From: Parvularcula bermudensis HTCC2503 | GTDB taxonomy: Bacteria; Pseudomonadota; Alphaproteobacteria; Caulobacterales; Parvularculaceae | DNA length: 64,000 nucleotides | Assembly: GCF_000152825.2 (NCBI RefSeq) | Contig: NC_014414.1 | Span: 1,798,001 to 1,862,000, forward strand | Direction of reading: 5' to 3' | Shown: positions 1 to 64,000 of the stretch, piece by piece | How the letters are laid out: each line of letters begins with the position of its first letter | How positions within the stretch are numbered: position 1 is the first letter of the stretch | Program-made: the position numbers and the translations under genes | Notes under the pieces: generated by a model | The model's input: only the letters and a program-made list of their open reading frames with translations | Told to the model about the DNA's origin: nothing | The model's database searches: none

Positions 1-1736
1 CCTTGGATTTTCTCAAGGCGGATGGGACCGATCTCGATATTTCAGCGATACCGCTCGACGATCCGGCTACTTACGATATGTTGGGCCGTGGGGCGGCGAT
101 CGGTGTGTTCCAGCTTGAATCTGCGGGTATGCGGGCGACCCTTAAGGGGCTGCAAGCGGATTGTCTCGAAGATATCATCGCGCTGGTCTCGCTCTATCGT
201 CCGGGGCCGATGGATAATATCCCTACCTATATCGAGCGGAAGGCGGGGCGGGAGCCGCCCGATTATCTTCATCCCCTTCTCGAGGACGTCCTGAAAGAAA
301 CCTATGGGGTCATCATCTACCAAGAGCAGGTGATGCAGATCGCCCAAATTCTCGCCGGCTATTCCCTCGGCGAGGCCGATCTTCTGCGTCGCGCCATGGG
401 CAAGAAGAAAAAGGAGGAGATGGACAAGCAGAAGATCCGATTTGTCGACGGGGCGGCCGAGAAGGGCGTGTCGGCGGCGAAGGCCGAGGGGATCTTCGAA
501 CTGGTCGCCAAATTTGCGGGCTATGGGTTCAACAAATCCCACGCGGCCGCTTATGCATGGGTGAGCTATCAGACAGCCTATTTGAAAGCGAACCACCCCG
601 CGGCCTTTTTGGCGGCGTCGATGTCGCTTGATCAGTCGCTCACTGACAAACTTTCAGTCTTCGTGGCTGAGGCGAAGCGGTGCGGCGTCGTGGTGGAGCC
701 GCCCTGTGTGAACGAGTCTCAAGCGGACTTTGCCGTCTCGGGCGAGACATTACGGTACGCGCTTGGGGCGCTCAAAAATGTCGGGGCCGAAGGGATGCAG
801 GTGCTGACCACCGAACGCGCGCGCGGCGGCCCTTTTCGGGATCTCTATGATCTCGCTGAACGGGTGGATCTTCGAAAAGTCGGAAAGCGGAGCCTTGAGC
901 AATTGGCGCGGGCGGGGGCCTTCGATGCGCTGGGGGTCGATCGGGCATCCGCGATGGCTGCGGCGGATTTCTTGTTGCGGTACTCGGCGGCGGCGGCCGA
1001 GGAGCGCGGTAGTGCCCAGGCGGGACTTTTCGGCGGCATGGCGGAGGGGGAGAGCCTTGCTCGGCCCGCCCTGCCCCAGTGTCCGCCCTGGCCGAATGTT
1101 GAGCGTCTCGAGCAGGAGAGGACCGCCCTTGGGTTTTATATGAGCGGGCATCCGCTTGATGATTTCGACTCCCTCCTGGCGGCGAAGGGGGCGGTCTCTT
1201 ACGCGGATATTGCAAGCGTGGTGGGAGAGGGGGAGTCGCGCCATGTCTGTCTGGCGGGGGCGGTGAACGAAGTCACCCGACGTCGTTCGAAGAGCGGAAA
1301 GCCTTTCGCATGGGTGCGGCTCTCTGATCGGTCCGGTGATTTCGAGGTGACTGTTTTCGCCGAGCTCCTTGAGGGGGCGGCGGATCTCCTCGAGCCCGGG
1401 CAATTATTGTTCATGGGCGTGACCGCTGAAGATCAGGATGGAGCCCTTCGGTTGACCGGAGAAAGCGTGCGGGCGCTGTCGACCATGGAAGCGGAGGGGC
1501 CCGGGGGGCGGCGCATGGAAGTCGTGGTGCAGCGACCAGAGGCGATTTACGAGATTAAATCCTGTTTGCAGAATCTAGGCGGGGCTGGGGGGCAGGGGGA
1601 TTTGGTCTTGATCATTCCCGATCCGGCGCTCGATTGCGCGATCGAAGTTGCCGTTGAGGGACAAATGGCGGTGTCTGGCGCCGCAAAGAGTGCCCTTAAG
1701 ACTATAGACGGCGTCGCCCAGGTCATCATTCACTAG
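1..1736 (+). CDS. dnaE: DNA polymerase III alpha subunit, 3' part (5' end outside window)
   Basis: Catalytic subunit of the replicative polymerase. The window enters the gene; the readable frame starts at base 3 and gives 577 residues of a protein that is usually about 1,150 long, so the PHP and palm regions lie upstream. Visible are the fingers region (YRPGPMDNIP, then YGVIIYQEQVMQIA), the GFNKSHAAAYAWVSYQTAYLK block, helix-hairpin-helix segments and an OB fold near residues 410-490 (VCLAGAVNEVTRRR, FEVTVFAELL). The protein ends normally with VAQVIIH. Its TAG stop is formed at the junction with a MITE-like repeat that begins at 1735. Family identity is certain. Confidence 0.95.
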   Translation, partial: LDFLKADGTDLDISAIPLDDPATYDMLGRGAAIGVFQLESAGMRATLKGLQADCLEDIIALVSLYRPGPMDNIPTYIERKAGREPPDYLHPLLEDVLKETYGVIIYQEQVMQIAQILAGYSLGEADLLRRAMGKKKKEEMDKQKIRFVDGAAEKGVSAAKAEGIFELVAKFAGYGFNKSHAAAYAWVSYQTAYLKANHPAAFLAASMSLDQSLTDKLSVFVAEAKRCGVVVEPPCVNESQADFAVSGETLRYALGALKNVGAEGMQVLTTERARGGPFRDLYDLAERVDLRKVGKRSLEQLARAGAFDALGVDRASAMAAADFLLRYSAAAAEERGSAQAGLFGGMAEGESLARPALPQCPPWPNVERLEQERTALGFYMSGHPLDDFDSLLAAKGAVSYADIASVVGEGESRHVCLAGAVNEVTRRRSKSGKPFAWVRLSDRSGDFEVTVFAELLEGAADLLEPGQLLFMGVTAEDQDGALRLTGESVRALSTMEAEGPGGRRMEVVVQRPEAIYEIKSCLQNLGGAGGQGDLVLIIPDPALDCAIEVAVEGQMAVSGAAKSALKTIDGVAQVIIH

Positions 1737-1842
1737 AGTATTTTTCTAGCGAAGGGGGGAGCGGCTTGCATGAAGAAAATGCGATAAAACAAAGGCCTGG
1801 GAGAGGTTTCGCAACGCCGATTGTCCTTCAACAGCCTTAGAG
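1735..1842 (-). repeat. MITE-like intergenic repeat, copy 1
   Basis: About 108 bp, in inverse orientation to the copy at 10741. Shared blocks in reverse complement are CAATCGGCGT, GGCCTTTGTTTTATCGC and CTTCGCTAGAAAA. The left flank reads TA|GAGTA and the right end AGCCT|TA, consistent with a TA target duplication. The junction TAG is the dnaE stop codon. Confidence 0.8.
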
Positions 1843-2046
1843 GTGGTCCCGCGCCTTTGGCTGGGGTGCGCGCCCTGCGCCGCCGCCAAGGGCACTGGAC
1901 GAAGAGGGCTGGCGCTGGCGGATGGGGCTCTCTTGCGTCCTCCTCAAGCGGCGCCTTGGGAAGGGATAGAAGGAGCGGGGAGAGGAGTCGGGAGCAAGGG
2001 GACGCGGCCCTGTCCGGTCGGAGATTTCAGGGCACAAGGCTCGCTG
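1843..2046. other. Gene-free GC-rich spacer upstream of secE
   Basis: About 200 bases between the repeat and the secE promoter candidate. Short ORFs exist on both strands, but none has a convincing ribosome-binding site or protein-like composition. No tRNA cloverleaf is visible; a tRNA-Trp gene often precedes secE in proteobacteria but was not found here. Confidence 0.5.
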
Positions 2047-2074
2047 TTGACTTCCCCCATAGGATCGCTAAGCG
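2047..2074 (+). promoter_or_regulatory. Candidate housekeeping promoter for secE-nusG
   Basis: TTGACTT is followed after 13 bases by GCTAAGCG. This resembles the Caulobacter housekeeping consensus TTGACGS-N10-14-GCTANAWC, with mismatches in the last three bases of the -10. It lies about 90 bases upstream of the secE start. Confidence 0.45.
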
Positions 2075-2162
2075 CATATATCTCCCCAACAACCCGGTGT
2101 TTTTGAGCAGTGATTTGCCTGAGACGGCCGGTAGTGAGCCCGCCCGTTAGAGGATCCGTTCC

Positions 2163-2501
2163 ATGCCGAAGTCTAAAAATCGCCGTAAGCCGAAACGGAG
2201 CCAGGGGAGTGCCCCGGCGAGCCCTGGGCGCCCCGACGCCGGTGCCTCTTCGGCCGCTACGGCGAAGTCGGTTCAGGGGGATGCGAAAGAAGCCTCCCCC
2301 GCCGCCAAAAAAGTGGGCCCAATCCAATTTTTCCGTCAGGTGCGGGATGAGGCGCTGAAGGTCACCTGGACGTCACGCAACGAAACACTGGTTTCGACGA
2401 TCATGGTACTGATCATGGTGGCCCTGGCGTCGATGTTCTTTCTCCTCGTCGACACCGTCCTTCGGTGGATCGTCCCGATCATCCTCTCGGTCAGCGTCTA
2501 A
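2163..2501 (+). CDS. secE: Preprotein translocase subunit SecE
   Basis: Small subunit of the SecYEG channel in the inner membrane. The 112-residue protein has a long basic, Ala/Pro-rich cytosolic N-terminus (about residues 1-50), the amphipathic SecE helix GPIQFFRQVRDEALKVTW, and one C-terminal membrane segment (about 79-108). Single-span SecE proteins are often near 65 residues, so the extra length is the low-complexity N-terminal extension. It is followed 16 bases later by nusG, the common secE-nusG pair. The family call rests on the conserved EALKVTWTSRNE signature just before the membrane segment. Confidence 0.93.
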   Translation: MPKSKNRRKPKRSQGSAPASPGRPDAGASSAATAKSVQGDAKEASPAAKKVGPIQFFRQVRDEALKVTWTSRNETLVSTIMVLIMVALASMFFLLVDTVLRWIVPIILSVSV

Positions 2502-2517
2502 ATCAGAAGGAAACACC

Positions 2518-3054
2518 ATGGACGCGAAATGGTACATCGTGAACGCGTACTCGAATTTCGAGAAAAAAGTCGCCGAAGCCATCAAGCAAAGTGCTGAAGA
2601 AAAGGGCCTCTCTCACCTTTTCGAAGAAGTCCTGGTCCCGACCGAAGAAGTCGTCGAAATTCGCCGTGGGCGGAAGATCAACACAGAACGCCGCTATTTC
2701 CCCGGCTATGTGCTTGTAAAAATGGTGATGAACGACCAGTCCTTCCACGTGGTGAATTCGACCTCAAAGGTAACGGGCTTTTTGGGCTCGGGGAAGAAAC
2801 CCATTCCGGTAAGCCAGAAAGAGGTCGACCGGATCCTCGGAACCATGGACGAGCAGGAGCAGGTCCCTGCAAAGCCCGCCATCCTCTACGATATTGGCGA
2901 GACCGTGAAAGTGGTGGATGGTCCTTTCGCGTCCTTTTCCGGTGTCGTCGAAGACATCGATGAAGAGAATGCCCGGCTTAAAGTCTCGGTGTCGATTTTT
3001 GGGCGCGCAACGCCGGTTGAACTCGAATATAGTCAAGTCGACAAGGAGAGCTGA
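2518..3054 (+). CDS. nusG: Transcription termination/antitermination protein NusG
   Basis: RNA polymerase elongation factor that links transcription to Rho and ribosomes. The 178 residues show the NGN domain (KWYIVNAYSNFEKKVAEAI, then FPGYVLVKMVMND) and a C-terminal KOW domain (VKVVDGPFASFSGVVEDI, then TPVELEYSQVDK). Length is normal. The ATG is preceded by AGAAGGAAACACC. The usual next genes rplK-rplA do not follow: a convergent terminator and ctrA come instead, so secE-nusG forms a two-gene unit here. Confidence 0.96.
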   Translation: MDAKWYIVNAYSNFEKKVAEAIKQSAEEKGLSHLFEEVLVPTEEVVEIRRGRKINTERRYFPGYVLVKMVMNDQSFHVVNSTSKVTGFLGSGKKPIPVSQKEVDRILGTMDEQEQVPAKPAILYDIGETVKVVDGPFASFSGVVEDIDEENARLKVSVSIFGRATPVELEYSQVDKES

Positions 3055-3163
3055 GGCGGCATCCGGCCCAAGCTCCCGACTTCGATCCGCTGACGCCCCT
3101 CGGAGCCCTTTGACGTTTCGGGGGGTGCGAAATAGGTGCCCTGTTAATCACAATAGGCACGAA

Positions 3164-3205
3164 AAAACCCGCCTCAAGTCAATGATGACGAAGAAGGCGG
3201 GTTTT
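3164..3205. terminator. Bidirectional terminator between nusG and ctrA
   Basis: An 11-bp perfect stem AAAACCCGCCT/AGGCGGGTTTT encloses a 20-base loop. A-runs on one side and T-runs on the other make it usable from both converging genes. Confidence 0.85.
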
Positions 3206-3231
3206 GATCAGGATAGTAAGGAAGGGGAGGC

Positions 3232-3924
3232 TTACGCCGCGACCTCTTCGGCGGGGTCGCGCAGGACGTATCCCCGGCCCCAGACCGTCTCGATATAATG
3301 TTCTCCATCGGTGGCGGCGGCCAGTTTTTTCCGCAGCTTACAGATGAAAACGTCGATAATCTTAAGCTCGGGCTCGTCCATACCGCCATATAGATGGTTC
3401 AGGAACATCTCTTTCGTCAGTGTTGTGCCCTTCCGCAGGGAAAGAAGCTCCAACATCTGATATTCTTTACCCGTCAGGTGGACCCGTTGTCCGGAGACTT
3501 CGACGGTCTTTGCGTCAAGATTGACGGTGAGCGCGCCGGTCGTAATGACCGATTGGCTGTGCCCTTTTGACCGGCGGACAATGGCGTGAATGCGGGCAAC
3601 CAGCTCGTCCTTATGGAACGGCTTGGTCATGTAATCGTCAGCACCGAAGCCAAGTCCGCGAACTTTATTTTCGGTATCCCCAAGACCTGTGAGAATGAGG
3701 ATCGGGGTATTCACCTTCGCAACACGCAGCGATTTGAGAACGTCAAAGCCCGTCATGTCAGGCAAGTTCAGATCCAGAAGGATGATGTCGTAATCGTAGA
3801 GCTTGCCGAGATCGACCCCTTCTTCGCCCAGGTCCGTCGTATAGACGTTGAAACCATCGGACTTCAGCATCAGTTCGATGCTTTGGGCGGTTGCCCCGTC
3901 ATCTTCGATCAGCAAAACGCGCAT
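3232..3924 (-). CDS. ctrA: Cell-cycle response regulator CtrA
   Basis: OmpR-family DNA-binding regulator that in Caulobacter silences the replication origin and drives flagellar and division genes. The 230 residues have a receiver domain with the phospho-acceptor Asp51 (LLDLNLPD), the acidic pair EDD at 8-10 and the Lys of MTKPF, then a winged-helix domain ([38 protein letters not shown]). The protein ends in EEVAA; the terminal Ala-Ala matches the ClpXP degron known for CtrA. The start is supported by GGAGGG upstream. The leader has several TTAA tetramers (4014, 4021, 4061, 4081), but none with the canonical N7 spacing. sspB lies 1 kb away. Confidence 0.96.
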
Positions 3925-4205
3925 TCGGGTGCCCTCCAGGTCTTCGTCAAAGCCGCGACTATCGAAATTTTGTCATGGCGCTTACAGATCAAAGATTACG
4001 GGAATTTACTTTCTTAAACCTTAATGGCCTTGCAGGTGAGAAAGGATTGGTCCGCCAACTTTAATCGCCGGTGACATTTTTTAACGGTGATTTCCTTGTA
4101 CACACAAGCCTCAGCGAGCGGAAATTCATCATTGCGCCGGCGTAGATGTTTAATGCGACCGCAGAAATCGAGGCTACCATATTTGTCCTTCGGAAGGAGA
4201 GCTAA

Positions 4206-4691
4206 ATGCCATCGTTCGACGTGGTGTCGGAAGTCGACACATCGGAAATCAAGAATGCCATCAGCAATGTGATGCGGGAAATCGGCACGCGCTACGATTT
4301 TAAAGGATCGAAGAGCGAAGTGGTCGCCGAGTCGGCGACTGTGAAAATGTTCGCCGACGATGAGGCGAAATTGCGCCAGGTTCGGGAGATCCTACAGGGG
4401 CATCTGCAGCGACGCGGGATCGAACCGGGTCAATTGGACTACGGAAAGGTCGAGTCGGCGACAGGCCAGGCTGTCCGGCAAACCGTCACGGCGAAGGAGG
4501 GGATCGATCGCGACCTGGCCGGCAAGATCGTCAAGAGCCTCAAGGGATCGAAACTGAAGGTTCAGGTCGCGATCCAGGGGGAAGAATTGAGGGTCACCGG
4601 CAAAAAGCGCGACGACCTTCAGGCGGCGATCGCTTTCATCAAGGAGATGGGCATCGACCAGCCCCTTCAGTACAAGAATTTCCGCGACTGA
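4206..4691 (+). CDS. YajQ family nucleotide-binding protein
   Basis: The 161-residue protein matches the YajQ/DUF520 family from the start (MPSFDVVSEVDTSEIKNAI, then RYDFKG) through the end (VTGKKRDDLQAAIAFIKE, PLQYKNFRD). These are two ferredoxin-like folds; relatives bind nucleotides or cyclic di-GMP, and the Xanthomonas member also acts with a transcription factor. The specific ligand here is not visible. The start has a good ribosome-binding site (GGAAGGAGAGCTA). The gene converges on sspB with a 16-base gap. Confidence 0.9.
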   Translation: MPSFDVVSEVDTSEIKNAISNVMREIGTRYDFKGSKSEVVAESATVKMFADDEAKLRQVREILQGHLQRRGIEPGQLDYGKVESATGQAVRQTVTAKEGIDRDLAGKIVKSLKGSKLKVQVAIQGEELRVTGKKRDDLQAAIAFIKEMGIDQPLQYKNFRD

Positions 4692-4707
4692 TCGGCGGGC
4701 CGTCGCT

Positions 4708-5268
4708 CTATTTCTTCCTGAAGCGATCGATCGATACGATGTCAGCCGACCCGCTTTGCGGTCCACTCGGTCCGTCATCGTCGGGCCCGTCATCGTCATT
4801 GTCGTCACGATGAGCGGGGCGGGATTTATCGCCCCGTGGCGTGAAGGGTTCGACCGATCCTTGGACGGTCGGCGCCGCCGTGTCGGTTTCGCCGAGAACC
4901 TCTATGGCCACCGGAAACTGGCGTGAATAGTTGACGCTGGGATCGGCGAATTCGGCGATTGCATCGAAGGGAATGATCAGTCGGTCAGGGACGCCCTTGA
5001 AGTGCAAGGTCACCTCGAACCGATCAGCATAGACCCGTAAGCCTTCGAACTGATGTTGAAGAACGATGACCATCCGCTCAGGATATTGCTCCCGCAGGGT
5101 GTCGGACATCTCCACCCCCTTCGCATTGGTCAGGAAGCCGATGTAAAAATGATGCTCCCCCGGGGGATGCCCGAGGGTCTCCGTTATTGACAACACGTCC
5201 CTTACGACGTTCCGCAATGCGGCCAGTTCGAGAAAAGTATAGTCAAGTTCGGAATCATCATCAGCCAT
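4708..5268 (-). CDS. sspB: SspB-type ClpXP adaptor (alphaproteobacterial form)
   Basis: Delivers ssrA-tagged proteins to ClpXP. The 186 residues carry the SspB core (HHFYIGFLTNAKGVEMSDTL, then MVIVLQHQFEGLRVYADRF, then PDRLIIPFDAIAEFADPSV). An acidic, disordered linker (RDDNDDDGPDDDG) and a short hydrophobic/basic tail (DIVSIDRFRKK) follow; by analogy the tail would be the ClpX-docking motif (inference). Length and order fit the alphaproteobacterial SspB family. It is one gene away from ctrA, a ClpXP substrate in Caulobacter, though adaptor use for CtrA is not implied. It lies just downstream of mrp, which reads in the same direction. Confidence 0.85.
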   Translation of the reverse strand: MADDDSELDYTFLELAALRNVVRDVLSITETLGHPPGEHHFYIGFLTNAKGVEMSDTLREQYPERMVIVLQHQFEGLRVYADRFEVTLHFKGVPDRLIIPFDAIAEFADPSVNYSRQFPVAIEVLGETDTAAPTVQGSVEPFTPRGDKSRPAHRDDNDDDGPDDDGPSGPQSGSADIVSIDRFRKK

Positions 5269-5277
5269 AGTCGGCTC

Positions 5278-6396
5278 CTAATCGGTGCCGGAGGGCGGGT
5301 CCAGTGCGATCAGATGGGCGGCAAGCGCGTGGAACGCCGCTTGCGGCGCGATGTCCTTGCCGATGAGGGGCGGCTCGGCGAGGGCAGACCCAAGGGGCAG
5401 ACGCGCCAGGATCGGTAAATCCACGGCGTTCTCGTCCAATGACGGGCCAAGGGGCGAAGGGCCACCGTCAAGACTTGCCATATTTTCGACCAGCCCCGCC
5501 AATGGGGTGCCGAGTTGCCGAAAAAGGCTGGCCCCGCGCCGCACATCGGCGAGGGCCAGGGGGCTCGGCGTTGTCACCAGGAGACCCAGATCGAGCACGG
5601 CCCGTTGCAGGAGCGTCAGATGCGCATCGCCAGTTCCCGGCGGGGTATCGATGACGAGCCAGTCGAGCCCCTCCGGCCATGCCGTTTCAAAGAGGAGCTG
5701 CTTTGCCGCCCCCATGACCATGGGGCCTCGCCAGGCAAGGGCTTTATCATCGCCGACCAGAAAGCCGATCGACATGAGGGCAAGGGGCCCTGCCTCAAGG
5801 GGGACGAGGCGGCCCTCCCGCGTTTCCGCCTTACGGCCTTCAAGACCGAAGAGGAGGGGTTGGGAGGGACCGTAAATATCAAGATCGAGAAGACCGACCC
5901 GGGCGGCGGGCCTGTCTTCGGTGGCCGTCGCGAGGGCGAGGGCAAGACGCGCCGCGATGGTGCTCTTGCCAACCCCGCCCTTGCCGCTGGCGACGGCCAG
6001 CACCCGTGCGGCATTGCCGGGGCGGCTTTTTTGCGGTCGTTGAGGCTGGGCGCCGGCCCCGCCGGGAGGGGGAGTGTCGGGACCTGTGGGAAGAGGGCGA
6101 TGGCCATCGCGCTGCGGGGCGCGGTGGGGCGTTGATGGGGAGGGCTGGCCGTGGCGGGGGGCGACAAGGGTGACTTTTTGCGGCGCGGCTTGGTGGTTGA
6201 GGGCGGCTGACAGCTCGTCGATCTTGTCGGCGGTAAGGGCATGCCCCTCACCAAGGACGATGGTGGCCGCCTGGTCTCCCAGGACTCGACTTGGGGAAAT
6301 CGTGACCGTCGCCCCGGGAACCCGGTCGTCGAGGACCGCCTTCAAATCGCGTTCGAGCCGGCCCCAACGCGCGGCGTCGCGAATCTTCGACCACAT
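5278..6396 (-). CDS. mrp: Mrp/ApbC-family P-loop ATPase
   Basis: MinD-like ATPase implicated in Fe-S cluster handling. The 372 residues start with a divergent N-terminal MIP18-like segment (about 10-80), a Pro/Gln/Arg-rich linker (about 85-125), then the deviant Walker A GKGGVGKST, the switch region GLLDLDIYGPS and DTPPGTGDAHLTL. Many relatives carry a CPxC pair after ENMS, which coordinates the cluster. Here the corresponding stretch is ENMASLDGGPSPLGPS, without cysteine. The family is certain from the P-loop and DTPPGT motifs; the scaffold role is less sure without the cysteines. Confidence 0.88.
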   Translation of the reverse strand: MWSKIRDAARWGRLERDLKAVLDDRVPGATVTISPSRVLGDQAATIVLGEGHALTADKIDELSAALNHQAAPQKVTLVAPRHGQPSPSTPHRAPQRDGHRPLPTGPDTPPPGGAGAQPQRPQKSRPGNAARVLAVASGKGGVGKSTIAARLALALATATEDRPAARVGLLDLDIYGPSQPLLFGLEGRKAETREGRLVPLEAGPLALMSIGFLVGDDKALAWRGPMVMGAAKQLLFETAWPEGLDWLVIDTPPGTGDAHLTLLQRAVLDLGLLVTTPSPLALADVRRGASLFRQLGTPLAGLVENMASLDGGPSPLGPSLDENAVDLPILARLPLGSALAEPPLIGKDIAPQAAFHALAAHLIALDPPSGTD

Positions 6397-6603
6397 AGTC
6401 GACCTCCTCTGCTAGGCGTCTCGATGCGGCATTCCGAACGGTTTGCGTTCTTTCAACCGCTCCACATATAGAGAGTTCATCCGAATTTCCGGCGGGAGAT
6501 CCTGAAACTTTTTTTGGCCGTCATCATGACGCCCCCTGGACCACGACCGATAATGAATGAGGGCCTAATAGGGGCCCCTTGGAAAGGATAGTACACCAGT
6601 ACA
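6397..6603. other. Divergent mrp/hflK intergenic region
   Basis: 207 bases between two divergent starts must hold both promoters. AAAGGA near 6583 is rather far from the hflK ATG at 6604 for a ribosome-binding site. No clear operator was recognised. Confidence 0.4.
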
Positions 6604-7800
6604 ATGCCATGGACGGATAAGCCCGGTGGATCGGGCAGCGGGAGCGGAAACGGAAGCGGACCCTGGGGAAGGCCAGGGGGACAGAATGGCGGCGACGACC
6701 GTCGACCGGCGGGAGGACGGCAATCCCCCGATCTTGAGGAATTGCTCCGATCGGGACGAGAGCGTTTTCGTCGCGGCGGGGGCGGCGGCAGCGGCAGTGG
6801 CGGGGGCAGTGACTTTAAATTGCCGTCCGGCCCGACCCTTGGCATCGCCGCTGTGGCGATCGTCTTGCTCTGGCTCCTCAGCGGACTTTACTCCCTGCCG
6901 CCGGGGGCGCGGGGCGTGGTCACGACCTTTGGCAATTATTCGGCCCTCACTGGACCGGGCCTGAATTGGCGACTGCCATGGCCGTTTCAGGATCATGCGC
7001 GCGTTCAGGTGGATCAGGACCGGTCGGTGACCATTGGTCGAGGGCGCCAAACCTCGATGGTGACGTCCGACCTCAATATCGTCGACGTTCAGATGACCGT
7101 CGACTATCAAATCTCCCCCGATGTCGGGCTGGCCGAGGGCGAGCTGCCCAATGCGGCAAAGTATATTTTCAATATCGAGAATCCTGACGGCCTGGTCCGA
7201 GCCGTGTCTGAATCCGCGCTGCGGCAAGTGGTCGGTGAAAGCGATTTCAGTCAGGTCATTGCCGAGAACCGGGCGTCGGTCAGCTTGCGGACCCAGGAAA
7301 TCATCCAGGAGATTCTCGATAGCTATAGCAGCGGGATTGAGATCATCCGGGTCAATTTCGGTCAGGCAGATCCCCCCGAGGATGTCATTCCCGCCCAGCG
7401 TGACGTTATCGACGCCCGGTCCGGGGCGGAACAATTGGTCAATGAGGCCAACCGCTACCGAAATAACCGCGTGCCTCGGGCTCGTGGTGAGGCACGGGAG
7501 ATCGAACTCGCCGCCGAAGCCTATGGCCAGCGGGTCGTGCGTGAGGCGCGCGGCGCGGCAAGCCGCTTCAACGATATCTATGCCGAGTATGTCCAAGCCC
7601 CCGATGTGACGCGGGAGCGGATGTATCTGGAAACCATGGAAGGGGTCCTTGGGACCATGAACAAGGTGGTGATCGACGACAATGCCGGTGGGGCGCTGCC
7701 CTATCTCAACCTCAATGAATTGGTGCGCGAAGGTCAGCGATCCCGCAGCGGGTCCACCCCGCCGGCCACCAACCAGGACACGACCGGAGGGCAACGCTAA
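6604..7800 (+). CDS. hflK: HflK, FtsH-modulating membrane protein
   Basis: Partner of HflC in the large inner-membrane SPFH assembly that surrounds and restrains the FtsH protease. The 398 residues begin with MPWTDKPGG and a Gly-rich N-terminus, have one membrane segment (about 78-98, IAAVAIVLLWLLSGLYSL), then the band-7/SPFH domain (GVVTTFGNYS, TSDLNIVDVQMTVDYQI), a helical stretch (EANRYRNNRVPRARGEAREI) and a polar tail. The stop overlaps the hflC start by one base (TAATG), indicating translational coupling. Confidence 0.94.
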   Translation: MPWTDKPGGSGSGSGNGSGPWGRPGGQNGGDDRRPAGGRQSPDLEELLRSGRERFRRGGGGGSGSGGGSDFKLPSGPTLGIAAVAIVLLWLLSGLYSLPPGARGVVTTFGNYSALTGPGLNWRLPWPFQDHARVQVDQDRSVTIGRGRQTSMVTSDLNIVDVQMTVDYQISPDVGLAEGELPNAAKYIFNIENPDGLVRAVSESALRQVVGESDFSQVIAENRASVSLRTQEIIQEILDSYSSGIEIIRVNFGQADPPEDVIPAQRDVIDARSGAEQLVNEANRYRNNRVPRARGEAREIELAAEAYGQRVVREARGAASRFNDIYAEYVQAPDVTRERMYLETMEGVLGTMNKVVIDDNAGGALPYLNLNELVREGQRSRSGSTPPATNQDTTGGQR

Positions 7801-8939
7801 TGTTGACGCCAGCCCGTATCGCCATTCTGGCCGCGATTGGCGTGGCCCTGATTATTGGCAGCACGCTGTTTTTTACCGTTCAAGAAGATGAGCAGGCCGT
7901 GGTCCTCCAATTCGGGGCGCCGGTGGGGGAACCCATCAATGTTCCCGGCACCAATGAGGCCGGCCTGAACATGAAACTGCCATGGCAGAACGTCATCCTG
8001 TTCGACCGCAAAAATCTTGAATTCGACCTCCGCGAAGCAGAGGAAATCATTGTGCGGAACGAGGAGCGGCTGTTGGTCGATGCCTTTGTTCGATATGAGA
8101 TCGAGAATCCATTGCTCTATCTCCAGACATTGGGCGCAACCTCGCAGGACAAGAACCAGATGCGGAACGTCCTGAACGACCGCCTGACACGGATCCTTTC
8201 GGAGGCGATGCGTGACCGTCTCGGCTCTCGGACGATCAGCCAGATTATCGACGATGACCGCGCTGAAATCATGCAGCTGATCAGCCAGGATGTGATTGTC
8301 GAAGCGCGGGAGCTTGGCATCAATGTCATCGATGTCAGGATTCGCCAGGCCGATTTCCCGGCGGAAAACGCGGCCCAGGTCAATCAGCGAATGATTTCGG
8401 ATTATAATCAGCAGGCTGAGCTGATCCGGGCGCGGGGCGAAGAACGCGCACGGGAAATCCGCGCCGAGGCTGACAAAGAGGTCGTCCGGGTGAGGGCTGA
8501 GGCCGAAGAGCGTGGGCAGATCATTCGCGGTCGCGCCGATGCGATCCGCAACTGTATCTTTGCCGGGGCCTATCAAGGGGTCGAAGTCAACGTACAGACG
8601 ATCGAACCGCCCGAAGAGGTGTCGGGCCTTGGTCAAGAGATCGCAGGTGAGGAAGCCATTCCGACCCTCAGCAGTGGCGAGGCGCAGAATTCGATTCTTC
8701 CCGAACCGACGGCGCCCACCTTGGTCGATGTTGAAGAGCAATTGGCCGAAATGTTGGGCATTACCTGCGAAATCCTCGGCAGTCCGACGGATGGGGATGC
8801 GTCTCGGCGTGAATTTTTCGCCTTCTATCGGTCCCTTGATGCCTATCGGACTGCCCTGGGGACGGATGATGGCACGACGATCGTGTTGTCGCCGGACTCG
8901 CAGTTCTTCCGGTACTTCAATAACCAGAACGCAAATTAA
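7800..8939 (+). CDS. hflC: HflC, FtsH-modulating membrane protein
   Basis: Second subunit of the HflKC complex. The 379 residues have an N-terminal membrane anchor (about 5-25), an SPFH domain (QEDEQAVVLQFGAPVGEP, then LLVDAFVRYEIENPLLY) and a long helix rich in Arg/Glu (RARGEERAREIRAEADKEVV). It is longer than typical HflC (about 300): between the helical region and the usual C-terminal YRSLDAYRTAL segment lies an extra stretch of about 85 residues. That stretch includes two Cys (NCIFAG, ITCEILG) and an acidic linker. The gene is followed by degQ. Confidence 0.93.
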   Translation: MLTPARIAILAAIGVALIIGSTLFFTVQEDEQAVVLQFGAPVGEPINVPGTNEAGLNMKLPWQNVILFDRKNLEFDLREAEEIIVRNEERLLVDAFVRYEIENPLLYLQTLGATSQDKNQMRNVLNDRLTRILSEAMRDRLGSRTISQIIDDDRAEIMQLISQDVIVEARELGINVIDVRIRQADFPAENAAQVNQRMISDYNQQAELIRARGEERAREIRAEADKEVVRVRAEAEERGQIIRGRADAIRNCIFAGAYQGVEVNVQTIEPPEEVSGLGQEIAGEEAIPTLSSGEAQNSILPEPTAPTLVDVEEQLAEMLGITCEILGSPTDGDASRREFFAFYRSLDAYRTALGTDDGTTIVLSPDSQFFRYFNNQNAN

Positions 8940-9038
8940 GCACCCACGGTCACAGCCTGTCCTGATCCGAAAAGGAGTGGCTGTGACCAGTTGCGTCGGG
9001 GGACCGTTCGTTTACCTTGCTTGCGTAGAAGAGTGGGC

Positions 9039-10394
9039 ATGGTTTTGCGGAAAGTCATCCTCATCGTCCTTGCGGCGGTCATTCTCCCCCTCGACGCCCC
9101 GAGGGCGCAGGCCAGTCTTCGGGCGGCGCCGGATAATTTCGTCGAGCTGGTGGAAACGGTGATGCCCGCTGTGGTGAATATCTCCACAGCGCAGAGCGCA
9201 GCGGCGCGCGAAGCCGCTCTCCAATTGGGTCTGACCCGTAGCGAAGGCGTCTCCTTAGGGTCTGGCTTCATCATTGACCCGTCCGGCATCGTCGTCACCA
9301 ATAATCACGTCATCAAGGGCGCGGCCGTCATCACGGTAACCCTTGAAAACGGGGCCGAATACAAGGCTGTGCCCCGCGGGGTGGACCTCGAAACCGACCT
9401 GGCGGTGCTTCAGATCGAGGGCGGCGCGCGTTTTCCCTATGTCGAGTTCGGCGATTCCTCAGCCATGAAAGTCGGTGAGTGGGTTGTCGCGATCGGCCAG
9501 CCCTTTGGTCTTGGGGGGTCCGTCTCGGCGGGCATTATTTCCGGCAAGAGCCGTAATCTCGACTCCGGTCTTTATGACGACTTTCTTCAAACCGATGCCG
9601 CCATCAATCAGGGCAATTCCGGGGGCCCCCTGTTCAACCTTCGCGGCGAAGTCGTCGGCGTGAATACCAGCATCATCTCCCAAAGCGGGGGATCGAACGG
9701 GGTCGGCCTCGCTATTCCCGGTCGTCTGGCCGAAAAGGTGGTGGGCCAGCTCATCACCTATGGGGAGACCTTCAGGGGGTATCTCGGCGTCTATCTAGAA
9801 GACGTAACGCCCAGTGCGCAGAAGCGCCTGTCGCTTCCTGGGGCCGAAGGGGCGCTGGTCGCAGGGGTTCCCACGGCGGGGGGGCCGGCGGCCCTTGCGG
9901 GGATCCAGGTCGACGACGTGATCGTGCGCTTTGACTCCCAGTCAGTGAAAACCCGCCGCGACCTCACACAATTCGTCGCCGAGGCGCAAATCGGGGAGGC
10001 CGTGCCGATCGAGGTGATCCGGCGGGGGCAGCGACTTCGTCTCAAGGTGACGATTGGTCGGCGGGAGACCCTGACAGTGCGCCGCAACGCTGACACGATC
10101 GAGCTGGCCGGTCTCACCCTTCAGGCGGCCAACACCGAAACCAAAACCCTCTATGGTCTCGATCCGTCGATTGAGGGGGCGGTGATTACCAATGTCAGCC
10201 AGACCAGCCCCTTTGCCGACATTTTCCGAGCCGGTGACGTTATTCGCGAGTTTGGCTGGCAAAAGGTCAGCGACCCGTTGAGCTTTGATGCGCTCCTCGA
10301 AACGGCGCGTCGCGACAGGGCCCGCCGTCCGGTCAGTGTGCTGATTCAGCGCGGCAATGACTATTTCGAAACCTTGGTGATGCCGCAGAATTGA
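9039..10394 (+). CDS. degQ: Periplasmic Deg/HtrA serine protease
   Basis: Envelope quality-control protease/chaperone. The ATG at 9039 is chosen because it opens a clean signal peptide (hydrophobic core VILIVLAAVILPL, cleavage near AQA); an in-frame upstream TTG at 8991 would add a charged, unlikely leader. The mature part has the catalytic triad His90 (TNNHVIKG), Asp120 (TDLAVLQI) and Ser194 (GNSGGPLF), then two PDZ domains (about 250-345 and 360-450). At 451 residues it is normal for DegP/DegQ. The exact paralogue cannot be told from sequence alone. HflKC just upstream also acts in membrane quality control. Confidence 0.92.
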   Translation: MVLRKVILIVLAAVILPLDAPRAQASLRAAPDNFVELVETVMPAVVNISTAQSAAAREAALQLGLTRSEGVSLGSGFIIDPSGIVVTNNHVIKGAAVITVTLENGAEYKAVPRGVDLETDLAVLQIEGGARFPYVEFGDSSAMKVGEWVVAIGQPFGLGGSVSAGIISGKSRNLDSGLYDDFLQTDAAINQGNSGGPLFNLRGEVVGVNTSIISQSGGSNGVGLAIPGRLAEKVVGQLITYGETFRGYLGVYLEDVTPSAQKRLSLPGAEGALVAGVPTAGGPAALAGIQVDDVIVRFDSQSVKTRRDLTQFVAEAQIGEAVPIEVIRRGQRLRLKVTIGRRETLTVRRNADTIELAGLTLQAANTETKTLYGLDPSIEGAVITNVSQTSPFADIFRAGDVIREFGWQKVSDPLSFDALLETARRDRARRPVSVLIQRGNDYFETLVMPQN

Positions 10395-10425
10395 TCGACC
10401 GCAAGGTAGTCGATGTCCCTCGCGA

Positions 10426-10433
10426 TTAACCAT
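10426..10433 (+). promoter_or_regulatory. CtrA half-site-like TTAACCAT
   Basis: TTAACCAT matches the 8-mer half-site described for CtrA in Caulobacter. It lies about 110 bases upstream of the 66-aa ORF at 10542. A single 8-mer is weak evidence. Confidence 0.25.
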
Positions 10434-10467
10434 ACCGAAGCCTCTTTCCGGTAGGGATAAAACGAGC

Positions 10468-10514
10468 TGCTGGCGACGCTGGCCTTTGGGGCGAAGCGTC
10501 CTATGTTTCCAGCA
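10468..10514. other. Nested inverted repeat in the degQ-bolA spacer
   Basis: The outer arms TGCTGG/CCAGCA and inner arms GACGCT/AGCGTC can fold into one interrupted stem. There is no T-run, so a simple terminator is unlikely; a structured leader of the ORF at 10542 is possible. Confidence 0.4.
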
Positions 10515-10541
10515 ACAATAATAGAAGACAGGGTGGAAACC

Positions 10542-10742
10542 ATGTTCATCGGTTCGATGCAGATTCCCGACATGTCCCGCGTTCCCGGCGACGGCCAATC
10601 CAAGCGAGTGTGCGAAACTGAGCGGGAGACCCCGCCCTCACTCCTCGATATGCCACAAACCTATGAGGATCTTCGCAGCGCGGCTGTCCCGTCACGCGGG
10701 CGAGCCGTCCCCCATGGGGGCGCCCAAGCGATCGCCTCCTAG
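10542..10742 (+). CDS. Small hypothetical protein, 66 aa
   Basis: Not recognised. The frame from ATG 10542 (preceded by GGGTGGAAACC, a moderate ribosome-binding site) encodes a soluble, Arg/Pro-rich polypeptide with no signal peptide or membrane segment. Two features favour a real gene: a structured leader with a CtrA-like half-site, and the fact that its TAG stop is formed by the junction of a MITE-like repeat, as for four other genes here. An upstream in-frame ATG at 10503 would add 13 residues. Spurious translation remains possible. Confidence 0.4.
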   Translation: MFIGSMQIPDMSRVPGDGQSKRVCETERETPPSLLDMPQTYEDLRSAAVPSRGRAVPHGGAQAIAS

Positions 10743-10839
10743 AGCCATTTCAGTGCAATCGGCGTCATGAAACGTCTCTAGGCCTTTGTTTTATCGCCTT
10801 TTTAAGCGCACCGGTTCCGGCTTCGCTTGAAAAGGCTCT
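10741..10839 (+). repeat. MITE-like intergenic repeat, copy 2
   Basis: 99 bp beginning TA|GAGCCATTTCA and ending TGAAAAGGCTC|TG, with imperfect 12-bp terminal inverted repeats. The core contains CAATCGGCGTCATGAAACG and TTGTTTTATCG. It supplies the TAG stop of the 66-aa ORF. Confidence 0.85.
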
Positions 10840-10914
10840 GGGCGTTATTCATGTCGTGCGCGTCGTCACGGGGCCCCTTGCCCCGGCGGCCCCCTGCGGC
10901 GCGAGCGCGCGGGG
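10840..10914. other. Short GC-rich spacer downstream of bolA
   Basis: Very GC-rich, with several short inverted repeats (for example GGGGCCCC near 10871). No T-run and no clear terminator. Confidence 0.3.
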
Positions 10915-11154
10915 CTACGCCTTGCTCAAGGGCACGGTTTCGAGCGCCAGCGCGTGCAGCGTGCCGCCCATCTTTCCCTTGAGGGCTCGATAGACAAGCT
11001 GGTGCTGTTGCACCCGATTGAGACCGTCAAACGCCGATGAAATGATCCGCGCTTGCCAGTGATCATCGTCACCGGCCAGGGCGGTCAGTTCGATCTCCGC
11101 GTCGGGCAAGGCCTCCTTGATCATCGTCGTGAGTTCGTCTTTCGCCATCGGCAT
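10915..11154 (-). CDS. bolA: BolA-family protein, possible internal start within the purL frame
   Basis: The last 79 codons of the purL frame match Bol[26 protein letters not shown], then [25 protein letters not shown], with the conserved His of the HALAL block. BolA proteins pair with monothiol glutaredoxins and bind Fe-S clusters. The ATG at 11154 is preceded by GGAGGAG at six bases' distance, a near-perfect ribosome-binding site, so free BolA could be made by internal initiation besides the PurL-BolA fusion. In many alphaproteobacteria bolA follows purL as a separate gene; no glutaredoxin gene follows here. Confidence 0.8.
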
Positions 11155-13650
11155 GGGGGACTCCTCCGTTTCAAAGCGCTGGGGCAAGGTTTCGCTGTGC
11201 AGGCGGTCCAGGTCAAAGACCGACATCCGATCCCGCCCATCGACGATAATGTCCTCGCCCCCGAACAAGCCAAGGCGTGTCGCCTGAATGCCGGCCATGG
11301 CGCATTTCAGCACGACCCGGTCCGCCGCCTCGGTCGGCAGGGCAAGGACGTAGCGGGCTTGGTCCTCGCCAAACCAGAATCCAGCCCGTCGATCCTTCAC
11401 CGGGGTCGTCAGGGCCACCCCTTGGCCGGAGGCCAGCGCCATTTCCGCAATAGCCACCAGAAGACCGCCATCCGCGACATCATGGGCCGCGGTGATCTCG
11501 GTCTCGGACATCAGTTTAAGGACGAGATCCCCGACCTCGCGCTCCGCCTTGAGATCGACGGGAGGGGGGGCGCCGTCTTCGATCCCAAAGATCTCTCGAA
11601 GGTAGAGGGATTGACCGAGCCAGCCCCGGGTCAGACCGAGGGCGATAACGGCATCGCCCTCGCGCGCGCCATTGAGCCGCGTAACACTGTCGACCTTCCC
11701 GACAAGGCCCACCGCGCCGATGGCCGGCGTGGGGAGGATCGCTTGCCCGCTGGTCTCATTGTAAAGGGAGACATTGCCGGAGACGACGGGCATGGCGAGT
11801 GCCTCTGCGGCCTCCGCCATCCCCTCAATGCACCCCACAAATTGGGCCATGATGTCAGGGCGCTCTGGATTGCCGAAATTGAGGCAATTGGTGATCGCTA
11901 GGGGGAGGGCGCCGGTCGCCACCAAATTGCGATAGCTCTCGGCGACAGCCTGTTTGCCTCCCTCCTTCGCATCGGCCAGACAATAACGGGGCGTCACGTC
12001 GGTCGTGATCGCGAGCGCTTTCTCTTTGCCATGGATGCGGATCACCGCGGCGTCGCTCCCTGGGGGCACGACCGTATCTCCCATCACGGAATGATCGTAC
12101 TGGGACCAGATCCAGGCGCGCGAGCAGAGATCCGGACACGCCATCAACTGGCCAAGGACGGAAACAAGAGAGGATCCAGCCGCATTGTCGGCGAGGGAGA
12201 CGGCGGTCTTCGCGCTCTCGGTTTCGACGGACTCCACAATGTCGGTGGTGCCCAGATTGGCGGCGGCGGCGAGGAGACGGTCGACGATCTCGGCTGCGGG
12301 GTCGCCCTCGCCGCGGATATAGAGCTGCGCGGTCCGCCCCGCCTGGGTCAGTCCTACGCGCAGATGCGTTGGGGCGTCCTCTCCCACCGTTTCGGCAATC
12401 AGCGCCTCGATAATCGGGCCGAGGTCCTGCTCTTTTTGACGTAAAACCGCTTTTCCTTCGACCACGGTGACCGTGAGATCGGTCAACGCCGGGGGCGAGG
12501 GGGGGGGCGTATAGGGCCGGTCATAATTCGGGGCCGCATCGGCAAGGGGCCCAAGCGGCAGGTCGGCGACGACCTCGCCGCCATGGCGAATGACCAGACG
12601 GCCAGTGGCCGTTGTCTCCCCTATGACCGCAAAATCGACCCCCCATTTTTCGAAAATGGCCGCAGCTGAGTCTTCGTGTCCCGGCCGCAGAACCATCAGC
12701 ATACGCTCCTGGCTCTCTGACAGCATCATCTCATAGGCCGTCATATCGGCTTCCCGCTGGGGGACCCGGTCGAGATCGAGGTCGAAACCGCCTTCTCCTG
12801 CGGCGGCCCCCTTTGCGGCCATCTCCACGGAGGAGGAGGTGAGACCCGCCGCCCCCATATCCTGGATCGCCAGGATTGCATCGGTCGCCATTAATTCGAG
12901 GCAGGCTTCAAGAAGAAGTTTTTCCGTAAACGGATCGCCCACTTGAACGGTAGGACGCTTTTCCTCACTGTCTTCGCTAAATTCGGCCGACGCCATCGTG
13001 GCGCCATGAATCCCGTCGCGCCCGGTCTTGGCGCCGACATAGACAACGGGGTTGCCCGCGCCCTTTGCCGCAGACAAAAAGATCTTGTCCTGGTCGACGA
13101 GGCCAACGCACATCGCATTAACGAGAATATTGCCGTTATAGGCGGGATGAAAATTCGTCTCTCCCCCAACCGTTGGTACACCCATACAATTGCCGTAACC
13201 GCCGATCCCCGCCACGACGCCGGGCACCAGATGATGGGTAAGAGGGTGGTCGAAGGCCCCGAAACGGAGGGCATTCATCATCGCGATGGGGCGGGCGCCC
13301 ATGGTGAAGACATCGCGCATAATGCCCCCAACCCCCGTCGCCGCCCCCTGATAAGGTTCGATGAAGGAGGGATGGTTGTGGCTCTCCATTTTGAAGACTA
13401 CCGCTTGCCCGTCGCCGATATCGACGACGCCCGCATTCTCCCCCGGCCCATGGATGACCTGCGGCCCCTTGGTGGGCAGTTTGGCGAGATGGCGCCGCGA
13501 GGATTTGTAGGAACAGTGCTCCGACCACATGACCGAAAAGATGCCTAATTCGAGCAAATTGGGGTCGCGCCCCAAATGTCCGACGATATCGGCATATTCA
13601 TCGGCGGTCAGGCCATGGGCGGCGATAATATCTTGGCTTTGGGCGGTCAT
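10915..13650 (-). CDS. purL: FGAM synthase PurL, with extra middle segment, fused in frame to BolA
   Basis: Phosphoribosylformylglycinamidine synthase, step 4 of purine synthesis. The 911-residue frame has the PurL N-terminal half (residues 1-380: [33 protein letters not shown]) and C-terminal half (about 494-825: [43 protein letters not shown]). Two oddities: a segment of about 105 residues (385-490) joins the halves where relatives have about 25, and the frame continues without a stop into a complete BolA domain (833-911). Small PurL normally works with PurS and PurQ. purQ is 45 bases upstream, but no purS is seen in the window. Confidence 0.93.
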
Positions 13651-13695
13651 GAAGGGCTGATGCCCAAGCTCCCTGATATGCGCAAGTGCGGTGAG

Positions 13696-14361
13696 CTATG
13701 CCGAGGCGTCGAGCAAGCCGCGGAAAAACAGCGCCCCGTCCTCGCCGCCCAAGCGTTGATCGATCGCGCGCTCCGGATGGGGCATCAATCCAAGGACATT
13801 CCCGCGCTCATTGGCGATACCGGCGATGTTACGGGCCGACCCGTTGACGTTTTCAACGTACCGAAACAGCACCTGCCCCTCGCCCTCAAGGCGATCGAGC
13901 ACCTCCTCATCCGCTTGGTAATTTCCATCGTGATGGGCGACGGGGAAGCGGACATAGGGACGCGCGCCAAAGCCGCGGCGGAACGGTGAGGTTGTGGCCC
14001 CATCGAGGCGCAAGGTGCGTTGACCGCAGACAAAGTCGAGGGACTGATTCCGCAGCAGCGCCCCGGGCAATAGTCCACATTCGGTCAGGATCTGAAAACC
14101 GTTGCAAATGCCAATGACCAGGGCGCCGTCTTCGGCCCTCGCCCGGACAGCATCGATGATGGGCGCGTTTGCCGCGAGGGCCCCCGCCCTCAAATAGTCA
14201 CCATAGGAAAAGCCGCCGGGGATGACGATGAGATCGACGGGGGGCAGGTCGGTTTCGGCGTACCAAACCCGTTGCGGTGTTGTGCCGATCGTGGCCTTAA
14301 GGGCCGTTTCGGCGTCTCGATCACAATTTGAGGCGGGGAAGACGATGACGGCAGATTTCAT
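13696..14361 (-). CDS. purQ: FGAM synthase glutaminase subunit PurQ
   Basis: Class I glutamine amidotransferase that supplies ammonia to PurL. The 221 residues start at MKSAVIVFPASNCDRD; the upstream in-frame ATG (14397) would add a non-homologous leader. The nucleophile Cys is in VIGICNGFQIL, and the catalytic His/Glu pair in LMPHPERA. Length is normal. A perfect hairpin GCCGCC-TTTA-GGCGGC ends three bases before the start codon and overlaps the likely ribosome-binding site. purL follows in the same direction. PurS is usually encoded just upstream; here a small membrane protein gene sits there instead. Confidence 0.94.
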   Translation of the reverse strand: MKSAVIVFPASNCDRDAETALKATIGTTPQRVWYAETDLPPVDLIVIPGGFSYGDYLRAGALAANAPIIDAVRARAEDGALVIGICNGFQILTECGLLPGALLRNQSLDFVCGQRTLRLDGATTSPFRRGFGARPYVRFPVAHHDGNYQADEEVLDRLEGEGQVLFRYVENVNGSARNIAGIANERGNVLGLMPHPERAIDQRLGGEDGALFFRGLLDASA

Positions 14362-14364
14362 TCT

Positions 14365-14380
14365 GCCGCCTTTAGGCGGC
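14365..14380 (-). promoter_or_regulatory. Hairpin overlapping the purQ ribosome-binding site
   Basis: GCCGCC-TTTA-GGCGGC is a six-bp perfect stem with a four-base loop directly before the purQ ATG. It contains the only SD-like bases (AAGGCGG), so folding could limit purQ translation. The regulatory role is inference. Confidence 0.4.
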
Positions 14381-14402
14381 TGCCCCCACGACGGCAATTT
14401 TC

Positions 14403-14582
14403 TTATTGATCGGGACGGTCAATTTCCAATGTTGCCCCTTTGGGCCCTGTGATCTGCACATCCGGCTCGTCTCCGGGGCCCTGGACGAAAAACATCCAGG
14501 CACCAAAAGCGACGATCGCCACAGCAACGGCCCCAAGGCCAAAGGCGACGGCGCTATTCGATCCATTATTGTTTCCAGACAC
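14403..14582 (-). CDS. Small single-span membrane protein, 59 aa
   Basis: Not recognised by family. The GTG at 14582 is chosen because AAGGAG lies six bases upstream; no better in-frame start exists. It encodes a polar Asn/Gly/Ser N-terminus, one membrane segment (about residues 11-33, AVAFGLGAVAVAIVAFGAWMFF) and a short acidic tail containing VQITGPKGATLEI. The gene lies 41 bases upstream of purQ in the same direction, where purS is often found, and is divergent from the wrbA-like gene. It could be cotranscribed with purQ-purL-bolA; no functional link is visible. Confidence 0.65.
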   Translation of the reverse strand: MSGNNNGSNSAVAFGLGAVAVAIVAFGAWMFFVQGPGDEPDVQITGPKGATLEIDRPDQ

Positions 14583-14707
14583 CTGAGGCTCCTTCGCATT
14601 AGCTACCTCTCCTCTACGTTCGTCAGGGCGAAAAGTTCCGCCGGGGGAGGATGTGGCAAGTTCTGCGTGGCTGCCTAGGTGATGGAGGAGACATAACGGA
14701 GACTCCC

Positions 14708-15295
14708 ATGACCCATCTGACGATCGTTTATCATTCAGGTTACGGCCACACCGCCCTTGTTGCCGAAGCCATCCGCGATGGCGCAATGAGCGTTGAAGAC
14801 ACCGAGGTTGCGTTGATTGAGGCGGCGGAAGCCGAATCCCAACTCGACCGTTTTGACGCCACCGACGGGATTGTTTTTGGCGCCCCCACTTATATGGGCT
14901 CGGCCTCCGCCCCGATGAAAAGCTTCATCGATGCCACCTCGAAACCGTGGTTCGAGTTGAAGTGGAAAGACAAGATCGCCGGGGGCTTTACCAATTCAGG
15001 TAATCTGTCGGGAGATAAACAGGGAACGCTGATCCAGTTTGTGGTTCTCGCGGCGCAGCATGGCATGATCTGGGTGCCCCCGGCCGCGATGCCTGAATCG
15101 ATGACCAAGGATGATGTGGCAACGGGCGATCGCCAATCCATCAATCGTCTTGGTGCCTATGTCGGGGTGATGGCCCAGTCGGAGAATGCCGAGCCTGGTC
15201 CCGATAATCCCCCCAAGGGCGATATCGCCACGGCAAAAGCCTATGGGGTGCGTCTGGCGAAGGCGGCCAAGCGGTGGGGCCAGGGCACATTGTAG
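14708..15295 (+). CDS. Flavodoxin-fold NAD(P)H:quinone oxidoreductase, WrbA-like
   Basis: FMN-binding flavoprotein of the WrbA/flavodoxin type. The 195 residues show the phosphate-binding loop YHSGYGHTALVAEAI, the segment FGAPTYMGSASAPMKSFID, and the FTNSGN and LAAQHGMIWVP blocks typical of this group. The ATG at 14708 is chosen (CGGAG upstream, flavodoxin strand beginning at once); the longer frame from 14651 has no homologous sequence. It is soluble and probably reduces quinones by two electrons. It stands alone, ending at a strong bidirectional terminator shared with rpmG. Confidence 0.85.
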   Translation: MTHLTIVYHSGYGHTALVAEAIRDGAMSVEDTEVALIEAAEAESQLDRFDATDGIVFGAPTYMGSASAPMKSFIDATSKPWFELKWKDKIAGGFTNSGNLSGDKQGTLIQFVVLAAQHGMIWVPPAAMPESMTKDDVATGDRQSINRLGAYVGVMAQSENAEPGPDNPPKGDIATAKAYGVRLAKAAKRWGQGTL

Positions 15296-15325
15296 GCGAC
15301 TGAAAACCTCTCGCCCCGTGATACG

Positions 15326-15354
15326 AAAAAGCCCGCTAAAAGCGGGCTTTTTTT
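15326..15354. terminator. Bidirectional terminator between wrbA-like gene and rpmG
   Basis: The stem AAAGCCCGCT/AGCGGGCTTT is flanked by an A-run on the left and seven Ts on the right, so it can end transcription from both converging genes. Confidence 0.88.
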
Positions 15355-15374
15355 ATAGCGATGATCAAAGATGA

Positions 15375-15542
15375 TTATTTGATTTTGCCCTCTTTGAATT
15401 CGACATGTTTGCGGGCAACCGGATCGTATTTCCGCACGACCATTTTCTCAGTCATCGTTCGCGTGTTCTTCTTCGTCACGTAGAAGAAGCCGGTTCCCGC
15501 CGTCGAATTCAGGCGGATCTTGATCGTTGTCGGTTTCGCCAT
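15375..15542 (-). CDS. rpmG: 50S ribosomal protein L33
   Basis: 55-residue ribosomal protein starting [11 protein letters not shown], with the L33 signature [12 protein letters not shown] and the end [20 protein letters not shown]. It has no Cys, so it is the zinc-independent form. The start at 15542 is the first Met of the homologous region. The stand-alone location is usual for this gene. Confidence 0.95.
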
Positions 15543-15822
15543 GACGACAAAAATCCCAAAAAAGGGCCCGTTGGGCCAATTGCAAAGACAAGAGCCATGC
15601 CGAAACCAAGAGGCGACGTCAAGCGGCAAGAGCCTCTCACACGACAAACCTTGTGCGCGTCGGCTGGGCGGGTGCCTATCGTGCGGCGGCGGCTCCATTT
15701 GACTTATTTAAATGAAAATCAGTCGCAACAAAGTAAAAGACTCTGTTGTTGACGTGTCAGGTGAATTGAACCATTTCCGTTGTCAGCCGTTATTGTGGCA
15801 GAGACATCGAGGAGTATTGATA
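15543..15822. other. Divergent rpmG/mini-protein intergenic region
   Basis: 280 bases without a gene. The part next to 15700-15770 is AT-rich and includes TTGACT (15707) and TTGACG (15749) as possible -35 boxes for the rightward gene; no convincing -10 was matched. No RNA gene recognised. Confidence 0.4.
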
Positions 15823-15999
15823 ATGACTTGCAATGCCTGTGCTTTTTTCAATGAAATTGGATCCGAATGTCGCCGCTATGCGCCGCAGCCCGTTGATGCG
15901 GCCAAGGGGGAAATGAAGGCCAGCTGGCCGACCGTTGCCAAATCGGACTGGTGCGGTGAATTCAAACAAGACGAGGCTTCGGGCAAGAAATCGGCCTAA
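15823..15999 (+). CDS. Four-cysteine mini-protein, 58 aa
   Basis: Short conserved-type protein of unknown function. Four Cys are arranged as CNAC near the start, then ECRRYAPQP, and WCGEF near residue 44; the aromatic/Pro-rich context suggests a small metal-binding knuckle (inference). The start is fixed by GAGGAG eight to nine bases upstream of ATG 15823. It is followed by a strong terminator, so it is a single-gene unit. Comparable small proteins with a CRR.AP...WP...DWCGE pattern occur in alphaproteobacteria and phages, but no role is established that I know of. Confidence 0.75.
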   Translation: MTCNACAFFNEIGSECRRYAPQPVDAAKGEMKASWPTVAKSDWCGEFKQDEASGKKSA

Positions 16000-16023
16000 G
16001 GCGCTGACCGTTCTTCAAGGTCT

Positions 16024-16053
16024 AAGCCCGGTTGTCAGACCGGGCTTTTTTTT
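16024..16053 (+). terminator. Rho-independent terminator after the mini-protein gene
   Basis: The nine-bp stem AAGCCCGGT/ACCGGGCTT has a six-base loop and is followed by a T-run. Confidence 0.88.
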
Positions 16054-16168
16054 GCTTCGGGGGCGCGGGCTGGATCTCCCAAGATTTCGGTCTCATCCCG
16101 GTTTGCTGCCGCAGAGGTGCGAGGGAGGGGTTTTCCTGTCGTGGAAGTCCGATCTTGCATTTGATTAT

Positions 16169-16187
16169 GCGAATGATTATCATCTTT
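16169..16187. promoter_or_regulatory. Putative Fur-type iron box
   Basis: The palindromic core TGATTATCA (16174-16182) within GCGAATGATTATCATCTTT matches about 14 of 19 positions of the classical Fur consensus GATAATGATWATCATTATC. It lies directly before the ATG cluster at 16190. Confidence 0.5.
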
Positions 16188-16189
16188 GC

Positions 16190-16624
16190 ATGATGATGAT
16201 GCCTCTTCGTTCCATGACCCCGCCACCGGCCCTTTCGCAAGACGATCTCTGGCTGTTGTCGCTTCTGCGTGGCAGCTTCAGGGGGGAGGGCGATCAGGTT
16301 ACCGCGCAGGTGCGGGCGTGGCCGGGCCGCGCCGAAGGGCGCATTCTTGGGTGGTCCATCGATCGACTGGTGGGGGTTCTGCGCACTGCGGGGCGGCGGC
16401 CGTTCGACGTTGGCACGGGACCGGCCCCTACCAGCGATGAGCGGCGCTTGTTGTCGGTCATCGACTGCCTCGCCGAGAGCCGCCCTCAAGCGGCCCAGCA
16501 GCAGGCCCAATGGCTGGTCAAGGGATCCGCCATAGGGGCCTTGTGTGAGCGGGCCGCGCCCCTCGCCAAATTGCCCCTTTACGGCGCGGTGGACCGCCGG
16601 CGGCGCCAGACAAGGGCCGCGTAA
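16190..16624 (+). CDS. Hypothetical protein behind a Fur-like box, 144 aa
   Basis: Not recognised. From the ATG run at 16190 (an alternative start is ATG 16214) the frame encodes a soluble, helical, Arg/Ala/Leu-rich protein (SQDDLWLLSLLRG, GRAEGRILGWSIDRLVGVLRTAG, DERRLLSVIDCLAESR). There is no signal peptide or membrane segment. The start codons lie immediately next to the Fur-like box, so Fur binding would block transcription or initiation. No ribosome-binding site is clear, suggesting a leaderless or short-leader transcript. Its last 46 bases overlap the convergent MFS gene. Confidence 0.55.
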   Translation: MMMMPLRSMTPPPALSQDDLWLLSLLRGSFRGEGDQVTAQVRAWPGRAEGRILGWSIDRLVGVLRTAGRRPFDVGTGPAPTSDERRLLSVIDCLAESRPQAAQQQAQWLVKGSAIGALCERAAPLAKLPLYGAVDRRRRQTRAA

Positions 16625-17742
16625 CCGAGCAAGAGCGCAAGCAAGAAGACTTCAAGACCGGTTTGCCCGAAGGCACTGCGGCTGAGCCCTGCGCCGACCG
16701 GGCCGATAATGGCGCCAAGGCCATAGCTGAACACATAGCCCGTATTGGCGGCGGCAAGGTCTTTTCCGCCAAAGCTGTCCCCAAGAAGGGTCAGGCCCAT
16801 CGTATAGATACCCGCCAGAAATCCTCCCCAGACAAAGAGAAGGGGGAAAAGGAGGCTGAGGGTCGGGCCGATCGCCACAAACCCCGCCGCCCCGGCGAGA
16901 GAGACCCCTGCGCACAAGAGAAGACCCCGGCGATGCCCTATGCGGTCGGCCAATCGGCCGAGTGCATATTGAAAGGTGACAAGACCCAAGCCGTAAACCG
17001 TGATCGCGCGCGCCCCGAGATCGGCGCCAAGCGCCTCCTCGATCGCATAAACGGGTAAGAACGTCAGAATTGCCGCCTCGGCCCCAGCAAAAATCGCCGC
17101 GGCGGCAAAGGTCGCCGGTGCTTTGGCGAGGATGGTAATGGCCCCGAAGAGAGGCGGGCGCTCTTCGCTGTCGACAGGGGGGGCGGGAGCCAACAGGATC
17201 GGCAGGCTGGCCGTGGCGAAAACGCTGCCGCCGATCAGAAAAGGTATCGCCCCAATCGTGCTGCCCCATTCGACCAATTGGGGCCCCGCCGCAAACCCTA
17301 GGGCCAGAAAGGTCGAATACATCCCGATAATGCGGCCGCGAGTGTCCCGCGTCGCCAGCGCGTTGATCCAGATCTCCGATCCGACGAACAGCCCCGCCCC
17401 GCCGATCCCGAATAAAAACCGTAACGGGTACCACAGCCACAACCGGTCCCCCACAAGGGCGAAGCCGGCATAGGTGAGAATCATCAGGCAAAGGCAGAGG
17501 GCCAAGAAGAGTTTGAGGCCGATGGGCTTGATCAGACGGGGAAAGAAGGGCGTGACAACAATCGCCCCTAACGCAGCCATGCCGGCATTGAGGCCGATGG
17601 CTTGATCGCTGGCGCCGTATTTTTCGAGAAATATCGAAAAGAGCGGGAGGGAGTGACCGAACGCGATGGCGGCCACGGAAATGGTCGATATCGCCGCGAT
17701 CAAGCCAAGGTGTCGGTCCCGGCGGGATGGGGTGTCCATCAT
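16579..17742 (-). CDS. MFS transporter
   Basis: Twelve-helix secondary transporter of the major facilitator superfamily; 387 residues of almost continuous membrane segments. The cytoplasmic loop after helix 2 is short and divergent (FFPRLIKPIGLK), and the second-half counterpart is GRLADRIGHRRG. The family is clear; the substrate is not. The conserved ATRDTRGRIIGMYS loop and compact size resemble the YcaD-like sugar/drug efflux branch. It starts at 17742 with two adjacent Met codons and stands alone on its strand. The C-terminus overlaps the convergent orphan gene. Confidence 0.85.
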   Translation of the reverse strand: MMDTPSRRDRHLGLIAAISTISVAAIAFGHSLPLFSIFLEKYGASDQAIGLNAGMAALGAIVVTPFFPRLIKPIGLKLFLALCLCLMILTYAGFALVGDRLWLWYPLRFLFGIGGAGLFVGSEIWINALATRDTRGRIIGMYSTFLALGFAAGPQLVEWGSTIGAIPFLIGGSVFATASLPILLAPAPPVDSEERPPLFGAITILAKAPATFAAAAIFAGAEAAILTFLPVYAIEEALGADLGARAITVYGLGLVTFQYALGRLADRIGHRRGLLLCAGVSLAGAAGFVAIGPTLSLLFPLLFVWGGFLAGIYTMGLTLLGDSFGGKDLAAANTGYVFSYGLGAIIGPVGAGLSRSAFGQTGLEVFLLALLLGYAALVWRRRRSTAP

Positions 17743-17813
17743 CTATATCTCAAGGCCGCGTCGCCGCGGTGGCTCATTGTTACGGGGCACGCCATCCGCG
17801 ATGCGATGTCATG

Positions 17814-17842
17814 AAAAAAGCCGCTCCTGTCGGAGCGGCTTT
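17814..17842 (-). terminator. Terminator of the acidic lipoprotein gene
   Basis: The 11-bp stem AAAGCCGCTCC/GGAGCGGCTTT has a TGTC loop. On the minus strand it is followed by a T-run (complement of the A-run at 17813-17819). Confidence 0.85.
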
Positions 17843-17867
17843 CGACGATAAGAAACGCAAAAAGCGC

Positions 17868-18458
17868 TTATTTCATTAGGGTGACGGTGACTTCGGTCTC
17901 ACCCATCACGTCGACTTCAGCCGGGCCAAAGGCGGGGGCACCGCCCTGCGCCGCGCCGGACAGGGCCCAGGGCTCCGTCGGAACGCCATTATCACCAAAG
18001 CCGAGGGAACCATCGCCATCGGTGTCCTGGAATACGGCCACCGCATAGGTGCCCGGTTCGACGTCTTCAAAGCTCAACGTGACGCTCTCGGCGGAGGCAT
18101 CGGTGGTCGCCGCATAGCTGCCCGCGAGGGTTGCGAATTCTTCGGCGGTTTGCAGCACGGCCAGCACCTCGCCGCCATCGACTTCGACCCCTTCGACGGT
18201 CACGGCAACCATTGCCATGTCGTCGGTCATCTCATCCATGGTTTCGTCGGCCTCGGCCGCCATTTCGTCCATGGTTTCGTCAACTTCGGCCATCGCGTCT
18301 TCGGACGCCATTTCCACGGACTCCATGGTTTCTTCAGCAGCCTCCTGCGTGGATTCAGCCGCGTTCTCCATCGCCTCTTCGGCGTCGGTCTCTTCACCGC
18401 CGCCACAGGCAACAAGTGCGAGGGTGGCAGCAAAGGCAATCGGTGCAACAAATTTCAT
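17868..18458 (-). CDS. DUF2141-domain lipoprotein with acidic repeats
   Basis: 196-residue predicted lipoprotein. The signal peptide ends in the lipobox LVAC (Cys18). Residues 24-82 form a strongly acidic, Met/Ala-rich repeat tract with near-repeats of DETMDEM and EEAMENAAEST-type units, predicted helical or coiled coil. The C-terminal part matches DUF2141 (VTLSFEDVEPGTYAVAVFQD, DTDGDGSLGFGDNGVPTEPW), whose DxDGDG loop suggests Ca2+ binding (inference). The ATG at 18458 has GGGAGA upstream; earlier in-frame Met codons would spoil the signal peptide. Repeat length may vary between strains. Confidence 0.82.
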   Translation of the reverse strand: MKFVAPIAFAATLALVACGGGEETDAEEAMENAAESTQEAAEETMESVEMASEDAMAEVDETMDEMAAEADETMDEMTDDMAMVAVTVEGVEVDGGEVLAVLQTAEEFATLAGSYAATTDASAESVTLSFEDVEPGTYAVAVFQDTDGDGSLGFGDNGVPTEPWALSGAAQGGAPAFGPAEVDVMGETEVTVTLMK

Positions 18459-18677
18459 TTGGCAATCTCCCATAGGCCAAGACAGCATAACGGCTGATGG
18501 CGTGATCCGTTCAAGAACGAGATAACCCCTGACGCCCAACCGACCAGTGACAGGGGCCACGTAAACCATGTTTTGTCAAGGTCACGCCCCCCAAAGACAG
18601 GCCGCAACCCCGCATAAAATAAGGCGAGACCGGGGGTTAGGTCAGTCTTGACGCCGCCGATCTTTTTTCTAGGCAAG

Positions 18678-19451
18678 TTATCCAACAAAGGCCTTTTCGA
18701 CCACAAACTCGGCCGGTTTGCTGTTTGAGCCTTCCGTCAAATCGAATCCCGCCACGCGGTCTTTCGTGTCGTTGATCATCGCCATCGACCCACAGATCAT
18801 CACGCGGTCGGTTTGCGGGGACAGGGGGGGAACCCCCAGATGGGAGAACAGCTCTCCACTATCGAGAAGGGCCGTAATGCGTCCCTTGAGCGGATAATCC
18901 TCGCGGGTGCAGGAGGCGACGTAGCGCACCTTTTGCGGGGCTTCGTCCCCAACCAGCGGATCGTCCGCCAACCCGTCGATGATTTCCCGCGAATAGTCGA
19001 GTTCCGATCCGATCCGGCAGGTATGGGTAGCGATCACCTCGTCGAATTTCTCGTAGGTTTCCGGCTCCCGCAACAAGCTGGCGAAGGGCGCAAATCCGGT
19101 GCCGGTGGAGAGCAGATAGAGCCGCTTACCGGGGGTCAGGGCATCGAGCACCAATGTCCCCGTCGGCTTTTTCCCCACGATAATCTCATCGCCGGGGGCG
19201 ATCTTTTGCAATTTCGAGGTCAGCGGGCCGTCCTCGACCTTGATGGAGAAGAATTCGAGTTCCTCGTCCCAGGCTGGGCTGGCAATCGAGTAGGCACGGA
19301 GAATGGGTTTGCCGGTCTCGCCGGGCAGGCCGATCATGACAAACTCGCCGGACCGGAAGCGAAAACCGGGATCCCTGGTGGTCCGAAAGCGGAACAGGCG
19401 ATCGGTATAATGGTGAACGGACCGAACGGTTTCGGTGGTAAACGCTGACAT
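18678..19451 (-). CDS. fpr: Ferredoxin/flavodoxin--NADP+ reductase
   Basis: FAD enzyme that exchanges electrons between NADPH and ferredoxin or flavodoxin. The 257 residues contain the FAD motif RAYS (ILRAYSIASP), the NADP-binding segment LLSTGTGFAPFASLL, and DRVMICGSMAMI with the C-terminal VVEKAFVG typical of the bacterial short Fpr class. The ATG at 19451 is chosen for homology and the GAAGAGG upstream; the longer frame from 19538 adds a Pro-rich leader. It stands between a lipoprotein gene and arsM, all on the minus strand but with wide spacing. Confidence 0.92.
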   Translation of the reverse strand: MSAFTTETVRSVHHYTDRLFRFRTTRDPGFRFRSGEFVMIGLPGETGKPILRAYSIASPAWDEELEFFSIKVEDGPLTSKLQKIAPGDEIIVGKKPTGTLVLDALTPGKRLYLLSTGTGFAPFASLLREPETYEKFDEVIATHTCRIGSELDYSREIIDGLADDPLVGDEAPQKVRYVASCTREDYPLKGRITALLDSGELFSHLGVPPLSPQTDRVMICGSMAMINDTKDRVAGFDLTEGSNSKPAEFVVEKAFVG

Positions 19452-19645
19452 CGGGGCCTCTTCTCTGACCGCTTTGCTGCCCGCCGCAAGGTGGGCGTCT
19501 TTAGGAAACCGGGGATATGGCGACGGGGAGGGGGGCACGGCAAGTCAGGGCTTCTCACGCTCCCACAAGGAATCCTTGCCTCAAAGCCGTCGGGGGACGA
19601 CCAGCATGACCATGACGGCCGTGGAGACAACCGGTCTCCGTGCGG

Positions 19646-20689
19646 TCAGCAGCAGCCGCCGCTGCCTTCGGCGGCCTCTTCGGCGCTGAAGGGGACCGGT
19701 GTGCCGCAATCGGGGAAGATGCCGTAATGGGTGTTCCTATTGCCGAAGAACTCGAAATGCTCGGCGAACCGCGACAGCGCCAGCATGTCATAAGTGTTGC
19801 CGCACACAGGAAACATCTTGCCCGTTTCGATCCGGTGATGATCGTCGAGCACAAAAACGTCGGGGGCATGCTTCACCGTGCCGCGATAGATGACAGCCTG
19901 ACCGTAATCCTCGCAGGCGGGCTCCAATCCTTCGAGATTGAAGAGGCGATAGGTCGCAGACCAGAAGCGCGCCTGGCCCAAGCGATCTTGCAGCACGTCG
20001 TTTTCCACTGTCAGGGGGCGAGAGGTGCAGAGCCGTGGATCGGCAAAGCCCGCTGCCTTGGCCATGGAAATGAAGTCATTCCAGTAAAGGGCGCCGCCCA
20101 AGCACTCGCCATAGAGCACGGGGTCGTTCCGAACGGCATCGGAGAGGCGGCGGTCGGCATAAACATCGGAGAAGTAGAACTCGCCACCAGGCTTCAGGAG
20201 CGACTTGACGTGGCGCAGCACCGCCAGCTTGTCCGTACATAGATTGATGACGCAATTCGAGACGATGACATCGAAACGCCCGGGGGCAAGACCGATCTGA
20301 TCGAGCGTTTCGAGGGTGCCCTTGTAGAAGGACACATTTCGGAAGCCGAACTTTTCTGCGTGCCAATCCTTGCCGGCCTCGGCGACGGCAAGCTGCTCAT
20401 CGGTCATGTCGACCCCGATCACCTCTCCTGTGGCCCCCACCATCTGGGCGAGGGCGTAGACATCCCTGCCCGATCCCGAGCCAAGGTCGAGGATGCGCGC
20501 CCCTTCAAGGGCGAGGGGGGCGATCAGGCCGCAGCCATAATATTTCGCCATGACCTCGTCGGAAATGTTGGAAAGAAGCTCCTTGTGCCAGCGCGGAATA
20601 TCTTCGACCGTGCAGCAGGCATCGGTTTTGAGATCCTCGGATGCTTGCAGTGTCTTTCCATAATAATCGCGGACAAGTTCTTGATTCAT
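19646..20689 (-). CDS. arsM: Arsenite S-adenosylmethionine methyltransferase ArsM
   Basis: Methylates As(III), using SAM, to volatile or less retained forms. The 347 residues contain the SAM site [24 protein letters not shown] and the conserved cysteines of the ArsM family: an N-terminal Cys pair (TDACCTVED), SNCVINL and [13 protein letters not shown]. The C-terminal extension ends in GGCC, a thiol pair often seen in bacterial ArsM tails. No arsB, arsC or arsH is nearby; the only ArsR-family gene is 11 kb away. The 168-base gap to panD, divergent, holds its promoter. Confidence 0.93.
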
Positions 20690-20857
20690 GGGAGGCCTTT
20701 CTCGGGCACTTGTGGGATCTTGCGTATCGGCAAGGGGGAGTTAACGACGTTACGCCATGATGGTACGCAACGACGATATTCTCTCCTCGGGGTGGGGCTG
20801 AAAAAACTGTGTTACACCCTATATCTCGTGAAACGACGCCATAGGTTACAAAAGACA
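20690..20857. other. Divergent arsM/panD intergenic region
   Basis: 168 bases between divergent starts, so both promoters should lie here. No ArsR-type palindrome was identified by eye. Confidence 0.4.
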
Positions 20858-21214
20858 ATGTTACTAACGCTGCTGAAAGCGAAAATTCATGGCGCGACCC
20901 TCACCATGACCGATCTCCATTATGAGGGGTCGATCGCCATCGACGAAGACCTTCTCGAGGCGTCGGGGATACTGCCCTACGAACAAGTTGATATCTGGAA
21001 TGTGACCAATGGCGCGCGGCTGTCGACCTATGCCATGGCTGGTCAACGGGGGTCGGGGCAATTACTGCTGAATGGGGCGGCGGCACGCCTCGCCCATGTG
21101 GGGGATCGGGTGATCATCTCCGCCTTTGCCCAATTTGAGGCCGATGAGGTGGAGCGGCACAGGCCGTCCATCGTTCTCGTCAATCCGGATAATTCTGTAA
21201 AATCGATATTATAA
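20858..21214 (+). CDS. panD: Aspartate 1-decarboxylase
   Basis: Pyruvoyl enzyme that makes beta-alanine for pantothenate and CoA. The 118 residues keep the self-cleavage site Gly24-Ser25 ([11 protein letters not shown]), the Lys9 segment (LKAKIHGAT), and [17 protein letters not shown] and [18 protein letters not shown]. The start at 20858 places Gly-Ser at exactly the canonical position. The ribosome-binding site is poor (ACAAAAGACA), so expression may be low or start by another route. An M28 peptidase gene follows after 61 bases with its own strong ribosome-binding site. Confidence 0.93.
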
Positions 21215-21275
21215 GGACGGGCGCTGACCCGAAAGGTCCTTTCCGGGGCCCTAGGGATCGCACGAAGGAAGCGTA

Positions 21276-22898
21276 ATGTTTGATCGGTTTGGGGCAATTG
21301 CCCTTTTGGTTGTCCTCAGCGCCTGTGTGAGTGACCCTTCGGTTTCTGCGCGATCGGGCGACGATGCGTCTCCAGTCGTTCTCAGCGACGATGATTTATC
21401 CCCCTCGGCCCGGCGATTCAAAACGGATCTGACCACCTTGGCGAGCGATGCCTATCAAGGGCGGGAGGCCGGCACCCCAGGCTATGACAAAGCCGTGGAT
21501 TATGTGGTGGCGGCGTATGAAAAGATTGGCCTGGTGCCGGCGGGGGACGATGGCACCTATTTGCAGTCGGTGCCGCTGCGCCGCGCCTCTCTCGCCTTGG
21601 GGACAGCGGAATTCTCGGTGTCGGGCCAGCGATATCAGCGCTTTGAAGATTATGCGGTGGTTCCCTCCACCTATGAGACCACGGTCGATGTCTCCGGTGA
21701 CGTTGTGTTCATGGGCTATGGCCTTGATGCACCGGTTTTCGATCAAACGGCCTATCGCGAGATCGATGTCACCGGAAAGATTGTCGCCGTGCTGCAGGGG
21801 GTGCCCGAGGGGTTGCCCTCTGAGGAGGCGGCTCATTTCTCGCGGCTCGACGTGAAGGTCCAAGCCGCCAGAGCCTATGGCGCGGCTGGCCTTATTGTCA
21901 TTCGCCCGATCGGCGCGGAAAATAATACGGGTCTCGACCGCAGGGTACGTCGGCCGATGGAGCAGGTCATTCTCCCCGAAGACCGCCGTGGTGACTTGCC
22001 CGCAACGGCCGTCCTGACCCGCCCGGGGACGACCAAATTGCTGAAAGCGGCCGGGATCACCTCAGCCCAGCTCGATGCCGCCTCGGCGCCCTTGGCGCTC
22101 AATGTCAGCGTCCGGATCGTCGCGGAAACGGTTCACGAAGATTTTGCCTCCCCCAATGTCGTGGGAATGATCGAGGGAAGTGACCCCGAGCTGAAGGATG
22201 AATATGTGGTGCTCACCGCCCATCTGGATCATATCGGGGAGCTCCGCACGATTGCCGGGGCGGTGCAGGATGGCATCAACAATGGGGCGATGGATAATGC
22301 GTCGGGCATAGCGACCCTCCTCGAAGAGGCGCGGAAATTCTCCGCCGATAAGGAGCGGCCGCGTCGGTCCATTCTTTTCCTCGCATTGACCGCTGAAGAG
22401 AAAGGACTTTTGGGGTCGGAATATTTTGCCAACGCCCCGACCATTCCGCGGGAAGCCATGGTGGCGAATGTCAATCTCGACATGCCGATCCTGCTGCATG
22501 ACTTCACTGACGTGATCGCTTTTGGGGCTGCCCATTCAAGCCTCAAACAGGTGGCCGAGGAAGCCGGCGCCTCGATGTCGATTACATTGACCCCCGATCC
22601 GGTGCCCGAGATGGTGCTTTTTGTCCGCTCGGATCATTATAATTTCGTGCGGATCGGTGTGCCGTCGATCTTCCTCTTCCTTGGCTTTGAAAATGGCGGC
22701 AAGGAGAGCTTCGAAAAATTTATGGCATATCATTACCATCAGCCATCGGACGAGTCTGACCTGCCGATTCTGTATAATGTCGCTGCCCGTTTTGCGGAGC
22801 TGAATTACCGAATCGCTAAGCAAATCGCCAATGCGGACGAGGCGCCGACCTGGAACGAAGGCGACTTTTTCGGTGACCATTTCAGCGGCGACGAGTAA
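21276..22898 (+). CDS. M28-family zinc aminopeptidase lipoprotein with PA domain
   Basis: Envelope-anchored metallopeptidase. The 540 residues open with a lipoprotein signal (lipobox LSAC, Cys near 16), then a PA insert (about 135-290: GYGLDAPVFD, AAGLIVIRPIG) and the M28 catalytic domain. Candidate metal and catalytic residues are in LTAHLDHIG, GAMDNASGIATLLE, LTAEEKGLLGSEYF, NVNLDMP and RSDHYNFVRIGVPSIFLF. The start at 21276 has AAGGAAG upstream. Its natural peptide substrate is unknown. It is followed by recN after 92 bases. Confidence 0.9.
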   Translation: MFDRFGAIALLVVLSACVSDPSVSARSGDDASPVVLSDDDLSPSARRFKTDLTTLASDAYQGREAGTPGYDKAVDYVVAAYEKIGLVPAGDDGTYLQSVPLRRASLALGTAEFSVSGQRYQRFEDYAVVPSTYETTVDVSGDVVFMGYGLDAPVFDQTAYREIDVTGKIVAVLQGVPEGLPSEEAAHFSRLDVKVQAARAYGAAGLIVIRPIGAENNTGLDRRVRRPMEQVILPEDRRGDLPATAVLTRPGTTKLLKAAGITSAQLDAASAPLALNVSVRIVAETVHEDFASPNVVGMIEGSDPELKDEYVVLTAHLDHIGELRTIAGAVQDGINNGAMDNASGIATLLEEARKFSADKERPRRSILFLALTAEEKGLLGSEYFANAPTIPREAMVANVNLDMPILLHDFTDVIAFGAAHSSLKQVAEEAGASMSITLTPDPVPEMVLFVRSDHYNFVRIGVPSIFLFLGFENGGKESFEKFMAYHYHQPSDESDLPILYNVAARFAELNYRIAKQIANADEAPTWNEGDFFGDHFSGDE

Positions 22899-22990
22899 GA
22901 TCATTAGATAGATCAACGGATTATGCCGCTCCCTCGCGCGAGGCGAGGGAACGGCTTGACCCCGATGACCCATCGCTCAACATCTACGCC

Positions 22991-26937
<3,947 letters not shown>

Positions 26938-27031
26938 GCGACAGCGGGGTAGCATGCGGCGCGAGGTCTCTGTAAGAGCAGAAAAACGTCAAGTGTAAGA
27001 GCGGCGGTGCCGCAATTAGGGGAGGCACCTC

Positions 27032-27904
27032 ATGGCCAAATACGATCTGAACAACAAAGTGGTCCTGATTACCGGCGCAACGGGGGGCATCGGCGCCGCC
27101 ACAGCGCGGGAGCTTGCCAATAAGGGGGCTAATCTCGTTCTGGTCGATCTGGATGAGGAAAAGCTCAAGGCGCTCGCCGCCGAGTTTCAGCAGGGCCAGG
27201 CCCTCGTCGCGCCCGGGGACGTGACCGACGCGGCCCGGATGAAGGAAATCGTCGACGAAGCCGTTGCTACCTATGGTAAACTTGATGTCGCTCTCGCCAA
27301 TGCGGGCATCGCCGGCAATCCGCCCTCAACGTCGCTGACCGCCTCGCGAGAAGAGGTCGAGAAGGTGATGGAGGTGAACATAATGGGTGTGTGGCGCACC
27401 GTTCATCCGTGCCTTGAGGAAATTGTCAAGAATAACGGCTATGTGATGATCACCGCCTCTGTTTATTCCTTCTTCAACGGTGTCGCCAATCTTCCCTATG
27501 CGACGTCAAAGGCGGCGGTGGAGATGATGTCCCGCTCCTTACGTGCGGAGCTCGCCGGGTCCGGCGCAAAGGCCGGGGCGCTCTATCCGGGCTGGGTCAA
27601 GACACCGATTATCGAGCAGGCGTTCGGCGGCAACGAGATTGCAACGAACATGATCAAAGGCGCCTTGCCGGCCTTTATGCGGACCCCCATTCCCGCCGAA
27701 CGCCTGGCGAAGGCGGCGGTCAAGGGGATGGAGAAACGGGCGACACGGACGATCGAGCCGAAGTTCTGGGCGATGTTCTCCGCCTTCCGCGGTCTCTTCC
27801 AAAACGGCACCGATCTCCTTCTCGATGTGCATAAAAAGAATCACGGGCAATTGCGCAAACTCGATGATTGGAATCGGGAGCGCCTGGCCAAGCAAAACTC
27901 ATGA
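27032..27904 (+). CDS. Short-chain dehydrogenase/reductase
   Basis: Classical SDR of 290 residues: the Rossmann glycine motif TGATGGIGAATAREL, DVTDAARM, the NAG motif (ALANAGIAG), catalytic Ser in ITASVYSF and YxxxK as YATSKAAVEMM. A C-terminal extension of about 50 residues (MFSAFRGLFQNGTDLLLDVHKK) with hydrophobic patches may touch the membrane. Substrate is not evident; relatives with this tail often act on lipids or fatty aldehydes (inference). The start has GGGGAGGCACCTC upstream. It precedes acs by about 95 bases. Confidence 0.88.
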   Translation: MAKYDLNNKVVLITGATGGIGAATARELANKGANLVLVDLDEEKLKALAAEFQQGQALVAPGDVTDAARMKEIVDEAVATYGKLDVALANAGIAGNPPSTSLTASREEVEKVMEVNIMGVWRTVHPCLEEIVKNNGYVMITASVYSFFNGVANLPYATSKAAVEMMSRSLRAELAGSGAKAGALYPGWVKTPIIEQAFGGNEIATNMIKGALPAFMRTPIPAERLAKAAVKGMEKRATRTIEPKFWAMFSAFRGLFQNGTDLLLDVHKKNHGQLRKLDDWNRERLAKQNS

Positions 27905-27929
27905 TCTCGAGCGCCACATGATGGGGGCG

Positions 27930-27950
27930 GTGGGGTCTGTGCGACCCCAT
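27930..27950. other. Hairpin between SDR and acs
   Basis: TGGGGTC-TGTGC-GACCCCA forms a seven-bp stem 26 bases after the SDR stop. No T-run follows, so it is at best a weak terminator or a 3'-end stabiliser. Confidence 0.4.
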
Positions 27951-27999
27951 TGACTTTAGGGCGGGCGCGCCCACCCTCCCAAATAGGAGGAATGCGCCA

Positions 28000-29889
<1,890 letters not shown>

Positions 29890-29894
29890 CGTTC

Positions 29895-31301
29895 TCAATA
29901 ATGAAAGGTGAGCTGGCCGTACCCAAATAGGGTGCGGTCGCCCTCAGGGCCACCTTCGACGGTGTCCAGGAACTCGCCGAAGAGGAAGGCTGAGGTCCCG
30001 ACCTCCAGCCTGACATTTCCGGGGACGAGCCAGTACCGAACCCGCGTATCAAGCGTATGCCCCATAAAGGCGCCTGCGCTGCCGCTCTGATCGCGATAGC
30101 CCGCGATAACGAAGCTATCTGTATCCGATGCCAAAAACGCCGCTGAATAGTGGAGCCGCATATCGGTGCGGGGGCTGGGTTTTGCCGAAAAGCGGACCCC
30201 CGGGGCGGACAGATTGGCGGGGGTCAGGGGGCCGTGCAGCGATGTGTTGTTCAAATCGCCACGCCTCCCATTGAACAGACGCTCATATTGTCCGTAGTCA
30301 TCGTCGCCGGGGGTCTCGTCGCCGGAAGCGTAATAATATTGCACGGCGAGGTGCGGCGACCAGGGCGCATCGAAGGTATAGCCGAGACGAGCCAAGCCAA
30401 AACTTGCGCGCGTATCTAGATCTTCCGTGTCGGTCGGGTCCGTCGTGGCCCGCCTTTTGCCCAGCCGAACGGCGCCTTCAAGGTCGAGGTCCCACTGCCC
30501 CCGGACCGGCGCTTTCAGCAACCGTGCCCCCGGCGTGACATAATGGCGGTTGGCCGTTGGCGTCCCGTCCGTATCGGTTTCGTCGAACCCATAAAGATAG
30601 ACTTCCCCCCATAGGTCATCGACGATTGTCGGGGCGATATCCGCGCGCCGGTAATGGAGCGCCCAGAAGCGGCGGTTCCACTGCTCCTGATCGGCGACAA
30701 TGGTATTATCCCTAAGGCCTTCGCGGTCTGTTGGGCGACGGTCGACCAGGGCGGCGAGGACAGCGTGAAATTCGTCCCCCGACGGAGTGGTCGATACCCA
30801 ATGCACGCCGGTATAGGGCCGAATGACATTGGCGAAGTCGAAGCGGGCGATCTGCCGCCGCGATCCAATGGCGATGGTCTGTCGGCCGAGCGTCACTTCG
30901 GTTTCGGATTGGGGGCCAAGGATCCTTGGTCCTTCTACTTTGGCATAGAGCTGGAGCAGATCGAGGGCATTCACAAACCCTACGGAGAGGGGGGTGCCGC
31001 GATCGTCCAGATAGGTTCGACTGTCCTGAAGCTCGCCCCCAAAGCGCACCAGCCCTAAATCGATCGAGCCTTTCAGCAGGGTGCGGATGGCCAGAAGCTG
31101 ATCGCTCCCCGTGCGTCCCTGCCGGAATTGGCCGTCGAGACTTTCATAGCGAAAGCGGGTCTCGCCCTCGATCTGAACCGCCTCGCCACCCCCCAGGGCG
31201 TCCGCCAAGCGCACTGGCTCGGCCTGGGCGGCACCAAGAAGCCCCCCGCCCGCACAGAGTCCCCCCGACAAGAGCGCCGACCATTGCGATCGCTTTGTCA
31301 T
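29895..31301 (-). CDS. Alginate-export-family outer-membrane beta-barrel
   Basis: The 468 residues open with a signal peptide (cleavage near AQA|EPV) and continue as alternating strands of a beta-barrel, ending in the aromatic strand FGYGQLTFHY. The layout (ELQDSRTYLDD, LDLLQLYAKVEG, VTLGRQTIAIGSRR, FANVIRPYTGVHW) matches the AlgE-like alginate export/porin family. Many family members are not linked to alginate and may serve as general solute channels. Divergent from an ArsR-type gene only 33 bases away, so the two promoters overlap. It converges on acs with a five-base gap. Confidence 0.8.
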   Translation of the reverse strand: MTKRSQWSALLSGGLCAGGGLLGAAQAEPVRLADALGGGEAVQIEGETRFRYESLDGQFRQGRTGSDQLLAIRTLLKGSIDLGLVRFGGELQDSRTYLDDRGTPLSVGFVNALDLLQLYAKVEGPRILGPQSETEVTLGRQTIAIGSRRQIARFDFANVIRPYTGVHWVSTTPSGDEFHAVLAALVDRRPTDREGLRDNTIVADQEQWNRRFWALHYRRADIAPTIVDDLWGEVYLYGFDETDTDGTPTANRHYVTPGARLLKAPVRGQWDLDLEGAVRLGKRRATTDPTDTEDLDTRASFGLARLGYTFDAPWSPHLAVQYYYASGDETPGDDDYGQYERLFNGRRGDLNNTSLHGPLTPANLSAPGVRFSAKPSPRTDMRLHYSAAFLASDTDSFVIAGYRDQSGSAGAFMGHTLDTRVRYWLVPGNVRLEVGTSAFLFGEFLDTVEGGPEGDRTLFGYGQLTFHY

Positions 31302-31334
31302 ATTGTTGCCCTCAAGGTGTTAGGATAGAAAACC

Positions 31335-31712
31335 ATGATGGAAATTTCTCATGCCGTCGCAGCGCTTGGCGCCCTCGCTCAGCAAACCCGCCTGCGGGTA
31401 TTCCGCCTGTTGATTACCGAGGGGGCCAAGGGGCTGCCTGCGACCGAAATTGCCGCGCGCCTGGGGGTTCGCCGCAACCTGATGTCGGCTCATCTCAGGG
31501 CGCTTCACCAGGCGGGCCTGTCGATCTCCCGCCGGGAAGGGCGGCAGATTTACCACGCCGTCGACGTGGCGGCCGTCCGGCATCTGTTGACGTTCCTCGT
31601 CCAAGATTGTTGTCAGGGGAATGCCGACCAATGTGCCTCGCTCCTCAATGACATCTTGCCGCTGACCGGCTGTAAGGGCGAAGCGTCAATGGGTCAAGAA
31701 TTGTTGAACTAA
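31335..31712 (+). CDS. ArsR-family transcriptional regulator
   Basis: 125-residue winged-helix repressor: the HTH spans about residues 10-80 (ALAQQTRLRVFRLLI, LPATEIAARLGVRRNLMSAHLRALHQAGL, then the wing SRREGRQIYHAVD). A C-terminal Cys cluster (QDCCQGNADQC, then TGCKG) resembles the DCCGG...C tail found in alphaproteobacterial ArsR proteins, which suggests metalloid or thiol sensing (inference). It is divergent from the alginate-export barrel and may control it. arsM is 11 kb away and not obviously a target. Confidence 0.88.
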   Translation: MMEISHAVAALGALAQQTRLRVFRLLITEGAKGLPATEIAARLGVRRNLMSAHLRALHQAGLSISRREGRQIYHAVDVAAVRHLLTFLVQDCCQGNADQCASLLNDILPLTGCKGEASMGQELLN

Positions 31713-31900
31713 AAGGGCGTGGCCCTCCCTTGATGGGGCGTCGGGTAAAACGGCCCTTCGGACGGGATCTGGCGGGATTGTGAGGGGGATGGGCACACCG
31801 TCCAGAAACCCTTGACGCTTACAGCCTTGACGCGGGCGCGCGGTCGGGGTCCATCTATTGCAAGGGCGAATGCAGCCACCTTAGCGAAGAGGAGATACGT

Positions 31901-33220
31901 GTGCGGGTAGCGATGATCGGGACCGGCTATGTTGGGCTTGTGTCGGGGGCCTGTTTCTCCGACTTCGGGCATACCGTGGTGTGCGTTGATAAAAACGCCT
32001 CCAAGATCGAGCGGCTCGAGCGCGGGGAAATCCCGATCTATGAGCCTGGCCTCGAAAAGCTCGTCGCCAAAAATGTGGATGCGGGACGGCTGAGCTTTAC
32101 GCAAAGCCTGGCCGATGCCGTGCCGGAAGCGGACGCCGTGTTCATTGCGGTCGGCACCCCCTCCCGCCGCGGCGATGGCCATGCGGATTTGTCCTATGTC
32201 TATGCGGCGACAGAGGAAATTGCGGCAGCCATCAACGGCTATACGGTTGTCGTCACTAAATCCACGGTCCCCGTCGGGACGGGCAGCGAGGTCGAGGCGA
32301 TCATCAAAAAGGTGCGCCCTGACTTTTTGCCGGGTACCCATTTTTCCGTCGCATCGAACCCTGAATTCCTGCGGGAAGGGGCGGCGATCGACGACTTCAA
32401 ACGGCCCGATCGGGTCGTGGTCGGCGCTGAGGATGATAAAGCGCGAGAAGTGATGTCCGAGCTCTATCGGCCCTTGTTCATCAATGAGACACCCATCGTG
32501 TTCACCAATAGGACGACCTCTGAGCTCATCAAATACGCCGCCAACGCGTTTCTGGCGACCAAGATCACCTTTATCAACGAAATTGCCGATCTCTGCGAAA
32601 AAGTCGGGGCGAATGTCCAGCAGGTCGCCAAAGGCATCGGTCTTGATGGACGGATCGGGAAAAAATTCCTCCATGCGGGGCCGGGCTATGGCGGCTCGTG
32701 CTTTCCGAAGGATACGCTTGCGCTGGTCCGAACGGCCCAGGACCACGACAGCCCGGTGCGGATCGTCGAAGCGGTGGTCGATATCAATAAAAAACGCAAA
32801 GAGGGGATGGTCGACCGTGTGGCCGCTGCTCTCGGCGGCTCGCTTTCGGGCAAGACCGTCGCGGTCCTCGGCCTTACCTTCAAGCCGAATACGGACGATA
32901 TGCGTGACAGCCCAAGCCTTGACCTTGTGCCCGGCCTGATCGCTGCCGGCGCGACTGTCAGGGCCCATGACCCCGAGGGAATGGGGGAGGCCAAGCATCT
33001 TCTTCCTGAAGCCGTCAATTATTGTGACGGCCCCTATCACGCCAGCGAAGGAGCTGACGCAGTGGTCATTCTGACCGAGTGGGAGAGCTATCGCGCCCTC
33101 GATCTCGACCGCGTCAAAGGCTTGCTCAACCAGCCTGTCTTTGTCGATCTGAGGAATGTGTACGATTCCGCGACAATGACGGCGAAGGGGTTTGTCTACA
33201 GTTCGATCGGCCGTCCCTGA
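31901..33220 (+). CDS. ugd: UDP-glucose 6-dehydrogenase
   Basis: Oxidises UDP-glucose to UDP-glucuronate for polysaccharide or lipid sugar synthesis. The 439 residues show the NAD site MIGTGYVGLVSGACF, AVGTPSRRGDGHADLSYV, the KSTVPVGT loop, the catalytic Cys in GPGYGGSCFPKDT and the C-terminal LGLTFKPNTDDMRDSPS. It starts at GTG 31901 with GAGGAG upstream; two TTGACG boxes (31812, 31827) are possible -35 elements. The minus-strand frame across this gene is a shadow. It stands alone and ends at a terminator. Confidence 0.96.
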   Translation: MRVAMIGTGYVGLVSGACFSDFGHTVVCVDKNASKIERLERGEIPIYEPGLEKLVAKNVDAGRLSFTQSLADAVPEADAVFIAVGTPSRRGDGHADLSYVYAATEEIAAAINGYTVVVTKSTVPVGTGSEVEAIIKKVRPDFLPGTHFSVASNPEFLREGAAIDDFKRPDRVVVGAEDDKAREVMSELYRPLFINETPIVFTNRTTSELIKYAANAFLATKITFINEIADLCEKVGANVQQVAKGIGLDGRIGKKFLHAGPGYGGSCFPKDTLALVRTAQDHDSPVRIVEAVVDINKKRKEGMVDRVAAALGGSLSGKTVAVLGLTFKPNTDDMRDSPSLDLVPGLIAAGATVRAHDPEGMGEAKHLLPEAVNYCDGPYHASEGADAVVILTEWESYRALDLDRVKGLLNQPVFVDLRNVYDSATMTAKGFVYSSIGRP

Positions 33221-33551
33221 TCCCCCGGGCCTGATCCCCCGGGACGCCCTTGATCTGTGCACCACCGGTCAAGGGCGATGGCGCCCGCTGTCGCCGATTT
33301 GCCGGGGGCGCATAGCCCTCGACGGGCTTTGCTGCCGGGGGGGGCGGCCCGTTATGCCTTTTGTCCCCACCCCCCAATAGGAAAAGGGCGGCTGGCCGCT
33401 CTTTTTCGATCTTCATGGCATGTTGAGCGATGGGGCGCGCCGCTGAAGCGGCTACGACCAAAGTCGCTCTAGCGCAAAGCGCGTATCTGACGGAGTCTCT
33501 CCCCTGTCAAAATGCGTCCATAAGGGGCGCATACGGATGGGAGGATCGATC
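33221..33551. other. Gene-free spacer between ugd and the symporter operon
   Basis: Contains a direct repeat CTGATCCCCCGGG (33219, 33231), a long-looped stem GCCCTTGA/TCAAGGGC (33246-33276), a terminator at 33382 and then the leader of the symporter genes. No ORF is credible. The promoter of the downstream operon should lie at 33410-33540. Confidence 0.5.
33382..33406 (+). terminator. Rho-independent terminator downstream of ugd
   Basis: The stem AAAAGGGCGGC/GCCGCTCTTTT has one G-T wobble and a very tight loop, ending in a T-run. Confidence 0.7.
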
Positions 33552-33833
33552 ATGAGTGACGTCCAAAAAAAACCAAGACTGACGTCTGACGAAGCCAAGG
33601 CCTATTGGTCATCGGCGCTCCGTTTGACGGTCGGTCTCCTCGCGGTGTGGTTCGCCGTCTCCTACGGGGCCGGCGTTATTTTCCGGGAGTTCTTAGATCA
33701 ATTTTCAATCGGCGGCGCACCGCTGGGGTTTTGGTTTGCCCAGCAAGGCGCGATCTATGTCTTCGTCGCCCTCATCTTTATCTACTGCTTTGCCATGAAC
33801 CGGCTTGAGCGGCGCTATGGGCTGGGAGGCTAA
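33552..33833 (+). CDS. DUF4212 small subunit of a sodium:solute symporter
   Basis: 93-residue membrane protein with two membrane segments (about 23-45 and 60-82), matching DUF4212 (KAYWSSALRLTVGLLAVWF, then PLGFWFAQQGAIYVFVALIFIYCFAMNRLERRYG). Such proteins are encoded just before a large sodium:solute symporter subunit, as here (spacing three bases). The ATG at 33552 is chosen over 33537 because GGAGG lies at the right distance. It is thought to be an accessory subunit; its mechanism is unknown. Confidence 0.88.
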   Translation: MSDVQKKPRLTSDEAKAYWSSALRLTVGLLAVWFAVSYGAGVIFREFLDQFSIGGAPLGFWFAQQGAIYVFVALIFIYCFAMNRLERRYGLGG

Positions 33834-33836
33834 GTC

Positions 33837-35657
33837 ATGGATCAAACAGTCTGGACCTGGTTCTTCGTCCTTCTTTCCTTTTCTGCCTATTTAGGGATCG
33901 CAATCTGGTCCCGTGCGGGCAGTACGAATGATTTTTACGTCGCGGGGCATGACGTTCATCCGACAGTCAACGGCATGGCCACGGCTGCGGATTGGATGTC
34001 CGCCGCTTCGTTTTTGTCGATGGCCGGCCTCATCGCCTTTATGGGCTATGGGGGGTCGGTTTATCTCATGGGGTGGACCGGCGGCTATGTGCTGTTGGCG
34101 CTTCTCTTGGCCCCGTATTTGAGGGAATTCGGCAAATTTACCGTCCCCGACTTTGTCGGTGATCGGTACTATTCCACCTTCGCCCGCGTGGTGGCGGTGA
34201 TTTGCGCCTTGTTCGTCTCTTTCACCTATATTGCAGGACAGATGAAAGGAGTCGGCGTTGCTTTCTCCGGCTTCCTCGGTGTGCCCTTTGAATGGGGGAT
34301 TATCATCGGGATGGTGATCGTCTTTTTCTATGCGACCTTAGGCGGGATGAAGGGGGTGACCTATACCCAGGTGGTCCAGTATTGCGTGATGATCTTCGCC
34401 TATACCGTGCCGGCGATCTTCATCTCTCTGATCATTACGGGACATGTCCTTCCACAGGTGGGTTTCGTATCGAATGTTCGGGGAGAGGACGTCTCGATGC
34501 TGGCCAAGCTCAACACGACCCTTACCGATCTTGGCTTTAGGGAATATACAAGCACGGACAAATCAATGCTTGATGTGATCGCCATTACCGGTGCCTTGAT
34601 GTTCGGGACGGCGGGCTTACCTCATGTCATCATCCGCTTTTTCACCGTGAAGAATGCCAAGGCGGCGCGGTATTCGGCGGGCTGGGCCCTTGTCTTCATT
34701 GCCCTGCTTTACACCACGGCGCCAGCGGTTGCCTCCTTTGCCAGGCTGAACTTTATCGACCAAGTCAATGGCGCCACCTATATTACCGACGATGTCGATT
34801 ACGCCACCGAAGCGGCAGCGATCACGGCGGCTGGGGGCAAGCCCGTTCCGGCCTGGTACAAGGATTGGGAAAAGAGCGGTTACTTGCCCTTTGAGGACAA
34901 GAATGGCGACGGGGTGATGCAATATCGTGGGCCGAACAGCCCCGATGGGATCGAGAATGAGGTCAATCCCAATCGCGATATCTTCGTCCTCGCCAATCCG
35001 CAGATCGCGGCCCTGCCGGGCTGGGTGATCGGGCTGGTGGTGGCCGGTGGCCTCGCAGCGGCGCTCTCGACGGCCGCGGGGCTTCTGATGGTCATCTCCT
35101 CGGCGATCAGCCATGATCTTTGCCGGCGAACCTTGTTCCCAATGATGACCGACAAGACGGAGCTGCGCGTCGCGCGGGCTTCGGCGGCGGCGGCTGTCGT
35201 CGCGGCGGGATTGCTGGGGCTGTTTGCGACCTCTCTCCCCTTTGTGGCGCAGGTGGTGGCCTTTGCCTTCGGTCTGGCGGCGGCGTCCTTGTTCCCGATC
35301 ATCTTTCTCGGGATCTTCTGGTCACGGATGAATAAGGAGGGGGCTGTGTTCGCGATGCTCTCCGGGCTGATCAGTACCTTCTGGTACATCGTCTACTTTA
35401 AGTTCGGCGGTGGCACCCCTGATCAGTATCTGTTCGGCGTGTCGCCCGAGGGGATCGGCTTTGTGTTCATGTTCATGAGCCTGGCGATCGGGATTGGGGT
35501 CTCGTTGATCACGGCCGCCCCGCCGCAGGATATCGTCGACCTTGTCGAGGATATCCGTATCCCCGGCACCCGCGAGCCGCATGGCATTGCCGATAAGGGG
35601 ATGCAGCCTGACCGCGACTATGGGGAGGAGGGGCTCGCCCCCATCCCCGCCGAATAA
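33837..35657 (+). CDS. Sodium:solute symporter, acetate/short-chain carboxylate type
   Basis: 606-residue SLC5/SSS transporter with about 13 membrane segments (ATAADWMSAASFLSMAG, FVGDRYYSTFARVVAVI, TYTQVVQYCVMIFAY). A soluble insert at about 320-385 carries an EF-hand-like loop DKNGDGVMQ, a hallmark of the DUF4212-linked symporter branch. Relatives carry acetate or other short carboxylates; the adjacent CrbS-like kinase and acs gene support acetate (inference). It is in one operon with the DUF4212 gene. The kinase gene begins 162 bases downstream. Confidence 0.88.
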   Translation: MDQTVWTWFFVLLSFSAYLGIAIWSRAGSTNDFYVAGHDVHPTVNGMATAADWMSAASFLSMAGLIAFMGYGGSVYLMGWTGGYVLLALLLAPYLREFGKFTVPDFVGDRYYSTFARVVAVICALFVSFTYIAGQMKGVGVAFSGFLGVPFEWGIIIGMVIVFFYATLGGMKGVTYTQVVQYCVMIFAYTVPAIFISLIITGHVLPQVGFVSNVRGEDVSMLAKLNTTLTDLGFREYTSTDKSMLDVIAITGALMFGTAGLPHVIIRFFTVKNAKAARYSAGWALVFIALLYTTAPAVASFARLNFIDQVNGATYITDDVDYATEAAAITAAGGKPVPAWYKDWEKSGYLPFEDKNGDGVMQYRGPNSPDGIENEVNPNRDIFVLANPQIAALPGWVIGLVVAGGLAAALSTAAGLLMVISSAISHDLCRRTLFPMMTDKTELRVARASAAAAVVAAGLLGLFATSLPFVAQVVAFAFGLAAASLFPIIFLGIFWSRMNKEGAVFAMLSGLISTFWYIVYFKFGGGTPDQYLFGVSPEGIGFVFMFMSLAIGIGVSLITAAPPQDIVDLVEDIRIPGTREPHGIADKGMQPDRDYGEEGLAPIPAE

Positions 35658-35819
35658 GGCGCATCGACGTTTGGCGGACAAGGCCTCCACGACCTCCGCC
35701 AGACGTTCGCTGACCCCCGGCGCGCCCACGCCGGGGGTTTTCGTGTTCGGTCCCGACCTTTGGCGAACTTGTCTTGGGCAGGGAATATCCGTCACTGTGG
35801 CGGGAAAGGAGGCGGCGAT

Positions 35820-38800
35820 ATGCCGGTTTGGCTGATCCTTGGGGTCACTTTACTCTATGCCAGCGGGCTTTTGGCGGTGGCGTGGCGTCGGGATCGCCAG
35901 AGTGACGCGGGATCGCCGGCACAGCGGTCGACCGTCTATGCCCTGGCCCTTGGGGTCTATTGTACGTCTTGGACGTATTTCGGCGCCGTCGGCACCGCGA
36001 CCTCCAGCGGCTGGGAATATCTGCCGATCTATCTAGGCCCGATCCTGGTCTTCTTGTTCCTGCCCGTCATCTTGCGGCGCATTTCCGAGGTCGCGCAAAA
36101 AGAGAGCATCACGTCGCTCTCTGACTTTCTTGCGGCGCGCTATGGCAAGAGCCGCGGTGTCGGGGTGCTCGTGACGCTGGCGGCGACGGCTGGCAGTCTT
36201 CCCTATATCGCCCTCCAATTGAAATCGGTGGGGATGAGTTTCGAAGCGCTGGCGCAAGGGTCGCAAGCGTCGGAGGCCTCCGGCGAGACCATCCTGATCG
36301 CCGCCGTCGCCCTTGCTCTGTTCGCCATTCTGCTTGGCACGCGCCAGTCCGATACGACACGGTATAATCCCGGCTTGATGTGGCTTCTGGCGGTCGAAAG
36401 TATGATCAAGCTGATTGCTCTGGTTGCCGTTGCCATTCTCTCTCTTTGGGCCCTTCCGCAGATCGCCCCCGCTCAAGCCGCTGCGGCCGCCGCCCCCTTT
36501 ACCGCCACCGATGTCTCGGCACGGTTGATCACGATCACCCTTCTCTCCATGGCGGCAATCATCTGCCTGCCGCGTCAATTCCATGTCGCCATTATCGAAC
36601 GTCAATCTGAGACCGATCTGGGCCGGGCGCGCTGGCTTTTCCCGCTATATCTGGCCCTGACCTCCGTCGTGGTGGTCCCCATCTCGATCGCCGGGACCGG
36701 GCTACTGCCGGCAGGCGTTCCCGCCGATCTCTACGTTCTAAGCCTACCGCTCTTTCTGGATGCGCCGGCCCTCGCCCTTTTTGTGTTCCTTGGGGGGCTG
36801 TCGGCGGCCGCAGGCATGGTCATCGTCTCTGTCATTGCCCTCTCGACGATGGTCACCAACGATGTGCTGGTCCCCGGATTGATGCGGGTCGGGCGGTTAT
36901 CGAGCGTCTCTGGGAATTCGGGCACCCGGCTTGTGACCCTCAGGCGGTGGGTGATCGGGATCATCCTGGCCCTGGCCTATGGCTATACCCGGGTATCCGG
37001 CAGCGAAGCCCTGGCCCAGATCGGGCTTCTCTCCTTTGCCGCCGCCGCCCAATTCGCCCCAGCGCTGATCGGGGCGGTCTTTTGGCCCGCCGGGAAGGCA
37101 GCAGGTGCCCTGGCGAGCATTGGGCTCGGTATGGCCATTTGGGTCTATTGCCTCTTCCTGCCCTCGATCATCGGTGTCGAAACCATCCAGGCGGTCATGC
37201 CCGCCATGCTCGACCCCTACGGATTATTCGGCAGTCAGATCGATGATCCCCTGACCCATGGCGTGCTTTGGAGCCTTCTGGCGAATCTTCTGTGTTATAT
37301 AGGGGTGTCCTTACGCCGGCCCGAACGGTTGCGAGACCGTATCCAATCGACCGCGTTTACCGGCGACCGAACGGTACGCTTGCCAGAGCAGGTGCCTGTG
37401 GCCCGGCAGGCGGAGGGGATCAGCCCAAATGGCCTTAAAACTCTGGCTGCGCGGTTCCTTTCGGGGGAAGCGGTCGATCACGCCTTTGCCCGCTTCGGGC
37501 AGGAGACAGGCGTCCTTACCGACGGCAATGGTCCCGCCGATTGGCGCTTGGTCCAACGGACAGAGCGGCTACTTGCCAGTGCGCTTGGCGCCTCCTCGGC
37601 CCGCGTGGTCATGGCCTCGGCCATCGGAGGGGGGGATGTGGCGTTCCGCGACCTTCTCGACATCCTCGATCATCGGACCCAGGCGGAACGATTCGATCGT
37701 CACATGCTGCAGGCCATGTTGGAGAATGTCAGCCAGGGGATCAGCGTGGTCGATGGCAGGCAGCGGTTGGTCGCCTGGAACTCCGCCTATGTCGAGCTTT
37801 TTCGTTATCCGCAGGATCTCCTCAGGATTGGGATCCCGATCGGGAAATTGATCGAGCACAATATCGCCAGGGGCTGGGTGGAGGATGGAAATCCCGCCCA
37901 GGAGATCCAACGGCGCCTTCAGCATATGCAACAAGGTCGGCCGCACTATTTCGAGCGATCCATGGAGGGGGGGCGGTATCTCCGCATTGTCGGCAACCCC
38001 ATGCCCGGGGGCGGCTATGTCACGACCTTCACGGACATCACCGAGGATAAGCGCCGCGAGCAGGCTCTTATCGAAGCGAATGAAACCCTCGAAGAACGCG
38101 TCCAAGAGAGGACCTTCGAGCTGGAACGCATGGCCGAAGACCGCGACGCGGCCATGAAGGATGCGGAGGCCGCCAATGCGTCGAAAACCCGCTTTCTTGC
38201 GGCGGCAAGCCACGATCTTCTCCAACCGCTTAACGCCGCCCGACTGTTCCTCGGCGCGATCACCGCCCCGGATCCGCGCAACCATGAGCTTGTTGTGAAG
38301 ACGGACCGAGCTATTCAATCGGCAGACGGATTGCTGAAGGGCCTCCTCGATATTTCCCGCCTCGACCAGGGGAATATCGTTGCCCAGCCCGTCAGCCTCC
38401 CCCTTAACCTCCTGTTTGAAGACCTTGTCGAAGAGGCGATTCCGATGGCGACTCAGGCAGGATTGCGGATCAGGATGGTGCCAACCCGCCATGCCGTATA
38501 CGCCGACCCCCATTTCCTGGAGAGCATACTGCGCAATTTCATTTCGAATGCCCGTCGCTATACGGTGAAGGGCGGGGTCCTGATCGGCGCACGGGCGCGG
38601 GGAGACAGGGTCCGAATTGAGGTATGGGATACAGGGCCCGGTATCCCCGCCGACAAATTGCCGGCCCTGTTCGACGAATTTCGGTGTTTTGCGGATACGG
38701 ATAATGCCGGGATCAGAGGGGCTGGCCTTGGCCTATCCGTCGCCAAACGCATGGGGGATTTGATGGGGGCCGAGATGACCGTTCGATCGACGGTCGGCAA

Positions 38801-39281
38801 AGGCAGCCTGTTCGCTGTCACCCTGCCCATGGCGGCGCCGCAGCCAAATCGCCTTAGGAACGCCACATCGCCCGCCCCCGTCGATCCGGGTGAGGCCATT
38901 CGCGGGCTGAACGTTTTGTGCGTCGATGACGAAAAATCGATCCGTGAAGGCATGGCGGCCTTGTTGGAAAGTTTTGGCTGCACCGTCTATCTTGCCGAAA
39001 ATCCCGATCAGGCCATGGACCTCGTGACGGCAAAGCGGCCGGTGGTTGTCATCGCCGATCAGCGCCTCGGCACTCAACTGGAGGGGGCTGACCTACTCGC
39101 TGCTCTGAAGGAACAAGAGGGGGGCATGGTCTGTGCACTGCTGACGGCGAGTTCGGCGCCGGAGGTGTCGGAGAAAGCGGCGAGTATGGGCATCCCGATT
39201 TTTCGCAAACCGGTCGACCCGGCAGCCCTGAGGTCGTTTCTTGAGCGCGCCGTGATGGCGCGGCCAGAAGCAGCCGAATAG
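35820..39281 (+). CDS. CrbS-like hybrid histidine kinase with symporter domain
   Basis: 1,153-residue membrane sensor. Residues 1 to about 520 are a complete SLC5/SSS-type transporter domain (GVYCTSWTYFGAVGTATSSGWEY, ITSLSDFLAARYGKSRG). It is followed by a linker, a PAS domain (about 640-740, ENVSQGISVVDGRQRLVAWN), a coiled coil, a HisKA domain with phospho-acceptor His798 (AASHDLLQPLNAARLF), an ATPase domain (GLGLSVAKRMG) and a receiver domain with Asp1080 (VVIADQRLG). This order matches CrbS/CbrA-type kinases, in which CrbS controls acetyl-CoA synthetase. ATG 35820 has AAGGAGG upstream. A CrbR-like regulator faces it. Confidence 0.9.
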   Translation: MPVWLILGVTLLYASGLLAVAWRRDRQSDAGSPAQRSTVYALALGVYCTSWTYFGAVGTATSSGWEYLPIYLGPILVFLFLPVILRRISEVAQKESITSLSDFLAARYGKSRGVGVLVTLAATAGSLPYIALQLKSVGMSFEALAQGSQASEASGETILIAAVALALFAILLGTRQSDTTRYNPGLMWLLAVESMIKLIALVAVAILSLWALPQIAPAQAAAAAAPFTATDVSARLITITLLSMAAIICLPRQFHVAIIERQSETDLGRARWLFPLYLALTSVVVVPISIAGTGLLPAGVPADLYVLSLPLFLDAPALALFVFLGGLSAAAGMVIVSVIALSTMVTNDVLVPGLMRVGRLSSVSGNSGTRLVTLRRWVIGIILALAYGYTRVSGSEALAQIGLLSFAAAAQFAPALIGAVFWPAGKAAGALASIGLGMAIWVYCLFLPSIIGVETIQAVMPAMLDPYGLFGSQIDDPLTHGVLWSLLANLLCYIGVSLRRPERLRDRIQSTAFTGDRTVRLPEQVPVARQAEGISPNGLKTLAARFLSGEAVDHAFARFGQETGVLTDGNGPADWRLVQRTERLLASALGASSARVVMASAIGGGDVAFRDLLDILDHRTQAERFDRHMLQAMLENVSQGISVVDGRQRLVAWNSAYVELFRYPQDLLRIGIPIGKLIEHNIARGWVEDGNPAQEIQRRLQHMQQGRPHYFERSMEGGRYLRIVGNPMPGGGYVTTFTDITEDKRREQALIEANETLEERVQERTFELERMAEDRDAAMKDAEAANASKTRFLAAASHDLLQPLNAARLFLGAITAPDPRNHELVVKTDRAIQSADGLLKGLLDISRLDQGNIVAQPVSLPLNLLFEDLVEEAIPMATQAGLRIRMVPTRHAVYADPHFLESILRNFISNARRYTVKGGVLIGARARGDRVRIEVWDTGPGIPADKLPALFDEFRCFADTDNAGIRGAGLGLSVAKRMGDLMGAEMTVRSTVGKGSLFAVTLPMAAPQPNRLRNATSPAPVDPGEAIRGLNVLCVDDEKSIREGMAALLESFGCTVYLAENPDQAMDLVTAKRPVVVIADQRLGTQLEGADLLAALKEQEGGMVCALLTASSAPEVSEKAASMGIPIFRKPVDPAALRSFLERAVMARPEAAE

Positions 39282-39287
39282 GGCGCT

Positions 39288-39392
39288 AGAGCCGTTTCAG
39301 GTCAATCGACGTCGTGAAACGTCTCAAGGCCCTTGTTTTATCGAGATATCTTCCCGCGAACCGGTGCCCATTTCGTTTGCAAAGACCCTAGA
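39288..39392 (+). repeat. MITE-like intergenic repeat, copy 4
   Basis: Full-length, about 105 bp: TA|GAGCCGTTTCAGG on the left, GACCC|TA on the right, with core GTGAAACGTCTCAAGGCCC and TTGTTTTATCG. It fills the whole gap between the converging kinase and regulator genes. Its right TA+G forms the crbR-like stop codon (minus strand). Confidence 0.85.
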
Positions 39393-40029
39393 GCGCGACG
39401 GCCTCGCGATAGAGTAATAGCGCCTGGGTCCGGTTCGTGGCGCCGAGCTTTCGCATGATCGCGGTCATGTGCGCCTTCACCGTGGCGTCGGAGATCCCCA
39501 TCTCGTAAGCGATTTGCTTGTTGAGAAGGCCAGCGGCGAGACCATTCAGCACCCGCCGCTGGGCCGGCGTCAGCTGGGCCAGGTTGCGGGCCGCCGCGGA
39601 GACATCATCCGCTGCCTGCGTCGCGGTGGGATACCATTCCTGTCCCTCCAGAAGGAGGGTGAGGGCCTCTGTCAATTGAGGAAGCGGCAGGCTCTTGGGC
39701 AGATAGGCGGAAGCCCCCAGGGTTTTGGCGGTGGCGAACGCTTCCGCCGTCTCTGTGGCTGACACGACCGCCACGCGCGCCGTTCTTGCGGCACTGAGGA
39801 GCCGGGTCAGACCGTCGAACCCTTCTGTATCGCTCATATTGAGATCAAGCAGGATCAGGTCCGTTTGCTCGCTCTCGCTGGTTGGGCCGATGATCGAGAA
39901 GGCTTCGGCCAACGATCCTGCCTGGATGGCGGTCACATTGTCGTGCCCGGTTCGTTCGAGGGCGAACTGCAGGGCATCGCGAAAGAGCGGATGGTCGTCG
40001 ACGATCAGCACGCGTCGAGGCTGCGTCAT
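39388..40029 (-). CDS. LuxR/NarL-type response regulator, CrbR-like
   Basis: 213 residues: a receiver domain with Asp62 (LILLDLNMSD) and Lys in AYLPKSLP, then a LuxR HTH (about 148-210: LTPAQRRVLNGLAAGLLNKQIAYEMGISDATVKAHM). It converges with the CrbS-like kinase gene and is divergent from the porin-acs genes, so it probably is the kinase's partner and controls the acetate genes, as CrbR does in Vibrio and Pseudomonas (inference by analogy). The start at 40029 has GGGAGG upstream. The stop codon sits in a MITE-like repeat. Confidence 0.88.
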   Translation of the reverse strand: MTQPRRVLIVDDHPLFRDALQFALERTGHDNVTAIQAGSLAEAFSIIGPTSESEQTDLILLDLNMSDTEGFDGLTRLLSAARTARVAVVSATETAEAFATAKTLGASAYLPKSLPLPQLTEALTLLLEGQEWYPTATQAADDVSAAARNLAQLTPAQRRVLNGLAAGLLNKQIAYEMGISDATVKAHMTAIMRKLGATNRTQALLLYREAVAL

Positions 40030-40045
40030 GATTACCTCCCATCAG

Positions 40046-40064
40046 GTGACGTCTTACGCGTCAC
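40046..40064. promoter_or_regulatory. Inverted repeat in the crbR-porin intergenic region
   Basis: GTGACG-N7-CGTCAC is a six-bp inverted repeat just upstream of the regulator start. It could be an operator for either divergent gene. No CrbR consensus was available for comparison. Confidence 0.35.
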
Positions 40065-40210
40065 TCTTTTTCGATTTTTCTAATGCGCCCGGCGTCAGAG
40101 TCGAGGGCACTAAGACTTTGGTCGTACGCCCATTCGCCAATTTCGTCAGGCGGCCTCCCAGCGGATACTTCCTAAAAAATATGAGAAAAACAGGGACAAA
40201 GGGAACACAG

Positions 40211-41497
40211 GTGAAAAGCATTCTCACAGCACTGCTTGCTTCTGCCGCCATTACGCCATCATTGGCGTTTGCGCAGCAGGATACCGAAGATCTCAAGGCG
40301 CGGATCACCGCACTCGAAGCGATGGTTGAGGATATGAAGGCCGCCCTTGCGGCCCAGACCCCTGCGCCGACCCGTCCCGCCGTCGAAACGCTCGCCTCCG
40401 CCCCTCGCGGCGCGACCCCCCCGCCCGCGCCGGGCCCGCAGGTCCGGGTTGGCGGTTTCGTCGATCTCGATGCCCATGTGTCGATGCTGAGCGACGGGGC
40501 GTTTGCGTCCTCATCGATCGCCCGTGACTTCTATATCCCCGGTGCCACGCCGATTGGAGGGGACGATCAGACGGTCACGGATCTCACGGCGGAGGCCTCT
40601 CGCCTCTTCGTTGAGGGCCAACAGACCGTCGGAGAGCGGGAGGTCAAAGGCTATGTCGAAATGGACTTCCTTGGGTCTTTCCAGGGCAATGAGCGGGTGT
40701 CCAATTCCTATAGTCCGCGCCTGCGCCGCGCGTTTGTCAGTTCAGGTCCCTGGCTTGTCGGCCAAGAATGGACCACCTTCCAAAACACAAGCGCGATCCC
40801 GGAAAGCGCCAGCTTTCTGGTTCTGTCCGACGGGATGGCGTTCGTCCGCCAACCTCAAATTCGCTATACCGCCGGCAAGCTTCAGATTGCCCTTGAAAAT
40901 GGTGATACGACGATCACGGATATCGGGGGGGGACGGATCGAAGCGGACAGCAATGCGCTGCCGGACATTATCGTGCGCTATAACGAAAAGGGCGCCTTTG
41001 GGAATATCTCGATCGCGGCGATCGGCCGCCAGTTGAGGGCTGATCTGCCGGGGTTTGAGGAGGACGATATCGGGTATGGCTTAAGCGTCTCGGGGCGTCT
41101 CAACGCCGGGGCGAAGGACGATATCCGCTTCAACCTCTTCGGGGGCGAGGGGCTTGGCCGATATGTCGGCCTCAACGCCGTCAACGGTGCGGCCATCGAT
41201 CCGGTGACCGGCGAGATCGAGGCGATCTCATCCTATGGCGGCTTGTTCGCCTGGCGACACCCCTTTGCGGGATCGGGCCGGATCAATCTTGGTGTTTCCG
41301 GTCTGTGGGCGGATCATCCCCCTTATATCGCGGGGAGCGCGACAAAGTCGGTCCAGTCGGCCTACGGCGCGCTGTTATGGGACGTCGCCGACAAGACGAC
41401 GGTGGGCACGGAGTTGCTCTTCGGTATGCGCGAAAACGAAGCCGGTGACGATGGCACGATTACGCGTCTTACCTTTTCCACAAAATACGCATTCTGA
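40211..41497 (+). CDS. DcaP-like outer-membrane porin
   Basis: 428 residues. The signal peptide (KSILTALLASAAITPSLAFA|QQ) is followed by a short coiled coil (DTEDLKARITALEAMVEDMKAAL), a Pro/Ala linker and a beta-barrel (VRVGGFVDLDAHVSM, RLRRAFVSSGPWLVGQEWTTFQN, ending FSTKYAF). This is the architecture of DcaP-family trimeric porins for small carboxylates. GTG 40211 is preferred because it opens a compact signal peptide behind AAAGGGA; ATG 40181 is the alternative. Followed after 21 bases by acs, suggesting one operon for acetate entry and activation. Confidence 0.82.
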   Translation: MKSILTALLASAAITPSLAFAQQDTEDLKARITALEAMVEDMKAALAAQTPAPTRPAVETLASAPRGATPPPAPGPQVRVGGFVDLDAHVSMLSDGAFASSSIARDFYIPGATPIGGDDQTVTDLTAEASRLFVEGQQTVGEREVKGYVEMDFLGSFQGNERVSNSYSPRLRRAFVSSGPWLVGQEWTTFQNTSAIPESASFLVLSDGMAFVRQPQIRYTAGKLQIALENGDTTITDIGGGRIEADSNALPDIIVRYNEKGAFGNISIAAIGRQLRADLPGFEEDDIGYGLSVSGRLNAGAKDDIRFNLFGGEGLGRYVGLNAVNGAAIDPVTGEIEAISSYGGLFAWRHPFAGSGRINLGVSGLWADHPPYIAGSATKSVQSAYGALLWDVADKTTVGTELLFGMRENEAGDDGTITRLTFSTKYAF

Positions 41498-41518
41498 TCG
41501 CTGAAAGGACAGACCCGC

Positions 41519-43498
41519 ATGGCTCATCTTGCTGAACAGACCGTTGCACCGGCTGAACGGGTCCATCCCGTTCCCGCCGATTTCGCCCAGAAGACCAATC
41601 TCGATCCTGCCGGCTATTTGGCGATGCGGCAGGAGGCGGAGACCGACCCGGTCGCGTTCTGGGCGCGGGAGGGGCAGCGACTTGACTGGATAGAGCCCTA
41701 CACAAAGGTCAAAGACACATCCTTCGACCTACAGGATTTTCGGATCAAATGGTACGAAGACGGCGTTTTGAACGTCGCGGCCAATTGCCTTGACCGGCAT
41801 TTGAAAACCAGAGGTGACAAACCCGCTATTATCTGGGAGGCGGACGACCCATCGAAAAGCCGTACCCTGACCTATCGCGACTTGTTCGAAGAGGTGTGCC
41901 GGTTTGCCAATGTGTTGAAAGACCTTGGGGTCGAACGGGGGGACCGGGTTACCCTCTACCTTCCCATGATCCCCGAAGCGGCGGTGGCAATGTTGGCCTG
42001 TGCGCGCATCGGGGCGATCCATTCGGTCGTCTTCGCCGGCTTCTCGCCGGAGGCGCTGGCGGGGCGTTTGATCGATTGTGGCAGCCAGGTGATCGTTACC
42101 GCCGACGGGGGCGTGCGCGGCGGCAAGTCCGTTCCGCTAAAAGCCAATGTTGATCGGGCGTGTGAGCAAGAGGGGGTGGATGTCCATTCCGTGTTGGTTA
42201 TCCGCCGCACCGACGATCCAGTGAAAATGGTGGAGGGGCGAGACCATTGGCTGGAGGATTGTGCCGCCCTTGTCTCCGCCGAATGTCCCGCTGTGCCTAT
42301 GGGAGCGGAGGATCCGCTCTTCATTCTTTATACGTCCGGGTCGACTGGGAAACCGAAAGGCGTCCTACATACGTCGGGAGGATATCTCGTTTGGGCCGCC
42401 ATGACCCATGAATACGCCTTCGACCTCAAGGAAGATGACGTCTATTGGTGTTCGGCCGATATAGGATGGGTTACGGGCCATAGTTACATCGTTTACGGAC
42501 CCTTGGCCAATGGCGCGACGACGGTCATGTTCGAAGGGGTGCCGACCTGGCCGGATGCCAGCCGATTTTGGCAAGTGGTCGATAAGCATCAGGTTTCGAC
42601 CTTCTACACCGCCCCCACGGCGATCCGTGCCTTGATGCGCGAAGGTGACGCGCCCGTGCAGGCGACCTCTCGCAAGAGCTTGCGGCTTTTGGGAACCGTG
42701 GGGGAGCCGATCAACCCCGAAGCGTGGGAGTGGTATTATCGCACGGTCGGGGAAGCGCGATGCCCCATTGTCGATACGTGGTGGCAGACGGAAACCGGCG
42801 GGACGATGATGATGCCCATTCCTGGGACCACGGATCAAAAACCCGGTGCGGCGAGCCATCCCTTTTTCGGGGTCACCCCAGCATTGCTCGATGCGGAGGG
42901 CAGGGAACTGACCGGCGCTGCCGAAGGAAATCTCGTCATTCGCGACAGCTGGCCCGGCCAAATGCGGACGGTCTACGGCGACCATCAACGGTTCATCGAT
43001 ACCTATTTCTCCGCCTACCCTGGGAATTACTTTACCGGCGATGGCTGTCGTCGGGATGCCGATGGTTTTTATTGGATCACGGGCCGGGTGGATGACGTCT
43101 TGAACGTGTCCGGCCATCGGATGGGGACGGCGGAAATCGAGAGTGCCCTGGTGGCCCATCCCGCCGTCGCCGAAGCGGCCGTGGTGGGGTATCCCCACGA
43201 CCTCAAGGGGCAGGGGATCTATGCCTATGTGACGCTGAAGGCGGGGCAGGAGGGCGATGACGATCTCCGTCGTGGTTTGATCCGCCATGTGAGGGCGGAG
43301 ATCGGCCCCATCGCCATCCTCGATAAGGTCCAGTTCGCCCCCGGATTACCTAAAACCCGGTCGGGAAAAATCATGCGCCGGATCCTTCGGAAGATCGCGG
43401 AAAACAGCATCGATAGTTTGGGCGATACCTCAACCCTGGCGGACCCTGGTGTTGTCGATGAATTGATCGCTCATCGCTGTTCTGACATTGTCGCCTAA
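41519..43498 (+). CDS. acs: Acetyl-CoA synthetase, second copy (full length)
   Basis: AMP-forming acetate activation, the main route from acetate to acetyl-CoA. The 659 residues are full length (N-terminal [24 protein letters not shown]), with the P-loop [43 protein letters not shown] and the acetylation motif [15 protein letters not shown]. It is cotranscribed with the DcaP-like porin and sits beside the CrbS/CrbR-like pair, which supports it as the regulated Acs. GAAAGGA lies upstream of the ATG. Confidence 0.95.
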
Positions 43499-43512
43499 AA
43501 GGGCCCCTCGTC

Positions 43513-43556
43513 CTCTCTCCCATTCCCTTCGCTTGGCGCGGGGGGGAGGGGAGAGA
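43513..43556. other. Stem-loop between acs and the TetR gene
   Basis: TCTCTCCC and GGGGAGAGA can pair across a GC-rich loop in the gap between convergent genes. It has no T-run; a weak terminator is possible. Confidence 0.4.
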
Positions 43557-43602
43557 CCTCGGCATCGCCGCTGCACGGCACCGGCGGGTGTTGGGGCGCG
43601 TC

Positions 43603-44250
43603 TCACATCATCGGGAAGAGGAGGGAGGCCAAATTCTCCTGGAGGAGGCCATCATCGTCGGCAGACAGAAATTCTTTTAACAGCGTATCTGTCAGCGCAT
43701 TGGCGATCCCGATGGTGGCGCCGAAGGCAAATAATTTGAGCTGATCGTCGGGGATGGTGGCAAACTGACCGGCAGCTTTTATCCGCCACAAAGGTTTTGC
43801 GGCGACATCGACAAAGGCGGCGAGGGCGAGACGCAGATCCTCATCCGCGAATCGGCTGACATCGGGGTTCATCATCACTGACCAGCGGGCAGGGTGGTCG
43901 GCCGCCCATTGCCACGCCGCCTTGACCTCTCGCCGTGCCGCTTCCTTTGGGTCGAGATCGCCGGCGGCGGCCTTCACCACCGTTGCCGTCAGGTCAAGGT
44001 ATGCGTCCTTCACGATGGTCGAGAGCAGGGCGGCCTTTGTCGGAAAATGCCGGGCCGGTGCGGCGTGAGAGACGCCAAGATCCCGCGCTAACCTGCGCAA
44101 CGACATGCCTTCGACCCCTTCGGCATCGATGACTTCGATCGCGCGGTTGAGCAAGGCGGTGCGCAAATTGCCGTGATGGTACCGGCCTCCTGCTTCCTTG
44201 GGATCGGGAGACATCTCACGATCGCTGTCTCCGGGGGGCTGCTCCGTCAT
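43603..44250 (-). CDS. TetR-family transcriptional regulator
   Basis: 215 residues. The N-terminal HTH (LLNRAIEVIDAEGVEGMSLRRLARDLGVSHAAPARHFPTKAALL pattern, about 30-80) is followed by a helical ligand-binding domain with conserved blocks (AAWQWAADHPARWSVMM, LFAFGATIGIANAL). The ATG at 44250 (MTEQPPGD) is chosen; an ATG five codons upstream is possible. It is divergent from alkB across 150 bases, so it most likely controls alkB; an 11-bp palindrome overlaps the alkB -35. Confidence 0.88.
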   Translation of the reverse strand: MTEQPPGDSDREMSPDPKEAGGRYHHGNLRTALLNRAIEVIDAEGVEGMSLRRLARDLGVSHAAPARHFPTKAALLSTIVKDAYLDLTATVVKAAAGDLDPKEAARREVKAAWQWAADHPARWSVMMNPDVSRFADEDLRLALAAFVDVAAKPLWRIKAAGQFATIPDDQLKLFAFGATIGIANALTDTLLKEFLSADDDGLLQENLASLLFPMM

Positions 44251-44275
44251 CGGGGACCCCCGCACATTTTCGATG

Positions 44276-44307
44276 TTGACACTGTCATCATTTCGTGAAC
44301 TTTATAC
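44276..44307 (+). promoter_or_regulatory. alkB promoter with candidate TetR operator
   Basis: TTGACA (44276-44281) and TTTATA (44301-44306) form a sigma70-like promoter with a 19-base spacer. The perfect palindrome TGACACTGTCA (44277-44287) overlaps the -35, well placed for a repressor made by the divergent TetR gene. Confidence 0.55.
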
Positions 44308-44400
44308 CAATCAGGATTGTGTGCTGGATCGCATAGGGTTGTCCAGCTGCACCCTCAAAACTGAATGAAGCAAAAGACTTCAGCGATCGGGAGATGACGT

Positions 44401-45582
44401 ATGCAATTTGTAGGCGTGAAAGACAATGGCGAGGCGGTCACCTATATTGATCGCAAGCGCTTGGGCTGGCTGAATGTATTTATTGTCCCCGCGGTGGGGC
44501 TTGTCCCCCTCACAATCTTTGGGTTCATCGATCACAATCCGTTGTGGCTATTGCTACCGACGCTCATCGTTTTCGGTCTTCTCCCTCTCCTCGATGCCCT
44601 CGTGGGGAACGACAGCCACAATCCGCCCGAAGAGGTCGTTCCCGCCATGGCGAAGGACCGCTATTACGATTATGTCCTTTACGCGACGGTCCCGGCCTAT
44701 TTTGCTGCCTTGGTGATGGAAATGTGGGTCCTTGCGACCTTCGATATCCCCTGGTGGGCTGTCATTGCCCTGTTGTGGGGTATGGGAATCGTTTTGGGGA
44801 ATACGACGACCATTGGCCATGAACTCGGTCACCGTACAGACAAGCTCAATCGATTTTGGGCCAAGATGGCGCTCTCTGTGTCCGGATACGGACACTTTAC
44901 CGGAGAACATAATCGGCATCACCATACCTGGGTGTCGACGCCTGAGGATCCGGCGTCCGCCAAGCTGGGGGAGTCGGTCTATCGATTTGCATGTCGCGAA
45001 TTGCCCGGCGCTTTAATCGGGGGGTTAAAACAGGAAAAGCGTCGTCTCGCCGCGAAGGGCCTGCCCTTTTTCCATTGGCGGAATGATGTGTTGCAGGTCT
45101 ACGCTGTGACGATCCTGGTCGGTGCCCTTTTGATCGCGTGGCTTGGGTGGATTGTTCTGCCTTTTCTCATTATCCAACATTTCTTGAGCTGGTATGCGCT
45201 GACCCAGGTGAACTATCTGGAGCATTACGGCCTCCTGCGGGAGAAGCGGGAAAATGGGCGGTATGAGCCGTGCCAGCCGTGGCATTCCTGGAACTCAAAT
45301 CACCTGGTGTCGAACGTCATCCTGAACCATCTCCAGCGCCATTCCGATCACCACGCCCATCCGGCGAGGCCATATCAAGCCTTGCGGGATTTCGATAATG
45401 TCCCGAGTTTGCCGACCGGCTATCCTGGTGCGCTCTTTCTCGTGGCCTTTCCGCCGCTGTGGTTTCGTATCATGGATCCCAAAGTCATGGCTTGGGCGGG
45501 GAATGATCCGCGGAAAGTCCATCTGAGCGAGGCGCGCGCGCGGGCCTATGGGGTGGAGGCGCCGCAACGCGTCCTGACCTGA
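44401..45582 (+). CDS. alkB: Alkane 1-monooxygenase AlkB
   Basis: Membrane-bound di-iron hydroxylase that turns medium-chain alkanes into 1-alkanols. The 393 residues have about six membrane segments and the diagnostic His boxes HELGH, EHNRHHH, NYLEHYGLLR and HSDHHAHP. Its electrons come from rubredoxin and a reductase; neither is encoded nearby. It is controlled presumably by the divergent TetR-type gene. The C-terminal residues after the last membrane segment (AWAGNDPRKVHLSEARARAYG) are soluble. The tandem array of tRNA remnants follows. Confidence 0.95.
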   Translation: MQFVGVKDNGEAVTYIDRKRLGWLNVFIVPAVGLVPLTIFGFIDHNPLWLLLPTLIVFGLLPLLDALVGNDSHNPPEEVVPAMAKDRYYDYVLYATVPAYFAALVMEMWVLATFDIPWWAVIALLWGMGIVLGNTTTIGHELGHRTDKLNRFWAKMALSVSGYGHFTGEHNRHHHTWVSTPEDPASAKLGESVYRFACRELPGALIGGLKQEKRRLAAKGLPFFHWRNDVLQVYAVTILVGALLIAWLGWIVLPFLIIQHFLSWYALTQVNYLEHYGLLREKRENGRYEPCQPWHSWNSNHLVSNVILNHLQRHSDHHAHPARPYQALRDFDNVPSLPTGYPGALFLVAFPPLWFRIMDPKVMAWAGNDPRKVHLSEARARAYGVEAPQRVLT

Positions 45583-45623
45583 CGGGGCGTGCGCTCTATG
45601 GGGGCCTTGATCACCGACGCGTG

Positions 45624-46080
45624 TTGGGCGGTCAGGCCCCATAATCGGAGGCGCCGCGCGCCCGTGAGATCCAAAATGGCGTGAGCTGGGGAGAGGGGGT
45701 GAGCTCTGATCCCCAAAGCCGCGACGGCGGCTCGGGCGGTCAGCCCGCCCCATCGGAGGCGCCGCGCGCCCGTGAGATCAACAATGGCGGGAGCTGGGGA
45801 GAGGGGGTGAGCTCTGATCCCCAAAGCCGCGACGGCGGCTCGGGCGGTCAGCCCGCCCCATCGGAGGCGCCGCGCGCCGTGAGATCAACAATGGCGGAGA
45901 GTGAGTGACGAAGTTCGAACTCGGAGCCATGCGCTCAAGTAGGCGAAGCCGGTAGCGCAAGATGGAAACTGGCGGACGGAGAGGGAGTAAGTTCGAACTC
46001 CAGTACCCAAGGACGCGACCGCGTCCCGGCCGGTCAGGCCGCCCCCGCGGAGCGCCTTCGGCGCGTGAGCGAAAAAGTGC
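45624..46080 (-). repeat. Tandem array of tRNA-Ser 3'-end remnants (rtT-like)
   Basis: Units start at 45677, 45785, 45892 and 45970 (lengths 108, 107, 78 and 111 bp), preceded by a partial unit from about 45624. On the plus strand each begins TGGCG, the complement of the tRNA CGCCA end, followed by a degenerate acceptor/T-arm: GTTCGAACT in units 3 and 4, GAGCTCTGATCCCC in units 1 and 2. GC-rich stem sequence then leads to the next unit. Units 1 and 2 differ by one substitution and one deletion. The last unit abuts the tRNA-Ser gene, so the array is its 3' trailer. Confidence 0.75.
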
Positions 46081-46168
46081 TGGCGGGGAAGGAGGGATTC
46101 GAACCCCCGGGACCGTGAAGCCCAACGGTTTTCAAGACCGCCGCATTCGACCACTCTGCCACTTCCCC
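46081..46168 (-). tRNA. tRNA-Ser (UGA)
   Basis: 88 bases including an encoded CCA end (46083-46081). The acceptor GGGGAAG pairs with CTTCCCC. The anticodon loop CTTGAAA gives anticodon TGA (46132-46134 complement), and a long variable arm follows (GGGCTTCACGGTCCC), as expected for serine. The T-arm is GGGGGTTCGAATCCCTC. Confidence 0.95.
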
Positions 46169-46452
46169 AATATAGTCTCCCTCTATGGAGTCGCTCGCTC
46201 TTCGGAACAAGGGGGCGGCGCTCTCTGGTTCATTTGTCGATGCCGTCTGACCAGTCGACCTCGGTCACTGCCGTGCGAACCAGAGCAAGACTTAGGTGTT
46301 TTTGCGAGCGGGGCACGCCCATCACTCAAAGCGGTTGCCTATCTCGCCGGATAAAGCGCCTTTCCTTCTCAGAAACGCGCCCTTCAGCGTAGGCATGCAG
46401 GTCTATGGTGAGGCAACGGTTTCCTGCGGTGAAGAATCCCCGAGGCCGCTGC
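46169..46452. other. Spacer between tRNA-Ser and photolyase gene
   Basis: 284 bases. The promoter of the leftward tRNA gene should lie here; no strong -35/-10 pair was recognised. No credible ORF. Confidence 0.4.
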
Positions 46453-47889
46453 CTATTTGATCGCTTCATAGCGCGACAAAGCCTGCTTTCGGCGGTCGCT
46501 ATGGTCGACGATGGGGTCAGGATAGGTCTCGCCGAGAACGATACCGGCATCCTTCAAAATAGCGGTAGACGCCTTACGGGGCTCATGGATGAATCTCGTC
46601 GGAAGATCCCTCAATTCCGGCACATAGCGGCGAATATAGGCGCCATCCGGGTCGAACTTTTCACTTTGAGTCGTGGGATTGAAGATTCGGAAGAAGGGGG
46701 CGGCGTCCGCGCCGCATCCGGCGATCCACTGCCATGAGGCGGTGTTGTTCGCGGGGTCCGCATCGACAAGGCAGTCCCAGAACCACCTCATCCCATCCCG
46801 CCAATCGAGCAGCAGGTCCTTCACAAGGAAACTCCCAACGATCATCCGCACCCGATTATGCATCCAGCCTTCAGTCCATAATTGCCGCATGCCCGCATCG
46901 ACGATGGGGTACCCCGTTCGTCCTCGCTGCCAGGCGTTGAGGGCCTTCTTGTCTGTGTCCCACTCGAAATCGGTGAACTTTTCCATCAGCGGCTGGTCGC
47001 GCATGGTGGGATGGTAATAGAGAAGTTGATAGCTGAATTCGCGCCACGCGATTTCTGACAGGAACGACGTTCCCTGATCTTTGGGGATATCGCCTGCCTC
47101 CATGGCATCTGAGACACTGTGCCAGAGCACCACAGGGCTGATTTCACCGAAATGAAGGTGAGGGGAAAGCCGAGACGTGCGGTCCTGGTCGGGTCGATTG
47201 CGGCAGTCATCATAGGATGCCGCATCCGTGTCGAGCCATGCGCGCAGTCGTGCACGGGCGCCTTTTTCCCCTGGGGTCCAGACGGGCTCAAATCCTTCCG
47301 CCCAATTGGGGGACCGGGGCAAGAGGTTCCAATCGTCGAGGCGATCTGTCGACGGAAGAGATGGTGGGGCGTTCAGCTTATCCGTCCTTGGCAGGGCAGC
47401 CCTCGGCCCCTCCTTTTGCTGGAGACTTTTCCAATAGGGCGTATAAACTTTATACGGATCGCCGCTTTTTGTTTCGATCTCCCAGGGTTCATAGAGAAGG
47501 CGGCCGTTACAGCTTATGCCTTTTATCCCCATATCCTGAAGGGCGGATTTGATCTCCGTATCAGGATCGGTTTGCCATTTCATGTAGCGGCGGTTCCAGA
47601 AGACGTGGCTTGCCTTGATCTCTTTTGCGAGAGCAGGGACAATCTCGGTCTCCTTACCGCGCCTGAGGATGAGGGCACCCCCCCGGGTCTCAAGATCCTC
47701 CTTAAAGGCGCAAAGCGAATGATGCAGCCACCATCGCTGGGCGGCCCCCATGGCAAAATCGCCGGCGGTGGCGTCGTCCAGTACATAGAGACAGAGGACG
47801 GGGGCGCCGGATGCCGCCGCCTCGCGCATGGCGGGGTTGTCGTCGAAGCGCAGATCTTCGCGTAGCCACAGGATGACGGGATCGGTCAT
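46453..47889 (-). CDS. phrB: Deoxyribodipyrimidine photolyase
   Basis: Light-driven repair of cyclobutane pyrimidine dimers. The 478 residues have the N-terminal antenna-binding Rossmann domain (VILWLREDLRFDDNPAMREA) and the FAD domain (SRLSPHLHFGEISP, GYPIVDAGMRQLWTEGWMHNRVRMIVGSFLVKDL pattern, NTASWQWIAGCGADAAPFFRIFNP). These match the class I CPD photolyase/cryptochrome group. Length is normal. It starts at ATG 47889. The adjacent operon is on the same strand. Confidence 0.94.
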   Translation of the reverse strand: MTDPVILWLREDLRFDDNPAMREAAASGAPVLCLYVLDDATAGDFAMGAAQRWWLHHSLCAFKEDLETRGGALILRRGKETEIVPALAKEIKASHVFWNRRYMKWQTDPDTEIKSALQDMGIKGISCNGRLLYEPWEIETKSGDPYKVYTPYWKSLQQKEGPRAALPRTDKLNAPPSLPSTDRLDDWNLLPRSPNWAEGFEPVWTPGEKGARARLRAWLDTDAASYDDCRNRPDQDRTSRLSPHLHFGEISPVVLWHSVSDAMEAGDIPKDQGTSFLSEIAWREFSYQLLYYHPTMRDQPLMEKFTDFEWDTDKKALNAWQRGRTGYPIVDAGMRQLWTEGWMHNRVRMIVGSFLVKDLLLDWRDGMRWFWDCLVDADPANNTASWQWIAGCGADAAPFFRIFNPTTQSEKFDPDGAYIRRYVPELRDLPTRFIHEPRKASTAILKDAGIVLGETYPDPIVDHSDRRKQALSRYEAIK

Positions 47890-47960
47890 AGACGGCTCTC
47901 CTCAAGCGAGGAGGTAGCCGCCAGGTCGTCGGCGTCCAGCCCCGGGAACCGCTCTCTGAC

Positions 47961-48791
47961 TTATTGCTGTTGTTGTTGCTGAGACTGCGACGATGAGCTG
48001 GTAATCGCCACCGAGGCCTTCAATGTCTCGTTGGATTGTCCGTTGATAAGGCCCTTGATCGGGGCGGCATCATCCGCATCGAGGCCACAAACGAGGCGAA
48101 TATGTGCAGCCGTCGGACAGGTCTCATTCGATATATCAAACCCGACCCACCCCAGATCCGGGACGAAGCTTTCCGCCCAGCCATGGGTCTCGCTCAAATC
48201 CTCGTCCTGCCCCGCGTAATAATAGCCCGCGATATAGCGACTAGGGATGCCCAGATGGCGAGCCGCGGCGATGAAGACATGGGCATGATCCTGACACACC
48301 CCTGTGCCCTGCGCTAAAGCTTCGGCCGCGCTGGTCGCCATGCTTGTTGACTTGGACGTGTAGGCAACCGCTTCCCTGACCGCCGCGGAAAGCGCGTGCA
48401 GGGTCTCAAGAACGGTGTCGCCTTTGATGTCATCGGCAAGGGCCTCCACCGCGCTGTCCGCTGTGGTCAGGGGGGTTCGCCGAAGGAAGACGCCGCGCGG
48501 CATCCGCTCTTTCAGGCCTTTGATCACCCCCGCATCTTCCTCGCGGTTGATGACCCCCGTGGCGATGATCGACACCTCATTAGTGGGGCCATCATGGGCC
48601 CACAGCGCCTCGGGGATAGCGCAGGCATTTCGGTAACTCGGCTCAATCGCCGTTTCGTTGACGGTCACCTGCCAGGTGCCGATCTCTTGCGTGGCGTAGG
48701 AGGTTGGGAACAAACGCAACCGCATTGCCGCCCGCCCGCCGGGCGGTACATAAGTATAGATCGTTTGATGCCGGACGATCAGACGTGTCAC
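47961..48791 (-). CDS. Transglutaminase-like protein with poly-Gln tail
   Basis: 276 residues. An N-terminal beta domain (LIVRHQTIYTYVPPGGRAAMRLRLFP) precedes the transglutaminase core with Cys in GTGVCQDHAHVFIAAARHLGIPSRY, His in ETHGWAESFVPDLGWVGFD and a following Asp. Family members are cysteine peptidases or amide-bond enzymes, probably cytosolic (no signal peptide). The C-terminus is odd: SSSSQSQQQQQQ, encoded by a CAA/CAG run that could expand or shrink. It starts at GTG 48791, overlapping the alpha-E gene by four bases. It is the third gene of a conserved three-gene cassette. Confidence 0.88.
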   Translation of the reverse strand: MTRLIVRHQTIYTYVPPGGRAAMRLRLFPTSYATQEIGTWQVTVNETAIEPSYRNACAIPEALWAHDGPTNEVSIIATGVINREEDAGVIKGLKERMPRGVFLRRTPLTTADSAVEALADDIKGDTVLETLHALSAAVREAVAYTSKSTSMATSAAEALAQGTGVCQDHAHVFIAAARHLGIPSRYIAGYYYAGQDEDLSETHGWAESFVPDLGWVGFDISNETCPTAAHIRLVCGLDADDAAPIKGLINGQSNETLKASVAITSSSSQSQQQQQQ

Positions 48792-49720
48792 GAGAAACCG
48801 TATCCTTCGGCGATTTGCACATGCAAGGAAAAGACCGATTGCAGAACATCCTCAAGAAACTCGTGCAGGCCGTCCGCGAAGATTTCATCCATCGTCGCCT
48901 TCGCCAGGCGAGACCGTAGCGCCGCCGCTGTGTCGTGACAGGGGTGACGTTGATCATAGAGGGTGGCCAGCCGATCGAGGGCGCCCCCGACCTCGTCCAT
49001 GGCAAACGCAATCGACCGCGGAAAGGCGCGGTTGAGCACCAGAAGATCGGCAATATTCCAGGGCGTATAATCGCTGGCATAGATGTGGTAATACGCTCGC
49101 ATGGCGGATGAGGCCAGCAATAGGCTTGTCCACTGATAAATATCGCGTCCACCGCCGGCCACGTCCCGTTCGGGTAAAAGCGCGCGATATTTGACCTCAA
49201 GGAGGCGCAGGGTCATGGCCGCCCGTTCAAGGGCACTCCCCAGGCGGACGAATTCATACCGGTCATCGCGCAGCATGGTGGTTTCAAGGGTGCCGCGGAA
49301 CGTGGCGGTCCGTTGTTGGCACCAATCGAGCCAATCGAACAGGCCGGCCGAAACGTCGGCCACTTTAACATGGTCGAGGCGCCGCCAGCGATCGTTCAAC
49401 GCCTCCCACATCGCGGTGGTCATGGCAGCCCGCTCCGCCCGGCCATTATTTCGTGCCAGCGTAATGCAGGAGCGAACCGAAATGCCGTTTTCTCCATCGA
49501 GCAGCAAGTGCTCAAGAGCTTCGGCCTGGTCGGGCATATCCTCCCGCTCGGGATCGGACGGTACCCCCGCCGCCCGGAGCACCGATTGCCAATCGCCCCG
49601 TTCAGAGGCCCCGGGCAACATTGTCATCCGGGCGCCCATATCGAGCAGGCGGGCGGTGGCGCCACATCGCTCGACGTAGCGGCCGACCCAGTAGAGATTT
49701 CCAGCGGTCCGGCTCAGCAT
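48788..49720 (-). CDS. Alpha-E domain protein
   Basis: 310-residue, mostly helical protein of the alpha-E family (DUF403): the N-terminal MLSRTAGNLYWVGRYVERCGATARLLD and later RFVRLGSALERAAMTLRLLEVKY-like blocks are diagnostic. Biochemical role unknown. The ATG at 49720 overlaps the upstream ATP-grasp stop by one base (TGATG). The gene is always found with an ATP-grasp and a transglutaminase gene in this order, suggesting that the three make or cut a peptide-like bond on a shared substrate (inference). Confidence 0.9.
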   Translation of the reverse strand: MLSRTAGNLYWVGRYVERCGATARLLDMGARMTMLPGASERGDWQSVLRAAGVPSDPEREDMPDQAEALEHLLLDGENGISVRSCITLARNNGRAERAAMTTAMWEALNDRWRRLDHVKVADVSAGLFDWLDWCQQRTATFRGTLETTMLRDDRYEFVRLGSALERAAMTLRLLEVKYRALLPERDVAGGGRDIYQWTSLLLASSAMRAYYHIYASDYTPWNIADLLVLNRAFPRSIAFAMDEVGGALDRLATLYDQRHPCHDTAAALRSRLAKATMDEIFADGLHEFLEDVLQSVFSLHVQIAEGYGFS

Positions 49721-51168
49721 CAGGAGGGGTCCTTCGCTAACACCCACGTATCTTTCACCCCGCCCCCTTGCGAGGAATTGACCACAAGGGAGCCTTCGCG
49801 GAGGGCGACACGGGTGAGCCCCCCAGGCGTCAGCCGCACATTCTTGCCGACAAGACAGAAGGGGCGGAGATCGACATGTCGTGGCTTGATTTCCCCCCCG
49901 ATCAATGTGGGGGCGGTCGAGAGGTCGAGGGTCGGTTGGGCGATAAAGGCAGCCGGGTCCTTTTCGATCCGCTGAGCATAAAGCTTTCTCTCGCTCGCGG
50001 TGGACCGGGGGCCGATCAACATCCCATATCCGCCCGACCCGGCCACTTCTTTGACGACCAAGCTATCGAGGTGATCGAGGGTATAGGCGAGGTCGTCCGG
50101 GTTCGAGAGTTTATAGGTCTCGACATTCGGAATGAGCGGCTTTTCCCCAAGGTAGAAATCGATCATGTCAGGGACATAGGTATAGATCGCTTTATCATCT
50201 GCGACCCCGGCGCCCGGGGCGGAGCAAATAGTGACCCCACCGGACAAATACGCGTTCATCAGCCCCGGCACGCCCAGAACGCTTTCTTTGTTGAAGATCA
50301 GGGGATCGAGAAACGCATCGTCGATCCGGCGATAGATCACATCGATCACGTCAAGGCCGCGTGTTGTGCGTCGCCAGACGCGTCCCTCATGAACCTCAAG
50401 ATCGCGCGCCTCGACAAGCTCGGCGCCCATCAGATCAGCGAGGAAGGAATGTTCGTAATACGCTGAATTGAACGGCCCTGGCGTCAGGACGGCGATCGCC
50501 GGGCGGCTATTGGTACAGGCCGGGGGCGCCACTTCTTCGAGGGTGCGGCGGAGATCATGGGGATAGGTATCGACCGACCTGACCTTTCCGTCCCCGAACA
50601 GCTCGGGAAACATCCGCATGGTGATTTCCCGGTTCTCCAGCATATAGGAGACGCCCGAAGGCGTGCGGCAATTGTCTTCGAGGACGGAAAAGGCGGCTTC
50701 TCCCGTCCGGACCAGATCGACACCGACGACATGGCTATAAACCCGTCCGGGGGGATCGAAGCCCACCATTTCGGGCAGATAGGCGCTGTTCTCGATCACC
50801 AATCGCTCTGGGATGATCCCGGCGCGCAGGATCTCCCGCCGATGATAGATATCGTAGAGAAAGGCATTGAGCGCCTTGGCGCGCTGCTTGATGGCCTCAG
50901 CCAGACGATCCCATTCACTGGCGCCTAGAACCCTGGGGATCAAGTCAAAGGGGATAAGCCGCTCTGGGTCTCCTCCCTCCCCATAGACGGCGAAGGTAAT
51001 TCCAATGCGGCGGAAAATCGCCTCCGCTTCTTCGGCGCGCACGGATAGAAGATCGAGGCCAATATCATCGAGCCACTTCGCGACGAGATGATAGGGCGCC
51101 CGAACCTCGCCGTTATTTCGCATTTCGTCGAACAGACAAAACTCCCGAATTCTGACTACCCTCATCAT
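49720..51168 (-). CDS. Circularly permuted ATP-grasp protein (DUF404/DUF407)
   Basis: 482 residues. It matches the circularly permuted ATP-grasp type 2 family: FDEMRNNGEVRAPYHLVAKWL, VYGEGGDPERLIPFDLIPRVL, DNCRTPSGVSYMLENRE, VVKEVAGSGGYGMLIGP (ATP-binding Lys/Gly loop) and PRHVDLRPFCLVG near the end. Such enzymes form carboxylate-amine bonds. It is first in the operon with the alpha-E and transglutaminase genes. The exact start is uncertain: homology begins near residue 13, and Met codons at 1, 2 and 16 are possible. Confidence 0.9.
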   Translation of the reverse strand: MMRVVRIREFCLFDEMRNNGEVRAPYHLVAKWLDDIGLDLLSVRAEEAEAIFRRIGITFAVYGEGGDPERLIPFDLIPRVLGASEWDRLAEAIKQRAKALNAFLYDIYHRREILRAGIIPERLVIENSAYLPEMVGFDPPGRVYSHVVGVDLVRTGEAAFSVLEDNCRTPSGVSYMLENREITMRMFPELFGDGKVRSVDTYPHDLRRTLEEVAPPACTNSRPAIAVLTPGPFNSAYYEHSFLADLMGAELVEARDLEVHEGRVWRRTTRGLDVIDVIYRRIDDAFLDPLIFNKESVLGVPGLMNAYLSGGVTICSAPGAGVADDKAIYTYVPDMIDFYLGEKPLIPNVETYKLSNPDDLAYTLDHLDSLVVKEVAGSGGYGMLIGPRSTASERKLYAQRIEKDPAAFIAQPTLDLSTAPTLIGGEIKPRHVDLRPFCLVGKNVRLTPGGLTRVALREGSLVVNSSQGGGVKDTWVLAKDPS

Positions 51169-51263
51169 CTAGGGCGCTAAGGCCGTAAAGGACAGTGGCC
51201 GTTTCTACTCTCTTTATATGCGCCGCACAATTTTCACGGCGCACTTTATCCAGATATCCAGCC

Positions 51264-51695
51264 TCAGGGGTAGCCCTGACCGGGCGGAGCGGACAACCCA
51301 ATCAGTTGCATGGTGATCGCTTGGATCACCATTACCCCAAGCCAATGGCCGCCATCGATGATAGTCAAGCGCCAAGGACGCCCCTGAAAACGGTGATTGA
51401 CGAGCGTCGTTGGCAGTACAAAACCGCCCCAAATGATCAGGGGGGTCATCGTCGTCATGACCCACAGGGGCGCCTGGTCCGGCATCAGGATAAGCGCACC
51501 CGCCAATATCGCGGCCAGCCAGGCTTCGGCGGCGAAGGTGACGATCAATATTCGGGGGTCGGCGCTTGGCGTGCCTTCCACGGCGGCGGCGCGCCGCCAT
51601 GACGTGGCGAAGCCCTGGTACCACACGGCCCCGAACGCAAATCCAAGGCCTGCGGCGATGAGGATAGGTACGGCATTGAGCCAGATATAGATCAT
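51264..51695 (-). CDS. DUF1761-family membrane protein
   Basis: 143 residues with four predicted membrane segments (about 5-24, 48-68, 75-95, 115-135). The pattern of DUF1761 is present (VPILIAAGLGFAFGAVWYQGFATSWRR, PLIIWGGFVLPTTLVNHRFQGRPWRLTIIDGGHWL). Function unknown. The ATG at 51695 is chosen because the upstream frame is Arg-rich and non-homologous. Stand-alone, divergent from kdsA. Confidence 0.8.
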   Translation of the reverse strand: MIYIWLNAVPILIAAGLGFAFGAVWYQGFATSWRRAAAVEGTPSADPRILIVTFAAEAWLAAILAGALILMPDQAPLWVMTTMTPLIIWGGFVLPTTLVNHRFQGRPWRLTIIDGGHWLGVMVIQAITMQLIGLSAPPGQGYP

Positions 51696-51804
51696 TCGCT
51701 GATGCTCCGTTCCATTCGGCCTAAAGCTAGACCGACAAGGGCGGGTTGTCTTGCGGGCGAGGGCGGCTTTCCTCATCTAAGGGAAAGATCAAGAGGAGAC
51801 TGCC

Positions 51805-52695
51805 ATGACCGGCCATGCCGCACAGTCAGAGGTGACCATCACCGCTCCCGGCGGCGATGTGCGTGTGGGAAACCATCTTCCGCTCATGCTGTTTGCCGGG
51901 CCCTGTGCGATGGAAAGCCGCGCCCACGCCCTCGAAGTGGCGGGCGCCATCAAGGAGATCACGGATCGGCTGGGGATCGGGTTTGTCTATAAATCCAGTT
52001 TCGACAAGGCCAACCGGACGTCATTGTCAGCGCGCCGCGGAATCGGCATGGCCGAAGCCCTTCCTATTTTTGCCGAAGTGAAGGAGCGCCTCGGGGTCCC
52101 GGTGCTGACCGATATTCACGAACGGGCCCAATGCGCGCCGGTCGCCGAAGTGGTCGATGTTCTTCAGATTCCGGCCTTTTTGTGTCGGCAAACGGATCTG
52201 TTGGTCGCCGCCGCCGAAACGGGGCGGGTGATCAAGGTGAAAAAGGGCCAGTTCCTCGCCCCCTGGGATATGACCAATGTCGTCGCCAAGATTACCGGCA
52301 GCGGAAATTCCCGCGTCCTGGTGACGGAGCGAGGGGCCAGTTTCGGCTACAATACGTTGGTAACGGATTTCCGGGGCCTCAAGACGATGGCGGAGGAGAC
52401 AGGGGCGCCGATCATCTTCGACGCGACCCACTCCGTTCAGCAGCCCGGCGGCCAGGGGGGAAGTTCCGGCGGACAGCGGGAAATGGTGCCAACCCTTGCC
52501 CGCGCCGCCGCCGCGGTGGGCGTGGCCGGCCTGTTCGCGGAAACCCATCCTGATCCTGACAGTGCGCCTTCGGATGGCCCAAACATGATCCCGCTCAGCC
52601 GCCTTGAGATCTTCTTGCGAGAGTTGCAGGACCTCGACCGGATCGCCAAGGGCCGCGCCGCCCTCCACAGCTTCGCGCCGGACGAAGGGGCTTAG
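51805..52695 (+). CDS. kdsA: 3-deoxy-8-phosphooctulonate synthase
   Basis: Condenses phosphoenolpyruvate with arabinose 5-phosphate to make Kdo-8-P for lipopolysaccharide. The 296 residues keep [65 protein letters not shown] and [26 protein letters not shown] lies upstream of the ATG. The asparagine (KANRTS) and the absence of the metal-ligand Cys near the N-terminus point to the metal-independent class (inference). Its last four bases overlap the convergent SPOR gene. Confidence 0.95.
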
Positions 52696-54971
52696 TCCCC
52701 AATCTCGGCGCTGGCCGCACTATCGACCGCGGCATCGGTAAGGCCGTCTCGGCGAGACGCCGCGGCGACGAAAGAGGCCAGGTCATTTGCCCCGGTTTTT
52801 TCCGGACGAACGAAGCAATCGCCGTTCTGGGCCCGGATGGATGAACACACACTGTCCGCTGCCAGCTTTGACCCAAGGGGAGGGGTGGTGACCTGGTAAA
52901 GAGTTTTCCCCTTGGCCGCATCGTAGCTGTAGGACACCTTGCCGATCGCGACGGGTTTCGTCCCCAATGAGTGACCTGACACGATTAGTTTCTGAGGGGC
53001 CGCTTTGTTCGGTGCGCAGGCGGCACTTACAGGATCGGGCATTGACCGAGCATTGCGGTTAGGTGCGCTGGGAACGCAGCTCGCAGAGGTCAGCTTGGCA
53101 TAGGGACGCCCAAAATGGCGGCTCGCATTGGCGAAATTGCTGTAGGCGCCGAGTTGGACGACATAGGCCTCCTTGTCGTCGTCGGTCGCCCCTTCGGATA
53201 AGATAAGGGGCGCCTCATTCGCCGTAAGCGCCTCGGCGAGGATCGCCACCGACGCTGCCCCCTTTCTGTCCTCGGCGGTCGCTTCTTCGGAATAGTCGAT
53301 ATCCCCCGCCCTTGCCATCACCATGGCAGCCGCCATTTCCGGGACCATCATCGGTGCGGTTTCGACCAAAAGCTTCTTTTCTCCGGGGGGGGAAGGAGCA
53401 GGGGATCCGATCGCTTCCGGCCCGTCCTCCGCCTTCATCTCTTCGGCGATCTCCCCTAAAATCCGCCGCAGCGCCAGCATTTCAGGAAAGTCCTCGTAAG
53501 GCGCATCAAGGGCCGCGGCCAAGGCGTCTGGTCCGGCTGTTTGGAAATAGCCGCGCGCCTCCTGGGCTGTGCCGGGGTCGAGTAGAGTGGCCCGCAGCCA
53601 GGCCAGATCCGCCGTGTCTTGGTCTGGGGCCGCAGCGCTTGGGGGAGGGACGGTCGACCCTTGCGATGGGGCGCCGCCCGTCTGGACAGGGGCCTCGGCA
53701 AATCTCTGCTTCAGAAGCCGATTGTATCGAAGGACCATGTCGTGGGTCCACCAGACGATGGGATGGGCGAGCGGCTCGACCATCACGGCCGGCAGGGGCA
53801 CAGCATCGTGCATCTGGTCGGCGGCAATTTCATATTGTCCCGTCAGGTCGCGCCACGTCCACAGATCATGCGCCGCCGCATCGAACTGGCGGAATCCTGC
53901 GCCGGGGAAGGGATTGTGTTGAGCGACCTTTTCGGCGGCGCGCTTGATCATCGCCGATAGGGTTGGGGCGAATTGGAAATCCGGTTGACAGCCTTCTTCA
54001 GCCGTCCCTGTGCAGATGGTTCCGGCTTCGTGCCATTCCGGCGGCGCCTCACCGGGGAAATAGACCTGGTCGAACACCAGGCTGCCCATTGCCGCGCCGG
54101 TATAGGTCATGTCCGACAGATCGGAGCGATCGGCAATCAAGATCGCCCCGGGATCGAAGCGCAATTGCGCGCCGTTTAATGTGCTTCCCGATAGCATGAG
54201 GATCGCGTCAGAGCCGATTTCAATTGTCGAATTATCGAGCAGTGTCCCCTCAAAGCTGACCGTCTCCCGCTCTGGGATGGTGATCCGGGCGTTCCTGGCA
54301 TCGGACAAAAGGAACCGGGCATTATTCATCGAGGAGGGACGCAAGGTGGCGGAGGATAGATTGAGGAGGATCCCCTCAAGACCTGCCATATTCGTATTCG
54401 TGAAGCGTGTTTCGACGAGATCGATTGTCCGCACGCGCAGATTGGACAAATCAAGGGTGTGGGTGATCTCATCGCCACCGACCTCAGCAAGGAAGGCGAC
54501 AGCACTCGACTGCCCCATCTCGCCGAATATCCCCCGCGCATGGGAGATGACCTCTTTTTGGAGTTGTACCGATTTGAGGAACTTCTCCTGCTCGCTTGGG
54601 GCGTTACGTTCCCCCTGCAACAAGGCAAGCCCGGCAAAGAGCGCGCCGAGCACCGCCGCCGCGCCCACGCAAAATCCCCCCGCTGCGCGCCATGGGATCT
54701 CTTGTGGGACGTCTTGGCCTGCAGTCATTGGTGCCTCCCTATGGGGCGTCTGGGGCCGGCCATTCGGGGGGAAGGGGTTGGGGGCTGGGCGTTTGGGGGT
54801 GCCGATCTGGGCGTCCGGCACGCCGTCATTTTTGGCGGGAATGGGCGTGGTGTCCCCCTCCGCCAAATTATCGACCTGACCGTCAAGTCGCGGCCCGGAT
54901 GCACCGGGCGTGCCCCCCTTCGGCGTATCGTCGGCGGTAGGTCCGCTCTGTGGTTTGGACGGGTGTGTCAC
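52692..54971 (-). CDS. SPOR-domain membrane protein with pentapeptide-like repeats
   Basis: 759 residues of unusual design. A Pro-rich cytosolic N-terminus (1-93) precedes one membrane segment (about 95-118). A helical piece is followed by degenerate pentapeptide-like repeats (about 170-305: [44 protein letters not shown]). A helical periplasmic region comes next, with a Pro-rich linker near 430-450. The C-terminal SPOR domain (about 607-725, [29 protein letters not shown]) is interrupted by a Cys-containing stretch. SPOR domains bind denuded septal glycan. The GTG start at 54971 has GGGAGAG upstream. The full combination is not one I recognise. Confidence 0.75.
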
Positions 54972-55105
54972 GCGCGCTCTCTCTCTCCCTAATCCTTAGC
55001 AATGTTCGTTGCCGCACCACAACTCCAGCGCGTGGAAGAATCTGCAACGGGGCACCGGGAGAGGGCCCTCATCGTTCCTTCGGCGGCATAATTTCCCGCT
55101 GATAG

Positions 55106-55131
55106 GGAACTCCTGCCTTTCCTAATTTGTT
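55106..55131 (+). promoter_or_regulatory. EcfG-type general-stress promoter candidate
   Basis: GGAAC, 18 bases, then GTT matches the alphaproteobacterial sigma-EcfG consensus GGAAC-N17-18-GTT. The start codon of the REC gene lies nine bases after GTT, so the transcript would have almost no leader. Confidence 0.45.
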
Positions 55132-55139
55132 CTGCTCCC

Positions 55140-55565
55140 ATGGCTTATTCCGGTTTCTTCCACGCCCGCCCAGGTCCCCCCCAAACGCTATTGCTGGTGG
55201 AGGACGATCCTTTGCTCGCGGCGGCCGTCATCCAGTATGCGGAGGAAGAGGGATATGCCGTCGACGGTCCCTACACCCGTAGCAGCGAGGCAGAGGCGGC
55301 CATTGCCGCCCATTCTCCGACCGCGGCGCTCATCGATTATCGTCTCGCGGACGGCGACCGGGGGGACGCTGTCGCCCGCCTGCTTCACCGCCAGGCGATT
55401 CCGTTCGCCCTTGTGACCGCGAGCGAAGATCATGAGGTTAAAGGTCTGTGCACCCAATATGGCTGCCAGATGGTCCGCAAGCCGGTCGATGATCGCGTCC
55501 TCGACGAGACCTTTGATTTTCTGATGACGGGGCCTGCCGCCCATCAGGCGATGACGGGCGATTAG
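55140..55565 (+). CDS. Single-domain response regulator
   Basis: 141 residues containing only a receiver domain (about 14-125): acidic pair in LLLVEDDPLL, phospho-acceptor Asp in ALIDYRLADGD, Thr/Ser in LVTASEDHE and Lys in MVRKPVDD. There is no output domain, so it acts as a phosphate relay, sink or adaptor. The preceding EcfG-like promoter suggests a general stress regulon (inference). No ribosome-binding site precedes the ATG, in keeping with a leaderless message. Its TAG stop is made by a MITE-like repeat. Confidence 0.85.
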   Translation: MAYSGFFHARPGPPQTLLLVEDDPLLAAAVIQYAEEEGYAVDGPYTRSSEAEAAIAAHSPTAALIDYRLADGDRGDAVARLLHRQAIPFALVTASEDHEVKGLCTQYGCQMVRKPVDDRVLDETFDFLMTGPAAHQAMTGD

Positions 55566-55664
55566 ACCCTTTTCGAGCGAAGCGGGAAGCGGTCGCCTAA
55601 AGAAAATGTGATAAAACAACCATTTAGTGGCGCTTCACGACACCGATTGACCTGACGCATAGAG
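55564..55664 (-). repeat. MITE-like intergenic repeat, copy 5
   Basis: Inverse orientation: TA|GACCCTTTTCGAGCG on the left, ACGCA|TA on the right, with shared core GTGATAAAACAA and CACCGATTGACCTGA. It forms the TAG stop of the REC gene. Confidence 0.8.
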
Positions 55665-55807
55665 GCGGAAACAGTTAATCGGATATAGTCAAGGGCGGAG
55701 ACATGCCGGAGCGGCAGTCATCTTCAGTCAACCAACTTTATTACAATTTTCCAAACTTATATGCGGTAGGCCCAAAAGAACGCTTCCCTTCGTAGTGAGC
55801 TTTTTGG
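55665..55807. other. AT-rich leader of the GAF gene
   Basis: 143 bases, notably AT-rich around 55735-55765 (TTTATTACAATTTTCC, TTATAT). A promoter is likely there, but no pair of boxes could be fixed. Confidence 0.4.
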
Positions 55808-56389
55808 GTGCATTCTGAAGAAATCGATCGCCTCGCCGCTTTAGACCGATTGTGCCTCCTCTCGGGGAAGGCTCATCCGGTCTTGGACGAGATCACAGCG
55901 CTCGCCGCAGAACTGAGCGAGTGGCCGATTGCCGCCATCTCTCTCGTCGATCTCAATCGGCAGGTCTTTGTGTCAAAAGTCGGCACTACGGTAGAGCAGA
56001 CGAGCCGCTCGGCGTCATTCTGTACTCATACGATCAAGAATAAATCGCCTCTGGTCGTGGAGAACGCCCTTAGTGACCCAAATTTCGCGACCAACCCATT
56101 GGTCGTCGGCCCCCCCCATATCCGCGCCTATGCCGGATTTCCGCTGACCCAATCGCAGGGCTGGGCTGTGGGCACCCTCTGTGTCATCCATAACGAGCCG
56201 GCGAGCCTTTCCGCCGACACCCGCCGTCACCTCACCCGCCTCGCGGTGATGACGATCGAGGTGCTCAAGCGGGAGGAGGTGACGGCGCCTGGCCTTCGGG
56301 GCCTCCAGCAATCGATCACCGCCGAGCGCCATCGCTTCATTCAGGGCGGTGCCGTAAAAAAAGGCCAATCCTCGGGCAGATCAGCTTAG
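55808..56389 (+). CDS. GAF-domain protein
   Basis: 193 residues. A single GAF domain (about 25-165) of the group with the signature SFCTHTIKNKSPLVVENALSDP, NPLVVGPPHIRAYAGFPL and GTLCVIHNEPASLS. These domains sense small molecules or redox state and are often fused to kinases or diguanylate cyclases; here it stands alone with a short basic tail. GTG 55808 is the only fitting start. With the REC protein upstream it might form a split signalling pathway (inference). Confidence 0.85.
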   Translation: MHSEEIDRLAALDRLCLLSGKAHPVLDEITALAAELSEWPIAAISLVDLNRQVFVSKVGTTVEQTSRSASFCTHTIKNKSPLVVENALSDPNFATNPLVVGPPHIRAYAGFPLTQSQGWAVGTLCVIHNEPASLSADTRRHLTRLAVMTIEVLKREEVTAPGLRGLQQSITAERHRFIQGGAVKKGQSSGRSA

Positions 56390-56404
56390 CCCTAGGACAG
56401 CGCC

Positions 56405-56746
56405 TTATCCGGTTGAGTGACCGCCAAGCGATGTCCCCCGAGCGGGGGGAGAGGTCGCCTCAATCGCGCTGAACGCTGTCTTGATCACGTAACGATGCGG
56501 GACCCCCTTTGGAACACGCCAGCTATCCCCCGGCGTCAGATGGAGCGTGTCATTGCCGGATTTGAGCTCGGCCTCACCGGAAATGACATAGCCCAAGGTT
56601 TCATAGTCGCTGGCGTGGTCATCGGCTTTTTCCACGGGGCCTTCGTTCCACACTCGTAGGGCGACCCCCTCTCCTTCAACGGCGAGGGCCTGTCCCTGAG
56701 GTCCGGGGACCGCGTCTTCTGCGTTCAGCTTTGTGATTCCGGCCAT
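56405..56746 (-). CDS. Cupin-domain protein
   Basis: 113-residue single-cupin protein: motif 1 in NEGPVEKADDHASDYETLGYVISGEAEL and motif 2 in LTPGDSWRVPKGVPHRYVI, with His and Glu ligands partly conserved (DDHAS...E, PHRY). Probably metal-binding; substrate unknown. ATG 56746 has AAGGAGCG upstream, which decides the start against the longer frame. Confidence 0.85.
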   Translation of the reverse strand: MAGITKLNAEDAVPGPQGQALAVEGEGVALRVWNEGPVEKADDHASDYETLGYVISGEAELKSGNDTLHLTPGDSWRVPKGVPHRYVIKTAFSAIEATSPPARGTSLGGHSTG

Positions 56747-56853
56747 CAATCGCTCCTTATTCCTATCGGATCTTGCCTTCATCAACGCCTTGAAAGCACG
56801 GAGCGTTGCAGAAAAAGCTGTGCGGAGCGGCCAAAGCAAGCCAGATCGTAGCT

Positions 56854-57516
56854 ATGGATATGGCAAATTTCGCAAAAGTCATCGTCCCGGCGGGTCTGTT
56901 GCTCGGCAGCGTTCTGATGGGCTGTAGTCCTGCGCCGGAAAGACCGGAAACCGACCCGCCCGCAGAAGATCAAGAGGAGGGGCCTCGGCTCAATCCTTCC
57001 CTGCCAGAGTCTCCAAAGAGCGATCAGGCCAAGGATTCCGAAAAGGGGGAAGGCGATCATGAGGCCGTGAGCCTGTCGGAGGTGACCGGGGCGCCGAGCG
57101 ATTACCCGGCCCCTGCCATCGCTGACAGTGAAATTCGATGCATGGCGCTCGCGCTGTATCACGAAGCCCGCGCCGAGCCCGATGCGGGCCTGTGGGCGGT
57201 GGGGCACGTCATCCTCAACCGGATGGAGGCAGCGCGCTATCCCGACACCGCTTGCGGGGTCACCAAGGATGGCGGCAGCGACCCCCCCTGCCAATTTTCT
57301 TGGTGGTGCGACAGTCTCCCGGACACGCCGAGAGAAGCTGACGCATGGGAGAATGCCCGCGTGCTCGCCCGTAAATTGCTGCTTGGGGAAATAGAAGATC
57401 CCACGAATGGCGCGACCAGCTTCCACGCCAAACGGGTCTCCCCCTATTGGGCGGAGAAGATGACGCGGACGGTGACCTTGGGAAACCACCATTTCTACAG
57501 GATACGCCGCAACTAA
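56854..57516 (+). CDS. SleB-type cell wall hydrolase lipoprotein
   Basis: 220 residues. A lipoprotein signal (VIVPAGLLLGSVLMGC) is followed by an acidic Pro/Glu linker (about 25-85) and a Hydrolase_2/SleB catalytic domain (about 90-220: EIRCMALALYHEARAEP, GLWAVGHVILNRMEAARYPDT, CQFSWWCD, GATSFHAKRVSPYWAE, GNHHFYRI). It cleaves peptidoglycan; the Glu of YHEAR is the expected catalytic residue. ATG 56854 or 56860 starts the signal; upstream TTG 56806 is less likely. Confidence 0.85.
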   Translation: MDMANFAKVIVPAGLLLGSVLMGCSPAPERPETDPPAEDQEEGPRLNPSLPESPKSDQAKDSEKGEGDHEAVSLSEVTGAPSDYPAPAIADSEIRCMALALYHEARAEPDAGLWAVGHVILNRMEAARYPDTACGVTKDGGSDPPCQFSWWCDSLPDTPREADAWENARVLARKLLLGEIEDPTNGATSFHAKRVSPYWAEKMTRTVTLGNHHFYRIRRN

Positions 57517-57721
57517 GCCGGGGCGGTCTGGCCTCGCTGCGAAGCGATGATCGCAAAAGGGGTAAGATTGGTGGGCGGACGGCCTAAGTCGCCACCGCCA
57601 TGATCGCCGAAGACGGGGGGCAGCCGGGCGTTGTCGTGAAATTCCCTGCCCGAGCGACTGAGCCTTTCCAAGACCCAAGGGCTTCTTCCCCTCGGGCGCC
57701 AAACGCCCTATCCAGCGCGAC

Positions 57722-59986
57722 ATGGCGAAACGACCGACGAAAACCCCCGACCGTCCGGCTGGCCCGGAGACCATCATCGAAGAGCCCATGGGCGAAGCGT
57801 TGTCGCGACGCTATCTTGCCTATGCATTGTCCACAATTACAGCGCGGGCGTTGCCGGATATCCGCGACGGCTTGAAACCCGTCCATCGCCGGATTCTCTA
57901 CGCCATGCGCCAGATGCGTCTTGGATCGGGCGGTAGCTATCGCAAGTCGGCAAAGGTCGCCGGCCAGGTGATGGGGGATTACCACCCCCATGGTGACCAG
58001 GCGATCTATGATGCGATGGTTCGCCTGGTGCAGGATTTTTCCGTCCGTATTCCGCTCATCGATGGGCAGGGCAATTTCGGGAATATCGACGGCGATAATG
58101 CAGCGGCAATGCGGTATACAGAATGTCGTCTGACCGAAGCGGCGGAGTTACTGCTTGAGGGCATCGACAACGATACGGTAGACTTCCGAGAGACCTATGA
58201 CGGCGAGGGGAGAGAGCCAGTTGTCCTGCCCGCCGCCTTTCCGCATCTGCTCGCCAATGGGTCAAGCGGCATTGCGGTGGGGATGGCCACGAATATCCCG
58301 CCCCACAATGTTGCTGAACTGATCGATGCGTGCCTCCATCTGATCAAGACGCCGAATGCCCGAACCGAGACCTTGCTGAATTATGTCAAGGGCCCCGACT
58401 TACCCACCGGCGGTGTTTGCATCGAGAGCAAGGATGATCTGGCCGAGGCATATGCCACCGGTCGGGGCGGCTTTCGTATCCGCGCACGATGGGAGACCGA
58501 AGACCTTGGCCGTGGACGCTATCAGATCGTCGTGACGGAAATTCCGTATCAGGTCCAAAAATCCAAATTGGTCGAACGCATCGCCGATTTGATCCAAACC
58601 AAAAAGCTGCCGGTCTTGACCGATGTCAGGGACGAAAGTGCAGAGGACATCCGGCTGGTGCTGGAGCCTAAAGCAGGGTCCCTTGACCCCGAGACCGTCA
58701 TGGCGGCGATCTTTAAGTTGACCGACCTTGAAACCAGGCTGAGCCTTAATCTCAACGTCATTGGCGCTGATGGCGCCCCCGGCGTGTTCGGTCTGCGCGA
58801 CTGTCTTCAGGCGTTTCTCGATCACCGGCGCGACGTATTGCTGCGGGGAACCCGGTATCGCCTCGATAAGATCGCGCACCGGCTCGAGATCCTTGACGGA
58901 TTTTTGATTGCGTATCTCAATCTCGATGAGGTCATTCGGATTATTCGTTACGAGGACGATCCGAAAGCCGAACTGATGGCGACCTTCGACCTGTCCGAGA
59001 TCCAGACCGAAGCGATCCTCAATATGCGTCTTCGGTCCTTGCGGAAGCTTGAGGAAATGGAGCTGAAGCGAGAACACAAGGATCTCAAGGCCGAGCAAAA
59101 GGATCTCCAGGCTCTCCTCAAATCGGAGGATATCCAGTGGGAGCGTATTGCCGGTCAGCTCAAGGAAACGCGAAAGTCTTTCGACCCCCGGTCGGATCTG
59201 GGACGACGGCGGACGGCCCTCAGCGATGCGCCGATTACAGAGGAGGTCGACCTCGACGAATTGATCGAGAAAGAGCCGGTCACGGTCGTGATTTCCGAGA
59301 AAGGCTGGGTGCGTGCGCTGAAAGGGCATGTCGAGGACAAGGCGAGCATCAAATATAAAGATGGCGATCAGGGCCGCTTCGTCTTACCCGCAATGACGAC
59401 GGATAAGGTGATCCTTGTATCAACCAATGGGCGGTTCTTTGCCCTCGACGTCAAGGATCTGCCTGGGGGGCGGGGCCATGGCGAACCCTTTCGGTTGATG
59501 GTCGACCTCACCAATGAGCATGATCTGATCGACGTTTTTCTCTACCAGGGTGATCGCACCCTGCTTCTGGCGAGTAGCGCCGGTCACGGATTATTCGTCC
59601 CCGAAGAAGACGTGCTGGCGACAACGCGTAAGGGCAAACAGGTGCTGAATGTCGCGGCGGGGGCGGAGGCACAAGTCTGCCGCCTTCTGACAGCGGCACC
59701 AGGGCCGAATGATTACCTCGCGACCATCGGCAGCAATCGCAAATTGCTGATCTTCCCGGCGGGCGATGTCCCGGTGATGGTCAAGGGGAAGGGGGTTGTT
59801 CTCCAAAAAATCACCAACGGGACCCTTGTGGATGCGAAATGCTTCTCCCCTGAAGAGGGGCTGACCTGGACGGATCGGGCCGGCCGCCAGCAATCAGCGG
59901 AGGAGTGGAAGGAATGGGTCGGCAAACGCGCCCAGGCAGGCAAGCTGCCGCCGAAAGGGTTTCCGCGCGCTAATCGCTTCGGATGA
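57722..59986 (+). CDS. parC: DNA topoisomerase IV subunit A
   Basis: Decatenates daughter chromosomes together with ParE. The 754 residues have the winged-helix/tower core with active-site Tyr132 (AAAMRYTECRLTEAA), the quinolone-region GDYHPHGDQAIYDAMVRL and IPLIDGQGNFGNIDGD, a coiled coil (about 430-470) and a ParC-type C-terminal domain of degenerate beta-pinwheel repeats (VISEKGWVRALKGH, VSTNGRFFALDVKDLPGG, IGSNRKLLIFPAGDVPVM). The absence of a GyrA box QRRGGKG supports ParC over GyrA. The start has no strong ribosome-binding site. A 205-base gap precedes it. Confidence 0.94.
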   Translation: MAKRPTKTPDRPAGPETIIEEPMGEALSRRYLAYALSTITARALPDIRDGLKPVHRRILYAMRQMRLGSGGSYRKSAKVAGQVMGDYHPHGDQAIYDAMVRLVQDFSVRIPLIDGQGNFGNIDGDNAAAMRYTECRLTEAAELLLEGIDNDTVDFRETYDGEGREPVVLPAAFPHLLANGSSGIAVGMATNIPPHNVAELIDACLHLIKTPNARTETLLNYVKGPDLPTGGVCIESKDDLAEAYATGRGGFRIRARWETEDLGRGRYQIVVTEIPYQVQKSKLVERIADLIQTKKLPVLTDVRDESAEDIRLVLEPKAGSLDPETVMAAIFKLTDLETRLSLNLNVIGADGAPGVFGLRDCLQAFLDHRRDVLLRGTRYRLDKIAHRLEILDGFLIAYLNLDEVIRIIRYEDDPKAELMATFDLSEIQTEAILNMRLRSLRKLEEMELKREHKDLKAEQKDLQALLKSEDIQWERIAGQLKETRKSFDPRSDLGRRRTALSDAPITEEVDLDELIEKEPVTVVISEKGWVRALKGHVEDKASIKYKDGDQGRFVLPAMTTDKVILVSTNGRFFALDVKDLPGGRGHGEPFRLMVDLTNEHDLIDVFLYQGDRTLLLASSAGHGLFVPEEDVLATTRKGKQVLNVAAGAEAQVCRLLTAAPGPNDYLATIGSNRKLLIFPAGDVPVMVKGKGVVLQKITNGTLVDAKCFSPEEGLTWTDRAGRQQSAEEWKEWVGKRAQAGKLPPKGFPRANRFG

Positions 59987-60044
59987 GGAGGGGGGCTCAA
60001 GCTCCACCGCATGTGAGGCGGCGGCTTCTCCGTCCTTGGGCGGC

Positions 60045-60443
60045 CTATCCCAAGGCGCCTAGCAGGCTCGCCAACGCGATGGCCGCGGCGGTGAGAAGCA
60101 GGGCAAGACCAAGGGCGCCCCATATCGTCCAGGCCACCAGTCCCGCGAGGCTATAGGTCACGACAAGAAAGATCGGCATGGCTGCGGTCCAGCGCCCTCC
60201 GATGCGCGGTACACCGAACAGGTAGAGACTCCATACGAGCAAGAGGACGCCGCTCACGGCGAAATAGACGGCGGCGAGCTCAGACCACCAGGGGTCGGCG
60301 TCCCAGACCAACCGCGCAAAGGTGAGCGGCAGCACGAAGAGGGTGGTCGGCACGAAAATCCACGACAGGAGAGATTGGGTCCAATTTCGCCCTCCCTTGT
60401 CGATTTCTTCCGAAAAATGTCGGTTCTCGCGGTCATAGGTCAT
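60045..60443 (-). CDS. Hypothetical membrane protein, four segments
   Basis: 132 residues: a polar N-terminus (MTYDRENRHFSEEIDKGG) and four hydrophobic segments (about 25-45, 52-75, 82-103, 107-130). No family recognised. The composition and clean start make it a likely real gene. It lies downstream of the DMT transporter on the same strand, about 57 bases apart, and could be cotranscribed. Confidence 0.6.
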   Translation of the reverse strand: MTYDRENRHFSEEIDKGGRNWTQSLLSWIFVPTTLFVLPLTFARLVWDADPWWSELAAVYFAVSGVLLLVWSLYLFGVPRIGGRWTAAMPIFLVVTYSLAGLVAWTIWGALGLALLLTAAAIALASLLGALG

Positions 60444-60500
60444 CCACTCACTCCTGAGAGACCCGTCACGTATAAGGGGCCATTTCGGGGCGGGGCCTCA

Positions 60501-61385
60501 TCAACGCGTTGCCAGTCTTGGCTTGGCTGTTTGTGGTCTCGGCCTCAGCGCATATTGCCCCGCAAACACGCTCATAAGAACGACGACCATGCCGATACTT
60601 TGCATCATACTCAACGTTTCATGGAGAAATAGCCAACCAAGCAACGTCGCACTCATCGGACTGAGCAGCCCCAATAGTGAAACCGCCGTAGGGTGAAGTT
60701 TGCGAATACCCCGTAGCCAGATGATGTAGGTCGTCGCGGCCCCGATCAGTCCCAGATAGGCGAGACCTAAGACATTCGTGACGTTAAAGCTCGACCAGTC
60801 TGTTGGGGCAAGAGGGACAAAGGGCAGTAATAATAAGCCGCCTGCTGTCAATTGCCAAGCCGTGAAAGTCAGGGTGGAAACTTGTGGCTGCCATTTACGG
60901 CTCAGCACAACACCGAATGCCATCGATGTTGACCCGGCAATCCCGGCGACAATCCCCCCCATATCGAGACTAGCGTCAGGCGTTAGGACGAGAAGGGCAA
61001 CCCCTAAAGACCCTGCTGCGACCGCGAGCAGGGAAAGCGCTTTGATGGGGGACCCAAGCAGGACACGAGAGGCCAAGATAACCACAAACGGTTGTAAAGC
61101 GCCCATCACGGCGGCGACCCCGCCCGGCAATCGGTAGGCGGCAAAGAAAAGCAATGACCAGAAGACCGCGAAATTGAGGGCCCCCAACACAAACATTTTC
61201 CAGATCCAATGACCATGGGGAAGCTCGCGAACCAAACTTAGAAGAAGAAGGCCGGCCGGTAGGGCCCGCAGGACTGAAACCGTGAGCGGATCAAGGTTCG
61301 GCAAGAACTGTGTCGTGACGATGTAGCTGCTGCCCCAGATAAGCGGGGCCAGTGCCGTGATGGAAAGATCAATGGGGCGAGACAT
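60501..61385 (-). CDS. EamA/DMT-family transporter
   Basis: 294 residues with ten membrane segments in two EamA repeats (SITALAPLIWGSSYIVTTQFLP and GIVAGIAGSTSMAFGVVLSRKW). Such permeases export metabolites or drugs. The start lies only about a dozen bases from the first of two operator-like palindromes shared with the divergent MarR gene, so it is probably repressed by that regulator and induced by its substrate (inference). Confidence 0.9.
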   Translation of the reverse strand: MSRPIDLSITALAPLIWGSSYIVTTQFLPNLDPLTVSVLRALPAGLLLLSLVRELPHGHWIWKMFVLGALNFAVFWSLLFFAAYRLPGGVAAVMGALQPFVVILASRVLLGSPIKALSLLAVAAGSLGVALLVLTPDASLDMGGIVAGIAGSTSMAFGVVLSRKWQPQVSTLTFTAWQLTAGGLLLLPFVPLAPTDWSSFNVTNVLGLAYLGLIGAATTYIIWLRGIRKLHPTAVSLLGLLSPMSATLLGWLFLHETLSMMQSIGMVVVLMSVFAGQYALRPRPQTAKPRLATR

Positions 61386-61397
61386 GAGGGGTCCAAT

Positions 61398-61417
61398 TTA
61401 TCTTGATGTCGAGATAA
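61398..61417. promoter_or_regulatory. MarR operator candidate, site 1
   Basis: TTATCTTGATGTCGAGATAA is a 20-bp palindrome with 16 of 20 positions symmetric, next to the transporter start. Confidence 0.65.
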
Positions 61418-61423
61418 GCGCAT

Positions 61424-61443
61424 ATAGCTTGACCTCAAGATAA
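61424..61443. promoter_or_regulatory. MarR operator candidate, site 2
   Basis: ATAGCTTGACCTCAAGATAA shares the half-site TCAAGATAA with site 1. The centres are 26 bp apart, and the site ends at the first possible marR start codon. Confidence 0.6.
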
Positions 61444-61464
61444 ATGTCAATTCATTGTCCCCGC

Positions 61465-61950
61465 ATGTTCGATATTGAAGAGATCAGAGCGCAATGGGCC
61501 AAACAACGGCCGGACATCGACACGAGGCCCATGGGACTGATCGGTCGGCTTGTCCGATTGACCGCTCTTTATAGTGACGAAATGATCAAGAACTTTGCGA
61601 AGCATGGGCTGAGCGCAGCCAGCTTTGACGTCTTGGCCACGCTGTTGAGATCGGGACCGCCGCATTCGCTCTCCCCCAACCAATTGCTCTCAACCATGAT
61701 GGTGACGTCGGGAACGATGACAAACCGGATTGATCAACTGGTAAAGGACGGCTTGGTTGCCCGTATCCCCAACCCAGATGACAAGCGCAGCGTCCATGTC
61801 CAACTGACAGAAGACGGGATTAAGAAAATCGATGCCGCTGTGACCGATCACGTTATCGTGCAGAGACGACTCGTCGAGGGATTGTCTCAAGCAGATCAAG
61901 CCACGTTGAACAGGATATTGGACAAAGGGCTTTCCTCATTCGATCGCTAG
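61465..61950 (+). CDS. MarR-family transcriptional regulator
   Basis: 161 residues: winged-helix core (SAASFDVLATLLRSGPPHSLSPNQLLSTMMVTSGTMTNRIDQL pattern, then GLVARIPNPDDKRSVHVQLT) flanked by dimerisation helices. ATG 61465 is chosen because homology begins at MFDIEEIRAQW; ATG 61444, right after operator site 2, would add seven residues. Neither has a ribosome-binding site. It likely represses itself and the divergent DMT transporter. Its TAG stop is formed by a MITE-like repeat. Confidence 0.9.
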   Translation: MFDIEEIRAQWAKQRPDIDTRPMGLIGRLVRLTALYSDEMIKNFAKHGLSAASFDVLATLLRSGPPHSLSPNQLLSTMMVTSGTMTNRIDQLVKDGLVARIPNPDDKRSVHVQLTEDGIKKIDAAVTDHVIVQRRLVEGLSQADQATLNRILDKGLSSFDR

Positions 61951-62050
61951 AGCCTTTTCAAGCGACGTGGGAACCGTTCGCGTAAAGAAGAGACGATAGC
62001 CCAAAGATCTAGAGGCGTTTCACGGCGCTAATTGACCTGAAACGGCTCTA
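61949..62050 (-). repeat. MITE-like intergenic repeat, copy 6
   Basis: The most symmetric copy: TA|GAGCCTTTTCA on the left and TGAAACGGCTC|TA on the right, inverse orientation. A TA duplication is visible on both sides. It forms the marR stop codon. Confidence 0.88.
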
Positions 62051-62182
62051 ATAAGCTGCAGACATCCGCCACCCATCCTCTCGTCCCCCCTCCGCGCCGC
62101 CGCCTTTCCCCGGACGACTTGGCCTGTCAGCGCCCCTCGGATAGATCTCGCCCATCGTCATCAGCGAGGGGAGAATTGGGCG

Positions 62183-62674
62183 ATGGATGGCAATCGGATG
62201 TTCGGGGGGCGCGCGCTTTTTCTCCTTGCCGCCTGTGGCCTTTGGGGGTGTGCCTCTTCGGCGCCGACCCTGCCGCCGGAGGCATTCGGCGGCCGCCCTG
62301 AGATCGCGGCGAGCGAAAGCCCGGATTGGGAGAATTGGGGCCCCGATGAGAACCGCCGACGCCGCCTTGAGTCAGCGGAGGGCGAGCGGCTGTCCACGGC
62401 CGCCTTGCGGGCGGAGCTGAGGGGCGGCGTACTGCGCGGCTGTTATCCGAGCGGTACCGCGTTCGCGGAGCGGCTCGCCTTGGATGGGACGTTCACCGAC
62501 GAGCTCGCGGGGGGGCGGGTTCTCGGCACCTATTCGCTGGAGGATGACATGCTCTGCTTTGACTATGAGGAGGCGGATGCCGGCGGCTGCTACGCTGTCT
62601 TCCGGCGGGAAGAGACACTGAATTTTTTCAACATTCAGAATGGCCGTAAAGTCGCGACGACGGCGTGTGAGTGA
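62183..62674 (+). CDS. Hypothetical lipoprotein
   Basis: 163 residues. A lipoprotein signal (LFLLAACGLWGC, modified Cys likely the second one before ASSAP) is followed by a soluble domain (GGVLRGCYPSGTAFAERLALDGTFTDELAGGRVLGTYSLEDDMLCFDY) with four further Cys (GCYP, LCFD, GCYA, TACE), possibly two disulfides in the periplasm. No family recognised. GGGGAG lies upstream of ATG 62183. Confidence 0.7.
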   Translation: MDGNRMFGGRALFLLAACGLWGCASSAPTLPPEAFGGRPEIAASESPDWENWGPDENRRRRLESAEGERLSTAALRAELRGGVLRGCYPSGTAFAERLALDGTFTDELAGGRVLGTYSLEDDMLCFDYEEADAGGCYAVFRREETLNFFNIQNGRKVATTACE

Positions 62675-62761
62675 GCTGGAGCGGTGAAACTTCGCCTCTC
62701 GGCCTCGCCTTGGCGGAATTTGTGCTAAATCATAGGGATGTCGTGTTTTCAAAGGTCGAGT

Positions 62762-63568
62762 ATGGCGTCCCTATCTCCTCAATCCGCTCTTATCATCTTG
62801 GGCGCGTCAATGGCCTTGAGTACCGCGGCCGTGGCGCAGGGGGTGACCCCGAACCCTTCGGCGGATCCCCGCAATGCGGTGGGCCTGGGCATTGGGGCGG
62901 TGATGGAGGCTTATCGCGACCTCGACGAAGATACCCGCATCCTGCCGACCCCTGTTCTGCGCCTTGATGGGCGGCGGTTCAGCGTCTCGGGCACCTCGGC
63001 CAGCTACAGCCTCTTGAAAGGGGAGAAATGGGAGGCGGCGGCGACTCTCGATTATCGCTTCCAAGGCTATGATGCGGAGGACAGTCCGATCTTCCAGGGG
63101 ATGGATGACCGTGACAGTACCCTCGAGGGCGGGGGCTGGTATAGCTACAAGATTGGGCCGGCGATCCTCACCGCCTACGCCCTCACCGACCTGTTTGACC
63201 GCCATGGCGGGTATGAATTGCGCGGGGTCGCCGCCTATAAGGTCGTTGACAACCGGGCCACGAAAGTGACGCCCTATCTCGGTCTCTCCTTCCAGTCGGA
63301 GGATCTGGCGAATTATTATTATGGGGTGGAGGCCGATGAGGCCGCTACGCTCGTCATTGACGGTGAGAGTGTCACCCGCGCCCAATATGTCCCGGGGGAG
63401 ACCCTGACCCCCTTTGTCGGAATCACCGCGCGTCAAGCCCTGTCGCGCAAATGGGCGATCGCGGCCACCGGCCGATACGAGTTTTTACCCGACGAGGTGG
63501 TCGACAGTCCCTTGACCGATGCGGATAGTCGCGCCTTCTTCGCCCTTGCCCTGGCGCGCCTCTTCTAA
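62762..63568 (+). CDS. MipA/OmpV-family outer-membrane protein
   Basis: 268 residues: signal peptide ([19 protein letters not shown]), then a beta-barrel of the MipA/OmpV type ([44 protein letters not shown], ending [10 protein letters not shown]). Members are scaffold or porin-like proteins. ATG 62762 is preferred (AAAGGTCGAG upstream); ATG 62738 would lengthen the signal. metG follows after 59 bases. Confidence 0.82.
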
Positions 63569-63627
63569 CTTGCGGTCCGGGGCAAGTTGCGGCATCGCCG
63601 CCGCTCAGCCCATTGCAGAGTGGTTCT

Positions 63628-64000
63628 ATGGCCCGGATCCTGGTGACTTCAGCGCTGCCGTATATCAACGGCGTCAAACATCTTGGCAATCTGGTGGGGT
63701 CGATGCTGCCGGCGGATGTCTATGCCCGGTTCATGAGGGCGCGCGGGCACAATGTCGCCTTTCTCTGCGCCACCGATGAACACGGCACCCCGGCGGAATT
63801 GGCGGCGCGCAAGGCCGGTCAGCCCGTGGCTGAATATTGCGCGGCGCAGCACGAAACCCAGGCTTCTCTCGCTGCCGCCTTTGGTCTCAGCTTCGACCAT
63901 TTCGGTCGGTCGTCGAGCCCGACAAATCACGAGCTGACCCGCCATTTCGCCGACCGTCTCGAGGCGGAGGGATATCTTGAGGAACGGGTCAGCCAGCAAG
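63628..64000 (+). CDS. metG: Methionyl-tRNA synthetase, 5' part (runs off window)
   Basis: 124 codons from ATG 63628 to the window end: [54 protein letters not shown]. The HLGN tetrad is the HIGH-motif variant of class I MetRS, and CATDEHGTP is diagnostic. The KMSKS loop and anticodon domain lie beyond the window. Confidence 0.93.

What the first reader, a model, noticed from the sequence alone, without database searches (positions are those of the whole stretch)
45624..46168. rtT-like tandem array of tRNA-Ser 3' ends downstream of tRNA-Ser(UGA)
Four units (78-111 bp) and a partial one follow the tRNA on its own strand. Each ends in CGCCA with a decayed acceptor/T-arm; units nearest the tRNA keep GTTCGAA. 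The only precedent I know is the 178-bp rtT repeats of E. coli tyrT, which also each carry a tRNA 3' end. The array could be a processed trailer RNA, a decoy for tRNA-processing enzymes, or the scar of repeated integration at the tRNA.
Basis: seen in the sequence. Interest (0 to 1): 0.75.

Follow-up and report, generated by a model that had tools for sequence, protein, structure and literature searches.

The report
Hairpin repeats stacked behind tRNA genes
Behind the serine tRNA gene of this marine bacterium sits a stack of small hairpin-forming DNA repeats separated by decaying copies of the tRNA's own end; the same repeats sit behind 12 other tRNA genes of the genome and behind tRNA genes in unrelated alphaproteobacteria, which points to an undescribed family of short repeats that collect at the ends of tRNA genes.

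Summary
The array is real: four units (111, 78, 107, 108 bp) and a partial fifth follow tRNA-Ser(UGA), each full unit ending in GCCA. Only units 1 and 2 carry a significant tRNA-Ser 3' end (P=0.002); in units 3 and 4 similarity is at chance. The array is not unique. Its bodies belong to two hairpin families: A (about 70 nt, three covarying hairpins) and B (about 40 nt). In this genome (probably Parvularcula bermudensis) A and B lie behind 13 of 41 tRNA genes, including all ten class II tRNAs; 12 of 13 A hits and 18 of 18 B hits are tRNA-adjacent. In other Parvularcula they also occur elsewhere, partly just after stop codons. A is found in 27 of 385 sampled alphaproteobacteria, repeatedly at the tRNA CCA end. 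A's pairing shows no preference for G-U over A-C (24:33; tRNA stems 45:0), so the hairpins look kept as DNA rather than sense-strand RNA. tRNA-end tails match the isotype of their locus and decay outward. Best reading: REP/MITE-like hairpin cassettes accumulate next to the CCA end and spread among tRNA genes of one isotype through tRNA-end homology. The rtT analogy holds for layout only. The mobilising enzyme is unknown.

The parts
46081..46168 (-). tRNA-Ser(UGA) with encoded CCA; anchor of the array
   Evidence: ARAGORN, RF00005 60.1 bits
45970..46080 (-). Unit 1 (111 bp): A body 46007-46076 (CGCTCACGCGCC variant) plus tRNA-Ser-like tail about 45970-46001
   Evidence: R1 88.7 bits; tail P=0.002, best Ser GGA; body identical to the second unit at Ser(GGA) and 96% to the first at Ser(GCT)
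45892..45969 (-). Unit 2 (78 bp): B body 45926-45966 plus tRNA-Ser-like tail about 45892-45923
   Evidence: R2 40.1 bits; tail P=0.002, best Ser CGA
45785..45891 (-). Unit 3 (107 bp): A body 45821-45890; tail keeps only the CCGCCA end
   Evidence: R1 89.5 bits; tail P=0.60; body 99% identical to the Ser(CGA) unit
45677..45784 (-). Unit 4 (108 bp): A body 45713-45783; tandem duplicate of unit 3
   Evidence: R1 82.7 bits; TRF period 108; tail P=0.51
45606..45676 (-). Partial unit 5: decayed A body without a tail
   Evidence: R1 33.6 bits, 45606-45675

Best explanation
The array is a stack of short, non-coding hairpin cassettes of two families (A, three hairpins; B, one hairpin) that behave like REP/MITE-type repeats and come to rest directly after the CCA end of tRNA genes in sense orientation. 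Shown: two structured families; strict adjacency to tRNA 3' ends in this genome; the same families behind tRNAs in other genera and orders; tRNA-3'-end tails between bodies; tails matched to the isotype of the locus; outward decay; bodies nearly identical between loci of one isotype; B nested inside A. Inferred: a new cassette arrives beside the intact tRNA end and a copy of that end is left on its far side, so older cassettes and tails are pushed outward and decay; tRNA-like ends then act as short homology that lets cassettes move or convert between tRNA genes of one isotype; local slippage duplicates units (units 3 and 4). The agent that moves the bodies is not identified; no RAYT (PF01797) was found in this genome. 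The hairpins are kept in a form that suits DNA (or both strands), so single-stranded-DNA hairpin mobility is the likeliest route. A sense-strand trailer RNA is not the conserved product.
For: Adjacency: in this genome 12 of 13 R1 hits lie within 500 nt downstream of a tRNA on its strand, and by position all 18 R2 hits are tRNA-adjacent (one search read); such windows are under 1% of the genome. 13/41 tRNAs bear units, all 10 class II against 3/31 class I (Fisher p=2.6e-7). Structure: R1 seed alignment, 95% of cells paired, 111 double-change cells vs 31 in shuffles and 3-13 when slid; B weaker but above shuffles. DNA-level pairing: G-U 24 vs A-C 33 in 70 distinct copies; control tRNA acceptor stems 45 vs 0. 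Tails: best-matching tRNA has the isotype of the locus in 13/19, permutation p<1e-4. Outward decay: 10 of 10 untied within-array comparisons agree, p=0.004. Spread within isotype: Ser, Leu, Arg and Ala bodies have their nearest relative behind another tRNA of the same isotype in the same genome. B nested in A. Outside Parvularcula: A directly behind tRNA-Leu, Val and Arg in Rhodobacteraceae, Neomegalonema and other MAGs, with tandem copies, and behind Thr, Leu, Ser, Arg tRNAs in the class survey.
Against: No recombinase or transposase is tied to the units; units of about 110 bp are too short for an ordinary double-stranded circle. In congeners about half (P. mediterranea) or a third (P. lutaonensis) of A copies are not tRNA-adjacent. 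Sense orientation at tRNA and some CDS ends (13 vs 4 copies, p=0.05) could also reflect selection for a 3'-end function. Several tails fit no tRNA better than chance. A decayed A remains at orthologous tRNAs in different species, so much of the pattern may be old inheritance with loss elsewhere rather than targeted arrival. No filled/empty pair with sharp breakpoints was found.
Confidence: 0.55

Rival explanations
1. rtT-like processed trailer or decoy RNA: the array is transcribed with the tRNA and its units work as RNAs, with tRNA-end tails binding tRNA-processing enzymes.
For: Units lie on the tRNA strand directly after CCA; conserved three-hairpin fold; no classical intrinsic terminator found behind any tRNA of the genome by a strict scan.
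Against: Paired positions tolerate A-C as often as G-U, which an RNA under selection should not; tails decay to chance in units 3 and 4; copies occur away from tRNAs and in inverted pairs in congeners; no Rfam match.
Confidence: 0.12
2. Scar of repeated integrase-driven integration: each unit is the deleted remnant of an island integrated at the tRNA 3' end, which leaves a displaced tRNA end behind.
For: tRNA ends are integrase targets in this genome (integrases near Asp GTC, Gly GCC and Thr TGT tRNAs) and in relatives (DUF6538 protein after Ser CGA); a tRNA-Arg 3' half next to an A copy (L152); outward decay.
Against: Independent deletions would not leave the same A or B body with precise ends at many tRNAs, behind a tmRNA and after stop codons; no integrase next to any array tRNA here; no plasmid or phage match.
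Confidence: 0.13
3. Gene 3'-end element (terminator or processing site): A and B are kept after gene ends because they define 3' ends.
For: Sense orientation after tRNA CCA, after tmRNA (L150) and within 30 nt after stop codons in 13 of 40 non-tRNA copies vs 4 on the other side; convergent gene pairs are the commonest setting.
Against: Only 2-3 T after the last hairpin; no G-U preference; patchy presence (27 of 385 alphaproteobacteria; G004 of the same genus has no A hit).
Confidence: 0.15
4. Plain tandem duplication by replication slippage at hairpins, each time copying the tRNA end plus its trailer.
For: Units 3 and 4 are clear duplicates; partial last unit without a tail.
Against: Bodies of unrelated families A and B alternate and units are shared between loci in different order, which local slippage cannot give alone.
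Confidence: 0.05

Closest known systems
rtT repeats / RtT RNA (RF00391) of E. coli tyrT
   Same: Tandem repeats behind a tRNA gene on its strand, each carrying a tRNA 3' end (the tRNA end in rtT is from general knowledge; period 178 bp seen).
   Different: No sequence or covariance relation either way; here two body families at 13 tRNAs of one genome and in many alphaproteobacteria.
REP/BIME and MITE-like intergenic palindromic repeats
   Same: Short, dispersed, hairpin-forming, intergenic, often at gene 3' ends, sometimes as inverted pairs; nested insertion; DNA-level pairing.
   Different: No RAYT (PF01797) gene in this genome; strong preference for the tRNA CCA end; tRNA-end tails between units.
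Integrative elements at tRNA 3' ends (displaced attR copies)
   Same: Displaced tRNA 3' ends stacked outward from an intact tRNA.
   Different: Units of about 40-110 bp with no gene; same bodies at many tRNAs and at non-tRNA gene ends.

Membership tests
RtT RNA (RF00391) | Matches the RtT covariance model | tested here: not met
   No hit in window 45500-46300 at E<=10; the four E. coli copies score 133-138 bits
RtT RNA (RF00391) | Tandem repeats, each ending in a tRNA 3' end, behind a tRNA | tested here: met
   Layout met for units 1 and 2 with significance; units 3 and 4 keep only GCCA
REP elements | Short interspersed palindrome with conserved pairing, extragenic | tested here: met
   Three covarying hairpins; mostly intergenic copies
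REP elements | Cognate RAYT (Y1 transposase) in the genome | tested here: not met
   PF01797 absent from G000; found in 2 of 21 genomes searched
Integrase-type tRNA integration scar | Tyrosine recombinase gene or its remnant beside the array | tested here: not met
   No PF00589 hit of G000 lies in the window or next to an array tRNA
Integrase-type tRNA integration scar | Displaced tRNA 3' end copies that decay outward | tested here: met
Selected sense-strand structured RNA | G-U pairs clearly favoured over A-C | tested here: not met
   24 vs 33; control tRNA stems 45 vs 0
Selected sense-strand structured RNA | Detected transcript | not testable with these tools
   No expression data held

The most novel reading that the evidence does not exclude
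A and B are members of an undescribed, alphaproteobacteria-wide class of gene-less cassettes addressed to tRNA 3' ends: moved as folded single-stranded DNA by a host or unknown recombinase, inserted at the CCA end with a copy of the tRNA end left behind, and stacked in order of age like integron cassettes.
Probability: 0.25. Interest if true: 0.85.

Novelty: new variant of a known kind. Interest (0 to 1): 0.6.

Why it matters
tRNA 3' ends are the best known landing sites for bacterial mobile DNA, but the known lodgers are large and carry an integrase. Here gene-less hairpins of 40-70 nt use the same address across several orders, carry tRNA-end tails and follow tRNA isotype. If confirmed, this gives a datable record of events at tRNA genes and a tractable case for asking what moves very short hairpin repeats, and whether stacked hairpins affect tRNA 3' maturation. 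It also gives the isolated rtT repeats of E. coli a possible general setting.

Tried and rejected
Small ORFs over the array (window 45295-45753 -, 45681-45908 +, 45885-46154 -): no Pfam match, treated as chance frames. Rfam at gathering and permissive thresholds: only tRNA; the sub-threshold sX4 and plastid-model hits overlap the tRNA and are not taken as evidence. RAYT-driven REP: no PF01797 in this genome. Terminator scan: no strict intrinsic terminator behind array or non-array tRNAs, so uninformative. Plasmids and phages: no match. Paper searches on Parvularcula with tRNA repeats, rtT, intergenic repeats and tRNA trailers found nothing on point; the library is incomplete. Clean filled/empty sites: the apparently empty P. 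lutaonensis tRNA-Leu loci turned out to hold decayed A copies.

Full report
What is there. Behind tRNA-Ser(UGA) (46081-46168, minus strand) follow units of 111, 78, 107 and 108 bp and a partial one. TRF and the repeat finder confirm the tandem repeat.

Two hairpin families. Bodies of units 1, 3, 4 and 5 are family A; unit 2 is family B. Thirty-five A copies from this and related genomes align as three hairpins joined by conserved CTCAC and CTCCGATGGGG; 95% of cells pair, 111 cells change on both sides versus 31 in shuffles and 3-13 when partners are slid. B is one hairpin with the core ACCGCTTCGCTRCTTGAG and a covarying stem. Models R1 and R2 find in the window only the array with confidence.

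Place in this genome. Of 41 tRNA genes, 13 carry units: all four Ser, all five Leu, the Tyr, and Ala(GGC), Arg(ACG), Thr(GGT). All class II tRNAs are included (Fisher p=2.6e-7). Twelve of 13 A hits lie within 500 nt downstream of a tRNA on its strand; the thirteenth is weak. All 18 B hits are tRNA-adjacent (one search read).

Tails. Between bodies lie stretches that end in CCA or a relative of it. Scored against all 41 tRNA 3' ends, 14 of 19 tails reach P<=0.028 by shuffling, one more 0.036; the tails of window units 3 and 4, Thr and Tyr do not. The best tRNA has the isotype of the locus in 13 of 19 (permutation p<1e-4) but is the local isoacceptor in only 3 of 8 Ser and 2 of 8 Leu tails, so units are shared among isoacceptors. 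Scores fall with distance from the tRNA in all 10 untied comparisons (p=0.004); this uses four arrays and a hand-defined tail, so it is modest evidence.

Movement. A bodies behind different Ser tRNAs are up to 100% identical, and each closest relative is mostly behind a tRNA of the same isotype in the same genome: Ser with Ser, Leu with Leu, Arg with Arg in P. maris, Ala with Ala in P. lutaonensis. Unit order differs between loci (A then B at Ser UGA, B then A at Ser GGA). B sits inside A in P. mediterranea and P. maris, so B at least behaves as an insertion.

Beyond this genome. In P. mediterranea 13 of 25 and in P. lutaonensis 9 of 14 A hits are downstream of a tRNA on its strand, often starting right after CCA; the same-genus genome G004 has no A hit. 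One copy follows tmRNA, one a tRNA-Arg 3' half, several a stop codon; among 40 non-tRNA copies, 13 have a sense gene ending within 30 nt before them against 4 with an antisense gene ending within 30 nt after them (p=0.05). An exact core pattern in GTDB genomes hits Rhodobacteraceae, Neomegalonema, Paracoccaceae, Acuticoccus and an unplaced MAG, mostly directly behind tRNAs and in tandem. In a class survey 27 of 385 genomes have A (a lower bound, since few candidates per genome were scored); among the 28 loci read, intact tRNAs lie directly upstream in seven and tRNA 3' pieces in a few more.

DNA or RNA. In 70 distinct A copies, non-Watson-Crick cells are G-U 24 and A-C 33, for tRNA-adjacent copies 17 and 20. 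The same count on 110 tRNA acceptor stems gives 45 and 0. A sense-strand RNA under selection should favour G-U. The alignment was fitted to the model, which should affect both mismatch types alike. I take this as evidence that pairing is kept at the DNA level or on both strands.

Known systems. E. coli rtT shares the layout (period 178 bp; four RF00391 hits) but no sequence or model match. REP elements share size, pairing and setting, but the RAYT enzyme is missing here. Integrase scars share displaced tRNA ends, but no integrase gene lies beside the arrays and identical bodies at many places do not fit random deletion.

Verdict. The likeliest account is accumulation of REP/MITE-like hairpin cassettes at the CCA end with spread inside an isotype through tRNA-end homology (0.55). 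The step that moves the bodies is inferred, not shown.

Noticed in passing
L019/L276 and L260 (G031), L011 (G010), L022 (G013): Another genus has an unrelated body with the same layout behind tRNA-Ser: units end in a near-perfect tRNA-Ser 3' end, and the body holds a reverse complement of the local T-arm (CGAACCCAC or CGAACCCTC) that changes with the tRNA.
   Followed up: partly
L265, L269 (P. mediterranea), L287, L296 (P. maris): B elements inserted inside A elements, between or within the hairpins.
   Followed up: partly
L150:929-1364: A copy directly downstream of the alphaproteobacterial tmRNA in P. lutaonensis.
   Followed up: no
L152:1086-1230: A copy preceded by a tRNA-Arg(CCG) 3' part without its 5' part, like an old integration end.
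   Followed up: no
L340 (G278), L342 (G366): Long tandem A arrays of about 80-88 bp period away from tRNAs in two alphaproteobacterial genomes.
   Followed up: no
G000:C1 near 49017, 677447, 2308694: Integrase domains close to tRNA-Asp(GTC), Gly(GCC) and Thr(TGT), none of which carries the hairpin units.
   Followed up: partly
window 6867-6931 (+): Weak R1 match (17.5 bits, E=0.02) close to a short G-rich tandem repeat at 6773-6811; probably chance.
   Followed up: no
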